NCBI GenBank assembly: GCA_945897885.1
Contig: CAMDGU010000022.1
Location: 1 to 44,058 of the forward strand
Direction: 5' to 3'
Length of the DNA stretch: 44,058 nt
Source of the DNA: Chitinophaga pinensis
GTDB taxonomy: Bacteria; Bacteroidota; Bacteroidia; NS11-12g; UBA9320
The position numbers were made by a program, and so were the translations under genes. Under the pieces are notes generated by a model. That model did no database searches. It was given only the letters and a program-made list of their open reading frames with translations, and had not been told where the DNA came from. Below are positions 1-44,058 of the stretch, one piece after another. The first letter of the stretch is position 1, and each line of letters starts with the position of its first letter.

Positions 1-1
1 A

Positions 2-2230
2 AATACGAAAGCCAAAAGTTTAAAAAAACAGGAAGGGCCTTATCACCGGTTTTATTTAAAAGGTGCCGGAAATACCTATATCGTTTCATTACCTGAATAT
101 GAGGATTATAAAGAAAAAGGTACTTTTATGCCTGTTTATAGAGCTTGGATTGAAGATGTAGATGGCAAAAAAAATGGGGGCGATTTTGGCATAAGAGTGG
201 TAAGTCTAAATTATGCCCATTCCGTTTCTATTTGCGGTAGCGGAATTATGCACAATGAACCAAACATACATCACAATCCGCCGCAAATAAAACGCATGGA
301 TGGGGGTTACTTCATGCCTATGGATGTGAATATGAGTTACAGACCCTCCTTGATTGCTGATACAGGACTGGTAAAGCACATGTATCGAACAAAAAGGGAT
401 ACACTTTTTAATAGTAATGGAAACGACAGTTTATTTGGGATAAAAGAAATTGAAATAAAAAATTACCGAACCTTAATTCCAGTTCAAAAAATTGTAATGC
501 CCCAAATCCTTTGGGTTGGAAATATAATGATAGAAAATGTTGTGGAGTATCATGATTTTTTTGGTGATAATCCACGCGATGTGAAAGACTTTCGAATTTT
601 AGTTTCCAATACAAGAGGAATAGATGGTCAATTTCATAAACGTTACTTAAACTTTGTGTATAATGAAGACGCCAATCATTACGATTCTGATAAAGCAATG
701 GATAATTATGCGGATGTTGAAATTAATAAAAGTACAGGGGCAATTACGCGAACCGAATTTTTAACAGACACATATGGCAAAACTAAAATAACATACCGCT
801 ATACTAAGAATAAATGGGACCTTTTATCAATAGAAAAACCTAAAAAGCCGGAGCAGAATCAAACCTTCGTTCCTACCCCACCTAAGCCAAGCTTTTCATG
901 TATTACCTGGATTGATGAGCCCAAAAAAACAAAAGTTATTCATGCTTCTGAGCTGTATTACATTACATTAAAAGATACCTTCCGTTTTATAAATTCGTGT
1001 GACCAATCGCTCCACCTTGCTAGTCTTATCGTTGGACATAATTCTGATTTTTCATACTCCCCTTCTGTAGGTGCCTTTGATACAGGTTATGTTTATTATC
1101 AAAAACTTTTAACGATTAATCCAAATCGTATCATTTTTCATGAAAGTGCTATTAAACCTGATTCATACAACACATTAAACTTAAATTATATCATAGTTGG
1201 AAAAAATGCACGTATAACAAAAACGGGTGATGAGGCTAAAAAATATTGTGTTTTTGCCGGCACGGATTCTATTTTTTTAGAGGTTCTTACTGTTAATCAA
1301 ATGAGCCAACCAATAACCTTTGGAACTATGGCAATTGATGATACAACCCGTTATGGCAATTGGAAATTATGGGATAGCACAGGAAATGAAACGTATAAAA
1401 CCTACTCAAGAAAAGTGATTTATTCCGTAAAAATTTTTAATGGGCAAACGTTAGAAGCCGTTAATTTTAAAGTAAAAAAAGAGGGGGCATGGATAAACCT
1501 TAAAAGCTGGTTAATTCTTGATAGCCGTCACGTTTACATTAGTGAAGGAATGGATAGCCTGAAACTTTATAATAAAATGGGGCAAAATGGATTAAAAATA
1601 AATTATAAAACCTTGGCTGATCAAAATTATCAGCAGATTTATTTGATAGCTCGTAATCAATACTCAATAAGTATAAACGGCTTTCAAGTGCCGGTTGAAC
1701 TGATTCCAAATTTATATAGAGTGCAACCCGATTGGGTAGGTATGCAAAAACTGAACAATGGAAAATACGGTCAGGAGCATTTCTTAGAATATTTCAAATT
1801 TAAATATCCGCGTCTGGTATCATCTATTCAATTGTTATATGAAAGCGAAGTCATCATTGATTTAAATAGAGTTAGTGATTCGGAGAAAAAATACCGATTG
1901 GAAACTTTGGAAAACGATGAAATGATTCAGAGCATTAGTCAACTCATAGAATTACCTGGTTCACGAATTACCTTTTGCGACCGCATCGGCACTTTAATTA
2001 TGAATTATAATTTGTCATACGATTCAGTTAAAACTATTATTAATTCCTTTGATTTTAAATATCACGGGCCAATCAGCGGTACTGGCAATTATTACCAGTT
2101 TAGCTATAATCAAAAACTTATTGACCGGCATTTTTTTGATATTTATAACAAAGCCTGTGCATTACCAGATGTGATATCAGGAAGTTTAAGTTTTTACTTT
2201 AAAGCGGAAGTAGATAACACCAAGGATTGA
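2..2230 (+). CDS. Hypothetical protein, 5' end outside the window
   Basis: The frame is open from base 2, 42 codons upstream of the first ATG at 128, with no stop, so the gene very probably begins outside the window. About 742 residues are visible. The chain is rich in Tyr, Asn, Lys and Thr and has no membrane segment, no recognisable catalytic motif and no T9SS sorting domain at its C-terminus, which ends in VDNTKD. A proline-rich stretch (PTPPKP) about 255-260 residues after the ATG at 128 separates two parts. I do not recognise the family. Composition suggests an extracytoplasmic or cell-surface beta-rich protein, but the signal peptide that would decide this lies outside the window. It is followed after about 100 bases by another exported protein on the same strand. 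Confidence 0.75.
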   Translation, partial: NTKAKSLKKQEGPYHRFYLKGAGNTYIVSLPEYEDYKEKGTFMPVYRAWIEDVDGKKNGGDFGIRVVSLNYAHSVSICGSGIMHNEPNIHHNPPQIKRMDGGYFMPMDVNMSYRPSLIADTGLVKHMYRTKRDTLFNSNGNDSLFGIKEIEIKNYRTLIPVQKIVMPQILWVGNIMIENVVEYHDFFGDNPRDVKDFRILVSNTRGIDGQFHKRYLNFVYNEDANHYDSDKAMDNYADVEINKSTGAITRTEFLTDTYGKTKITYRYTKNKWDLLSIEKPKKPEQNQTFVPTPPKPSFSCITWIDEPKKTKVIHASELYYITLKDTFRFINSCDQSLHLASLIVGHNSDFSYSPSVGAFDTGYVYYQKLLTINPNRIIFHESAIKPDSYNTLNLNYIIVGKNARITKTGDEAKKYCVFAGTDSIFLEVLTVNQMSQPITFGTMAIDDTTRYGNWKLWDSTGNETYKTYSRKVIYSVKIFNGQTLEAVNFKVKKEGAWINLKSWLILDSRHVYISEGMDSLKLYNKMGQNGLKINYKTLADQNYQQIYLIARNQYSISINGFQVPVELIPNLYRVQPDWVGMQKLNNGKYGQEHFLEYFKFKYPRLVSSIQLLYESEVIIDLNRVSDSEKKYRLETLENDEMIQSISQLIELPGSRITFCDRIGTLIMNYNLSYDSVKTIINSFDFKYHGPISGTGNYYQFSYNQKLIDRHFFDIYNKACALPDVISGSLSFYFKAEVDNTKD

Positions 2231-2327
2231 GGATTATCTGTCCTTTTGATTTTTCCCTAAACAACTATTTACTCTTAAATGACTTCCTTATTTTGCAACC
2301 TATTTTAAAACCCCTGTCTAATTAACT

Positions 2328-5276
2328 ATGAAAAAGCTGTTTTTCCCATTTGTTCTTCTTCTGTTACTTTGTTTTTCAATTAACTTAGCAAAAGCCGATC
2401 ATTATATTGGTATGGATATGACCTACAAATGTTCAGGAACCAATGACAGTGTTTTTAAAATAACTGTAACTTTCTACCGTGATTGTAGGGGTTGTTATAT
2501 GTTAGGACAATCTCCAAAATGTGGAACTACCGAAAACTGTACTAACTCAAACACAGTGCCTACATCTTTAGTTTTAAGTTGCTCCTCAGCTCTTTCAACA
2601 CCCTTAGCAACATTGTCAATGTCTCGAACTAGCATTTCAGATATAACAGCTACTTGCAAAAGTGACACAAGCAAATGCGCCCAACCCTGCACCGGAAAAT
2701 ATCCTTATGGTATTGAAAAACATGTTTTTGAGGGAACTCTTGATTTAAGAGCATATATGAAAAAAGGGTGTTGTAAATTCAGGTTGGCAACCCCTAATAG
2801 TATGTGTTGCCGGAGTGTTTATATAACAACTGGCCCTACAGGTACCTTTTATACTTTTTTAGAAATAGATGCATGCACAAAAACATGTAACTCCTCTCCC
2901 CAAATTACTAATAATCCATTAGCTGTAATGTGCTGTAACAAACCCTATTTTTATAATATGGGGGCTCAGGATGAGGAAAACGATTCATTATCCTATAGTT
3001 TAGATTATGCTTATACTAGTTATGTTAGCAAATCCAATTACAGTTCCCCATACAGTTCCACCTATCCATTGAAGGCATATTTTCCTACTGGTTTTACTCC
3101 GCCATATACAAACCCAGCCGCAAATCCTCCAATCGGATTCTTTTTGGACAAAACCACTGGTGATTTTATAATTACTCCAACAGATTGCAGCCAAATAAGC
3201 GTTGTCGTTTTTTTAGTTGATGAGTGGCGAAAAGATAGTAAAGGTGCTTACCAAAAAATTAGCACTATCAGAAGAGAGATGACATTCACTGTAGCAAATT
3301 GCCCTAATGACAATCCTCCAAAAATCACAAGCAAAACGTTCAATTATTCCGTTTGCGAAGGCAATAAACTTTGTTTTGATATAACAACGGAAGACAAAGC
3401 TTATGGTTCCGCAGCTCCTGATACAATTGCTCTAAACTGGAATAATGGAATTTCTGACGTCACATTTAGCATAAAAGATCCAACTGCAAGGGAAAAAACA
3501 GCCACCTTTTGCTGGACACCAAAAAAAGGAACGGCCAGCGATATCCCATACACCTTTACAGCAAATGCAACTTCAAACTCATGCCCATTAACCGCTAGTT
3601 ATATACGAGCGTTTACAATAAAAGTTAATGGTCAGGCCAATTCAGATAGAAGTATTTCAAAACTTGGATGCAATACTTACAAAGTAAAGAGTACCCCAAA
3701 AAGTGGGATAAAAAGTTCTGTTTCTTACGACTGGTCTGTTTTGGATTCTACCGGCAATAAAGTTCCTGACGGTATTGCTTTTTTTAAATCCAATATCAAC
3801 AAATCAACCAAAGACATTGATACCTTAACATTTACCAAAGCCGGAAAGTATTATTTGAAACACCTTATTAATGATACCCGAAACTGTCCTAATACATATT
3901 TTGATACAATAGTTGTGCCTCATAAATTAAATGTATCTTTTATTCTTGGAAAAGATACCACTGTTTGCCCGGGAACGGTTTTGGATTTAAAAGCTGAAGT
4001 AAAAATAGGTGTTCCAAAATTTAAATACCAATGGATTACCTCTGCCCAAAATACAAAAGATACCTTATCAACTTTTCGCTTAATAACATCTGAAAGAGAC
4101 ACAATTTTACAAATAGAAATAAGAGATGCCAATGGCTGCATTGGATATGATACTCTGAAAATTTTAAGTTTTTCACAACCAAAAGTTGATTTGGGTAAGG
4201 ACATTGAACTATGTCAAGGCGATTCTGTGTTATTAAATGCAGGTGTTTTTTCTGCCTATAAATGGAATACAGGGAAAACCTCACAAACGATTAGTGTTAA
4301 AATACAAGGAAATTATAAAGTAAATGTTACAGATGTCAACGGTTGTAAGGCAAGCGATAGTTTGGATGTTAAAGTATTACAACTTCCCAAAGTGAATTTA
4401 GGAAATGACACCTCTATCTGTCAGGGAGATTCCATAAAACTTGATGCAGGATTGTTTGCTGTCTATAAATGGAACACAGGCAAAACAACACGAAGTATTT
4501 TTACTAAAGCCCAGGGAAAATATAGTGCTTTCGTTACTGATAGCAAAGTTTGCAAGGGAAGTGATAGCATTCTTATATCTGTTTCTGCTTTACCCAAACC
4601 AAACCTTGGCAATGATACTGCAGTGTGTAAAGGGGATTCCATAAAACTAAATGCCGGAAGTTTTTCAAAATACTACTGGAATACAGGCAAAACAACCCAA
4701 AGCGTTTTTGCTAAAACACAGGGAAAATTTAAAGTAACTGTAGAAGATAACAAAGGTTGCAAAGGGAGTGATAGTGCAATGGTTACCGTGAATGCTTTGC
4801 CTTCAATAAATCTTGGAAAAGATACGACCTTATGCAATGGCGACTCTATAAAATTAGATGCAGGTAGTTTTTCCGTTTACAAATGGAGTAACAGTAAAAC
4901 AACGCGAGCTATTACAGTAAAAACTCAGGCCAGTTATAGTGTAGAAGTTACCAATTCTAACGGTTGCAAAAATTCAGATGCGATTTTTGTGGCTTTTAAA
5001 AACTGCTCAGGAAATGTTGGAATAATGAGTTTAAAAAATGTAAAGGTTTTCCCAAATCCGGCTATTGATATTTTGACAATTGAATTCAATAATTCGGGAG
5101 AAATAGCTGATGTTTCCATTCAAGACTTAAGTGGTAAAATCCTATTTAAGAAAACGGTTTTTGTCAAAGGTTTTGTAAGCGAACAGATAAATATTAAAGG
5201 TTTTGACCGAGGGTGTCACATTGTAGATATTAAAACCGAAGAAGGTTCATTTTCGGGAAAAGTACTTTTGAACTAG
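2328..5276 (+). CDS. Secreted repeat protein with T9SS C-terminal sorting domain
   Basis: This 982-residue protein starts with a clear signal peptide (Lys-Lys, then a Leu/Phe-rich core, ending near LAKA). The N-terminal ~300 residues are Cys-rich (YKCSG, FYRDCRGC, CCKF, MCCRS) and resemble the N-terminal region of large Bacteroidota surface proteins. Ig/PKD-like beta regions follow. Residues ~620-895 hold four tandem 69-residue units with the core LGxDxxxCxGDSxxLxAGxFxxYxWxxxKT. The last ~75 residues (KVFPNPAIDILTIEF and on) are a type A T9SS sorting domain, so the protein is inferred to cross the outer membrane through the type IX system and to be attached or released at the surface. Function is unknown; adhesion is plausible from the architecture. 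It ends 3 bases from the convergent gene at 5280. Confidence 0.9.
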   Translation: MKKLFFPFVLLLLLCFSINLAKADHYIGMDMTYKCSGTNDSVFKITVTFYRDCRGCYMLGQSPKCGTTENCTNSNTVPTSLVLSCSSALSTPLATLSMSRTSISDITATCKSDTSKCAQPCTGKYPYGIEKHVFEGTLDLRAYMKKGCCKFRLATPNSMCCRSVYITTGPTGTFYTFLEIDACTKTCNSSPQITNNPLAVMCCNKPYFYNMGAQDEENDSLSYSLDYAYTSYVSKSNYSSPYSSTYPLKAYFPTGFTPPYTNPAANPPIGFFLDKTTGDFIITPTDCSQISVVVFLVDEWRKDSKGAYQKISTIRREMTFTVANCPNDNPPKITSKTFNYSVCEGNKLCFDITTEDKAYGSAAPDTIALNWNNGISDVTFSIKDPTAREKTATFCWTPKKGTASDIPYTFTANATSNSCPLTASYIRAFTIKVNGQANSDRSISKLGCNTYKVKSTPKSGIKSSVSYDWSVLDSTGNKVPDGIAFFKSNINKSTKDIDTLTFTKAGKYYLKHLINDTRNCPNTYFDTIVVPHKLNVSFILGKDTTVCPGTVLDLKAEVKIGVPKFKYQWITSAQNTKDTLSTFRLITSERDTILQIEIRDANGCIGYDTLKILSFSQPKVDLGKDIELCQGDSVLLNAGVFSAYKWNTGKTSQTISVKIQGNYKVNVTDVNGCKASDSLDVKVLQLPKVNLGNDTSICQGDSIKLDAGLFAVYKWNTGKTTRSIFTKAQGKYSAFVTDSKVCKGSDSILISVSALPKPNLGNDTAVCKGDSIKLNAGSFSKYYWNTGKTTQSVFAKTQGKFKVTVEDNKGCKGSDSAMVTVNALPSINLGKDTTLCNGDSIKLDAGSFSVYKWSNSKTTRAITVKTQASYSVEVTNSNGCKNSDAIFVAFKNCSGNVGIMSLKNVKVFPNPAIDILTIEFNNSGEIADVSIQDLSGKILFKKTVFVKGFVSEQINIKGFDRGCHIVDIKTEEGSFSGKVLLN
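4185..5012 (+). repeat. Four tandem 207-bp (69-codon) coding repeats
   Basis: Four in-frame units start at 4185, 4392, 4599 and 4806, with an exact 207-base period. Each unit encodes L-G-(N/K)-D-x-x-x-C-x-G-D-S near its start and a Y-x-W-(N/S) core near its middle, with one Cys early and one late (GCK or VCK). The perfect period with diverged codons points to old duplications held by selection on a beta-sandwich fold. Such units are typical of Bacteroidota surface proteins. Confidence 0.9.
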
Positions 5277-5279
5277 CCG

Positions 5280-6161
5280 TTAAACCAGTTTACACCAATC
5301 GGCACAAAACACTTCCGGATTATTTGATTCGTTAATTATCCCAACTTTTTGTAAAGTTTGGGTGGTCGAAAAAATCATCTCTCCGTTTATATGTTCGGTG
5401 GTTTCCCATTCTGTAATTTGAAACCATTCGTACATTTTATCCTTTTTAAGACCATAGCGATTTGCTATTAACTCAAAGCTGTCGGGATGGGTCATAAAGT
5501 CGCCAGAGGCCGTTCTAATCACTTTTAAAAGGCGTTTTAATTCCGCTTCCTTTGTTTCACAAATTTCATTTCGGGCAGCTATTACAAAACTTGACCACGG
5601 TGTAGGAATTTCGCCAACACGTTTAAAATGCCCTGACTCTACCAAAGGCATCGTCATATACTTTTCCCATAGAAAAACATCGGCGGTTCCATTTGTTAAT
5701 GCTTTTTCAGCACCAGCTATATCGTTCACTATGACAAAATCTTCGGGATTGGGTCTGTAGCCCAATTGCTCAGCTAATACATACGCCATAATGTGAGACC
5801 CCGAACCAAATCGGCTGATGGCAAAACGTTTTCCCTTTATTCCAAACTTGTGTTGAATAAAAGAATCGGCTGCCACATGAATACCCCAATTAAGAGGCGA
5901 TTTTACAAATACTTGAATTATTTTGCTGCTTCCGCCTGAAGCAATATCTGCTATAATACCTTCGGTAAGCAAAACTGCCATATCAATTTCTCCTGAATTT
6001 AATAGCTTGGTGATGGCACCTGTGCCACTTTTATTATCCTGCCATTCAATGTCCAAACCCGCCTTGACAAAATACCCTTGTTCTTTGGCAAAGTGCCAAG
6101 GATAATTAAAATGTTCGGGAACTCCGGCTATTTTAAAAGTGGTTAGTGAATTACTATTCAT
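5280..6161 (-). CDS. NMT1/THI5-like substrate-binding protein (Ca3427-like)
   Basis: The 293-residue product has the periplasmic-binding-protein type 2 fold of the SsuA/TauA/NMT1 group: an N-terminal strand (FKIAGVPEHFNYPWHFAKEQGYF), then AGLDIEW, a Gly-rich turn KSGTGAITKLLNSGEIDMAVLLTEG, and a second lobe with ISRFGSGSHIMAYVLAEQLGY. The closest group I recall is the Ca3427-like proteins. Unlike a normal transporter partner it has no signal peptide or lipobox, and no ABC ATPase or permease gene is next to it, so it may bind a small ligand in the cytoplasm or be an enzyme-like relative of THI5. It lies 83 bases downstream of the E1 gene on the same strand and may be cotranscribed. The ligand is unknown. 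Confidence 0.8.
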   Translation of the reverse strand: MNSNSLTTFKIAGVPEHFNYPWHFAKEQGYFVKAGLDIEWQDNKSGTGAITKLLNSGEIDMAVLLTEGIIADIASGGSSKIIQVFVKSPLNWGIHVAADSFIQHKFGIKGKRFAISRFGSGSHIMAYVLAEQLGYRPNPEDFVIVNDIAGAEKALTNGTADVFLWEKYMTMPLVESGHFKRVGEIPTPWSSFVIAARNEICETKEAELKRLLKVIRTASGDFMTHPDSFELIANRYGLKKDKMYEWFQITEWETTEHINGEMIFSTTQTLQKVGIINESNNPEVFCADWCKLV

Positions 6162-6244
6162 TTTTCGGGTTTTTTGAGTTCCCTCCTTCGTCGGGAAGAC
6201 AAAACTGTGAGTTGCAATGCTGGAGTAGGAAGAGTCGGATTTTT

Positions 6245-8332
6245 TTAATACCCCAACAAATCTTCTAAAACATCCGCCACCTTATCTGCATTGGGAAGCA
6301 TTTCTTTTTCAAGTCCCATATTTAATGGAACGGCCGGCATATTTAACGAACCAAAGGTTTGAACCGGAGCATCTAGGTATTGAAAACATTCTCTACCAAT
6401 CCGTCCGGCTATAGCCTCAGCAAAAGAATTGCGCAATGTTTCTTCAGTAAGTACCAGTACTTTTCCGTGGCGTTTTACACTGGCATAAATGGCTTCATCA
6501 TCGCACGGATTTAGTGTTCTTAAATCTATAATTTCTACTTGATTGTCAAATTTTTGTGCAGCTGCTGTGGCCCAATAAACTCCCATTCCATAGGTAATTA
6601 CCGTGCAACTGTTTCCGTTTTTCATTTGTTTTTCGTCAGCCTCTACTGCAATTCGGGCTTTGCCTAATGGTATTACATAATCTTCATCGGGCTCAATAGT
6701 TTTGGCAGCTTCCGTTCCCGGAACCTTGCTCCAATAAAGGCCTTTATGTTCAAACATTATAACCGGATTTGGATCCAAAAAGGCAGCTTTCATCAACCCT
6801 TTCATATCAGCCGCATTGCTAGGGTAAACCACTTTAATACCCTTAATCTGTAAAATACTGCTTTCTACGGTTCCGCTATGGTATGGGCCTCCCCCACCAT
6901 AGGCACCGGTTGGTATGCGTATTAAGCTTTGAATCGGGAATTTCCCAACCGTTAGGTAACACGATTTTGAAAGTTCCGTTACCAGTTGATTTACTCCCGG
7001 CCATATATAATCGGCAAATTGAATTTCTACAATTGGTTTGCAGCCCACTGCACTCATGCCTTGGGTACTTCCAACGATATAGGCTTCCTGAATTGGTGTA
7101 TTAAAAACACGGTGTGTACCAAATTTTTTTGCCAAAGAGGCCGCTTCTCTAAATACACCACCCAATCTAATTCCTACATCCTGACCATATAGCAAGGCTT
7201 CGGGATACTGTGTCATTATTTCATCCATGGCATGCAAGGCACTATCTACCATAATGATTGTTTCACCATTTTCAGGTTCACGATTTCCCTTTTCTTCGGT
7301 TACCGGAGTTGGGGCAAATTCATGCATTACCAATGTTTGCGGCTCAGGGTCAGGGCTGTTTACCGCCTTTTCAAATTCTTCTTTTATAAAATTCTGAGCT
7401 TCTTTTTCTATTTTTTCTAAGGTTGCGCCATCTTCACCCAAATCCATCAACAATTGCCTCAATACCGGAAAGGGGTCGTCTTTAGTTTGTTTTTCCAAAT
7501 CATCACGATACCACTCGCTGCGAACTCCGCTAGTATGATGACCCAGCAAAGGAACTTTTACATGAACAAGCATTGGTTTTCTATTGGTTCTTACCCATGA
7601 AATAGCTTTTTCCATTTCTTTAAAACATTCCGCAAAGTCAGAACCATTAAATCTTTCTCGCTTTAACCTCTTGAATCCTGCCGCATATTCATAGGCGTCC
7701 ATGGCTCTCATTTCTGCTCCGCTGGCAGATATTCCCCAATCGTTATCCTGAACTAAATACAGAATTGGCAATTGCTTTAATACCGCCATTTGAAAAGCTT
7801 CAGAAACTTCACCCTCGGTAACACATCCATCGCCCAATGAACAAAGAACAATAGGTTTTTCAACATTCGGCAATCGTCCCACACTATCCAAATAACTTAA
7901 TCCATGCGCTGCCCCTGTGGCAGGAATTGCCTGCATTCCTGTAGCACTGCTTTGGTGAGGCATGGTTGGCATTCCTTCTCTTCTTAATGCAGGATGACTA
8001 TAGTATGTTCTTCCTCCCGAAAAAGGGTCATCGCGTTTTGCCAACAATTGAAGCATTAGTTCATAAGGTTGCATTCCCATAGACAGCAGCAAACTTTCAT
8101 CACGGTAGTATGGATAGGCAAAATCAATCGCTTTAAGCAAAAATCCGGTGGCTATTTGTATGGCCTCGTGGCCTTTACTAGTGGAATGAACATATTTTGT
8201 AATCGGTCTGTTTTCCTCATAAATAGCAGCCATTGCCCGGGCTCGGCACATTAGTATAAATGCCTCTAAATAAACGGCTTTGCCTGAAAGTCCTTTTACT
8301 GTATAAATTGTATCTGCTTCGGTATTCGACAT
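6245..8332 (-). CDS. Fused alpha-beta E1 component of a 2-oxoacid dehydrogenase complex
   Basis: The product (~695 residues) joins both E1 subunits in one chain. Residues ~20-340 are the alpha part, with the thiamine diphosphate motif GDGCVTEGE...QDN and the loop HHTSGVRSEW. Residues ~360-695 are the beta part (ALLYGQDVG, PIQEAYIVGSTQGMSAVG, PTGAYGGGGPYHS, VYPSNAADMKGL). It decarboxylates a 2-oxoacid, most likely branched-chain 2-oxoacids or pyruvate, and passes the acyl group to lipoyl-E2. The E2 and E3 genes are not here. The fused form is common in Bacteroidota. I prefer the ATG at 8332; the frame also has a TTG at 8350. The substrate cannot be fixed from sequence alone. Confidence 0.92.
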   Translation of the reverse strand: MSNTEADTIYTVKGLSGKAVYLEAFILMCRARAMAAIYEENRPITKYVHSTSKGHEAIQIATGFLLKAIDFAYPYYRDESLLLSMGMQPYELMLQLLAKRDDPFSGGRTYYSHPALRREGMPTMPHQSSATGMQAIPATGAAHGLSYLDSVGRLPNVEKPIVLCSLGDGCVTEGEVSEAFQMAVLKQLPILYLVQDNDWGISASGAEMRAMDAYEYAAGFKRLKRERFNGSDFAECFKEMEKAISWVRTNRKPMLVHVKVPLLGHHTSGVRSEWYRDDLEKQTKDDPFPVLRQLLMDLGEDGATLEKIEKEAQNFIKEEFEKAVNSPDPEPQTLVMHEFAPTPVTEEKGNREPENGETIIMVDSALHAMDEIMTQYPEALLYGQDVGIRLGGVFREAASLAKKFGTHRVFNTPIQEAYIVGSTQGMSAVGCKPIVEIQFADYIWPGVNQLVTELSKSCYLTVGKFPIQSLIRIPTGAYGGGGPYHSGTVESSILQIKGIKVVYPSNAADMKGLMKAAFLDPNPVIMFEHKGLYWSKVPGTEAAKTIEPDEDYVIPLGKARIAVEADEKQMKNGNSCTVITYGMGVYWATAAAQKFDNQVEIIDLRTLNPCDDEAIYASVKRHGKVLVLTEETLRNSFAEAIAGRIGRECFQYLDAPVQTFGSLNMPAVPLNMGLEKEMLPNADKVADVLEDLLGY

Positions 8333-8444
8333 CTGTTTAAAAGCCCGCAATTTACTTCAATCGTCTCTATTACTGAAATAGTTAGTGTTTTATTTGGGTA
8401 TTAATTAATGTCTTATAAACTGTCCAAACGTTTAATATCTCTTT

Positions 8445-8473
8445 ATTGTCGCAAGGTATATGTCCTAATTTTG
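8445..8473 (+). promoter_or_regulatory. Promoter of Bacteroidota type before the 8486 gene
   Basis: A perfect TAnnTTTG -7 box (TAATTTTG, 8466-8473) lies 17 bases after ATTG (8445-8448), which fits the -33 TTTG element. The start codon follows 12 bases after the box, so the leader would be very short. Confidence 0.55.
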
Positions 8474-8485
8474 TAGATCAATTTT

Positions 8486-9169
8486 ATGCTTAAAAAATCT
8501 GTTATTCTGGCATTTGCAATTCTTGTGTATTCCACAGGATATGCAAGTATTAAAGATACTATCCAATATTACCTAAATTTTAAAAAACCATCTTTAATAG
8601 GTGGTCTTTCGGGCAGAAACACAATTATAGGATCGCATTATACCAGTGTTAGCGGGGTGTCTATTGGGGCAGATTATGGAGGAAAAATACGGTTTTTGGG
8701 CGGGGTATATGGACTGTCGAGTCCCTTGGTAGAACGAAAGATTATAAACGCCTATACTAAAGATCAAAATGTTGTAGATGAAATTTCGCGATTTTGGTAT
8801 TTTGGCTTTACCGGAGCTTATACTTTTTTTATGGATAAACGCTGGACTCTTAATGTTCCTTTAAGAATTGGTTTTGGGACGGCTAACATTGAGCAACATG
8901 ATACCGGCAGAGGAAAGTTATTAATTGCTGAAAATAATTCCTTCATAGTTCCTATCGAATCGGGCATTGGCGTGCAGTATAATATTGCCTGGTGGATAGG
9001 TTTGAGTGCCGGTCTTGGAAGCCGCATTGTTGTTGGTAAAAGCACTTCTCAAAAATTTAGTGGAACCTATTACAATTATGGTATCAATATTTACTTTAGC
9101 GATATTTACTACCATATACGCAATGATATGAAAAAGAATCCGCACCCAAAATCTAAACTCAACTTTTAA
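8486..9169 (+). CDS. Exported hypothetical protein, probable outer-membrane beta-barrel
   Basis: The 227-residue product has a signal peptide (Lys-Lys then a hydrophobic core, cleavage near GYA). The mature chain alternates aromatic and glycine residues (YFGFTGAYTFFM, WWIGLSAGLGSRIVVG, YYNYGINIYF), the pattern expected of a small beta-barrel such as those of the PorT/OmpW-like group. I cannot assign a family. Its stop codon shares bases with the aroE start (TAATG), so the two genes are translationally coupled, which is more likely operon economy than shared function. Confidence 0.7.
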   Translation: MLKKSVILAFAILVYSTGYASIKDTIQYYLNFKKPSLIGGLSGRNTIIGSHYTSVSGVSIGADYGGKIRFLGGVYGLSSPLVERKIINAYTKDQNVVDEISRFWYFGFTGAYTFFMDKRWTLNVPLRIGFGTANIEQHDTGRGKLLIAENNSFIVPIESGIGVQYNIAWWIGLSAGLGSRIVVGKSTSQKFSGTYYNYGINIYFSDIYYHIRNDMKKNPHPKSKLNF

Positions 9170-9903
9170 TGATATCTGTATTTGGTCTTATCGGTCATCC
9201 CGTTTCTCATTCCTTTTCTAAAGGTTTTTTTGAAAAAAAGTTTGAAAGAGAAAATATAAAGGATTGCAGATATGACATGTTTGATTTAAAGTCTATCCAA
9301 GACGTTATTGATTTAAAAAAGAATCCTTATCTGAAGGGATTAAATGTTACTGTTCCCTACAAAAAATCTATCATTCCCTTATTAGATTTTATATCGGAAG
9401 AAGCAATAAAAATAGGGGCTGTAAACACCATTAAAATAACGGATGGAAAGTGGTTTGGCTATAATACAGATGTTATTGGTTTTGAAAAAAGTTTGGTGCC
9501 TTTATTATCACCTGCTATTAAAAATGCCTTAATTTTAGGTACAGGAGGTGCAAGTTTGGCTGTTAGATATGTTTTAGAAAAACTTGGGATTTCCTTTTCA
9601 TTTGTTTCACGTAATTTAGAAAACGCTGATTATAGATATAAAGATTTATCAGAATCTGTTTTAAATACCCATCAACTTATTATTAATACTACTCCATTAG
9701 GAATGTTTCCCGACATAAATAAAATGCCTGAAATTCCTTTAAAATATTTAACTCTCAATCATTTGGTATGTGATCTAATTTACAACCCCGAAGAAACATT
9801 TTTATTGAAAAATGCAGCTTTTGCTGGTTGCCAAATAAAGAATGGATTAGAAATGTTGCACATCCAAGCAGAAGAAAGTTGGAAAATTTGGACCGCTTAT
9901 TAA
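9169..9903 (+). CDS. aroE: Shikimate dehydrogenase
   Basis: This is the NADPH-dependent reduction of 3-dehydroshikimate to shikimate in the aromatic amino-acid pathway. The N-terminal substrate domain has GLIGHPVSHSFSKGFF (residues 6-21) and NVTVPYKK with the catalytic Lys65; the partner Asp101 is in GYNTDVIGF. The cofactor domain begins LILGTGGASLAV (residues ~121-132), a Rossmann loop in which the usual GAGGA is GTGGA, and it contains INTTPLGMFP. At 244 residues it is near the short end of the family, as is usual in Bacteroidota. The start overlaps the stop of the upstream gene. A second gene of the same pathway, aroQ, lies at 38.4 kb. Confidence 0.95.
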   Translation: MISVFGLIGHPVSHSFSKGFFEKKFERENIKDCRYDMFDLKSIQDVIDLKKNPYLKGLNVTVPYKKSIIPLLDFISEEAIKIGAVNTIKITDGKWFGYNTDVIGFEKSLVPLLSPAIKNALILGTGGASLAVRYVLEKLGISFSFVSRNLENADYRYKDLSESVLNTHQLIINTTPLGMFPDINKMPEIPLKYLTLNHLVCDLIYNPEETFLLKNAAFAGCQIKNGLEMLHIQAEESWKIWTAY

Positions 9904-9920
9904 TCTTCCTTTTTTTAAAA

Positions 9921-10937
9921 CTACAAGACTCCTTCGAATTGGTTTAGTAAACGGATATCGTTCTCAAAAAATAGTCTCAAATCCTTAATGCCATATTTCA
10001 ACATAGCAATCCTTTCAATACCCATCCCAAAAGCATATCCGGAATAGGTTTCCGTATCAATACCACAATTTTTTAAAACATTTTCATCCACCATTCCGCA
10101 ACCCAAAATTTCTAACCAACCCGTTCCTTTCGTTAGCCTTATATCCTCTTCGGAGCCCGTTCCTAGAAATATATCCATTTCAGCTGATGGCTCAGTAAAA
10201 GGGAAATAGGAAGGCCTGAATCTTATCTCGGTACCCTTGCCAAAAAATTCTTCAACAAACTGAAAAAGGGTAAGTTTTAAATCAGCAAACGAAACATTTT
10301 TGTTAATGTATAATCCTTCTACCTGATGAAAAAAACAATTTGCTCTTGCTGAAACAGCTTCGTTTCTATATACTCGTCCCGGTGATATCGTGCGTATTGG
10401 TGGCTTTTGATTTTGCATTACTCTAACCTGAACAGAAGAGGTATGGGTTCGTAAAGCCATGTCTTTTTCAACGAAAAAGGTATCTTGCATATCTCTGGCA
10501 GGATGATTCTCAGGAAAATTTAACGCTGAAAAATTGTGCCAGTCATCTTCTATCTCAGGGCCTTCTGAAATTATAAAACCCATTCTGTCAAAAATACTGA
10601 TAATCTGATTTTGAACAATACTTAATGGATGCCTGCTTCCCAAAGGTCTTGCATCGCCTGGTAATGAAAAATCTATTTCATCATTTTTTTCTTGGTTTCC
10701 TGAATTGAGTTGAACTTGAAACCTAGAAAATTTTTCTTCTAGTTCAGTTTTTAATTGATTTACCAATTGCCCCAAACTTTTTTTTTCTTCGGGGTTTGAT
10801 TTTTTAAATTCCTCAAACACCGCATTTAGCTTTCCTTTTTTTGAAAGAAATTCCAATCTATATTTTTCAAGTTGTTCCTTCGTTCTTATTTCAAATTTTT
10901 TTGCCTCTGCTTTTAGCTTCTCAATTTGGTCTTTCAT
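9921..10937 (-). CDS. pheS: Phenylalanyl-tRNA synthetase alpha subunit
   Basis: The 338-residue product is the catalytic subunit of the alpha2-beta2 enzyme that charges tRNA-Phe. An N-terminal coiled coil (residues 1-90, Lys/Glu-rich) binds the tRNA. The class II core follows: HPLSIVQNQI, FSALNFPENHPARDMQDTFF, motif 2 region CFFHQVEGLYINKNVSF, RFRPSYFPFTEPSAEMDI, GWLEILGCGMV, and motif 3 YAFGMGIERIAMLKYGI. The length is normal. pheT is not adjacent; in Bacteroidota the two genes are often apart. A 455-base AT-rich spacer lies upstream. Confidence 0.96.
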   Translation of the reverse strand: MKDQIEKLKAEAKKFEIRTKEQLEKYRLEFLSKKGKLNAVFEEFKKSNPEEKKSLGQLVNQLKTELEEKFSRFQVQLNSGNQEKNDEIDFSLPGDARPLGSRHPLSIVQNQIISIFDRMGFIISEGPEIEDDWHNFSALNFPENHPARDMQDTFFVEKDMALRTHTSSVQVRVMQNQKPPIRTISPGRVYRNEAVSARANCFFHQVEGLYINKNVSFADLKLTLFQFVEEFFGKGTEIRFRPSYFPFTEPSAEMDIFLGTGSEEDIRLTKGTGWLEILGCGMVDENVLKNCGIDTETYSGYAFGMGIERIAMLKYGIKDLRLFFENDIRLLNQFEGVL

Positions 10938-11392
10938 TTTATATTTTCTTTTTAAATTTATAAGCCAGATGGAATGACTTATATTTTTTTTGTTTCAGGT
11001 TTAAAGGATATCATTATCTGCATTTCATTTCGGTTTCAAAATTAGGGGATTTGTAAAAATTTGGAGTGATTGATTTTAAACTGCCGAAAGGAAAAAGAAA
11101 AACTATTATATATTATTTCTTTCTTATTAGCTCTGTTAATTTGTGGATTTGTTTAATGAGTTATGTAATTGTTAAGTGTTTATTAACACAGTTATTTATT
11201 ATAAGTTATTTATTATAAGTAAGTTAACATTATTATTTTTTGGTTTACTTTGCTTAAATAACAAGGAAATGTTAATTACTTAATTGTTTATATCCATCCT
11301 TATAATGGGTACTTTTTTTTATTTCTTTTTCTTATAACTAATTTATACTTCAAATTTGTTATTAACTAAGGTCATGATTGCTGCTATCAACA
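10938..11392. other. 455-base AT-rich intergenic spacer, candidate replication origin region
   Basis: No gene is visible on either strand. By count, 11161-11220 is about 15% GC and 11221-11340 about 20%, well below the flanking genes. It holds a 14-base tandem duplication (GTTATTTATTATAA at 11191-11204 and 11205-11218), a GTGTT/AACAC inverted repeat (11176-11189) and several TTAAC/GTTAA half-sites. No perfect DnaA box (TTATCCACA) was found; the nearest is TGTGGATTT at 11142-11150 with two mismatches. Part of it must be the pheS leader; a CAAAATTA at 11037-11044 would serve as a minus-strand -7 box. Assignment as oriC rests only on composition and on the parS sites 3.4 and 4.3 kb away. Confidence 0.35.
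11191..11218. repeat. 14-bp tandem duplication in AT-rich spacer
   Basis: GTTATTTATTATAA occurs twice head to tail. It is entirely AT apart from the first base of each unit, as expected of a DNA-unwinding element, though a slippage product of no function is equally possible. Confidence 0.8.
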
Positions 11393-12946
11393 CTAATCTA
11401 TATAGATTTCAACACCTGTTGTATCCCAGTTTGGTTTAATTGTAATAAAGTCTTTTAGAAAGAGGATTTTTTCGGGAATCTTTTTTTCGTAATAGTTTCC
11501 TTCATCCCAAAGTCCATTGGAATTTTCGTCTTCCCAAATTTCTATAGAATAGTTTGATGGTAAAAGACCTCTGATTTGATTTATTTTATTTAGCTGGGTA
11601 GTTATAATGTATTCGCTAAAAGGGTTGCCTATTTTTACTAATACAGTGCCTTTATAATTTAGAGTTGAATCTTTTACTACAAACTCGTAATTACCTGTTT
11701 CTTCGTCGGTAGCTATTTTTATAAGAATGGTATCGCCTTTGTTTTCTTGACCATTTATATCCGTTAATGCTCCTGGTTCAAAAATTATCTGCCTGTTCGA
11801 GCTAATTTCTGCTTGGATATATAATTTATTTGGAAAAATATTTTTTACAATAAATCCAGTATTTAGCCCATTTATTTTAATTTTTTCAGTATTTATAAGC
11901 TTTACCGGAACTGTAGAAGTAATATAGTTAGGATCGCCTTTTCGCGTTAATAGTGCTACAGAAGTTAATTTAAGTATTTGTTTTTTCCTTTTTTTTGGTT
12001 GTGGTATGGTAAATGTCTGTAAAGTATCAGTTTTAACGGTAAAAGTTAAAGTATCTCTGACATAGAATGGGTGAATAATTAAGAAGCTGTCTGCTTTTGT
12101 AGTAGAAATTATGTTTAAAAAATCCTTTTTATTCAAGTCCAAATCAAAGGTGTATTTGATGGCATTTATATCGGTCGGTTGCTTATTTAACTTTATGCTG
12201 ATGCTATTTTCATTGATATAGTTACACTTTAGGACAGATAAACGTATGGAATCAAATAGTGATTGAAAAGGTATTAATTTTGATATAATATTTATAGGTT
12301 TTTCTTTTATACTTATGGTATCGTAATAGTACAATTCATTAATATCTAACAGTTTATTAGAGTTATTATCTTTGAAAGTTAAATGTGAATAGCTATCCGG
12401 AGCTATGTTATTTATTTTCCAATCACCATTTTTATCACTAGTGGTTTCATAAATAACGGAGGTATATAAGTTTTTTATTAGAACAGTTGATTTATCTATA
12501 GGTTTATTTTCCTTAACAGCAATTACTCTTCCATAAACAGACGCAGTGTCAATAGAATTTCCTGTGCTAAATGTATAATAAAAATTTTCTAAAACATTGC
12601 CCTCGTTTATATCAACGATACCTTTTCCAAAATTGATGCAATAAGTTGTACTAGGTTTAAGCGAATCTCTTTCTAACTCCAACTCAATTTTATTTATTTT
12701 TATTTTTATTTTAGGAATTGAAGAAAATTTAGGTGTCATTGAAATATTTTCTAATTGATTTCTTATTTCAATATTTTCATCAAAATACAAATCAATAGTT
12801 TTTGGGTAAGTACTAACAGAATTTTGTTGCGGTATGCTTTTTATAAAAACAGGAGGGTTTACATCTTTTTGACCACCATCGGGTATAACAATTTGAGCAC
12901 ACGAGTATAATAGAATTAATGGAAGTAGTCCTTTTACGCTTTTCAT
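11393..12946 (-). CDS. Ig-like domain lipoprotein
   Basis: The 517-residue product begins with a lipoprotein signal peptide ending in the lipobox LLYS-C (Cys16). Shortly after comes GGQKDVNPPVFIKSIPQQNS, the hallmark of Bacteroidota lipoproteins with an N-terminal SbsA-type Ig-like (Big_5) domain. Residues ~60-130 complete that domain (TTYCINFGKGIVDINEGN), and a carboxypeptidase-regulatory-like fold follows (DTASVYGRVIAVKENKPI, DKNGDWKINNIAPDSY). The rest is beta-rich with a C-terminal motif of outer-membrane anchored proteins (SIEIWEDENSNGLWDEG). Function is unknown. The start codon directly abuts the mnmG stop (TAGATG), so the two are one transcript. Confidence 0.85.
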   Translation of the reverse strand: MKSVKGLLPLILLYSCAQIVIPDGGQKDVNPPVFIKSIPQQNSVSTYPKTIDLYFDENIEIRNQLENISMTPKFSSIPKIKIKINKIELELERDSLKPSTTYCINFGKGIVDINEGNVLENFYYTFSTGNSIDTASVYGRVIAVKENKPIDKSTVLIKNLYTSVIYETTSDKNGDWKINNIAPDSYSHLTFKDNNSNKLLDINELYYYDTISIKEKPINIISKLIPFQSLFDSIRLSVLKCNYINENSISIKLNKQPTDINAIKYTFDLDLNKKDFLNIISTTKADSFLIIHPFYVRDTLTFTVKTDTLQTFTIPQPKKRKKQILKLTSVALLTRKGDPNYITSTVPVKLINTEKIKINGLNTGFIVKNIFPNKLYIQAEISSNRQIIFEPGALTDINGQENKGDTILIKIATDEETGNYEFVVKDSTLNYKGTVLVKIGNPFSEYIITTQLNKINQIRGLLPSNYSIEIWEDENSNGLWDEGNYYEKKIPEKILFLKDFITIKPNWDTTGVEIYID

Positions 12947-14809
12947 CTATCGGCCGAAATGTACTAATAATATTGAAATATCAGCAGGTGAAACGCCACT
13001 AATTCTTGAAGCTTGACCAATATTTGAAGGTTTAATCTTCGATAATTTTTCTCTGGCTTCTGCTGATAATGACTTTACATTATTGAAATTAAAATCGTCT
13101 TTGATAGAAATGTGTTCCAATGAATTTATTTTATTAGCCATTTCTCTTTCTTTCTCCATATATCCGGCATACTTAATCATTATTTCAGCTTCTTCCTTCT
13201 CTTCTTCTGAGAAAGAGTGAAAAGGTTTACTATACTCAAACCAATTATTTGTAAGGTTGTTAATTGAAGTATTCGTTCTTAATAAAAGTTTATGCAGACT
13301 TACTTTTTCAAGAATTAAGGAGCTGTCTAATGCCTTAAGAATTGGATTAATTTCTTCTAAACTTGGTTTAATTGTTTTGGTTTGAGTAATGATAGAATTA
13401 ATATTTTTAATTTTAGTAAGATATTTATCATACTTCCAGTTATCTAGAAGCCCAAGGTGATAACCAATTTTAGAAAGTCTTTGGTCTGCATTATCTTGGC
13501 GCAGGAGGATTCTATACTCTGCTCTAGATGTAAACATTCTATAGGGCTCATCAGTTCCCTTATTTATTAAATCGTCAATTAGCACTCCAATGTAGGCTTC
13601 ATTTCTCGAAAGAACTAGTTGGGCGTTCTCATTTATTTTTTGATGTGCATTTATTCCAGCAATTAGTCCTTGACAGGCAGCTTCTTCATAACCAGTTGTT
13701 CCATTTATTTGGCCGGCAAAGAAGAGATTATTAATAAGTTTTGTTTCTAGGGAAGCTTTTAATTGAGTTGGAGGAAAATAATCGTACTCTATGGCATATC
13801 CCGGTCTGAACATCTTAGCATTCTCAAACCCGGGTATTTCTTGCAATGCTCTGTATTGAATTTCTTCAGAAAGGGAAGTTGAAAAACCATTGACATATAT
13901 CTCAACAGTATCTCTACCTTCGGGTTCTACAAATATTTGGTGTCTTTCCCTTTCTGCAAAGCGGTTAATTTTATCTTCAATTGATGGACAGTATCGGGGA
14001 CCTATTCCTTGTATTGAACCGTTAAACATTGGAGAATCTGCAAATCCTTCTCTTAAAATATCATGTGTTCTAGGATTGGTATATGTGATAAAGCAACTTT
14101 TTTGCTTGGTTATAGTGCTTTGTCCCCAGTAAGAAAATTTGGAAGCATCTTCATCTCCGGTTTGTTCTTCCATTTTTGAATAATCTAAACTCCTTCCATC
14201 GATACGTGGCGGAGTTCCTGTTTTCATTCTGCCGCTTTCAAAGCCCAAAAGATTTAAACTTTTGGTTATTCCATAGGAAGCAGATTCGGAAGCTCTACCT
14301 CCGCCAAAGTTTTTCTTTCCTATATGTATAAGACCGTTCAAGAACGTGCCACTAGTTATAATTAATGCTCTACAATAAAATTTAATACCAAGAGATGTTT
14401 TTACACCATCAATTTTATTGCCACTACTTAATATCTCAGAGACATTATCTTGCCAAAAATCTATATTTTGATTGCTTTCTAAAGCAAGCCTCCAATTCCA
14501 ACTGAACTCCATTCTGTCGCATTGAGCTCTCGGGCTCCACATCGCAGGTCCTTTAGAGCGGTTTAGCATTCTAAACTGAATAGTTGATTTATCAGTAATA
14601 ATACCTGTCATACCGCCCAAAGCGTCTATTTCTCTTACAATTTGGCCCTTTGCAACACCACCAACAGCAGGATTGCAACTCATTTTTGCGATAGTCTCCA
14701 TGTTCATTGTAATTAATAAAACCGAAGAACCTAGTTTTGCGGCAGAAAATGCACTTTCACAGCCGGCATGACCGGCTCCTACAACTATAATATCGTAATT
14801 ACTTTTCAT
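12947..14809 (-). CDS. mnmG: tRNA uridine-5-carboxymethylaminomethyl modification enzyme
   Basis: MnmG (GidA) works with the GTPase MnmE to modify U34 in the anticodon of several tRNAs. The 620-residue product has the FAD-binding start DIIVVGAGHAGCESA, the MSCNPAVGGVAKGQIVREID signature, RMLNRSKGPAMWSPRAQCDR, TGTPPRIDGRS, and the C-terminal MnmE-binding domain ending in SRISGVSPADISILLVH. Length is normal. Its ATG overlaps the ybeY stop by four bases (ATGA), and a parS site ends 3 bases upstream of the start codon, so ParB binding could affect its transcription. In many bacteria this gene lies close to the chromosomal origin. Confidence 0.97.
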   Translation of the reverse strand: MKSNYDIIVVGAGHAGCESAFSAAKLGSSVLLITMNMETIAKMSCNPAVGGVAKGQIVREIDALGGMTGIITDKSTIQFRMLNRSKGPAMWSPRAQCDRMEFSWNWRLALESNQNIDFWQDNVSEILSSGNKIDGVKTSLGIKFYCRALIITSGTFLNGLIHIGKKNFGGGRASESASYGITKSLNLLGFESGRMKTGTPPRIDGRSLDYSKMEEQTGDEDASKFSYWGQSTITKQKSCFITYTNPRTHDILREGFADSPMFNGSIQGIGPRYCPSIEDKINRFAERERHQIFVEPEGRDTVEIYVNGFSTSLSEEIQYRALQEIPGFENAKMFRPGYAIEYDYFPPTQLKASLETKLINNLFFAGQINGTTGYEEAACQGLIAGINAHQKINENAQLVLSRNEAYIGVLIDDLINKGTDEPYRMFTSRAEYRILLRQDNADQRLSKIGYHLGLLDNWKYDKYLTKIKNINSIITQTKTIKPSLEEINPILKALDSSLILEKVSLHKLLLRTNTSINNLTNNWFEYSKPFHSFSEEEKEEAEIMIKYAGYMEKEREMANKINSLEHISIKDDFNFNNVKSLSAEAREKLSKIKPSNIGQASRISGVSPADISILLVHFGR

Positions 14810-15222
14810 TCAGGTTTCACGTGAAACAGTTTTGCTAATAATTTATTCTCTGCAGTTCTCATAATTTGGCTATCCTTCTCTGTTTTGTCCTTCAGGCCAC
14901 TGAGGTGAAGTAGGCCATGAATTACAATCCGAGACAATTCTTCATTTTCAGTAACGTTGTAACTTATAGCGTTTTCTCTTACACGATCTATACTAATAAA
15001 TATTTCAGCTTCTTTTGATACATTATCTCGTAAATCGAAAGTAATAATATCAGTAAAATAGTCGTGTTTGAGATATTCTTTATTTATTTCGAGTAACTCT
15101 TTATCTGTTATAAAATGCAGATTAAGACTATCCAGGTATAAGGACAATTCTTGGTCTAACGTTATGATAATTCTTCTAATGCTCTCCTCGAATGGGTGCG
15201 AGTTTTCAATTTCTATTTCCAC
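14806..15222 (-). CDS. ybeY: Endoribonuclease YbeY
   Basis: YbeY is a single-strand-specific metallo-endoribonuclease needed for 16S rRNA 3'-end maturation and ribosome quality control. The 138-residue product has NKEYLKHDYFTDIITFDL and the zinc motif HGLLHLSGLKD. Two of the usual three His ligands are present (His102, His106); the third position is Asp112, which I recall as usual in Bacteroidota. The start is GTG at 15222, sharing one base with the stop of the upstream CHU_C gene (TAGTG). Its last residues LFHVKPE are encoded by the parS site, where TTT-CAC-GTG-AAA reads FHVK. Confidence 0.93.
   Translation of the reverse strand: MEIEIENSHPFEESIRRIIITLDQELSLYLDSLNLHFITDKELLEINKEYLKHDYFTDIITFDLRDNVSKEAEIFISIDRVRENAISYNVTENEELSRIVIHGLLHLSGLKDKTEKDSQIMRTAENKLLAKLFHVKPE
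14813..14828. promoter_or_regulatory. parS site 1 (ParB binding)
   Basis: GGTTTCACGTGAAACA matches the conserved bacterial parS consensus TGTTTCACGTGAAACA at 15 of 16 positions; the inner 14 bases are a perfect palindrome. It lies inside the end of ybeY and just before mnmG. parS sites cluster near chromosomal origins and load ParB for segregation. Confidence 0.85.
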
Positions 15223-16955
15223 TATCTTATTACAAATATAGTTCCTGTTTTTAAATGGTAGTTGTTTTTCTGGTCATAAAAATAGACTTTATAGGCATAA
15301 CTTCCCAAAGGGGCAAAGTCATCAGATATTCTTCCATTCCATCCTTCATAAAGATTTGTTGTTTGATAGATTTTTTCGCCCCAACGGTTATATATTTCCA
15401 TGTTACCACGAGCCTTATCAAGACCTATACCATAAACCCTGAAAATATTATTATTGCTAAACGGATTTATCGTATGAGGTAAATAAAACTCCTCTATCTT
15501 ATAAATACATTTTACATTTGATGTGGACGAGGATGATCTAGCTAAGCTATTTAGAGATTCATTGTTCCTGATTCTAAAACAGGTAGAATCTGAATTTATA
15601 TCCTCTGATAGAAACAAAAGCTGAGTATTATAGTTGTTCTCGGTTTGGTAAATGTTCCACGTGAAACGGTTAGTGGAAGTTTCTATTGTTTGGTCGCGTA
15701 TACCTTTTTCGTATCCAACGTATAAATTCCATTTAAAATTATATGCATTGCCTTTTAATAAAGGTTCTAGCAAAAGTATCGATGTTCCGATGTTTGAAAT
15801 GGAAGAAATACTTTGGCACTTGTCAACTGTTTTTACGCGATACGAATAGACTAATTTGTTGAAATTTGCATCTAAATCTTCCAAATTATAATTTTCAATA
15901 AGAGGGTTGCTTTTTAAGGCGGCAAATCTAATAAATGGTGATTTGCCTTCCGATTTTTCAACAATTAAGGAATCAGTATCTGGTTGTTTTTCTATATCAA
16001 AGGATATTTTAATAAAAGCATCATTTTCTACTGTAACGTTAGATAAGTAATTTCTAGAGGGGGAGGCAATTTTACGAGTTTGGAAGCAAACGGTATTGGA
16101 AGAAGACGTTTTTTGGGTTCTAACTTCTTCGGTCCTAATATAGTAGCAAAAATTATCTCCTAACTTTATGTTATTTATTTCTATACTTGTTTGGTCTGGT
16201 GTCAGAGTTAATAGTTTGCAAAATCCTTCATTGTTTAAGTTCAAAACCAAATACTGATTTGCAGTTGACCATCCTTCATAAATAGTCCAATTAAAAGAAA
16301 TAGATCTTTTGCAGGTGTCAACCTTGCCGCTTAGGTATGCTGCTTTTTGAGTTCCACTTATAGGAGCAAATAGATTACAACTGTCAAATGTTGATAATGC
16401 TATTTTTGAGGGATTTGTAAAATCAAAACCAGGCAGAATGCAAGAAGTTTTGTCTGAATCTAAGATCTTGTCATAGTCCGTTGCCGTAAAATTATATAGC
16501 CAATATCCTTTTGTATCCGGTTCAGAATTTTTTTTCCAGCCTGCAGAAAGTTTCTGAGAGACATAATCAAAACTTACCGAATCGAGTTCTAAAAGAGGAG
16601 GTTTGTTTTGATCAATAGTTTGATAATTAGAAATAAAACTATCTGTACCGTTACAAGAACTATACGTAACAAGTTTAAATTTCCAATCGGAGGTTAAATC
16701 TGTAAGAAGCACAGTTTGCTCATTAGTGCCAACTGTATTTATGGTTTTATTCAAAAGCCAAGGACCGTTATTTTCTGAGGAATATATTTTGTAAAATTTA
16801 AATGAATTACAATTGTCACTTGGTGTTTTCCAAAATAGAGTTGCGCTGGAAGTGTTATTGTCAAGGCATATCCTTAATATTTGAGGCCCATAGTCAATAG
16901 CATTGACAATCTGAGAGGCAACTAAGAATAATATAACTAATAACCGCGCAATCAT
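15222..16955 (-). CDS. Secreted protein with CHU_C (gliding-motility-associated) C-terminal domain
   Basis: The 577-residue product has a signal peptide (Leu/Val-rich core, cleavage near VNA). The middle is made of fibronectin-III-like repeats with recurring Trp and aromatic patterns (ATLFWKTPSDNCNSFKFYKI, KISFDIEKQPDTDSLIVEKS). The last ~85 residues are the CHU_C domain (NNNIFRVYGIGLD, MEIYNRWGEKIYQTT, YEGWNGRISDDFAPLGSYAYKVYF), the type B signal for the type IX secretion system. It is therefore inferred to be exported to the cell surface, with unknown function. It heads the overlapping series with ybeY, mnmG and the lipoprotein. A second parS lies within its coding sequence. Confidence 0.9.
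   Translation of the reverse strand: MIARLLVILFLVASQIVNAIDYGPQILRICLDNNTSSATLFWKTPSDNCNSFKFYKIYSSENNGPWLLNKTINTVGTNEQTVLLTDLTSDWKFKLVTYSSCNGTDSFISNYQTIDQNKPPLLELDSVSFDYVSQKLSAGWKKNSEPDTKGYWLYNFTATDYDKILDSDKTSCILPGFDFTNPSKIALSTFDSCNLFAPISGTQKAAYLSGKVDTCKRSISFNWTIYEGWSTANQYLVLNLNNEGFCKLLTLTPDQTSIEINNIKLGDNFCYYIRTEEVRTQKTSSSNTVCFQTRKIASPSRNYLSNVTVENDAFIKISFDIEKQPDTDSLIVEKSEGKSPFIRFAALKSNPLIENYNLEDLDANFNKLVYSYRVKTVDKCQSISSISNIGTSILLLEPLLKGNAYNFKWNLYVGYEKGIRDQTIETSTNRFTWNIYQTENNYNTQLLFLSEDINSDSTCFRIRNNESLNSLARSSSSTSNVKCIYKIEEFYLPHTINPFSNNNIFRVYGIGLDKARGNMEIYNRWGEKIYQTTNLYEGWNGRISDDFAPLGSYAYKVYFYDQKNNYHLKTGTIFVIR
15653..15668. promoter_or_regulatory. parS site 2 (ParB binding)
   Basis: TGTTCCACGTGAAACG agrees with the degenerate parS consensus TGTTYCACGTGAAACA at 15 of 16 positions, differing only in the last base. 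It lies within the CHU_C gene, where it encodes RFTWN, 840 bases from site 1. Two such sites this close are very unlikely by chance. Confidence 0.85.
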
Positions 16956-17147
16956 TTATTGTATAAAGACTATTTTCAAATGATAAACGTTGTATCAAAC
17001 AAGTTTATTTTCGAAATAACCAACAAATTAACATAAACAATTTGAATATTAGAGCTATAATGACAAATAGTAAACTAATATGCCTCTAATTTTGTTAGAA
17101 AGATAAGGATATGACATAATTATAGTTAGATATAGTTTAAAAGCTGT

Positions 17148-17155
17148 TAATTTTG
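17148..17155 (+). promoter_or_regulatory. -7 promoter box before the pseudouridine synthase gene
   Basis: TAATTTTG fits TAnnTTTG exactly. The first ATG (17158) begins two bases after the box, so transcription would start at or beyond it; the ATG at 17170 may be the real start or the transcript may be almost leaderless. No good -33 element was found. Confidence 0.4.
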
Positions 17156-17157
17156 TA

Positions 17158-18306
17158 ATGCATAATAAAATGAAAAATAACCTCAATGAAAATGTTAAGA
17201 GGACAAGAAAGCGAATCGTTGTGAAACGTGATTCTTTAGAAAAAAACACTGATAGTCGTTTAGAAGAGAAAACCGTTAATAATTATTCCAACAGTTCTTT
17301 TGGAAATGGTGACAAGCAGTTTCGGCCTTATGAGAATAAGGGTAGTGATTTTAAAAGGCCATATAACGCCAACTTTAATAAGGGAAACGAACGCAAACCT
17401 TATAATCCCAATAATCAAAGGGTAGATGGAAAAAGACCGTTTAATTCAGGGTTTAAAAAAGAATTTGTTGAGGACCCTTCAATGAAACACCAATTTTTCA
17501 AAAAACACGAGAGCCCCATAATACCAATTCCTTCTGCGCCACGTAACCCTAATCAAGACAATGAATTAATCAGGTTAAATAAATTTATTTCAAATGCTGG
17601 TGTTTGTAGCAGAAGAGAGGCGGATGAGTATATAACCAAAGGACTTATCAAGGTTAATGGAGAAGTAATAACCGAGCTGGGGCATAAAATAAAAAATAAG
17701 GATATTGTAGAATACAAAGGCAAAAGAATAGTTGAGGCAAACCATGTTTACATTTTGTTAAATAAACCAAAGGATACTATTACAACAACCAGTGATCCTG
17801 AGAATAGACCTACAGTTATGGATCTTGTTCAAAAAGCAACAGATCAACGCATTTTTCCTATTGGAAGATTAGACAGAAATACAACGGGTGTTATCCTTTT
17901 AACCAATGATGGAGATTTTGCTCAAAAATTGTCTCACCCGTCTAGTGAGGTAAAGAAAGTGTACTACGCAATTTTGGACAAACCTTTAGAAAGGGAGCAT
18001 TTTGATAAATTAGCTGAAGGAGTTATCTTAGAAGACGGACCAATGAATGTTGATGAAATTGCATACGTTGACGCAAGCGACCATACGCTGATAGGAGTTG
18101 AAATTCATAGTGGAAAAAACAGGATTGTGCATCGCATGTTCGAACACTTGGGATATCGGTTGAAAAAACTGGACCGTGTAGTTTACGCCGGTTTAGATAA
18201 AGGTGGGTTGAGAAGAGGAAAATGGAGATTTTTGAAGTTTAATGAAGTCCAAATGGTTCTCAATACGATCAAATATGAAGATGAAAAAAGCAACTCTAAT
18301 AAATAG
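17158..18306 (+). CDS. rRNA pseudouridine synthase, RsuA/RluB family, with long N-terminal extension
   Basis: The enzyme isomerises a uridine in rRNA to pseudouridine. After a low-complexity Arg/Lys/Asn/Gly-rich extension of ~136 residues comes an S4 RNA-binding domain (RLNKFISNAGVCSRREADEY, residues 139-158), then the catalytic domain with GRLDRNTTGVILLTNDGD (catalytic Asp239) and the C-terminal HSGKNRIVHRMFEHLGY. RluB is the likeliest member, but RsuA or RluF cannot be excluded. The basic extension is common in Bacteroidota and may bind RNA. ATG 17158 or 17170 could be the start. Its 3' end overlaps the next gene. Transcription runs divergently from the 16955 gene across a 202-base gap. Confidence 0.93.
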   Translation: MHNKMKNNLNENVKRTRKRIVVKRDSLEKNTDSRLEEKTVNNYSNSSFGNGDKQFRPYENKGSDFKRPYNANFNKGNERKPYNPNNQRVDGKRPFNSGFKKEFVEDPSMKHQFFKKHESPIIPIPSAPRNPNQDNELIRLNKFISNAGVCSRREADEYITKGLIKVNGEVITELGHKIKNKDIVEYKGKRIVEANHVYILLNKPKDTITTTSDPENRPTVMDLVQKATDQRIFPIGRLDRNTTGVILLTNDGDFAQKLSHPSSEVKKVYYAILDKPLEREHFDKLAEGVILEDGPMNVDEIAYVDASDHTLIGVEIHSGKNRIVHRMFEHLGYRLKKLDRVVYAGLDKGGLRRGKWRFLKFNEVQMVLNTIKYEDEKSNSNK

Positions 18307-19183
18307 TTTTGTTGTCCTTTTGGGTATATCCCTTTTTATAGGATGTAAGGAAACACCGCCATTTATTGATTTTACTAAAAAAGTTATAGGATTAATAGAT
18401 ACGACCTATACAACTTCCAATATTCCTGCTACCGTTTTAAAAAAGATTTACATCGAAGATATTACAGGTGTAAGATGCAATAATTGCCCTAAAGCCGCTA
18501 TTAAAGTTCATGAAATATCGGACGCAAATCCAAATAATGTGGTTGCTCTGGGCGTTTATCCTTTTGCCCTAACCAATTTAATGAATCCTTATCCTGGATT
18601 TAAAGTACTTAACACCCTTGAGGCAGATGATATTTTTGCAAATGTATATAATAGTCCTTCGGCAATTCCGACAGGAGGTGTTAATAGAAAAATATTTTCA
18701 GGCGAAACTGTTATAAATGTCAGTTATAATAAATGGGCAGGATTTTCAGATATAATTAAAGCAGAAGAATCGCCTGTAATTATTAGTTCTGAAATAACGA
18801 AGTTAGATACTATAAATGATAAGGCCAGGGTTAGTGTAAAGGTTTTATTTACAAAGAAATATGATGAATCAGTTAATCTGTCTATTTTCCTCACAGAAAG
18901 TAAAATTTTATCAAAACAATCAATGCCTGACGGTTCAGCCAAAGATGATTATGAACACAATCATGCTTTAAGAAAAGCTATTACAAACTATGCGGGTATA
19001 CCTTTAAAAATAAATGTAACCACCAACGGCAATTATGAGCCGGGTAGAGTTTTTGAAAAAGAGTTTGAGGTGGATCTTGACTCAAAATTAAAAATTGAAA
19101 ATTGCGGTTTTATAATTTTGGTGAACCGATTTGATGCCAACAGCAAGGAAGTGCTTCAGGCTGCTGAACTTGATTTGCAATAA
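18275..19183 (+). CDS. Omp28-like outer-membrane lipoprotein with thioredoxin-like fold
   Basis: From the ATG at 18275 (or 18281) the product of ~302 residues has a lipoprotein signal peptide with lipobox LFIG-C. The mature chain begins with a short linker and then IYIEDITGVRCNNCPKAAIKVHEI, the Omp28 signature, which has a thioredoxin-like CxxC (CNNC). The rest is beta-rich (VEIHS-type strands are absent). The family is surface-exposed in Bacteroidota and of unclear role; a redox role is possible from CxxC. An earlier in-frame ATG at 18242 would put a polar tail before the signal peptide and is rejected. It overlaps the 3' end of the pseudouridine synthase gene by ~30 bases, and its stop abuts the xerD start. 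Confidence 0.85.
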   Translation: MKMKKATLINSFVVLLGISLFIGCKETPPFIDFTKKVIGLIDTTYTTSNIPATVLKKIYIEDITGVRCNNCPKAAIKVHEISDANPNNVVALGVYPFALTNLMNPYPGFKVLNTLEADDIFANVYNSPSAIPTGGVNRKIFSGETVINVSYNKWAGFSDIIKAEESPVIISSEITKLDTINDKARVSVKVLFTKKYDESVNLSIFLTESKILSKQSMPDGSAKDDYEHNHALRKAITNYAGIPLKINVTTNGNYEPGRVFEKEFEVDLDSKLKIENCGFIILVNRFDANSKEVLQAAELDLQ

Positions 19184-20089
19184 ATGCAATTATCAACCTA
19201 CACCAACGGCTATAAACTTTACCTACAATTAGAAAAAAACCTTTCTAAAAATACCATAGAAGCTTATTTAAGAGATGTTTCTAAAATTGGGCTCTATTGT
19301 TCAGAGAGAAATATTGAAATAAATATTTTAAAACCCACGCCTGATTTTCTTAATGATTTTATAAAATGGATTGTTCAGTCTGGAAATTCTTCTACTTCGC
19401 AAGCTCGAATATTGTCAGGTATTCGTTCATTCTATGATTATTTGTTGCTTGAAAAACAAATAGATAAAAACCCAACGGAACTAATAGAATTTCCAAGGTT
19501 AAGTAGAAAACTGCCAAATGTTTTGAGCAATGAGGAAATCGAATTGATGTTGGCTCAAATAGATTTGAGTAAAGAAGGAGGATTTAGAAATAAAGTAATT
19601 TTGGAATTGTTGTTCGCTTGTGGCCTAAGGGTTTCTGAGCTTGTAAATCTGGAAAAGGGAAATATTTATTTTAAAGAAGAGTGTATTTTGGTTACTGGCA
19701 AGGGAAACAAGCAACGGCTTGTGCCCATAAGTGATAATGCTTTAAATTTAATTCAATTGTATTTGGACACCGAACGCAATAATGCGGACACAAAACCAAA
19801 GGACAGAGAAATACTTTTTTTAAACAGGCGAGGAAGTCGTTTAACAAGAGTATTCATTTTTACCCTTGTAAAAGAATTGGCGGCAAAAGCAGGTATACGA
19901 AAAAAAGTAAGTCCCCATACCTTTCGTCATTCATTTGCTACAGGTTTGGTTACAAATGGAGCCGATTTAAGAGCCGTTCAAAGTATGCTTGGTCATGAGA
20001 GTATAACAACAACTGAAATCTATGCCCATTTGGATAGAAAACACTTAAAACAAGTGGTTGATCAGTTTCATCCACGTTCAAAAAAGTAA
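19184..20089 (+). CDS. xerD: Tyrosine recombinase XerD
   Basis: XerD with XerC resolves chromosome dimers at dif during cell division. The 301-residue product has an N-terminal SAM-like core-binding domain (residues ~1-90) and a catalytic domain with all active residues: Arg149 (CGLRVSEL), Lys173 (TGKGNKQR), His245 and Arg248 (HTFRHSFAT), His271 (LGHES) and the nucleophile Tyr280 (TEIYAHLD). Length and motifs are those of a housekeeping Xer protein rather than an integrase of a mobile element. The start directly abuts the previous stop (TAAATG). Confidence 0.93.
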   Translation: MQLSTYTNGYKLYLQLEKNLSKNTIEAYLRDVSKIGLYCSERNIEINILKPTPDFLNDFIKWIVQSGNSSTSQARILSGIRSFYDYLLLEKQIDKNPTELIEFPRLSRKLPNVLSNEEIELMLAQIDLSKEGGFRNKVILELLFACGLRVSELVNLEKGNIYFKEECILVTGKGNKQRLVPISDNALNLIQLYLDTERNNADTKPKDREILFLNRRGSRLTRVFIFTLVKELAAKAGIRKKVSPHTFRHSFATGLVTNGADLRAVQSMLGHESITTTEIYAHLDRKHLKQVVDQFHPRSKK

Positions 20090-20103
20090 AACGTCAAAAA
20101 AAT

Positions 20104-20412
20104 ATGATATTATACAATGTAACTCTAAATGTAGATGATGAAATAAAAGAAGAGTGGTTAAAATGGATGAAAGAAGTTCATTTGCCGGAAGTAATGGCCA
20201 CGGGTAAATTTATTTCACATGAAATGTACAAAATTCAGAATCATAATTTGGAGGACAAAACCAATAATTATACGGTCCAGTATTTTGCAAACTCTATCGA
20301 TGATTATAATGATTACGTGCTGACCTACGGGCCAGCGCTAAAGCAAAAAACCCTTGAAAAATATGGCGATAAAGTTCTTGCCTTCCGAACACTTTTAGAA
20401 AAAGTGCAGTAA
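20104..20412 (+). CDS. DUF4286 family protein
   Basis: The 102-residue cytoplasmic product has the features of DUF4286: ILYNVTLNVDDEIKEEWLKWMKEVHLPEVM, then HEMYKIQ, YTVQYF and a C-terminal ALKQKTLEKYGDKVLAFRTLLE. The fold is a ferredoxin-like (dimeric alpha-beta barrel) type by resemblance. It lies 14 bases after xerD and is probably the last gene of that string, ending 4 bases from a convergent gene. Function is unknown. Confidence 0.85.
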   Translation: MILYNVTLNVDDEIKEEWLKWMKEVHLPEVMATGKFISHEMYKIQNHNLEDKTNNYTVQYFANSIDDYNDYVLTYGPALKQKTLEKYGDKVLAFRTLLEKVQ

Positions 20413-20416
20413 AAAA

Positions 20417-20842
20417 TTAAAGGGATTCGGTATAGCCTTTAAAATTATTCAGAATAGCTTGCCACCCGGCTTTTTGCATTTCCGCTGAATTCATATTTTC
20501 AGGATCAAACGTTTCAATCACACGTGTTTCATTTCCTTCTCTATGAAAGGATATCTTTACGGTTCTTCCGTCTTCAAGAATATACTCTATTATTTGAAGA
20601 GTAACCACTTTGGTGTATTTCCCTTCAAAATCAAAGCCAAAACTTCCATCTTTGGCCTCCATTCGGGTAAGAAACGTTCCGCCGGTACGTAAATCATTTT
20701 CAGCTTTTGGGGCATGCCAGTCGTTACTTGCATTGCACCATTTCATAATGTTTTCAGGCGAAGTCCAGCATTTCCAAACCTTTTCTATTGGCGCATTAAT
20801 GGAGGCTTCTACGGTTATAGGAGTTTTATTTTTTGTGTTCAT
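20417..20842 (-). CDS. SRPBCC (AHSA1/START-like) family protein
   Basis: The 141-residue product is a typical activator-of-Hsp90-ATPase-1-like SRPBCC domain: VEASINAPIEKVWKCWTSPENIMKWCNAS at the start, GGTFLTRMEAKDGSFGFDFEGKYTKV in the middle and a C-terminal helix (MQKAGWQAILNNFKGYTES). The fold makes a hydrophobic pocket for small ligands; the ligand is unknown. It is the last gene of a leftward set of five closely spaced genes that extends back to 22708; the gap to the upstream VOC gene is 10 bases. Confidence 0.88.
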   Translation of the reverse strand: MNTKNKTPITVEASINAPIEKVWKCWTSPENIMKWCNASNDWHAPKAENDLRTGGTFLTRMEAKDGSFGFDFEGKYTKVVTLQIIEYILEDGRTVKISFHREGNETRVIETFDPENMNSAEMQKAGWQAILNNFKGYTESL

Positions 20843-20852
20843 AGTTTAAAAT

Positions 20853-21275
20853 TTAAGCATTAAGTAAGGTTTCTATATCAAATTTTGACATTTTTAAAAA
20901 GGCTTCAGTTACTCGAGGTCCTTTATTCGGGTCGGCCATTAGCGATCCTAATATGGATGGAACAATTTGCCAGGAAACCCCATACTTGTCATCAAGCCAA
21001 CCGCATTGACTATATGAGCCGCCATCACCCAACTTTTCCCAATAATGGTCTATTTCTGCTTGAGAGTCACAATCTATTACAAAGGAAGTGGCTGGAGTGA
21101 ATTTAAATTTTGGCCCGCCATTTAGCCCCATAAATTTAGTGCCATTCAATTCAAACATAACCACCTGTGGGTTTTCTGAAAGTATTTTTGAATCTTTAAA
21201 AATTGAACAGTAAAATTCTGAAGCTGCCTTTGCCTCTCCGTCAAACCAAAGACATGTGTATATAGGTTTACTCAT
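20853..21275 (-). CDS. VOC family protein (PhnB/3-dmu-9_3-mt type)
   Basis: The 140-residue product has the glyoxalase/PhnB-like fold: YTCLWFDGEAKAASEFYCSIF, VVMFELNGTKFMGLNGGPKFKF, then IDHYWEKLGDGG and CGWLDDKYGVSWQIVP. Members of this type bind a metal or a small ligand, and many lack a known reaction. The set often sits next to SRPBCC and DHFR-like genes as here, which suggests joint transfer but does not show a pathway. It is 6 bases from the next gene upstream. Confidence 0.88.
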   Translation of the reverse strand: MSKPIYTCLWFDGEAKAASEFYCSIFKDSKILSENPQVVMFELNGTKFMGLNGGPKFKFTPATSFVIDCDSQAEIDHYWEKLGDGGSYSQCGWLDDKYGVSWQIVPSILGSLMADPNKGPRVTEAFLKMSKFDIETLLNA

Positions 21276-21281
21276 TTTTTT

Positions 21282-21854
21282 TTAAGCTTTTTCAAAAGTA
21301 ATAACTTTATAATGCAATTGAACCAACCCTGTATCAAAGGTTTTGGTTTCTAAAAGCTTTAAATTTTCTACGGGTCTTTGGTTTTTGAAAAGCGATGTTC
21401 CATTTCCCAATAAAATTGGTATCACCGAAATTATAAATTCATCAATCAGGTTTTCCTTAAGCATTTCGTTTACAATTTCGGCACCGCCATCTACAAATAT
21501 GGTTTGGCCTTCCCGGCTTTTAAGTTTCTCAACTAAATCCTTCAGGTTCCCGGTATAAAAGTGTGTTTTGTCTTCATCAGGTTTTTGAGTTCTGGTAATT
21601 ATGTAGGCTGTTTTGTCGGCATGGGGAAAATAGCCAACTTCCTTGGTAACCCAATCGTAGGTTTTGCGGCCAATTATTACAGTATCTATATTATTTATAA
21701 AATCAGCATACCCATAATCTTCTCCTTTTTTATGAACGATGGAAAGAAAACTCAAATCATCATTGGGTTTGGCTATGTAACCATCCAAACTCATGGCTAT
21801 GTATAAAGCAACTTTGCGGCCGGGTTTTTTTATGTGATGGATTTGTAAGACCAT
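21282..21854 (-). CDS. Dihydrofolate reductase family protein (RibD C-terminal type)
   Basis: The 190-residue product has the DHFR/RibD-C fold: VALYIAMSLDGYIAKPNDD, IDTVIIGRKTYDWV, AYIITRTQKP, GQTIFVDGGAEIVNEML and LIDEFIISVIPILLGNGTSLF. It would be an NAD(P)H-dependent reductase, but it is not the main folate enzyme and the substrate is unknown. It lies in the leftward set of small genes, 28 bases downstream of the DUF4256 gene. Confidence 0.88.
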   Translation of the reverse strand: MVLQIHHIKKPGRKVALYIAMSLDGYIAKPNDDLSFLSIVHKKGEDYGYADFINNIDTVIIGRKTYDWVTKEVGYFPHADKTAYIITRTQKPDEDKTHFYTGNLKDLVEKLKSREGQTIFVDGGAEIVNEMLKENLIDEFIISVIPILLGNGTSLFKNQRPVENLKLLETKTFDTGLVQLHYKVITFEKA

Positions 21855-21882
21855 AGGTGATCATTTAAAAAAAAGTAACCCG

Positions 21883-22446
21883 CTAAACCCTTAACAAACC
21901 ACGAAACCCTCTGGCAGCATAATAAGATTGCGCTCCATTGTGATACACAAACACACAATTGTAACGAAAATCGGCAAAAATGGCTCCACCAAGTTTTCTT
22001 ATTTCACTTGGTGTCTTTATCCAGCTGGAGGTTTTTATATCAAAATTTCCGAGCGTTTGCAGGTATCTGTAGTTTTCTTCCGATAAGATTTCAATGCCTA
22101 TGGCAGAGGCCATGTCTATGGCATTGTTTTCGGGTTTAAATTCTTTTCTTGCATCCCAGGCTTCACGGTCGTAGCATAGGCTGCGGCGGCCTTTGGGGCT
22201 TTCTTCCGAACAATCATAAAAAATGTATTCGCCATTAGTTTCATCATACCCAACCACATCCGGTTCGCCACCGGTGCGTTCCATTTCATTGATACACCAT
22301 AGTTTTTCGGCATTTGCCTCCAGTTTGGCCTGCACTTCCGCCCATCCTATACCATTATGACGGCGTTTGTTTTTTTCAAATCGGGTGCTAAGCAGCTCAA
22401 GAAGTGCAGCACGTTGTTCCGGTAATAGTTCTTTTTTATTTGCCAT
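21883..22446 (-). CDS. DUF4256 domain-containing protein
   Basis: The 187-residue product matches DUF4256 throughout: RFEKNKRRHNGIGWAEVQAKLEAN, MERTGGEPDVVGYDE, GEYIFYDCSEESPKGRRSLCYDREAW, IDMASAIGIEILSEE, and C-terminal FVYHNGAQSYYAARGFRG. The function is not known. No signal peptide or membrane segment is seen. It is in the leftward set with DUF2798 upstream (37 bases) and the DHFR-like gene downstream. Confidence 0.9.
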   Translation of the reverse strand: MANKKELLPEQRAALLELLSTRFEKNKRRHNGIGWAEVQAKLEANAEKLWCINEMERTGGEPDVVGYDETNGEYIFYDCSEESPKGRRSLCYDREAWDARKEFKPENNAIDMASAIGIEILSEENYRYLQTLGNFDIKTSSWIKTPSEIRKLGGAIFADFRYNCVFVYHNGAQSYYAARGFRGLLRV

Positions 22447-22483
22447 TGGGGTGGTTAAAAATTTAGTTATTTTGTTTGAGTTA

Positions 22484-22708
22484 CTAGGATTTAGAAGTTA
22501 CTTTTTCTGCCAATTTTCGTGCATTTGGGATGATGAAAAACGCTGCAAAATAAGCCACAGGCAGCATAACGCTCCAGGCTTTTAAAAATTTTAAAAACCA
22601 ATCTTCACCAAAACCATAATTACGCATTAACCCAACAAATGCCATAATCAGTGTCATCGGGGTTACCACAAACAAGGTGTTGATGTACTTGAAATACTTT
22701 TTGTTCAT
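22484..22708 (-). CDS. DUF2798 small inner-membrane protein
   Basis: The 74-residue product has two hydrophobic segments (INTLFVVTPMTLIMAFVGLM and LKAWSVMLPVAYFAAFFIIP) divided by a short polar loop and ends in a Lys-rich tail, the pattern of DUF2798. It is predicted to span the inner membrane twice. The role is unknown. It is the first gene of the five-gene leftward set. Confidence 0.75.
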   Translation of the reverse strand: MNKKYFKYINTLFVVTPMTLIMAFVGLMRNYGFGEDWFLKFLKAWSVMLPVAYFAAFFIIPNARKLAEKVTSKS

Positions 22709-22794
22709 TTTAAAATTTTCTGTGATTGGAAGTCATCCTCTTTTGGGTCTGTGATTTGGAAGCTCTTTTGCAATTTTTGGTCTGTGCGTTTGCT

Positions 22795-22810
22795 TCCCGA
22801 AAAATCGGGA
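22795..22810. repeat. Small inverted repeat
   Basis: TCCCGAAAAATCGGGA forms a six-base stem with a four-base loop. No T tract follows on either strand, so it is not a typical terminator. It lies in a 244-base stretch (22709-22952) without a convincing gene. Confidence 0.5.
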
Positions 22811-22952
22811 CAAGTCGTGCGAATTGCAAATGTGCTTACACCTGTGGGCTGACTTTTCACTTCGGGATTTTCTAATGAAATAAACAAATCATTATAATTC
22901 AAGTGGTTATGTGTTATTTTAGCAGTCATTTGATTTTGTAAACAATTAAGCA

Positions 22953-23255
22953 TTAAGTCCAAAACGGCACATACGAAGCGAACTTTTTAGAAGCATTCTC
23001 GGGGTCAGATGCTTTAATCAAACCTGCTTCTAAAGTGTCAGCAATTATTTTTGAAGCAAACGAAACGTTGTTTTTAGCAATGTTGAAACGCTTACGCACC
23101 GATTGATTGTTGACTTGCTGATTGGTTACATATTGCAAACAAGTATGTTGATAGCAAGCTCTAATTCTATCATCATTATTCATTCGGGTTAATGGTGTTG
23201 GGGCGTACATAATTACTCTTGTGTAATCATCGCCTCTAATAAATTTTAATGCCAT
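22953..23255 (-). pseudogene. C-terminal remnant of an AlbA_2/ATPase-type (Schlafen-like) protein
   Basis: The 100-residue frame (ALKFIRGDDYTRVIMYAP, MNNDDRIRACYQHTCLQYVTNQQ, SVRKRFNIAKNNVSFASKIIADTLEAGLIKASDPENASKKFASYVPFW) matches, from memory, the extreme C-terminal winged-helix region of larger putative DNA-binding AlbA_2 proteins with an ATPase domain. Those proteins are several times longer; the N-terminal AlbA_2 part is not present upstream, where a hairpin repeat and a transposase gene begin instead. It is therefore best read as a fragment left after insertion or deletion. It could still be translated from its ATG at 23255. Confidence 0.65.
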
Positions 23256-23269
23256 TTATTTTGTTTTAA

Positions 23270-23331
23270 TCCCGAAGGGATGCAATTATTATAGCAAACG
23301 CAATGATCAGAAAATATAACCCTGTAAGGGT
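23270..23331. repeat. REP-like pair on one side of the RAYT transposase
   Basis: Two short hairpins, TCCCGAAGGGA (23270-23280) and ACCCTGTAAGGGT (23319-23331), are each followed by a TG(C/A)AATTATT tail. Both point the same way. They match the family of the two units on the other side of the transposase gene. Confidence 0.75.
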
Positions 23332-23335
23332 GAAA

Positions 23336-23797
23336 TTATTCCAACCAGTCAAATAGATATTCGGTTTTATAATCAATTTCATATTTGGTAAGAAATTCAA
23401 GATATTCTTCCTTAAAGGTTTTCTTTTGATGATGCAATTCCTGGTTTAAAATATAATTGTAAACCTGCTCAATTTGAGAATGGGAATAGGAAAATGCACC
23501 GTAGCCTTCCTGCCATGAAAATTTACCTTTTACGAAACCTTTATCATTAATAAATTTCGATGAATTGTTTTTTATATCCCTCATCAAATCTGAAATGGAC
23601 ATACTAGGTTTTAAGCCTACAAAACAATGAATGTGGTCGGCTACTCCATTCACAATAATAGACTTTTGATTTTTGCCTTTAATAATTCCTGAAATGTATT
23701 TGCACAATTCATCTCTCCATTTTTTATCAATTAAATTTTCTCTGCCCTTAACAGCAAATACGGTTTGTATATATAATTGTGAAAATGTTCCTGCCAT
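23336..23797 (-). mobile_element. IS200-like (Y1, RAYT) transposase gene
   Basis: The ~153-residue product is a single-strand Y1 transposase of the IS200/REP-associated type: FSQLYIQTVFAVKGRENLI, the HUH motif in GVADHIHCFVGL, SISDLMRDIKNNSSKFI, and FSWQEGYGAFSYSHSQIEQVYNYI, where a Tyr of the last segment is the nucleophile. I choose the ATG at 23797; the frame has a GTG at 23821. The gene is intact in length. It is bracketed by two hairpin repeats on each side in inverted orientation, as expected of a RAYT that acts on REP sequences. It sits between a gene fragment and the restriction genes. Confidence 0.88.
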
Positions 23798-23819
23798 AAT
23801 TATTGTATGTATTAATATC

Positions 23820-23879
23820 ACCCCTTCGGGGTTTATTTATTTTTTATTGTTTTCTATAACCATATCAGCCCTTCGGGCT
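23820..23879. repeat. REP-like pair on the 5' side of the RAYT transposase
   Basis: ACCCCTTCGGGGT (23820-23832) and AGCCCTTCGGGCT (23867-23879) are perfect five-base-stem hairpins with TTC loops. Read on the minus strand they become NCCCGAAGGGNTGATAT, the same family as the left pair but inverted. The second one ends on the first base of the hsdM-hsdS stop codon. Confidence 0.8.
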
Positions 23880-26392
23880 TAAACGGCTTCCTCCTTCACA
23901 CCCCAAACCTCAGCAATTTTTGTTTTTATTTTTTGCTCAAATATTTCTATTAAGCGTTTGCTGGCATTTACCAATTGTACTTCTTCTTCTATCGCTTTTA
24001 CGATGATTTGTTGTACTTCAATTGATGGAAGTGGAATTTGTAATTCCTTAATAAAACCTAATGATGCCATTCTAAAAGAGCCATCGCCTAATTTGTAAAA
24101 TTGATTGTAAAGTGTTTGAGAAATAAAATAGAGAAATTTATTATCAAGTTGATTTTTATCCAATGGATATAAACCAGCGATGTTTTGGTTTGTAGAAGTT
24201 TCAAATTCAAGATAAGCAGTTTTGCCAATCGTTGCTCCAACTAATGCTATCAATGTTGTTTGCTTAGGAAATATCTTCGCACTTGATTTTTGTAAACCTA
24301 ATTCTGTTATGTACTCATCACAATTGTAAATTGGTTGGTCTTTACAAACAGTTGAGCCAACCCAAGGAATTGTTCCATCTTCCCAGAATTCTTTTACTGG
24401 TTTACTTGGTGTGCCACCTGATTGAATTTTGCATACTTTATCCAACTCCACCATTTCCCAATCAGGGTTGATGCTGATGGTAGGTTTGTAGTTGTTGACT
24501 ACTTGTTTGGCTCCGTCTATTATTTTTTGGTAGCCTTCTATTTCGGCTACTATTTGTTGTTGGAGTTCAAGTGGTGGAACTGGAATTTCAATTTGACCTA
24601 AATTTTTCCTACTTATTCTATCACGGCTTGCACCAGAAATGTAATTTTTTAGTTGCTCATAATAAACTTCAGTTTTTGAATACGCAACAAATAATTCTGG
24701 CAACATAATATCCATATTAAACCGAATTATTGTGCAATCAACAGAAGTTATCATTCTATCTTTTAACCTAGGAACAATGCAAGCTCTACCAACAGGGTCT
24801 GGAAGTCTTGAAACTAAAACATCTCCTTCAAATATTTCTGTACAGTTTAACCTCTGAAATGTTGCTTCTGAAATGAAACGAGATTTGTCTCTTTTATCTA
24901 AATATTCACCTATGCCGACATTTCCTGTTTGTACTAACCTCAATCCACTTTCAGATTGGTCTTTTCTTTCAATCCAATCTCCATCACCAAAATAATCTGA
25001 TAACTCTTCAATTTTTCTCCATTCACTTTCAGTTAAATTGTTTCTGGTCTCTTTAAATCTATCGCCACTTAAAATAGTTTCCTTATTCTCTAAAATAGTT
25101 TTCTTTTCAACAATTGTAGCCAAGCTCGGCAATTCATCAAATGCCTTGTCATTGCTCAAACATTCCTTGTATGCTTCCAAAGTTTGCAAAGCCATAGGCA
25201 AATCGTTTTTGTCAATCTCTCTGCGTTGTGCACCTAAATCAAAACCATCATTCTCTATTTTCAAAAATAAAATGTGTTGGCTTTTTTTCGCTAAGCGTTT
25301 GTCTAAAATCAATACAGATGTTTTTACACCGCTGTAGGGTTGAAACACACCTGCCGGCAAACTTATTACGGCTATCAAACTATCTTGCACCAGCATTTTT
25401 CGCAATTGCTTGTATGCGGTTTGGCTTGTTGCCACAATTCCATTCGGTACAACAATTCCTGCTCGTCCGTTGCTGTTTAAGTGTTCGGCAATGTAATCGG
25501 TAAACAATACTTCAGCTTTGTTGGCTTGTACGCCAAATTTCTTGTGTGGTCGAATGCCGCCTTTCGGTGTCATAAATGGCGGATTTGCCAATATAACATC
25601 AAAGGTTTCTTGCCAACGGTCTTCGCTGCTCAAACTGTCGTACTCGTGTATGAGTGGCGTTGCAAAACCGTGTAAATACATATTGGCTAAACTCAATCGC
25701 ACCATATCGGGACTAATGTCGTAACCCACAAAATTGGTTGCGAGTTTTTTTCTATCGTCTGGCTTTAGTTTATCGCCTTGGCGTTTGTCGGTGTTTTGGT
25801 TGAATATGTGTTTATAGGCACTCAATAAGAAACCAGCCGTACCGCAAGCAGGGTCAAGCACGGTTTCGTTTTTCTGTGGGTTTACACAAGCGGTTACAAA
25901 ATCAATAATGTGGCGGGGTGTTCTAAACTGCCCTGCATCGCCTTGGCTTCCCATTACACTCAAGAGGTACTCAAAAGCATCGCCTAGCTTTTCGCTGTGG
26001 CTGTATTCAAACTCGTTGATGTATTTTAGAAACAGTTTTAAGGTGCTTGGGTCACGATAAGGTAAATAAGCATTTTTAAAAATGTTGCGGAACAGTTCAG
26101 GAATATTGGGATTGGTATTTAGTTTTTCCAATGCTTCGCTGTACAATGCCAGCATATCTTGTCCGCTAAGTGATGGGTCAAATAGTTCTCGCCAACCGTA
26201 TTTGGAAAATTCGCCTGAAAAGAATTTTGCTTTTCCTTTAAATTTCTCAACGGCTTCTTTATCCATATCGTCCATAAACTTATAGATAAGAGCCAATGTA
26301 ATTTGTTCAATTTGGCTTTTCGGGTCGGGCACTTTACCTACCAACACATCACGGCAATCGTCAATATTTTTCTTTGTTATGTTGTCTAGCAT
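23879..26392 (-). CDS. Type I restriction-modification fused methyltransferase-specificity protein (HsdM-HsdS)
   Basis: The 837-residue protein joins both modification functions. An N-terminal HsdM helical domain is followed by the N6-adenine methyltransferase core: motif I DPACGTAGFL (residues 180-189) and NPPF (270-273), the latter binding the flipped adenine. From about residue 440 comes an HsdS-like part with two target-recognition domains: the first ends with ISGASRDRISRKNLGQIEIPVPPLELQQQIVAEIE, the second begins DWEMVELDKVCKIQSGGTPSKP and ends LQIPLPSIEVQQIIVKAIEEE. Two recognition domains imply a bipartite target. The start is 3 bases after the hsdR stop, so both genes form one operon. 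The 3' end abuts a REP-like hairpin. Target specificity cannot be read. Confidence 0.92.
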   Translation of the reverse strand: MLDNITKKNIDDCRDVLVGKVPDPKSQIEQITLALIYKFMDDMDKEAVEKFKGKAKFFSGEFSKYGWRELFDPSLSGQDMLALYSEALEKLNTNPNIPELFRNIFKNAYLPYRDPSTLKLFLKYINEFEYSHSEKLGDAFEYLLSVMGSQGDAGQFRTPRHIIDFVTACVNPQKNETVLDPACGTAGFLLSAYKHIFNQNTDKRQGDKLKPDDRKKLATNFVGYDISPDMVRLSLANMYLHGFATPLIHEYDSLSSEDRWQETFDVILANPPFMTPKGGIRPHKKFGVQANKAEVLFTDYIAEHLNSNGRAGIVVPNGIVATSQTAYKQLRKMLVQDSLIAVISLPAGVFQPYSGVKTSVLILDKRLAKKSQHILFLKIENDGFDLGAQRREIDKNDLPMALQTLEAYKECLSNDKAFDELPSLATIVEKKTILENKETILSGDRFKETRNNLTESEWRKIEELSDYFGDGDWIERKDQSESGLRLVQTGNVGIGEYLDKRDKSRFISEATFQRLNCTEIFEGDVLVSRLPDPVGRACIVPRLKDRMITSVDCTIIRFNMDIMLPELFVAYSKTEVYYEQLKNYISGASRDRISRKNLGQIEIPVPPLELQQQIVAEIEGYQKIIDGAKQVVNNYKPTISINPDWEMVELDKVCKIQSGGTPSKPVKEFWEDGTIPWVGSTVCKDQPIYNCDEYITELGLQKSSAKIFPKQTTLIALVGATIGKTAYLEFETSTNQNIAGLYPLDKNQLDNKFLYFISQTLYNQFYKLGDGSFRMASLGFIKELQIPLPSIEVQQIIVKAIEEEVQLVNASKRLIEIFEQKIKTKIAEVWGVKEEAV

Positions 26393-26395
26393 TGT

Positions 26396-28954
26396 TTAGG
26401 CAGATAAAAATTTATTTAATGGAACGTAAGTTTTAATGTAGTAAGGCAGTTTGCTTTTCATTTCATCATCCACACGGTTAAAATCTTCTACATTAAAACT
26501 TGGGTTGTGGTAGAGTTCTGTAAAATCTTGTTGGTCTATTATATTTCTCACACTTGGGTCGGTGATGTAAGCATAAAAGAAATAGCGTAAACCCTGCAAA
26601 TCGTCAATGTTGGAAACACTGTTGGTGCTGATGAACTTTTCAAATTCATCACTCAATAAATCGTCTTTGCCTTTTATTTGGTTGCCGAAATAAATGAGTT
26701 CCAACAATTCACGCCAACCAATTTTTCGGTCAATTTTTAATGACTTGCGAAGTTTTTCCAAATCAAAATATTCTTCGGGTTTGTTGTCGTATTTCTCTTT
26801 GGCTCTTGCTGTAGCTACTTCCACATCGCCAGCCTCCATCAATTGTTTTATTTCAACATCGGTTTTTACCTTTTCTTCAAACTGTTGAAAAAACATTCGG
26901 TCAACTTTCATTCCTGAGAAGTCAACTTGTTGCTCGTGAAAAGAGTGAATTCTATCATCCTCTTTGTACTCGTAACCTTCTCGTTTTGGTTTGATGGTAT
27001 TGTCGTCCACCGTTGGCATATCATCCCCCTTGTCGAAGTTTACAGGCAGTTTTAAGACTTGGTCGTATTGATATTTTTCTTCAAAGTATTCGCAAGTTGC
27101 AAAGAAGTCAAAGAGTTTAAAGGCTGCTTTGTCAATGGAAATGGATTCTTCTTCTCCAAGGTCGTTTTTAAATTTGTGTTCAAACTTGTGAATACGGGTT
27201 CCTCGTCCTTTAATCTGAATAAATTCAGTTGGCGAAAAGATTGGTCGCATTAAACCTAGGTTCAAAATATTGGGGCAGTCCCAACCTGTGGTCATCATTC
27301 CAACGGTTACACAAACTCTTGCTTTACTCGTTTTGTAAGATTCCAGAATTTCATTGTCTTTTGCAAAATGGCTAAAGCCCAATAATTTATCGTTGCTAAA
27401 ATCTACAGTCATTTGTTGACTGTTTTGCACATTGGAAGTAACCTGAACAGCAAAGTCGCTTTGATACTTGCCAGGGAATATTTGGTGTGCATATTCATTG
27501 AGCAGTTGAGCCAATTTTGCAGCGTGGTTTTGCGAAACGGCAAAAACCAAACTCTTTCCAAACTCTCCGTTAATCGGGTCTTTCAGTCCGTTTTCAATAA
27601 ATGTTTTACAAAACACACGGTTGGTTTCTTCGCTGAAAAACTTGCGTTCAAAATGATTTTGCTTGTAATTTACTTCTTCTAAAATGTCCTCTTGTTCGCT
27701 ACTGGCAACTGTTACCATAATGCCGTAACCTTGCTCCGATAATAGTTTTGTCGTAACATCTGTTCTTGCATCTACTACAATCGGCTGTCGCAAATAGCCA
27801 TCTTTAGCACCGTCCACAAGCGTATAACGATACGTTGGAATGCCACTCTCACAACCGAAGGTTGTGTAAGTGTCAAGCAACATTCTTCGTTCCAATTCTC
27901 TTGGGTCGTCAATGTTGTCTGCGTCTAAATGTTTTAAATAGTCTTTTGGTGTTGCCGTTAAACCCAATTTGTAACCCAAGAAATATTCAAACAATGCTCT
28001 GCTGTTTCCGCCACCTAGCAAGCGGTGCGATTCATCAGAAATAACTAAATCAAAGTCAGTCGGTGAAAAAAGAGTTTTGTATTTGTTGTTTACCATTAAT
28101 GATTGAATGGTTGTAACAACTATGTCGGCTTTACGCCAATCGTTTTTCTTCTCTTTGTAAACAACCGTAGTAATGTCGTTTTTCAAATAGTTGGTAAAAT
28201 CTTTTCTTGCTTGTTCTTCCAATTCCAAGCGGTCAACCAAAAATAAAATACGTCTTGCATTTCCAGTTCTGTAAAAGAGTTTGATTAATGCAGCAGCAGT
28301 CAAAGTCTTTCCTGTGCCTGTTGCCATTTCCAACAAAAAACGTTTTTTGCCTTCGCTTACTGATTGCTGAACAGCCTTGATTGCTTCAACTTGGTAGTAG
28401 CGAAGAAAACGAAGTTTTAAATTGAAGATTAAATCTTTCTTTTTTTGTTCGTCTTGAAACTCGGGTATTTGTTTGTAGTTCGGAAGTTGAGTTAAAACAA
28501 CATAGTCGTCATTTACTTGTTCGCTAACTAATTTGCTTGGCTCTGGATTAAATTGATAATACTGTTTAATGGATTCCAATGTCGGAAACACTTGAATTTG
28601 TTCAGGGTTGCCAGTTTCGATGTTCCATAAATAGTGAAGCGTTCCGTTTGACAGAATAATGAATTTAACCTTTTGAGATTTGGCGTAATTCCTAGCTTGT
28701 TCTTTTCCGACAAGTGGATTCAAACTTTCTTTCTTCGCCTCTAAAACTAGGATTGGGTTTTGGTTTTCGTCAACCAGCAAAAAGTCAATGAAGCCGCTTT
28801 TAGCATGTTCAAAGTCATCACCTAAATCTCCCATTTTTATGGAAGATTCCAATTTAATAGTGGCTTTCCCTTTGTCCGTGTCAAAGAAGCTCCACCCTGA
28901 TTCCTCAAGGAGTTTATTAATTTTTATTCTTGCTTTAGCTTCTTTTTCGGCCAT
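26396..28954 (-). CDS. hsdR: Type I restriction endonuclease subunit R
   Basis: The 852-residue motor/nuclease subunit cuts unmodified DNA far from the recognition site after translocation. The N-terminal nuclease domain has Asp57 (GFIDFLLV) and Glu72-x-Lys74 (LVLEAKKE), a PD-(D/E)xK site. The SF2 helicase core follows: Walker A ATGTGKT (211-217), DESH (307-310), LGLTATP and the motif VI-like KGRGTRIH. The helicase-C part ends ~620 and a coupling domain runs to the C-terminus. No disabling change is seen. It is upstream of the fused hsdM-hsdS gene. Confidence 0.93.
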   Translation of the reverse strand: MAEKEAKARIKINKLLEESGWSFFDTDKGKATIKLESSIKMGDLGDDFEHAKSGFIDFLLVDENQNPILVLEAKKESLNPLVGKEQARNYAKSQKVKFIILSNGTLHYLWNIETGNPEQIQVFPTLESIKQYYQFNPEPSKLVSEQVNDDYVVLTQLPNYKQIPEFQDEQKKKDLIFNLKLRFLRYYQVEAIKAVQQSVSEGKKRFLLEMATGTGKTLTAAALIKLFYRTGNARRILFLVDRLELEEQARKDFTNYLKNDITTVVYKEKKNDWRKADIVVTTIQSLMVNNKYKTLFSPTDFDLVISDESHRLLGGGNSRALFEYFLGYKLGLTATPKDYLKHLDADNIDDPRELERRMLLDTYTTFGCESGIPTYRYTLVDGAKDGYLRQPIVVDARTDVTTKLLSEQGYGIMVTVASSEQEDILEEVNYKQNHFERKFFSEETNRVFCKTFIENGLKDPINGEFGKSLVFAVSQNHAAKLAQLLNEYAHQIFPGKYQSDFAVQVTSNVQNSQQMTVDFSNDKLLGFSHFAKDNEILESYKTSKARVCVTVGMMTTGWDCPNILNLGLMRPIFSPTEFIQIKGRGTRIHKFEHKFKNDLGEEESISIDKAAFKLFDFFATCEYFEEKYQYDQVLKLPVNFDKGDDMPTVDDNTIKPKREGYEYKEDDRIHSFHEQQVDFSGMKVDRMFFQQFEEKVKTDVEIKQLMEAGDVEVATARAKEKYDNKPEEYFDLEKLRKSLKIDRKIGWRELLELIYFGNQIKGKDDLLSDEFEKFISTNSVSNIDDLQGLRYFFYAYITDPSVRNIIDQQDFTELYHNPSFNVEDFNRVDDEMKSKLPYYIKTYVPLNKFLSA

Positions 28955-29086
28955 TTAGTTCGATACAATTTTTTTTAGTCATTGGTCAAAATGATTTAAA
29001 TAAATGTTACTGATTAATTTTCAGTCGATTGTTTGTCGTTTTTGTGCAGCTTCTTAACATTCGCAGTAAATCATAGATAAGCCAAA

Positions 29087-29116
29087 CAAAACTAACCAAA
29101 ATAGTCTCTAATCCAA
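29087..29116 (-). promoter_or_regulatory. Candidate promoter for the restriction operon
   Basis: On the minus strand, TTG (29114-29116) lies 19 bases before TAGTTTTG (29087-29094), which fits the Bacteroidota -33/-7 pattern. Transcription would start ~125 bases before the hsdR start codon. Confidence 0.4.
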
Positions 29117-29138
29117 TATACTGGTAATAGAGAAGATA

Positions 29139-29702
29139 CTATTGATGGTTCTTTTTGGCTGCAATCACCGTTGGCAAACCATCCAGGCTCACCAAATTAT
29201 TATCCTCCACGTATTGTTTCAGGCCGTCTTCGCCTTTTTTCTCTGCCCAGTCAAAATGGATGCTGCGTTCACCGGTATAGTCATAAAGTGGCACTCCATA
29301 GCCGCAAGAGGTTTGCACTTTGGTAATATCGGCCACTATAAGCTGCCTTGTGCTGGGGTATATCGTAAAATGTTTAGAAAGCTCTTCCCAGTCGGCATCG
29401 CCGGGCAATACGGTAGTGCCACGGCCATAAAGCCTTAAAATAGTGGGCACTTTATCAAAGGAGCAAAACATAAAGGTAATGCGGCCGTTTTCCAAAGTAT
29501 GGGCACTGGTTTCGTTTCCGCTGCTTATCAAATCCATATAGCCAACTTTATTGGGGCCCAACACTTTAAAACAATCCAATCCCTTGGGCGAAAGATTGAT
29601 GTGGCCGTCTTTGCCTAATGGAGCGGTAGCCACAAAAAACACATGCTGGTTTTCAATAAATGCCTGAATGTTTTCTGTAATGTGGGGGTGAAATTTGGCC
29701 AT
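29139..29702 (-). CDS. Pyridoxamine 5'-phosphate oxidase family (FMN-binding split barrel) protein
   Basis: The 187-residue product has the split-barrel flavin-binding fold: FHPHITENIQAFIENQHVFFVATAPLGKDGHINLSPKGLDCF, VGYMDLISSGNETSAHTLENGRITFMFCSF and LRLYGRGTTV. Such proteins bind FMN, F420 or haem and are oxidoreductases of mostly unknown substrate. It is not the classical PdxH, whose motifs it lacks. It is on the same strand as the restriction genes, 184 bases upstream of hsdR, and probably has its own transcript. Confidence 0.85.
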   Translation of the reverse strand: MAKFHPHITENIQAFIENQHVFFVATAPLGKDGHINLSPKGLDCFKVLGPNKVGYMDLISSGNETSAHTLENGRITFMFCSFDKVPTILRLYGRGTTVLPGDADWEELSKHFTIYPSTRQLIVADITKVQTSCGYGVPLYDYTGERSIHFDWAEKKGEDGLKQYVEDNNLVSLDGLPTVIAAKKNHQ

Positions 29703-30105
29703 GTTTTTTAATTAGTAAAGTTTTACAAAGTAATATGAAAATGAAACTATGTTTTATTAACTTTTTTCTTGATAAAAAAGTAACAAAAAATCAAGGCAAA
29801 ACGATGCTCCCTGTCTTAATCCACCGCACCCCCGCCGTTTACTCTCTTATTTATATTTTTTTTAATGGTGTTCGTGAACCTTTGGTGTTGCCAAACCCAC
29901 CGCACCTTCACTGGATACATCAGTTTTAAATTAGTAATTCTTAACTTGCGCTAGAGAAAATAATAAAAATTTGACAAGGTTTGTGGAACAATTCCGTAAC
30001 CCTAACAAATATATTTTTGAGTCATTATTCGATTAGTTTGAAAATGGTAATAGCCTAATTCCTTGGGCCAAGGGTATAGAATTTTGAACGTAATTCGTAA
30101 TTGAA
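29703..30105. other. 403-base intergenic stretch with a dispersed-type palindrome
   Basis: No gene is convincing on either strand. It holds a complex inverted repeat near its right-hand gene (29761-29796) and ordinary AT-rich DNA beyond it. The rest (29797-30105) shows no structure I can support apart from CCTTGGGCCAAGG-type symmetry (TTGGGCCAAGG, near 30062). Confidence 0.7.
29761..29796. repeat. Nested inverted repeat, likely dispersed in Bacteroidota
   Basis: CTTTTTTCTTGATAAAAAAG is a seven-base-stem hairpin with loop CTTGAT; the loop can instead pair with ATCAAG at 29790-29795. The two alternative foldings share the same bases. I recall near-identical sequences downstream of genes in other Bacteroidota genomes but cannot confirm this here. 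Confidence 0.6.
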
Positions 30106-31122
30106 TTACTCCTCAATGCGAGAAAGATCATCGTACACCATTTTAGAAATTGTGCTGATTACCGGGGGAAGGTCGTCAATAGCATAGCCTTTGGTCATAA
30201 TGGTAATAAGGTAGGGAGCATAATTCATGTATATCAATCCCGATTCATGCAATTGGTGCTGGTGTTTTCCACCGGCTTCACCAAATTTATGAGCCACCTG
30301 CACATTGCCGGGCAGGTCTCTTACCAATCCGTTTTTAAAATCGCTTTGATTTAATAATCGAAGCGCAAATTCTGAGTTTCCGTTTGACAAGTAACTGGAA
30401 CTGTATAAAAGTTTAAAAAGCACTGAATACTGGCTGGCCGTCATTACATAATTGGTATTACTGGGTAACGGAATTTTAAGATCTTCCATCATTTTAAAAT
30501 ATACTTTAGAATCCAAATTGGCCACAAGCCAGCACGTGGCTCTGTTATCGGAGTAAACAATCATGTATTTAAGCAAATCACGTATGGTATATTCTTTTCC
30601 GGCTTCTATCTGACTAGTGTTAAAGGTTTGAACCGGTATGGGGTATTCAGGGGTTTGGTAAACAATTTTTTTGTCGAGCAATCCCGGCTCTTTTTCACTC
30701 AATTTAAGATAGATAAGCAAATTTACCACTTTAAGCATAGACCCGGGGCTATAAGTTTCCTGGGGGTTAAGGCTCATTTGCATGCCATGTCCGTAATACC
30801 TTACATAAACAGAGGCATTAATTAATTTATGGGCTTTTTTTAACCTTTCAATATAGGCGTTAAGTTTTGCCTTTAATCCATTAAGTGAAGGAGATTCGTG
30901 TTTTAGGTCGGTTGCATCTATTGGTTTTATAAATTTAAACCCACCGGATGTGTTGAGGCTATAAATGGAACTTTGGGAAGAATTGTTTTCCTCTATGGTT
31001 GCAAGAGTGTTATTGGTCGTTTTCTCAATGTGATGATGAATGTATTCGTTGATAACGTATGTTAGGCCGCAGCTAACAATTATTAAAGCAATCGTAACAG
31101 TGTAGCGTAACGGTTTACTCAT
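30106..31122 (-). CDS. Class A beta-lactamase-like serine hydrolase
   Basis: The 338-residue product has an N-terminal membrane anchor (residues ~7-25) and then a periplasmic hydrolase domain. The nucleophile is Ser128 in SMLK (S-x-x-K, residues 128-131), with SDN at 191-193 and HKFG (278-281) in place of the usual KTG. No ExxLN is seen where a true class A enzyme has its deacylating Glu166. It is therefore more likely an esterase or peptidoglycan/peptide-acting hydrolase of the penicillin-binding-protein fold than a resistance enzyme. It stands alone between spacers of 400 and 200 bases. Confidence 0.85.
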   Translation of the reverse strand: MSKPLRYTVTIALIIVSCGLTYVINEYIHHHIEKTTNNTLATIEENNSSQSSIYSLNTSGGFKFIKPIDATDLKHESPSLNGLKAKLNAYIERLKKAHKLINASVYVRYYGHGMQMSLNPQETYSPGSMLKVVNLLIYLKLSEKEPGLLDKKIVYQTPEYPIPVQTFNTSQIEAGKEYTIRDLLKYMIVYSDNRATCWLVANLDSKVYFKMMEDLKIPLPSNTNYVMTASQYSVLFKLLYSSSYLSNGNSEFALRLLNQSDFKNGLVRDLPGNVQVAHKFGEAGGKHQHQLHESGLIYMNYAPYLITIMTKGYAIDDLPPVISTISKMVYDDLSRIEE

Positions 31123-31252
31123 GCAGAGAAATAAATATCATGTGGCAAAAATAAGAGTGTATCTCTGCGTTAAAACGACACGAAGTCTTCATTATTTTGT
31201 AACGAATGGCTTATGACATTATTATGAGAAAATGACAAATCTATATAAGGTT

Positions 31253-31298
31253 AAAGGATAAAGTGGTTTGCCGTTTAACAAATATCCCCTTATCCTTT
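31253..31298. terminator. Hairpin downstream of the prolyl oligopeptidase gene
   Basis: AAAGGATAA (31253-31261) and TTATCCTTT (31290-31298) form a perfect nine-base stem with a 28-base loop. It follows the minus-strand gene ending at 31321, so it may act as its terminator; no T tract follows. The flanking TTTCACCTTTACACTTTCAA is a degenerate CTTT-type run. Confidence 0.35.
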
Positions 31299-31320
31299 CA
31301 CCTTTACACTTTCAACTTTT

Positions 31321-33468
31321 TTACTCAAAGTTTATTCCCAGATTATACATCACAAACGACCACACATCGGCTTCTTCTTCTATCAGTTTAGAAGTGGGTT
31401 TGCCGGCTCCGTGGCCTGCGTTGGTATCAATCCTCACCATATAAGGAACGGTTGGGTTTTTGGCCGCTGCTTTTGCTTGCAGGGTAGCTATAAATTTAAA
31501 GGAATGCGAGGGAACCACACGGTCGTCATGATCGCCGGTGGTAACTAAGGTGGCAGGGTATTTCACGCTGTCCTTAATAGTATGGAGCGGTGAGTATTTT
31601 ATTAAATAATCAAATTCTGCTTTTACATCACTTTTGCCATATTCTACCGCCCAACCCCAGCCAACAGTGCTTTTGTGGTAGCGCAACATATCCAAAACCC
31701 CAACTCCCGGCAAGGCTACTTTAAATAAATCGGGGCGTTGGGTCATTACAGCTCCTACTAATAAGCCTCCGTTGCTTCGGCCTTTTATGGCCAACTTATT
31801 GTTGCTTGTATATTTTTCTTTAATTAGATATTCGGCTGCTGCAATAAAATCGTTAAAAACGGTTTGCTTTTTTTCAAGCATTCCGGCTTTGTGCCAGTCT
31901 TCGCCATACTCACCACCACCGCGAAGGTTGGCAATGGCATATACACCACCTTGTTCCAAAAACACAATATTGCTGGTGCTAAAGGATGGAGTGATACTGA
32001 TATTAAATCCACCATAACCATATAAAACTGTAGGGTTTGTTCCATCTAATTTTAAACCTTTTTTGCTGACAATAAACATCGGAACTTTTGCTCCGTCTTT
32101 GCTTGGGTAAAATACCTGTTTGGTTTCATAGCCGGTTAAATCCGTTGGAAAATCAATGGTTTTAAACAACTCCGATTTTCCGTTAGCAATATCATAACGG
32201 TTAATAATGTTAGGAACGGTAAAGGATGTAAACTGATAAAAAGTTTCCATATCTTTTTTGCTTCCACCAAAACCACCGGCGGTACCAATACCCGGCAAGT
32301 CTATTTCTTTTTCTTGCTTTCCTTCAAGGGTGTATTGATAAATATGGCTGCTCACATCTTGCTGATATCCTGCAAAAAATTTATTGCCTACCAAGCTTAC
32401 CCATTCCAGTAAATGTTTTCCCTCAGGAATTACCGTTTGCCAGTTTTCAATGGCTGTATTTTTTGGGTCAATAGCTACTAATTTGTATTTAGGAGCATTG
32501 TGGTCGGTCATTACCAGTATTTTTCCGTTCAGGGTTTCTACCACTCCCGGGTTGTTTTCAAAGCCTTTTACCAAAAGTTTCAAATCGGTGTCTTTTCCAT
32601 TTTTAAGGTCGGCAAACCAAATTTCGCCACCGCTGGTTCCTTCCGAAATATTGATAAATAAATAATCTTCATCCTCCGTAACAGATGGCCAGTAATAGCG
32701 CAATGGATATTTGGCATCCTGATACACCAAAAGGTCTTTTTCCTGAGTTTGTCCTATTTGATGAAAATATACTTTTTGATATTTATTAGCTTCGGATAAT
32801 CCGCTGCCACTTGCCGGTTTGTCATAGCGGCTATAGTAAAAACCATTTCCTCTCCAGCTGGCTCCGCCAAATTTTGTCCACTCTACTTTATCGGCTAATG
32901 TTTTGCCGGTTTCTACTTCCATCACGTAGATATCTTGCCAGTCGCTGCCGGCTTTTCCAAGGCTATAGGCCATGTATTTATTGTCATGACTAAAAGAAAT
33001 TCCGCCTAATGAAACGGTTCCGTCTTTTGATAACGTATTTGGGTCAAGTAATACTTTAGGTTCAGCTTTAAGCCCTTTTTGGATGTACAAAACGCTTTGG
33101 TTTTGCAAGCCATCATTTTTATAAAAGAAATAATTATCGCCTTTTTTAAACGGGCTACCGAATTTGGCATAGTTCCAAATTTTTTCCAATCGCGTTTTTA
33201 TTTTATCACGATATGGTATTTGCTTTAAATACCCGTTTGTATAATTCTTTTGCGTTTTTACCCATTCGGCCACATCGGCAGCGGTATCATATTCCAGCCA
33301 GCGGTATGGGTCGGCTATTTTTGTGCCAAAATAATCATCCGTTACGTCAACGGTTTTGGTAACCGGCGGGGCAGAAAACGAAATAGGAGTGAGGGGTTTT
33401 TTAGAATCAGTCATGCAGGATGCTACAAGCAGCGAAGGAACTAAAAAGAAGCTTAGTTTTTTGAACAT
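31321..33468 (-). CDS. Prolyl oligopeptidase family lipoprotein (S9A)
   Basis: The 715-residue product has a lipoprotein signal peptide from the ATG at 33468 (lipobox VAS-C); a TTG upstream at 33495 is rejected. An N-terminal beta-propeller (residues ~40-430, starting DPYRWLEYD) is followed by the alpha/beta hydrolase domain: the oxyanion strand YGYGGFN, Ser in GRSNGGLLVG, Asp in TTGDHDDRVVPSHSFK, and His in NAGHGAGKP. All three catalytic residues are present. It cleaves short peptides after Pro, and being a lipoprotein it probably acts in the periplasm. It is one gene away from the second RAYT transposase. Confidence 0.95.
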   Translation of the reverse strand: MFKKLSFFLVPSLLVASCMTDSKKPLTPISFSAPPVTKTVDVTDDYFGTKIADPYRWLEYDTAADVAEWVKTQKNYTNGYLKQIPYRDKIKTRLEKIWNYAKFGSPFKKGDNYFFYKNDGLQNQSVLYIQKGLKAEPKVLLDPNTLSKDGTVSLGGISFSHDNKYMAYSLGKAGSDWQDIYVMEVETGKTLADKVEWTKFGGASWRGNGFYYSRYDKPASGSGLSEANKYQKVYFHQIGQTQEKDLLVYQDAKYPLRYYWPSVTEDEDYLFINISEGTSGGEIWFADLKNGKDTDLKLLVKGFENNPGVVETLNGKILVMTDHNAPKYKLVAIDPKNTAIENWQTVIPEGKHLLEWVSLVGNKFFAGYQQDVSSHIYQYTLEGKQEKEIDLPGIGTAGGFGGSKKDMETFYQFTSFTVPNIINRYDIANGKSELFKTIDFPTDLTGYETKQVFYPSKDGAKVPMFIVSKKGLKLDGTNPTVLYGYGGFNISITPSFSTSNIVFLEQGGVYAIANLRGGGEYGEDWHKAGMLEKKQTVFNDFIAAAEYLIKEKYTSNNKLAIKGRSNGGLLVGAVMTQRPDLFKVALPGVGVLDMLRYHKSTVGWGWAVEYGKSDVKAEFDYLIKYSPLHTIKDSVKYPATLVTTGDHDDRVVPSHSFKFIATLQAKAAAKNPTVPYMVRIDTNAGHGAGKPTSKLIEEEADVWSFVMYNLGINFE

Positions 33469-33590
33469 ATTATTTTTATTAAAGTAACAAACCAATGAAA
33501 AAAAGTGAGTGTTGGTTTTATGTTTCGATTAAGGGTTGGGTTTATGGGGATTAATGGGTTATTGATGGAGTATTTGATATTAATGGAGTA

Positions 33591-33621
33591 ACTTTTCCAA
33601 AGTTTAAAACTCTGGAAAAGT
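33591..33621. repeat. REP hairpin copy 1
   Basis: ACTTTTCCAAAGTTT followed by AAACTCTGGAAAAGT is an inverted repeat with one imperfect pair (T for T) in the arm. It lies one base beyond the stop of the second RAYT transposase gene. Confidence 0.85.
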
Positions 33622-33622
33622 T

Positions 33623-34219
33623 TTAATAAGAGAATTCAATAAAAAAAGAAGGGTCAATTGGCTCTTGATGTTTTTGAATGAATTGCTGTTTTGAGCCAAA
33701 TAAAGTAAGAGTTCCTTCTCTTTTTAACAACGTTTTCTTATCAGAAATTAAACTTTGATACGATGACCAGGGCCAATCTGCCGAGGAAATTCCAAACCCA
33801 TGATGCTGAGGATTGTTGTGTATATAATGAATAGTATTGGTAAAATAAGTTGGATTATCAATCGGCTTTCTATTGAAATTCTTAATAAAGAGAGAGCCTT
33901 TTCGGCTGTAAATTTTATTGTAAGATTGGGTGTATGAACTAAAAAAATTTGAAAACTGTTTTGAAATCCCTTTTTCTAACTTTTCCAAAGTTTCAAACTT
34001 TGGAAAAGTTTTACGAAGAGTCTCTTTATCTTTTATTTGAACCAATATATGAAAATGATTAGGTAGCAAGCAATATGCAAAGGTGTCAGCAATTGGACTG
34101 ATATGAAATGCATATTTTTTTAAAAAGAATGAAAAATTATCATCCGAACGAAACAGATTTTCATTTCCATTAGCATGATTGTAAATATGATAAAAGTTAT
34201 TCGGAGATAAGGTTACCAT
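33623..34219 (-). mobile_element. REP-associated tyrosine transposase (RAYT) gene with internal REP copy
   Basis: The 198-residue product is a Y1 transposase of the RAYT group: FYHIYNHANGNENLF at the start, HUH motif LPNHFHILVQ, then SKQFSNFFSSYTQSYNKIYSRKGSLF and TNTIHYIHNNPQHHGF with the nucleophilic Tyr in this last segment. It is full-length. A REP hairpin (33979-34009) lies inside the coding sequence and encodes TFPKFETLEKL in frame, and further copies stand one base beyond the stop and ~25 bases before the start. The transposase would recognise and cut such single-stranded hairpins. It and the RAYT at 23.3 kb are different subfamilies. Confidence 0.9.
33979..34009. repeat. REP hairpin copy 2, inside the RAYT coding sequence
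   Basis: ACTTTTCCAAAGTTT, one base, then AAACTTTGGAAAAGT: a perfect 15-base inverted repeat. It is read through by the transposase gene. Confidence 0.9.
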
Positions 34220-34245
34220 AATTCAAAGATGCTTTTCTCTTTTAA

Positions 34246-34276
34246 TTTTTCCAAAGTTTCAAACTTTGGAAAAGGT
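34246..34276. repeat. REP hairpin copy 3
   Basis: TTTTTCCAAAGTTT, one base, then AAACTTTGGAAAAG repeats the same hairpin ~25 bases upstream of the transposase start. Confidence 0.85.
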
Positions 34277-34286
34277 TTAAAAAACC

Positions 34287-35771
34287 CTAAAACTCAAAAT
34301 CTTTACGTTTGGGTCGTTTATCTATGAGCCAGCTAAATCCTCTTAGTTTTTCACGTTCCTTCGGAAATTTATCCAATGGATAAAATGTTCCTTTGGGTGA
34401 AACAAGAAACGTTACTTTTTTTACCTTGTTCGAATCAATATTGATAACCATGTTGGTGCATTCCACATAGTTTACACCGGTGTAATTGGTTGAATCTTCT
34501 TTGGCATAATAAACCGATTGCCCGTTACCATTTACATTTACGCGGTAAAGTTTGCTGTCGGCAAACAGGCCATAAAGTTTTTTACCTTTAATCTGATTGT
34601 ATTTTTCAGGGGCTTCTTCCATCACCACCATAGCATTTTGCAATACTTCCATGTGGTCCACACCCCGGCCTTTTTGGTAAATATAAATAGTATCACCGGT
34701 AGTTTGGTTGGCCTCGTTCCATAATACAGGCTCTTTAAAAAGTCGGATAACTGAATCGGTTAATGAATAACTCAAACTATCACCCATTCCCTGAATATCG
34801 GGTTTGTAAATTTTGGCTGAACCATAAGCTGCAAGCGATCTTTTTTTGTTCGTGGTATCCAGCTTGTCATAAAAATAATCGGCTTTAAGAAAAAGTGAAT
34901 CATTTTCAAATTGTTTCACAGCAATAGCGTTTCCGCTTATCAGGGTTGTTTTTTCAAACCTGTGATGGATTCCTTTTTTTCCTTTAATAACTATTTTTTG
35001 AATGGTATCGGTTAATGTAATGTTTCCAAAAGCCCTGCCAACGCCGGTGTTTCGGTTGTATAAAAAACTGTCGGAATCAATGCGGTTTTCTTTACTAAGG
35101 ATGTAGGCTTTTTTGCTAAACTGGCAAGTGTTTTTGTCGGTATTATACCACCCATAGTTGCAATAAAGCAGGTTATCGGTGCTGGTAATATACGTCGGGC
35201 CAAAGAAAAATGCAGTTTTGGTATTGCCATTATAATTAAGAGTATCACTGGTCATGGTGTATTCGGGGTTTACCAGTTTTATTTTTCCTTTAAAAAAATA
35301 CTCACGGGTTTTGGAATGGTAGCTTCCGCTGCGGCTGGTCATGGTATTTTCGCCGTCTTTTATGTTTCCTCCTGCGGTATAGTAGGCTATTTTATTGGTT
35401 ACATCGTATTGTATGGCATCGGTGGTAAGGCTCATTTTGCCGTCGGTCATTTTTACATTACGCTGGGCGCTGGCCAGTTTGGTATTGCCGTTATACAGCA
35501 TGTAGTCGCTCCACACCATGGTTCCGCCGGTTTGGTTTAAAAACGCATGACCAAAGGCTTCCATTTTATTTTCATCTTTCCAAAACCAGGCACTGTCGCA
35601 GGTAAGGGTCATATTGCCCTGGCTCATACTTACATGGCCTACCAAGCGTTCGGCATTGGCATAGTTTTTATTAAAATCCAGATAATCGGCGTTATTAATA
35701 GTAATGGGTTCTTTGTCTTGCGCCAACAAAAGAACCGGAAAACAAAAAATAAGAAATGCTAGTATCCGCAT
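34287..35771 (-). CDS. OstA/LptA-like protein (LPS transport related)
   Basis: From the ATG at 35771 the ~494-residue product begins with a signal peptide (RILAFLIFCFPVLLLAQ). A run of OstA-type repeats follows, each carrying a D/N-A-x-x-G-x-V/A pattern (ERLVGHVSMSQGNMTLTCDSAWFW, KMEAFGHAFLNQ, TLTCDSA, MTSDTLNYNG, SDSFLYNRNTGVGRAFGNI). This fold is the beta-jellyroll of LptA/LptD that carries lipopolysaccharide across the periplasm; in Bacteroidota such proteins stand for LptA. The longer frame back to 35924 adds a hydrophobic non-signal tail and is rejected. A -7 box five bases before the ATG supports this start. Confidence 0.88.
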   Translation of the reverse strand: MRILAFLIFCFPVLLLAQDKEPITINNADYLDFNKNYANAERLVGHVSMSQGNMTLTCDSAWFWKDENKMEAFGHAFLNQTGGTMVWSDYMLYNGNTKLASAQRNVKMTDGKMSLTTDAIQYDVTNKIAYYTAGGNIKDGENTMTSRSGSYHSKTREYFFKGKIKLVNPEYTMTSDTLNYNGNTKTAFFFGPTYITSTDNLLYCNYGWYNTDKNTCQFSKKAYILSKENRIDSDSFLYNRNTGVGRAFGNITLTDTIQKIVIKGKKGIHHRFEKTTLISGNAIAVKQFENDSLFLKADYFYDKLDTTNKKRSLAAYGSAKIYKPDIQGMGDSLSYSLTDSVIRLFKEPVLWNEANQTTGDTIYIYQKGRGVDHMEVLQNAMVVMEEAPEKYNQIKGKKLYGLFADSKLYRVNVNGNGQSVYYAKEDSTNYTGVNYVECTNMVINIDSNKVKKVTFLVSPKGTFYPLDKFPKEREKLRGFSWLIDKRPKRKDFEF

Positions 35772-35776
35772 TGCGG

Positions 35777-35784
35777 CAAAGATA
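35777..35784 (-). promoter_or_regulatory. -7 promoter box for the OstA-like gene
   Basis: On the minus strand TATCTTTG fits TAnnTTTG and lies five bases before the ATG at 35771, implying a leaderless or nearly leaderless mRNA. No clear -33 element was found. Confidence 0.5.
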
Positions 35785-35979
35785 TGAACAAATGCCCATT
35801 GGTAAATAACTATCAAACGAAACATAAATGGATAATGGGCATTCAATAAGGCAACTAACAAAAAAATAAAATCGCAGATTAGACAATACCAATGCTTAAA
35901 AAATAGAATTAAACTAATTGTCAAATATTAATTACTTATGACATTGGATTGCATTTTTACAAGAAATGTGCCACTAATT

Positions 35980-37260
35980 TTATTGTTCCTTTATTTCAAA
36001 CTCGTATAATTTTAATGATTTTGGTTTTGTGTTGCTTTTCATTAAATCTTTCACCTCTTTCAAAGTTTTACCGATAGGATCAAAATCCATATTGTCGTTG
36101 GCTATAACAAAGAGTTTATTGTCTTTTATATAAGTAAGATTATTAAAAAAATCGATGGGATAGCTTGTTTCAGTTACAATTTCGGATTGGCCCATGTTAA
36201 AATAATCGTAAACCAATCGATGATATTTGGTTTTCCAAGTTTTGGTTTTGATATCAAAAACAATAATATCCAATTTTATTTGTTTTGGTTTTTCATCTTT
36301 TCCTTTCCATATAACCCATATTTCATTTTCAGACTTTAGAATTATTTTAAAAATATAGTTAAAGGAGTCTGTATGCTCAAGAAATTCATTCAGTCTGCTC
36401 GGAATATTTCTTCCACGATATTTCTTGTAAATGGAATCGAAATAGAATTTATTGATTTCTGTAAAACTGGGTATTACATTTTTTAGAGTATCTGTCTTAT
36501 AGTTTAACAGATTAATTAAAATAACCTCATTTTTTAATGCGTTTGCTAAAATAAGTTTATCGTCTTTTCCATTAACATAAGATGACAACCCTAAATTTAA
36601 AAATTCGGGATTGACATACTTATTAGAGTAAATATTCTTTTTAGATAAATCCTGAAGTATATCCACAGATAATATGTCCTCATAATAGTATGGTTTTTTG
36701 TTGATAATAATTCCATTAACAGGTTGGATACCAAAGAGTTCTTTATAGTAATAATATTCATTATATGGTGGAAAATTTGTATCATTAAAACTTATCTTTC
36801 GGGTAATAACAAGTTTGTTTGATTTTATTTCTAAATAAATAAGATATTTTTTTTCGAAAACTATGAGAAATTTATTTGAATCGGCTGTAATGTTAAAACT
36901 GGTTAAATTAGGAATTATATCTAAACTGTCAGCGAAGGGATTATAAACATAATAATCCTGAATACTTCGAGAAGATAAGTTCCTTTTTTGTAAATGAATC
37001 TTTCTCTTAGAATCATCCATTCCAGCTATAATGATATTGTTATTTTTATCAAAAACAGCTTTCATATTTTTCCAAAAGAAAGTGTTTTGAGCACAATGAA
37101 AGTTTTTCAAGGTCTCCTTTTGATTTAGATCAATAATAGGTTGTGAATTATTAATCCAACTTTTGAAAGTGCTAACATCTGAATTATATAATAATTTTAC
37201 TTGGGTGTAGCCATTAAAAACTATTAATAATAATATAAGAAATATAAGTAATCTTTTCAT
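35980..37260 (-). CDS. Exported hypothetical protein
   Basis: From the ATG at 37260 the ~426-residue product starts with a signal peptide (KRLLIFLILLLIVFNGYTQ). The frame reaches back to 37347, but those residues lie in the preceding gene. The mature chain has several blade-like segments (KKIYLIYLEIKSNKL-type strands, FDIKTKTWKTKYHRLVYDYF) that suggest a beta-propeller. I do not recognise the family. It lies 70 bases downstream of another exported gene, probably in the same transcript. Confidence 0.7.
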   Translation of the reverse strand: MKRLLIFLILLLIVFNGYTQVKLLYNSDVSTFKSWINNSQPIIDLNQKETLKNFHCAQNTFFWKNMKAVFDKNNNIIIAGMDDSKRKIHLQKRNLSSRSIQDYYVYNPFADSLDIIPNLTSFNITADSNKFLIVFEKKYLIYLEIKSNKLVITRKISFNDTNFPPYNEYYYYKELFGIQPVNGIIINKKPYYYEDILSVDILQDLSKKNIYSNKYVNPEFLNLGLSSYVNGKDDKLILANALKNEVILINLLNYKTDTLKNVIPSFTEINKFYFDSIYKKYRGRNIPSRLNEFLEHTDSFNYIFKIILKSENEIWVIWKGKDEKPKQIKLDIIVFDIKTKTWKTKYHRLVYDYFNMGQSEIVTETSYPIDFFNNLTYIKDNKLFVIANDNMDFDPIGKTLKEVKDLMKSNTKPKSLKLYEFEIKEQ

Positions 37261-37330
37261 TAATTGAAACCTACTAAAAAAATCGGCTGGTAAATTCTGT
37301 CTGATTATATAAGTTTTACCAGCCAAATAA

Positions 37331-37765
37331 TTAATCAATTCTTTCAAAATGTTGTATTACATCATCTTCCTCGATGCCAGTCCAAGACATTGTAACTCTA
37401 TAGTGCCTGGGGTTGGCTTCTCCACTTACCTGATAAATTGCATTAAATGTTGCATCGAAAACCTCGTTGTAAGCTGAGGCATCCGCTTGTGAATATAAAT
37501 AAGCTGCTGCAACATCGTCGGTTGGATCACCTCCTCCTGGAGGGGCACCGCAAGTTGGACAGTTAGCAGGTTCAAAATTAGTCAAACCACACGCTATATG
37601 ATAATTGCCCTCAGTATCATACCAGGTAGTAACCCAGAATCCGCCCCATTCGGATTGATTGAAATATTTAGAATACACTCTTGAATCTACATGTCTAAAG
37701 CATTCAGCATATGACATGATTCCACTAATCGTAATAAAAAGTAATGTTAAAATAATTTTTTTCAT
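37331..37765 (-). CDS. Small exported Cys-containing hypothetical protein
   Basis: The 144-residue product has a signal peptide (cleavage near SYA-E). The mature part of ~124 residues holds Cys in AECFRH, HIACGL and NCPTCGAPPGGGD, the last a CxxC flanked by Gly/Pro, which could bind zinc or form a disulfide. Trp-rich segments (EWGGFWVTTWYD) follow the N-terminus. No family is recognised. It has its own promoter upstream and lies head to head with the XRE gene, the arrangement of a regulator and its target. Confidence 0.65.
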   Translation of the reverse strand: MKKIILTLLFITISGIMSYAECFRHVDSRVYSKYFNQSEWGGFWVTTWYDTEGNYHIACGLTNFEPANCPTCGAPPGGGDPTDDVAAAYLYSQADASAYNEVFDATFNAIYQVSGEANPRHYRVTMSWTGIEEDDVIQHFERID

Positions 37766-37823
37766 TTTTATTTAATAAAGTTTTAAGTTGCCCATCTAAA
37801 AGCTTTTGAGCTTTTGCTTTTTC

Positions 37824-37837
37824 TGTATTGCAATACA
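37824..37837. promoter_or_regulatory. Palindrome, possible operator
   Basis: TGTATTGCAATACA is a perfect 14-base palindrome in the leader of the exported gene and 105 bases from the XRE regulator start. It could bind a dimeric regulator such as the XRE protein next to it. Confidence 0.4.
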
Positions 37838-37870
37838 AGAACAAAGAAAAATCATTATTTTTGACCTATA

Positions 37871-37899
37871 CAAATGTAAAAACCTCTAAATTATGCAAA
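37871..37899 (-). promoter_or_regulatory. Promoter of Bacteroidota type for the exported small protein
   Basis: On the minus strand TTTG (37896-37899) lies 17 bases before TACATTTG (37871-37878), which matches the -33/-7 consensus. The leader would be about 100 bases and contains the palindrome at 37824-37837. Confidence 0.5.
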
Positions 37900-37942
37900 A
37901 TTAACTCTAAAGTATTCCTTTTAAAAGAACCACGGCGAAACA

Positions 37943-38278
37943 TTGCGAAAGCTAAGAATTAATAAAGGATATACACAAGATTATGTTGCTAAAAAATTAG
38001 GTATAAACCAAACCTCCTATTCCAAATGGGAGCATCAGGAATATCTTAAGGAAGAAAAACTATTAAAAGTTTTAGTCATTTTAGAAATTACAATGAAAGA
38101 GGTTAATAATTTTGTGGAGGAATTTGACCCAAGCAAACCAAAATTGGGAGAGTTGGAAGTAATGAGCAATATTTTAAAAATTATTGAATCACAAGATACG
38201 ATACTTAAGAAAATGGAAGAGTTGGAAAATGGTATAAAACTATTAAAAAGTGAAAAAGGTTCAAGAAATAATATCTAA
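37943..38278 (+). CDS. XRE-family helix-turn-helix regulator
   Basis: The 111-residue product has a HTH_3 domain at its N-terminus (RKLRINKGYTQDYVAKKLGINQTSYSKWEHQEYLKEEKLLKVLVILEITMKEV) followed by a C-terminal coiled-coil-like tail (KIIESQDTILKKMEELENGIKLLK). The start is TTG at 37943; the frame has a stop at 37922 upstream and no ATG between. The HTH begins right at the start codon, so the N-terminus is short. It lies divergently from the exported small protein gene, with a palindrome and a promoter between them. Confidence 0.8.
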   Translation: MRKLRINKGYTQDYVAKKLGINQTSYSKWEHQEYLKEEKLLKVLVILEITMKEVNNFVEEFDPSKPKLGELEVMSNILKIIESQDTILKKMEELENGIKLLKSEKGSRNNI

Positions 38279-38381
38279 AAACCTAGGATTGCCCGGATAT
38301 CAAGTAACACAGGAGCAAATGATAATGTGGCTTAATGTTTCTGCAAAGAGTGAAATAATAGATTTTAGTTCTTGTAGCTGA
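38250..38381 (+). CDS. Possible small ORF overlapping the XRE gene end
   Basis: A 43-codon frame with a GTG start runs in a second frame from inside the last codons of the XRE gene to just before aroQ. Its product (KKVQEIISKNLGLPGYQVTQEQM and on) has a helix followed by a short hydrophobic stretch. No family is recognised. It could be a real small gene, or a frame-shifted tail of the regulator. Confidence 0.25.
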   Translation: MKKVQEIISKNLGLPGYQVTQEQMIMWLNVSAKSEIIDFSSCS

Positions 38382-38384
38382 GTT

Positions 38385-38807
38385 ATGAAAATAGGAATCA
38401 TAAACGGCCCCAACCTTAATCTATTGGGCAAACGCGAACCGGAAATTTATGGAGATAAATCGTTTGATCAGTATTTTGATGAACTAAAAAATACGTTTAA
38501 GGATAAAGCCGAGTTGGTTTATTTTCAAAGCAATGTGGAAGGCGAATTAATTACTAAAATTCAGAATTGGGGATTTGAGTTGGATGGAATACTATTAAAT
38601 GCTGGCGGTTATAGCCATACCAGTATAGCTATAGCCGACGCGGTAAAATCTATTAAATCACCGGTTATTGGTATTCATATTTCTAATATTTACAATCGCG
38701 AAACGGCACGTCACCATGATTTGCTTTTGGGAGCCTGCAAAGGAAATATTTCAGGCTTGGGGTTGGAAGGCTATGAATTGGGGGTGACTTATTTAATTGG
38801 GAGATAA
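38385..38807 (+). CDS. aroQ: 3-dehydroquinate dehydratase, type II
   Basis: This enzyme makes 3-dehydroshikimate, the substrate of AroE. The 140-residue product has GPNLNLLGKREPEIYG (with the catalytic Tyr and Arg region), NAGGYSHTSIAIADA (Asn and His of the active site) and the lid loop VIGIHISNIYNRETARHHDLLLGACKG. Length is that of the type II dodecamer subunits. It is the only member of the pathway besides aroE in the window, 28.5 kb away. It starts 3 bases after a small overlapping frame. Confidence 0.95.
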   Translation: MKIGIINGPNLNLLGKREPEIYGDKSFDQYFDELKNTFKDKAELVYFQSNVEGELITKIQNWGFELDGILLNAGGYSHTSIAIADAVKSIKSPVIGIHISNIYNRETARHHDLLLGACKGNISGLGLEGYELGVTYLIGR

Positions 38808-38826
38808 AGAATGTTTAGCAAGGAGG

Positions 38827-38873
38827 CACAGATAAAAATTACTTATTTGCTCTGTGTTCCCCGTGACTCTGTG
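38827..38873. repeat. CTCTGTG direct repeat between aroQ and the glycosyltransferase
   Basis: CTCTGTG occurs twice (38850-38856 and 38867-38873), with CACAGA (38827-38832) able to pair with either. It lies between convergent genes and may stop transcription from both sides. Sequences of this kind are, from memory, dispersed in several bacterial phyla. Confidence 0.4.
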
Positions 38874-38879
38874 CGAAAC

Positions 38880-39896
38880 CTACAACTCCGTTTCAGAAAA
38901 TTTCCTTTTGCCTCTCAAATAAAAATCAAACACCATGCTTTTTTGATACATGCCGGTTAAGGTTTTGGATTGAGAAGGAACTTGTTTTCGCTTAGTGAGC
39001 CAATAGCGCATTTGGGCATAAAACGTAAAATGTGCTTTTAAAATAGCCCCTATTTCACGAAACTTAAATTCAGTTAAAAATTTTACTCCGGCTAGTCCGT
39101 CTAATACAAACCTTATAAATAGGGTTTTCCAAAGTACCGAGCCATGAAGATTTTTGCAGAGCAGAAATAATCCATTTCTAAAGTTTAAAAATGTTTTTCG
39201 CGGATTGCCAACCGGCAAAGTTCCACCACCAACATGATAAACGATGGATTGAGGACAAACCATAATTTTATAGCCGGCATTTTTCATTCGCCAGCATAAA
39301 TCTATTTCTTCCATGTGGGCAAAAAAGTCTTCATCCAAGCCGCCCATTTCATGCCAACATTGGCTTTTTATTAAAAAACACGCTCCGGTAGCCCAAAAAA
39401 TTTCACGAGTATCGTTGTATTGTCCAGTATCAGTTTCCAAGGTATTAAACCATCTGCCACGGCAAAACGGATAACCGAATTTATCAATAAAACCACCCGA
39501 ACCACCGGCATACTCAAAATTTGTTTTATCTTTATAATCCAATAATTTTGGTTGAATGGCCGAAATTTTCATATCACTTTCAGCCAACGTCACCAAAGGT
39601 TTTAACCAATCTGGAGTAACTTCCACATCCGAATTAAGCAACACAAAATAATCAGCATTAACCTGCGCCAAAGCTTTATTGTATCCTCCGGCAAAACCAT
39701 AGTTTTGAGGAAGGGTAATAATGGAAATATTAGGAAAATGACTTTTTACAAATGCTACCGAATCATCCTTAGAAGCATTATCCGCTAATACAACTTCAAA
39801 ATTTTCATAATCTGTAGCCAAAACACTCGGCAGAAATTTTTCTAAAAAATGCCTGGTGTTATAGTTTAATATGACGATTGAAACTTTGGGTTGCAT
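38880..39896 (-). CDS. Glycosyltransferase family 2
   Basis: The 338-residue product is a GT-A fold inverting glycosyltransferase: VSIVILNYNTRHFLEKFLPSVL, VVLADNASKDDSVAFVKSH, GYNKALAQVNADYFVLLNSDVEVTPDW (DxD-like SDV), and FFAHMEEIDLCWRMKNAGYKI. It has no signal peptide and a few C-terminal hydrophobic stretches (LWKTLFIRFVLDGLAGVKFL) that may associate it with the inner membrane. It is of the rhamnosyl/GT2 class used in polysaccharide assembly; the sugar is unknown. No other polysaccharide genes are adjacent. Confidence 0.88.
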   Translation of the reverse strand: MQPKVSIVILNYNTRHFLEKFLPSVLATDYENFEVVLADNASKDDSVAFVKSHFPNISIITLPQNYGFAGGYNKALAQVNADYFVLLNSDVEVTPDWLKPLVTLAESDMKISAIQPKLLDYKDKTNFEYAGGSGGFIDKFGYPFCRGRWFNTLETDTGQYNDTREIFWATGACFLIKSQCWHEMGGLDEDFFAHMEEIDLCWRMKNAGYKIMVCPQSIVYHVGGGTLPVGNPRKTFLNFRNGLFLLCKNLHGSVLWKTLFIRFVLDGLAGVKFLTEFKFREIGAILKAHFTFYAQMRYWLTKRKQVPSQSKTLTGMYQKSMVFDFYLRGKRKFSETEL

Positions 39897-39903
39897 GGTT
39901 ATA

Positions 39904-39937
39904 TAAAAAAAATCCCGTCATTAAAAAATGACGGGAG
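39904..39937 (-). terminator. Rho-independent terminator of tRNA-Phe
   Basis: On the minus strand CCCGTCATT and AATGACGGG form a nine-base stem with a short T-rich loop, followed by a run of eight T before TATA. It starts a few bases after the tRNA 3' end. Confidence 0.85.
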
Positions 39938-39943
39938 TAAAAG

Positions 39944-40016
39944 TGGTGTGGGGCGGGATCGAACCGCCGACACAAGGATTTTCAGTCCTTTGCTCTACCG
40001 ACTGAGCTACCGCACC
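39944..40016 (-). tRNA. tRNA-Phe (GAA)
   Basis: The 73-nt cloverleaf has D arm GCTC-AGTCGGTA-GAGC, anticodon arm AAGGA-CTGAAAA-TCCTT with anticodon GAA, and T arm GGCGG-TTCGATC-CCGCC. CCA is not encoded; A73 is the discriminator. One oddity is seen in the acceptor stem: G-G-T-G-C-G-G against C-C-A-C-A-C-C leaves a C-A mismatch at pair 5-68. Confidence 0.95.
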
Positions 40017-40031
40017 TTTTTTTAAGGGCTG

Positions 40032-40062
40032 CAAATATAAAATTATTGTTTTTAAATACAAA
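40032..40062 (-). promoter_or_regulatory. Promoter of tRNA-Phe
   Basis: On the minus strand TTTG (40059-40062), 19 bases, then TATATTTG (40032-40039), a perfect match to the Bacteroidota consensus. The tRNA begins 15 bases after the -7 box. Confidence 0.75.
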
Positions 40063-40082
40063 CCTAATATTTTGCTAAACCA

Positions 40083-41900
40083 TTAATTACAGTAATCTTT
40101 CAAAATTTGATCCATTCCGGGTTCACCCAATTCAGCTGCTTTTTTAAAGTCGGAACAGGCTCCATCTTTGTTATTTAAGTTATTTAACCTCACTATTCCT
40201 CGGTTTTTATAAGCAGGAGCAAAATCAGGATTTTTTGAAATGCAAAGGTTTAAATTTTTTTGTGCGTCAGAAATATTTCCTAAATTTAATAAAGAAACGG
40301 CTTTTAAAAGTAGGGCATTGGCGAAATAAGGTTTCCTTTTTAATGCACTATCGGCTAAAATAAGTGCCTTTGAATGTTGATTTTGGGCCGAAAGCAATAC
40401 TCCCCAATCTGTAAAAGCCATTGGTGAGGTTTTTTCAGCTTTAATAGCAAGTTTAAAATACCTGATTGCAGAGGTAGAATCGCCAAGAGATTGATAAAGC
40501 AATCCGGCTTGATATGGCGAAACCCAGTCATTGGAGTCCAGTTCTATGGCTTTTTCATAATCTACCAAGGCTTGTTCCGGATTTTTAAGAATATCTTTTT
40601 CGTAATTTGCTTTTACACCGTAGGCTCTAGCTAAATAAGACGTTTCGGGGTTTGTTTCTATAATTCGGTTGGCTACCGTTTTATTGTTTTCCCAAACGGA
40701 GGTTTGTTGAAAAGATAAAAACAATACTGCTACCCCAATAATATAAGGAATGTAGTGTTTGCCCGAAAAATCCTTAAGCCAATTTATTTTTCCTTCTTTC
40801 CATTCAACAAACCATTGGGCTAATATAAAAAAAATGCCAATATTGGCTAAATAGCCATATCTATCGGCCACTATAAATAAGCGGGAAGGTAGAATTTGGA
40901 AAGTAAAAACCAAACTTACATAAAAGAAAACCAAACCAAATAGCAAATAGGGTTTTGATTTTTGGAATTTGTAAACCAAAAAAGCAATTCCTAAGACAAT
41001 GATAAACGAAGCATAATATACTAAAGGAAGGATCCCTTCAGTTTTTATAGGGTAAACATATATTGGTGAAATATTTATAGGGAAAAACAGTTTAAACAAA
41101 TACCAGCTTAACTCATAAAACAGAATGAAAATATAATCGATTAACGAATAGGCAGAAGAACTAAAAGCGATATTTTTGGCCGTTTCGGTATTGCGTATAG
41201 CTATAATTCCAAACACAAGTGAAAGAAGGAAAAAAGGAATTTTTTCCAAACTTAATTTTTTGTTGAAACCAAATTTAAAATGAAAAAAGTCAAGAACTAA
41301 AAGGGTTAATGGAAACGTAACCGCATGAACTTTGGAAAAAAGGGAAAGAATAAACCATAAGCCGCATAGCATCAAAATTTTTGTTTTATCTGATTGCCTG
41401 TAGTTAAGGTAAGAAATTAATCCTAATAAGTAAAAACATACATACATCACGCTGCTGCGACACGAAATCCAAATAACGGGTTCCACAGCCAAAGGATGAA
41501 GCGCAAAAAGAAAAGCAACAGCCTGTTTTACAAATGGTTTATCGGTAAGCTTGCCAATAAATGCATAAACCAAGTAGATATTAAATAAATGAAACCCTAA
41601 GTTGATAATGTGATGGGCGTTAGGGTCAAGTTTTACAAACGAATATGTTAATGCAAAACTCAGGATTGGCAATGGCTGATACATTAATACATAATAGCTT
41701 GAAAAATATTTTTTAATGCTTTCAAAACTTAGATTTAGTATTTCGGGGTAGCTGTCAAAATACTCGTTATCATCAAAGTTTAAAAGATCATATGACATTC
41801 CTTTTATGAAAACAAAAACGGTGGCAATAAGAAGGAACAACAAAAACATATCCGTTTGTTTTTGCATTGTAGTATTACTGTTTTTTAATGTTTTGGCCAT
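40083..41900 (-). CDS. TMTC-like multi-pass membrane protein with C-terminal TPR repeats
   Basis: From the ATG at 41900 the 605-residue product has about ten hydrophobic segments in residues ~20-390, then TPR repeats (residues ~400-600; EQALVDYEKAIELD, TSAIRYFKLAIKAE, SKALILADSALKRK, PDFAPAYKNRG). The loop FDDNEYFDSYPEIL after the first membrane segment and the motif LHPLAVEPVIWISCRSSVMY fit the TMTC/PMT-C type of O-mannosyl transferases that use a lipid-linked sugar, with the DD acting as catalytic acids. A transferase role at the inner membrane is therefore probable but not certain. A TTG upstream (41918) would extend it by six residues and lies inside a promoter box. Confidence 0.82.
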   Translation of the reverse strand: MAKTLKNSNTTMQKQTDMFLLFLLIATVFVFIKGMSYDLLNFDDNEYFDSYPEILNLSFESIKKYFSSYYVLMYQPLPILSFALTYSFVKLDPNAHHIINLGFHLFNIYLVYAFIGKLTDKPFVKQAVAFLFALHPLAVEPVIWISCRSSVMYVCFYLLGLISYLNYRQSDKTKILMLCGLWFILSLFSKVHAVTFPLTLLVLDFFHFKFGFNKKLSLEKIPFFLLSLVFGIIAIRNTETAKNIAFSSSAYSLIDYIFILFYELSWYLFKLFFPINISPIYVYPIKTEGILPLVYYASFIIVLGIAFLVYKFQKSKPYLLFGLVFFYVSLVFTFQILPSRLFIVADRYGYLANIGIFFILAQWFVEWKEGKINWLKDFSGKHYIPYIIGVAVLFLSFQQTSVWENNKTVANRIIETNPETSYLARAYGVKANYEKDILKNPEQALVDYEKAIELDSNDWVSPYQAGLLYQSLGDSTSAIRYFKLAIKAEKTSPMAFTDWGVLLSAQNQHSKALILADSALKRKPYFANALLLKAVSLLNLGNISDAQKNLNLCISKNPDFAPAYKNRGIVRLNNLNNKDGACSDFKKAAELGEPGMDQILKDYCN

Positions 41901-41915
41901 ATAGTTTACTAAGGA

Positions 41916-41946
41916 CAAATATTACTTTTACCAAAACAAAAACAAA
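41916..41946 (-). promoter_or_regulatory. Promoter for the TMTC-like gene
   Basis: On the minus strand TTTG (41943-41946), 19 bases, then AATATTTG (41916-41923), which differs from TAnnTTTG in one base. The start codon at 41900 follows 15 bases after the -7 box. Confidence 0.45.
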
Positions 41947-41967
41947 GAGTAAAACGTAATTAATGAT

Positions 41968-42447
41968 ATGAAAGCTATAAAATTAGTAATACCCATTTTA
42001 CTCCTTTTGGTTTCAGGGTGTAAGCTTTTGAAAAAATCCTCTGAAGAGTATAAAATAGGGGCAATTTCAATTAGAGAATTAAAAAAATATGACTGGTTTA
42101 AAATGGAATATAAAAAATATCGGGTTTCAGAAAAGGCCGTTGATTCACTTTTTGGGTTAAATACTGTAAAAATAATAATAGCCGGGGGTGAGTGGTGCAG
42201 CGATACAAGGCTTCAATTACCTCGATTTATTAAACTTTTGGACATAATCCAGTTTCAGAAAGAGAACCTTGAAATAATTTTTGTAAACAAAGAAAAGCAA
42301 ATTCCTGAAGTGTATAAAACTTTACAAATAAAATTTGTACCAACCTTTATTGTTAGTGATAATGCAGGAAAGGAACTGGGCAGAATCGTTGAAAATCCTT
42401 CAAAAACATTAGAAGAGGATTTAATAAAACTAATTAATCAACGATAA
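41968..42447 (+). CDS. Thioredoxin-fold lipoprotein
   Basis: The 159-residue product has a lipoprotein signal peptide (lipobox VSG-C). The mature part has the thioredoxin fold: [25 protein letters not shown] with a single active Cys (WCSDT, not CxxC), [27 protein letters not shown] with the cis-Pro. Only one cysteine is present in that site, so it is not a simple disulfide reductase; it may be a peroxiredoxin-like or glutathione-type thiol protein. It overlaps the convergent methyltransferase gene by 14 bases at its 3' end. Confidence 0.82.
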
Positions 42448-43447
42448 CAGGTAGTTCTCTTGGAGAATATTTAGAAACCGTGTCGGCAATGGCTTTGATA
42501 TGCGCAGGAGTAGTTCCACAGCAACCACCTACTATGTTTAAAAATCCACTTTTGGCAAAATCTTCAATAACACGGGCCATATTTTCAGGGCTTTCATCAT
42601 ATTCACCAAATTCATTTGGTAAGCCTGCATTTGGATAACAGCTTACATAACACTCAGCCACGTTAGATATTTCTTCAATAAAGGGTCGCATTTGCGCGGC
42701 TCCTAATGCACAATTTAAACCAACGCTAAATAAACCGGCATGACTTATTGAGATGTAAAAGGCTTCCGGTGTTTGACCGCTAAGGGTTCTTCCACTGGCA
42801 TCCGTTATGGTTCCGCTAACCATCACAGGCATTTCAATATTCCGTTCTTCAAAAATAGTATTAATGGCAAAAAGAGCTGCTTTGCTGTTTAAGGTATCAA
42901 AAACTGTTTCAACCAAAATCATGTCTACGCCACCGTCAATCAACGCATTAGCCTGTTCAGAGTAGGCTTTAACCAAATCATTAAAGGTTACGGAACGGTA
43001 TCCGGGATTATTTACATCGGGCGATAATGAACCTGCTTTATTCGTAGGTCCTATGGCTCCGGCTACTAATCTTGGCTTATCAGGGCTTAAAGCGGTTTGC
43101 TCATCGGCCACCTTTCGGGCAATTTTAGCGGCTTCCAGATTTATTTCTGTCACCAAGTTTTCCATGGCATAATCGGCCATGCTGTAATGGTTGGCATTAA
43201 AGGTGTTGGTTTCAATTATATCGGCTCCTGCCTTCAAAAATTCTTTATGAATATCTGCAATAATTTTGGGTTGCGTTATGACCAACAGGTCATTATTCCC
43301 TTTTACGGATTGAGGGTAATCCTTAAAGCGTTCTCCACGATAATCCTCTTCACTCAATTTATACTGTTGAATCATAGTTCCCATAGCACCATCAATAATC
43401 ATGATGCGCTTGGCTAATATATTTTGAAGGATTTCGTTTGTGGTCAT
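42434..43447 (-). CDS. Homocysteine S-methyltransferase module (MetH N-terminal part)
   Basis: The 337-residue product corresponds to the N-terminal homocysteine-binding domain of cobalamin-dependent methionine synthase, made as a separate protein. It starts [14 protein letters not shown] and has [53 protein letters not shown] and the zinc ligands Cys in SVGLNCALG and [11 protein letters not shown]. The folate, cobalamin and reactivation modules that follow in whole MetH are not downstream; a convergent gene is there instead. In Bacteroidota the parts are often split but commonly adjacent; here the rest must be elsewhere. Confidence 0.9.
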
Positions 43448-43457
43448 AATTAAAATA

Positions 43458-43465
43458 CAAAAATA
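43458..43465 (-). promoter_or_regulatory. -7 promoter box for the methyltransferase gene
   Basis: On the minus strand TATTTTTG fits TAnnTTTG, ten bases before the start codon. No good -33 element is seen at the usual distance. Confidence 0.35.
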
Positions 43466-43485
43466 GAGATTCTTAAAGCAATTCC

Positions 43486-43513
43486 ATTGCCGTTGGTTTA
43501 AACCAACGGCAAT
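43486..43513. repeat. 28-base perfect palindrome between divergent genes
   Basis: ATTGCCGTTGGTTT is followed directly by its reverse complement, with no loop. It lies in the 85-base gap between the divergent methyltransferase and oxidase genes, close to both promoter boxes. It may be an operator for both or a dispersed REP-like hairpin. Confidence 0.8.
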
Positions 43514-43520
43514 AAATAAT

Positions 43521-43528
43521 TACCTTTG
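43521..43528 (+). promoter_or_regulatory. -7 promoter box for the 43533 gene
   Basis: TACCTTTG fits TAnnTTTG exactly and lies four bases before the ATG, so the transcript would be leaderless or nearly so. Confidence 0.55.
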
Positions 43529-43532
43529 CCCC

Positions 43533-44058
43533 ATGTCTAAAAAGTATGATATAGCCATTATAGGAGGAGGTATTGTTGGATTGGCAACAGCCCACCGACT
43601 TTTAACTTTAAAACCTGAAATGCAACTGGTTGTTTTGGAAAAGGAAAATCATGTTGCAGCTCATCAAACGGGGCATAATAGCGGGGTAATTCATAGTGGA
43701 TTATACTACAAACCAGGAAGTTTAAAGGCTGTAAATTGTATCAATGGTTATAAAATGTTGCTTGAATTTTGTGATGAAAACAAAATACCATACGATTTGT
43801 GCGGTAAAATAGTGGTAGCAACTTCTGGAAATGAGCTTTCACAATTGGATATGTTGTATCAACGAGGGATTGAAAACGGATTAAGCGGAATAGTTAAGCT
43901 AACTGAATCAGAAATTAAACAACATGAACCTAACTGCAATGGAATAAAAGGATTGTATGTTCCGCAGACCGGAATTATTAACTATTCGAAAGTATGCGAA
44001 GTATTGGAAGAGAAAATAAAAAATGCGGGAGGAGAAATCATTTTTAATTATAAAGTTT
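43533..44058 (+). CDS. lhgO: L-2-hydroxyglutarate oxidase, 3' end outside the window
   Basis: The 175 visible codons start with the FAD-binding dinucleotide motif DIAIIGGGIVGLATAHRLL, then VLEKENHVAAHQTGHNSGVIHSGLYYKPGSLKA, the signature of the LhgO/L-2-hydroxyglutarate oxidase family. The flavoenzyme returns L-2-hydroxyglutarate to 2-oxoglutarate. The reading frame is intact to the window edge. It stands divergent from the methyltransferase gene with the palindrome between. Confidence 0.9.
   Translation, partial: MSKKYDIAIIGGGIVGLATAHRLLTLKPEMQLVVLEKENHVAAHQTGHNSGVIHSGLYYKPGSLKAVNCINGYKMLLEFCDENKIPYDLCGKIVVATSGNELSQLDMLYQRGIENGLSGIVKLTESEIKQHEPNCNGIKGLYVPQTGIINYSKVCEVLEEKIKNAGGEIIFNYKV

What the first reader, a model, noticed from the sequence alone, without database searches (positions are those of the whole stretch)
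33591..34276. RAYT transposase gene carries its own REP hairpin in frame
Three copies of a near-perfect 31-base hairpin (arms ACTTTTCCAAAGTTT) surround this gene, and one is inside it, translated as TFPKFETLEKL between the HUH motif and the Tyr region. RAYT proteins are known to bind and cut such hairpins. A REP that is part of the coding sequence means the gene's own single-stranded DNA or mRNA holds a target of its product, which could give autoregulation, or show REP insertion tolerated as a linker.
Basis: partly seen in the sequence, partly recalled or inferred. Interest (0 to 1): 0.6.

Follow-up and report, generated by a model that had tools for sequence, protein, structure and literature searches.

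The report
Transposase gene carrying its own hairpin
A small bacterial transposase-like gene carries, inside its own coding sequence, an in-frame copy of the DNA hairpin its protein family is thought to recognise; this was first described in 2018, but here the hairpin tracks the lineage's own repeat type, and many relatives that keep it as their only copy sit inside CRISPR-Cas9 operons.

Summary
The window gene (34219..33623, minus strand, 198 aa) is a RAYT/TnpA_REP transposase (closest solved fold: RAYT bound to a REP hairpin, 4ER8). A perfect 33-nt palindrome lies in frame between the HUH and Tyr motifs, and matching hairpins flank the gene. In-frame REPs at this place are already published (Quentin et al. 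2018, subclass 2.4), so the phenomenon itself is not new.

What I add:
- 40 of 101 Bacteroidota homologues carry such a hairpin (codon-shuffled control 1 of 1010).
- Its sequence follows that lineage's flanking REP, is read in different frames, and is conserved at synonymous sites. The nucleic-acid hairpin, not the peptide, is what persists.
- These REPs almost never have the GT[AG]G foot.
- 17 of the 101 homologues sit co-directionally inside type II-C cas operons. All 17 carry the in-frame hairpin, against 23 of 84 elsewhere. A second sample gave 3 of 3 against 1 of 20.
- In 10 of 14 CRISPR-located cases tested, that hairpin is the only copy found in the genome.

Function (autoregulation, cis binding site) is inferred, not shown. 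Neutral tolerance remains a serious rival. I found no paper on RAYTs in cas operons.

The parts
33623..34219 (-). RAYT / TnpA_REP Y1-type HUH transposase gene, 198 aa; HUH = NHFH (residues 54-57), catalytic Tyr in YIHNNP (Tyr132)
   Evidence: ORF; NCBIfam NF047646 REP-associated tyrosine transposase E 7e-14 but 51.9 bits, below its 80-bit cutoff; AF2 model pLDDT 91.9, best PDB fold match 4ER8, RAYT bound to REP, E 2.9e-8
33978..34010 (-). in-frame 33-nt REP hairpin (16+1+16), translated TFPKFETLEKL, between HUH and Tyr
   Evidence: model places the residues in the loop before helix 78-104 and its first turn
34245..34275 (.). flanking REP hairpin, 5' side of the RAYT gene
33591..33621 (.). flanking REP hairpin, directly 3' of the RAYT stop codon

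Best explanation
The gene is a RAYT, and its internal hairpin is a copy of its own cognate REP. The copy sits in a surface loop between beta-3 and helix alpha-C. SHOWN: the element is 33 nt (11 codons), stop-free in the frame used, matches the REPs flanking the same gene, changes with them between lineages, and is conserved as DNA more than as peptide. INFERRED: such REPs enter the gene through the RAYT's own single-strand cut-and-join activity. Only insertions in frame in this loop (or the tail) survive, and the hairpin is then kept because the enzyme uses a cognate site in cis. The likely use is as a binding or cutting site in its own single-stranded DNA or mRNA, giving self-recognition or self-limitation. 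Where the gene lies tightly packed in an operon, as in type II-C cas operons, flanking REPs of the same type are often missing and the internal copy is the one that remains.
For: Internal hairpin versus own flanking hairpins: mean similarity 0.69 against 0.36 +/- 0.03 for shuffled pairings, maximum 0.52 in 100,000. At residues identical between homologues, hairpin codons are identical in 89% against 49% elsewhere. Among 32 distinct internal hairpins, 97.9% of pair cells pair, with 131 two-sided changes against 43 in shuffles. The same hairpin is read in different frames (NFSKV versus TFPKF) in syntenic cas9-RAYT-cas1 genes, with gaps on either side of the hairpin but none inside it. A C-G to T-A change on both arms occurs in G063 and G487, where it is the only copy found. 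G114 has two RAYTs in one cas operon, each with its own matching REP. CRISPR-located RAYTs: 17/17 with the hairpin versus 23/84, and 3/3 versus 1/20 in a second sample.
Against: About 60% of homologues have no internal hairpin, so it is not essential to the family. L099 keeps the peptide (QFPRFESIEKL) without a hairpin. RAYT remnants in four cas operons show the gene can be lost. Hairpins were found by being palindromic, so the pairing percentage is partly built in. With tree correction only 4 supported independent pairs exist, too few for significance. Mismatches do not favour an RNA or a DNA hairpin (7 G-T versus 5 A-C). No binding, cutting or regulation was measured.
Confidence: 0.55

Rival explanations
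1. Neutral tolerance: REPs land often near their own RAYT, those falling in frame in a flexible loop do no harm, and turnover (insertion, loss, fresh insertion) makes internal copies look like current REPs. The hairpin has no use inside the gene. This is the reading of Quentin et al. 2018.
For: The insert lies in a loop and helix start. Internal copies elsewhere in the gene are rare (hairpins in 6 of 202 other gene pieces), several of them near the C-terminus. Presence or absence changes at least 16-17 times on the tree. In-frame REPs also occur inside cas1 of G263 and G154. REPs in frame in other genes are known (PMC3733652).
Against: In 10 CRISPR-located and 3 other genomes the internal hairpin is the only copy found, so no donor is present, yet it is perfectly or nearly perfectly paired while the rest of the gene is saturated at synonymous sites. 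A two-sided compensated change occurs in such single copies.
Confidence: 0.37
2. The segment is kept for its peptide, a linker or helix cap, and the palindrome is incidental.
For: In most genes the hairpin centre has the same phase (centre mod 3 = 0 in most rows), giving a similar hydrophobic spacing (TFPKFETLEKL, NLQGFQNLEGL, LTTFKKLSNL). L099 keeps the peptide without the hairpin.
Against: Synonymous sites are conserved (89% versus 49%). The same hairpin is read in other frames (NFSKVRNFGKV in L026, L083, L079 and L047; a third frame in L022). Many homologues have no segment at all.
Confidence: 0.05
3. Chance palindrome in AT-rich DNA.
For: The window is AT-rich.
Against: 1 of 1010 codon-shuffled controls against 40 of 101 genes; three copies at one locus.
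Confidence: 0.01

Closest known systems
TnpA_REP / RAYT subclass 2.4 with REPs inserted in the tnpA gene (Quentin et al. 2018, PMC6006769)
   Same: REPs in frame inside the gene, between HuH and Y (beta-3 to alpha-C), plus flanking REPs; Bacteroidetes included; motifs NHFH and YIxNNP
   Different: REPs there are defined by a GT[AG]G foot; here 4 of 146 hairpins have one near a foot. Matching of internal to flanking REP type, single-copy internal hairpins and location in cas operons are not mentioned there (no hit for CRISPR, cas1 or cas9).
TnpA_Y1 subclass 2.6 (Bacteroidetes, atypical secondary structures)
   Same: Bacteroidetes, flanking hairpins without GT[AG]G, serine-containing tail motif (WSSY here)
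   Different: HuH is NH[LIV]H there and NHFH here; [quoted passage not shown] internal REPs are not reported for it
Rickettsia palindromic elements and intragenic REPs (cited in PMC3733652)
   Same: Short palindromes kept in frame in coding genes
   Different: Those are in unrelated genes; here the host gene encodes the protein thought to act on that palindrome
E. coli TnpA_REP (4ER8) and IS200/IS605 transposases
   Same: Best fold matches
   Different: By the published descriptions (PMC6006769) their hairpins are at the ends or flanks, not inside the gene

Membership tests
RAYT / TnpA_REP | HUH plus single Tyr Y1 nuclease fold of the REP-associated kind | tested here: met
   NHFH and YIHNNP motifs; 4ER8 top fold match E 2.9e-8; NF047646 E 7e-14, though below its curated cutoff
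RAYT / TnpA_REP | low copy number, flanked by REPs that are repeated in the genome (REPtron) | tested here: met
   one RAYT in G000; flanking hairpins and 18 genomic copies
RAYT / TnpA_REP | binds and cuts its REP as single-stranded DNA | not testable with these tools
   needs biochemistry
Subclass 2.4 of Quentin et al. | REP inserted in frame between HuH and Y | tested here: met
Subclass 2.4 of Quentin et al. | REPs with GT[AG]G at the foot (canonical long or double foot) | tested here: not met
   4 of 146 hairpins near homologues
Subclass 2.4 of Quentin et al. | placement in the published 2.4 clade or HMM | not tested
Subclass 2.6 of Quentin et al. [quoted passage not shown]
   NHFH; the REP-coded segment lies before helix 78-104, i.e. 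[quoted passage not shown]
CRISPR-associated gene (cas operon member) | window gene lies in a cas operon | tested here: not met
   no type II cas1 in G000; neighbours are a prolyl-oligopeptidase-like gene and an OstA-like gene as read from their translations; only relatives lie in cas operons

The most novel reading that the evidence does not exclude
A branch of RAYTs has become a recurrent accessory gene of type II-C CRISPR operons (mostly cas9-RAYT-cas1, also cas1-RAYT-cas2 and cas2-RAYT-cas9), always co-directional. These genes always carry their cognate hairpin inside the coding sequence, often as the only copy in the genome, so gene plus internal hairpin is a self-contained unit with a role in, or control over, the CRISPR locus (expression of cas1-cas2, spacer acquisition, or exchange of cas modules).
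Probability: 0.2. Interest if true: 0.85.

Novelty: new variant of a known kind. Interest (0 to 1): 0.55.

Why it matters
Why RAYT genes persist as single, non-mobile copies, and what they do with REPs, is a long-standing open question. A gene whose own sequence holds one copy of its target, in genomes with no other copy, separates 'REP as spreading parasite' from 'REP as a site the enzyme needs', and gives a clean experiment: break the palindrome by synonymous recoding and keep the protein. The repeated presence of such genes inside type II-C cas operons also gives a concrete lead on a possible role in defence loci; Cas9 itself descends from IS200/IS605-type elements (stated for IscB in PMC10910872).

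Tried and rejected
Pfam gave no family for the protein. Chance palindrome: rejected by codon shuffling. Peptide conservation: rejected by frame changes and codon identity. Reading the strand of action from wobble mismatches: undecided, 7 versus 5. Tree-corrected test of 'CRISPR location goes with internal hairpin': only 4 supported pairs, no power. A first similarity measure for internal versus flanking REPs was too rigid about loop length and picked some spurious hairpins; repeated with local alignment, still with a few non-REP hairpins left in, which works against the effect. The idea that the hairpin is a CRISPR repeat: by eye the array repeats found are unrelated to it. The order of G242 added no new RAYTs. 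Papers: nothing on RAYTs in cas operons in the open library; subscription papers and preprints were not searchable.

Full report
WHAT IS THERE. The gene at 34219..33623 (minus strand) encodes 198 residues with NHFH and YIHNNP motifs. The AF2 model is confident (mean pLDDT 91.9). Its best match among solved structures is the RAYT-REP complex 4ER8 (E 2.9e-8), followed by IS200/IS608/ISDra2 transposases. The NCBIfam REP-associated tyrosine transposase model matches at E 7e-14 but below its cutoff, and Pfam gives nothing. The genome (G000, 3.03 Mb, Bacteroidota judging by its relatives) has one such gene. The core palindrome occurs 18 times in the genome against one for the control pattern. Of 13 other copies inspected, none lies in an ORF of 80 aa or more.

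PRIOR KNOWLEDGE. Quentin et al. 2018 (PMC6006769) report that RAYTs of their subclass 2.4 carry REPs inside the gene, in frame, generally between HuH and Y, and suggest the insert sits in a peripheral region with little effect. Di Nocera and colleagues (PMC3733652) describe in-frame REPs in many other genes. The finding as written is therefore known in kind.

HOMOLOGUES. I gathered RAYTs from the family, the order and 395 genomes of the class, plus close relatives in GTDB contigs, and parsed 104 genes, 101 of them comparable. Hairpins of 26 nt or more lie between HUH and Tyr in 40 of 101; codon-shuffled versions give 1 of 1010. Most internal hairpins fit a 33-nt frame of 16-bp arms around one base, a multiple of three that is stop-free in the frame used. 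The pieces before HUH and after Tyr hold few (6 of 202 pieces), some near the C-terminus.

THE INTERNAL REP FOLLOWS THE LINEAGE'S REP. Internal and flanking REPs in the same locus share their variable stem sequence: TTGACAACTTT in L028 and L030, TTTGGAAAG in L074 and L022, CTGCCAAAG in L066, TTCCGAAAG in L095, CCTTCAAGG in L080 and L090, CCCTGTCAGAG in L088. Mean similarity to the own flank is 0.69, against 0.36 +/- 0.03 for random pairing. In G114 two RAYTs in the same operon each carry their own type. Only 4 of 146 hairpins have GT[AG]G near a foot, so these are not the canonical REPs by which subclass 2.4 was scanned.

DNA RATHER THAN PEPTIDE. At residues that are identical in two homologues, codons inside the hairpin are identical in 89% and outside in 49%. 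The same hairpin is read as TFPKFETLEKL or NFSKVRNFGKV. In five syntenic cas9-RAYT-cas1 genes the sequence on both sides of the hairpin has gaps while the hairpin has none, and L047 and L079 show a C-G to T-A change on both arms. Across 32 distinct internal hairpins 97.9% of pair cells pair, with 131 two-sided changes against 43 in shuffles and lower values for every slid register. The hairpins were chosen for being palindromic, so this last test shows diversity of intact stems rather than proof of selection.

TREE. On a tree built without the insert columns, hairpin presence changes at least 16-17 times and REP types alternate between neighbours. So the element has been gained, lost or replaced repeatedly at one place in the protein.

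CRISPR CONTEXT. Reading the surroundings of single-copy cases showed type II cas genes (Cas1 TIGR03639 E 3e-91, Cas9 TIGR01865 E 5e-51). Seventeen of the parsed RAYTs lie beside cas1, all co-directional. Wider loci show cas9, cas1, a cas2-sized gene and often an array, with RAYT packed at 4-150 bp or overlapping its neighbours: mostly between cas9 and cas1, in G161, G263 and a second copy of G114 after cas1, in G048 before cas9. In the 395-genome class sample, 83 genomes have type II cas1 above the cutoff; comparing places by hand, about 13 have an adjacent intact RAYT and four more a remnant (G244, G209, G154, G357). A rough expectation for a random place within 1.5 kb is about 0.1% per gene (my estimate). 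All 17 carry the internal hairpin, against 23 of 84 others (Fisher 1e-8, not tree-corrected). A further order gave 3 of 3 against 1 of 20 (Fisher 0.002). In G242, G063, G487, G048, G490 and G003 and G129, G504, G511 and G517 the in-gene hairpin is the only match in the genome; G002, G148, G329 and G489 have more. Three non-CRISPR genomes (G073, G076, G077) also have only the internal copy.

MECHANISM. Shown: cognate REP, in frame, in a loop, conserved as DNA. Inferred: the REP came through the RAYT's own single-strand chemistry, and the hairpin is useful in cis. The rival of pure tolerance with frequent turnover explains the loop position and the changes of type. It has trouble with single-copy, well-paired hairpins in genes otherwise saturated at synonymous sites, unless those genes arrived recently by transfer and then lost their flanking REPs. 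I put cis function at 0.55 and tolerance at 0.37.

LIMITS. Genomes are drafts and many are MAGs; 'only copy' means at up to 2-3 mismatches of the pattern used. The windows around most loci were 1.5 kb each side. Papers outside the open library were not searched. Nothing was measured at the bench.

Noticed in passing
L083, L021, L023, L047, L079, L045, L046, L101, L095, L108, L084, L026, L067, L074, L096, L088, L027, L167, L169, L172; wide loci L144-L158: RAYT genes embedded co-directionally in type II-C CRISPR-cas operons, all with the in-frame hairpin; no report found in the open literature.
   Followed up: partly
L159, L160, L161, L162: RAYT remnants next to cas1 in G244, G209, G154 and G357, so the gene is dispensable there or was replaced.
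   Followed up: partly
L154:7904-7936 and L161:8909-8941: REP-type hairpins inside the cas1 reading frame of G263 and G154.
   Followed up: no
L125 (G412): RAYT reading frame open for over 500 residues, running through a REP-like stretch (NLQGLKDLVGF) into what reads like an oxygen-dependent coproporphyrinogen oxidase: an apparent gene fusion.
   Followed up: no
L146:6393-6878, L149:7736-8119, L154:6688-7479, L161:7226-8377, L162:1409-2545: Other accessory ORFs between cas9 and cas1 (by eye nucleotidyltransferase-like, Fic-like and ATPase-like), suggesting this gap is a general landing place for extra genes.
   Followed up: no
L099 (G248): RAYT that keeps the REP-derived peptide (QFPRFESIEKL) but no longer has a detectable hairpin.
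   Followed up: no
G005 and G006 (same genus as the window): Genomes about 99% complete with several copies of the REP hairpin but no RAYT found, consistent with loss of the gene after spread of the repeat.
   Followed up: no
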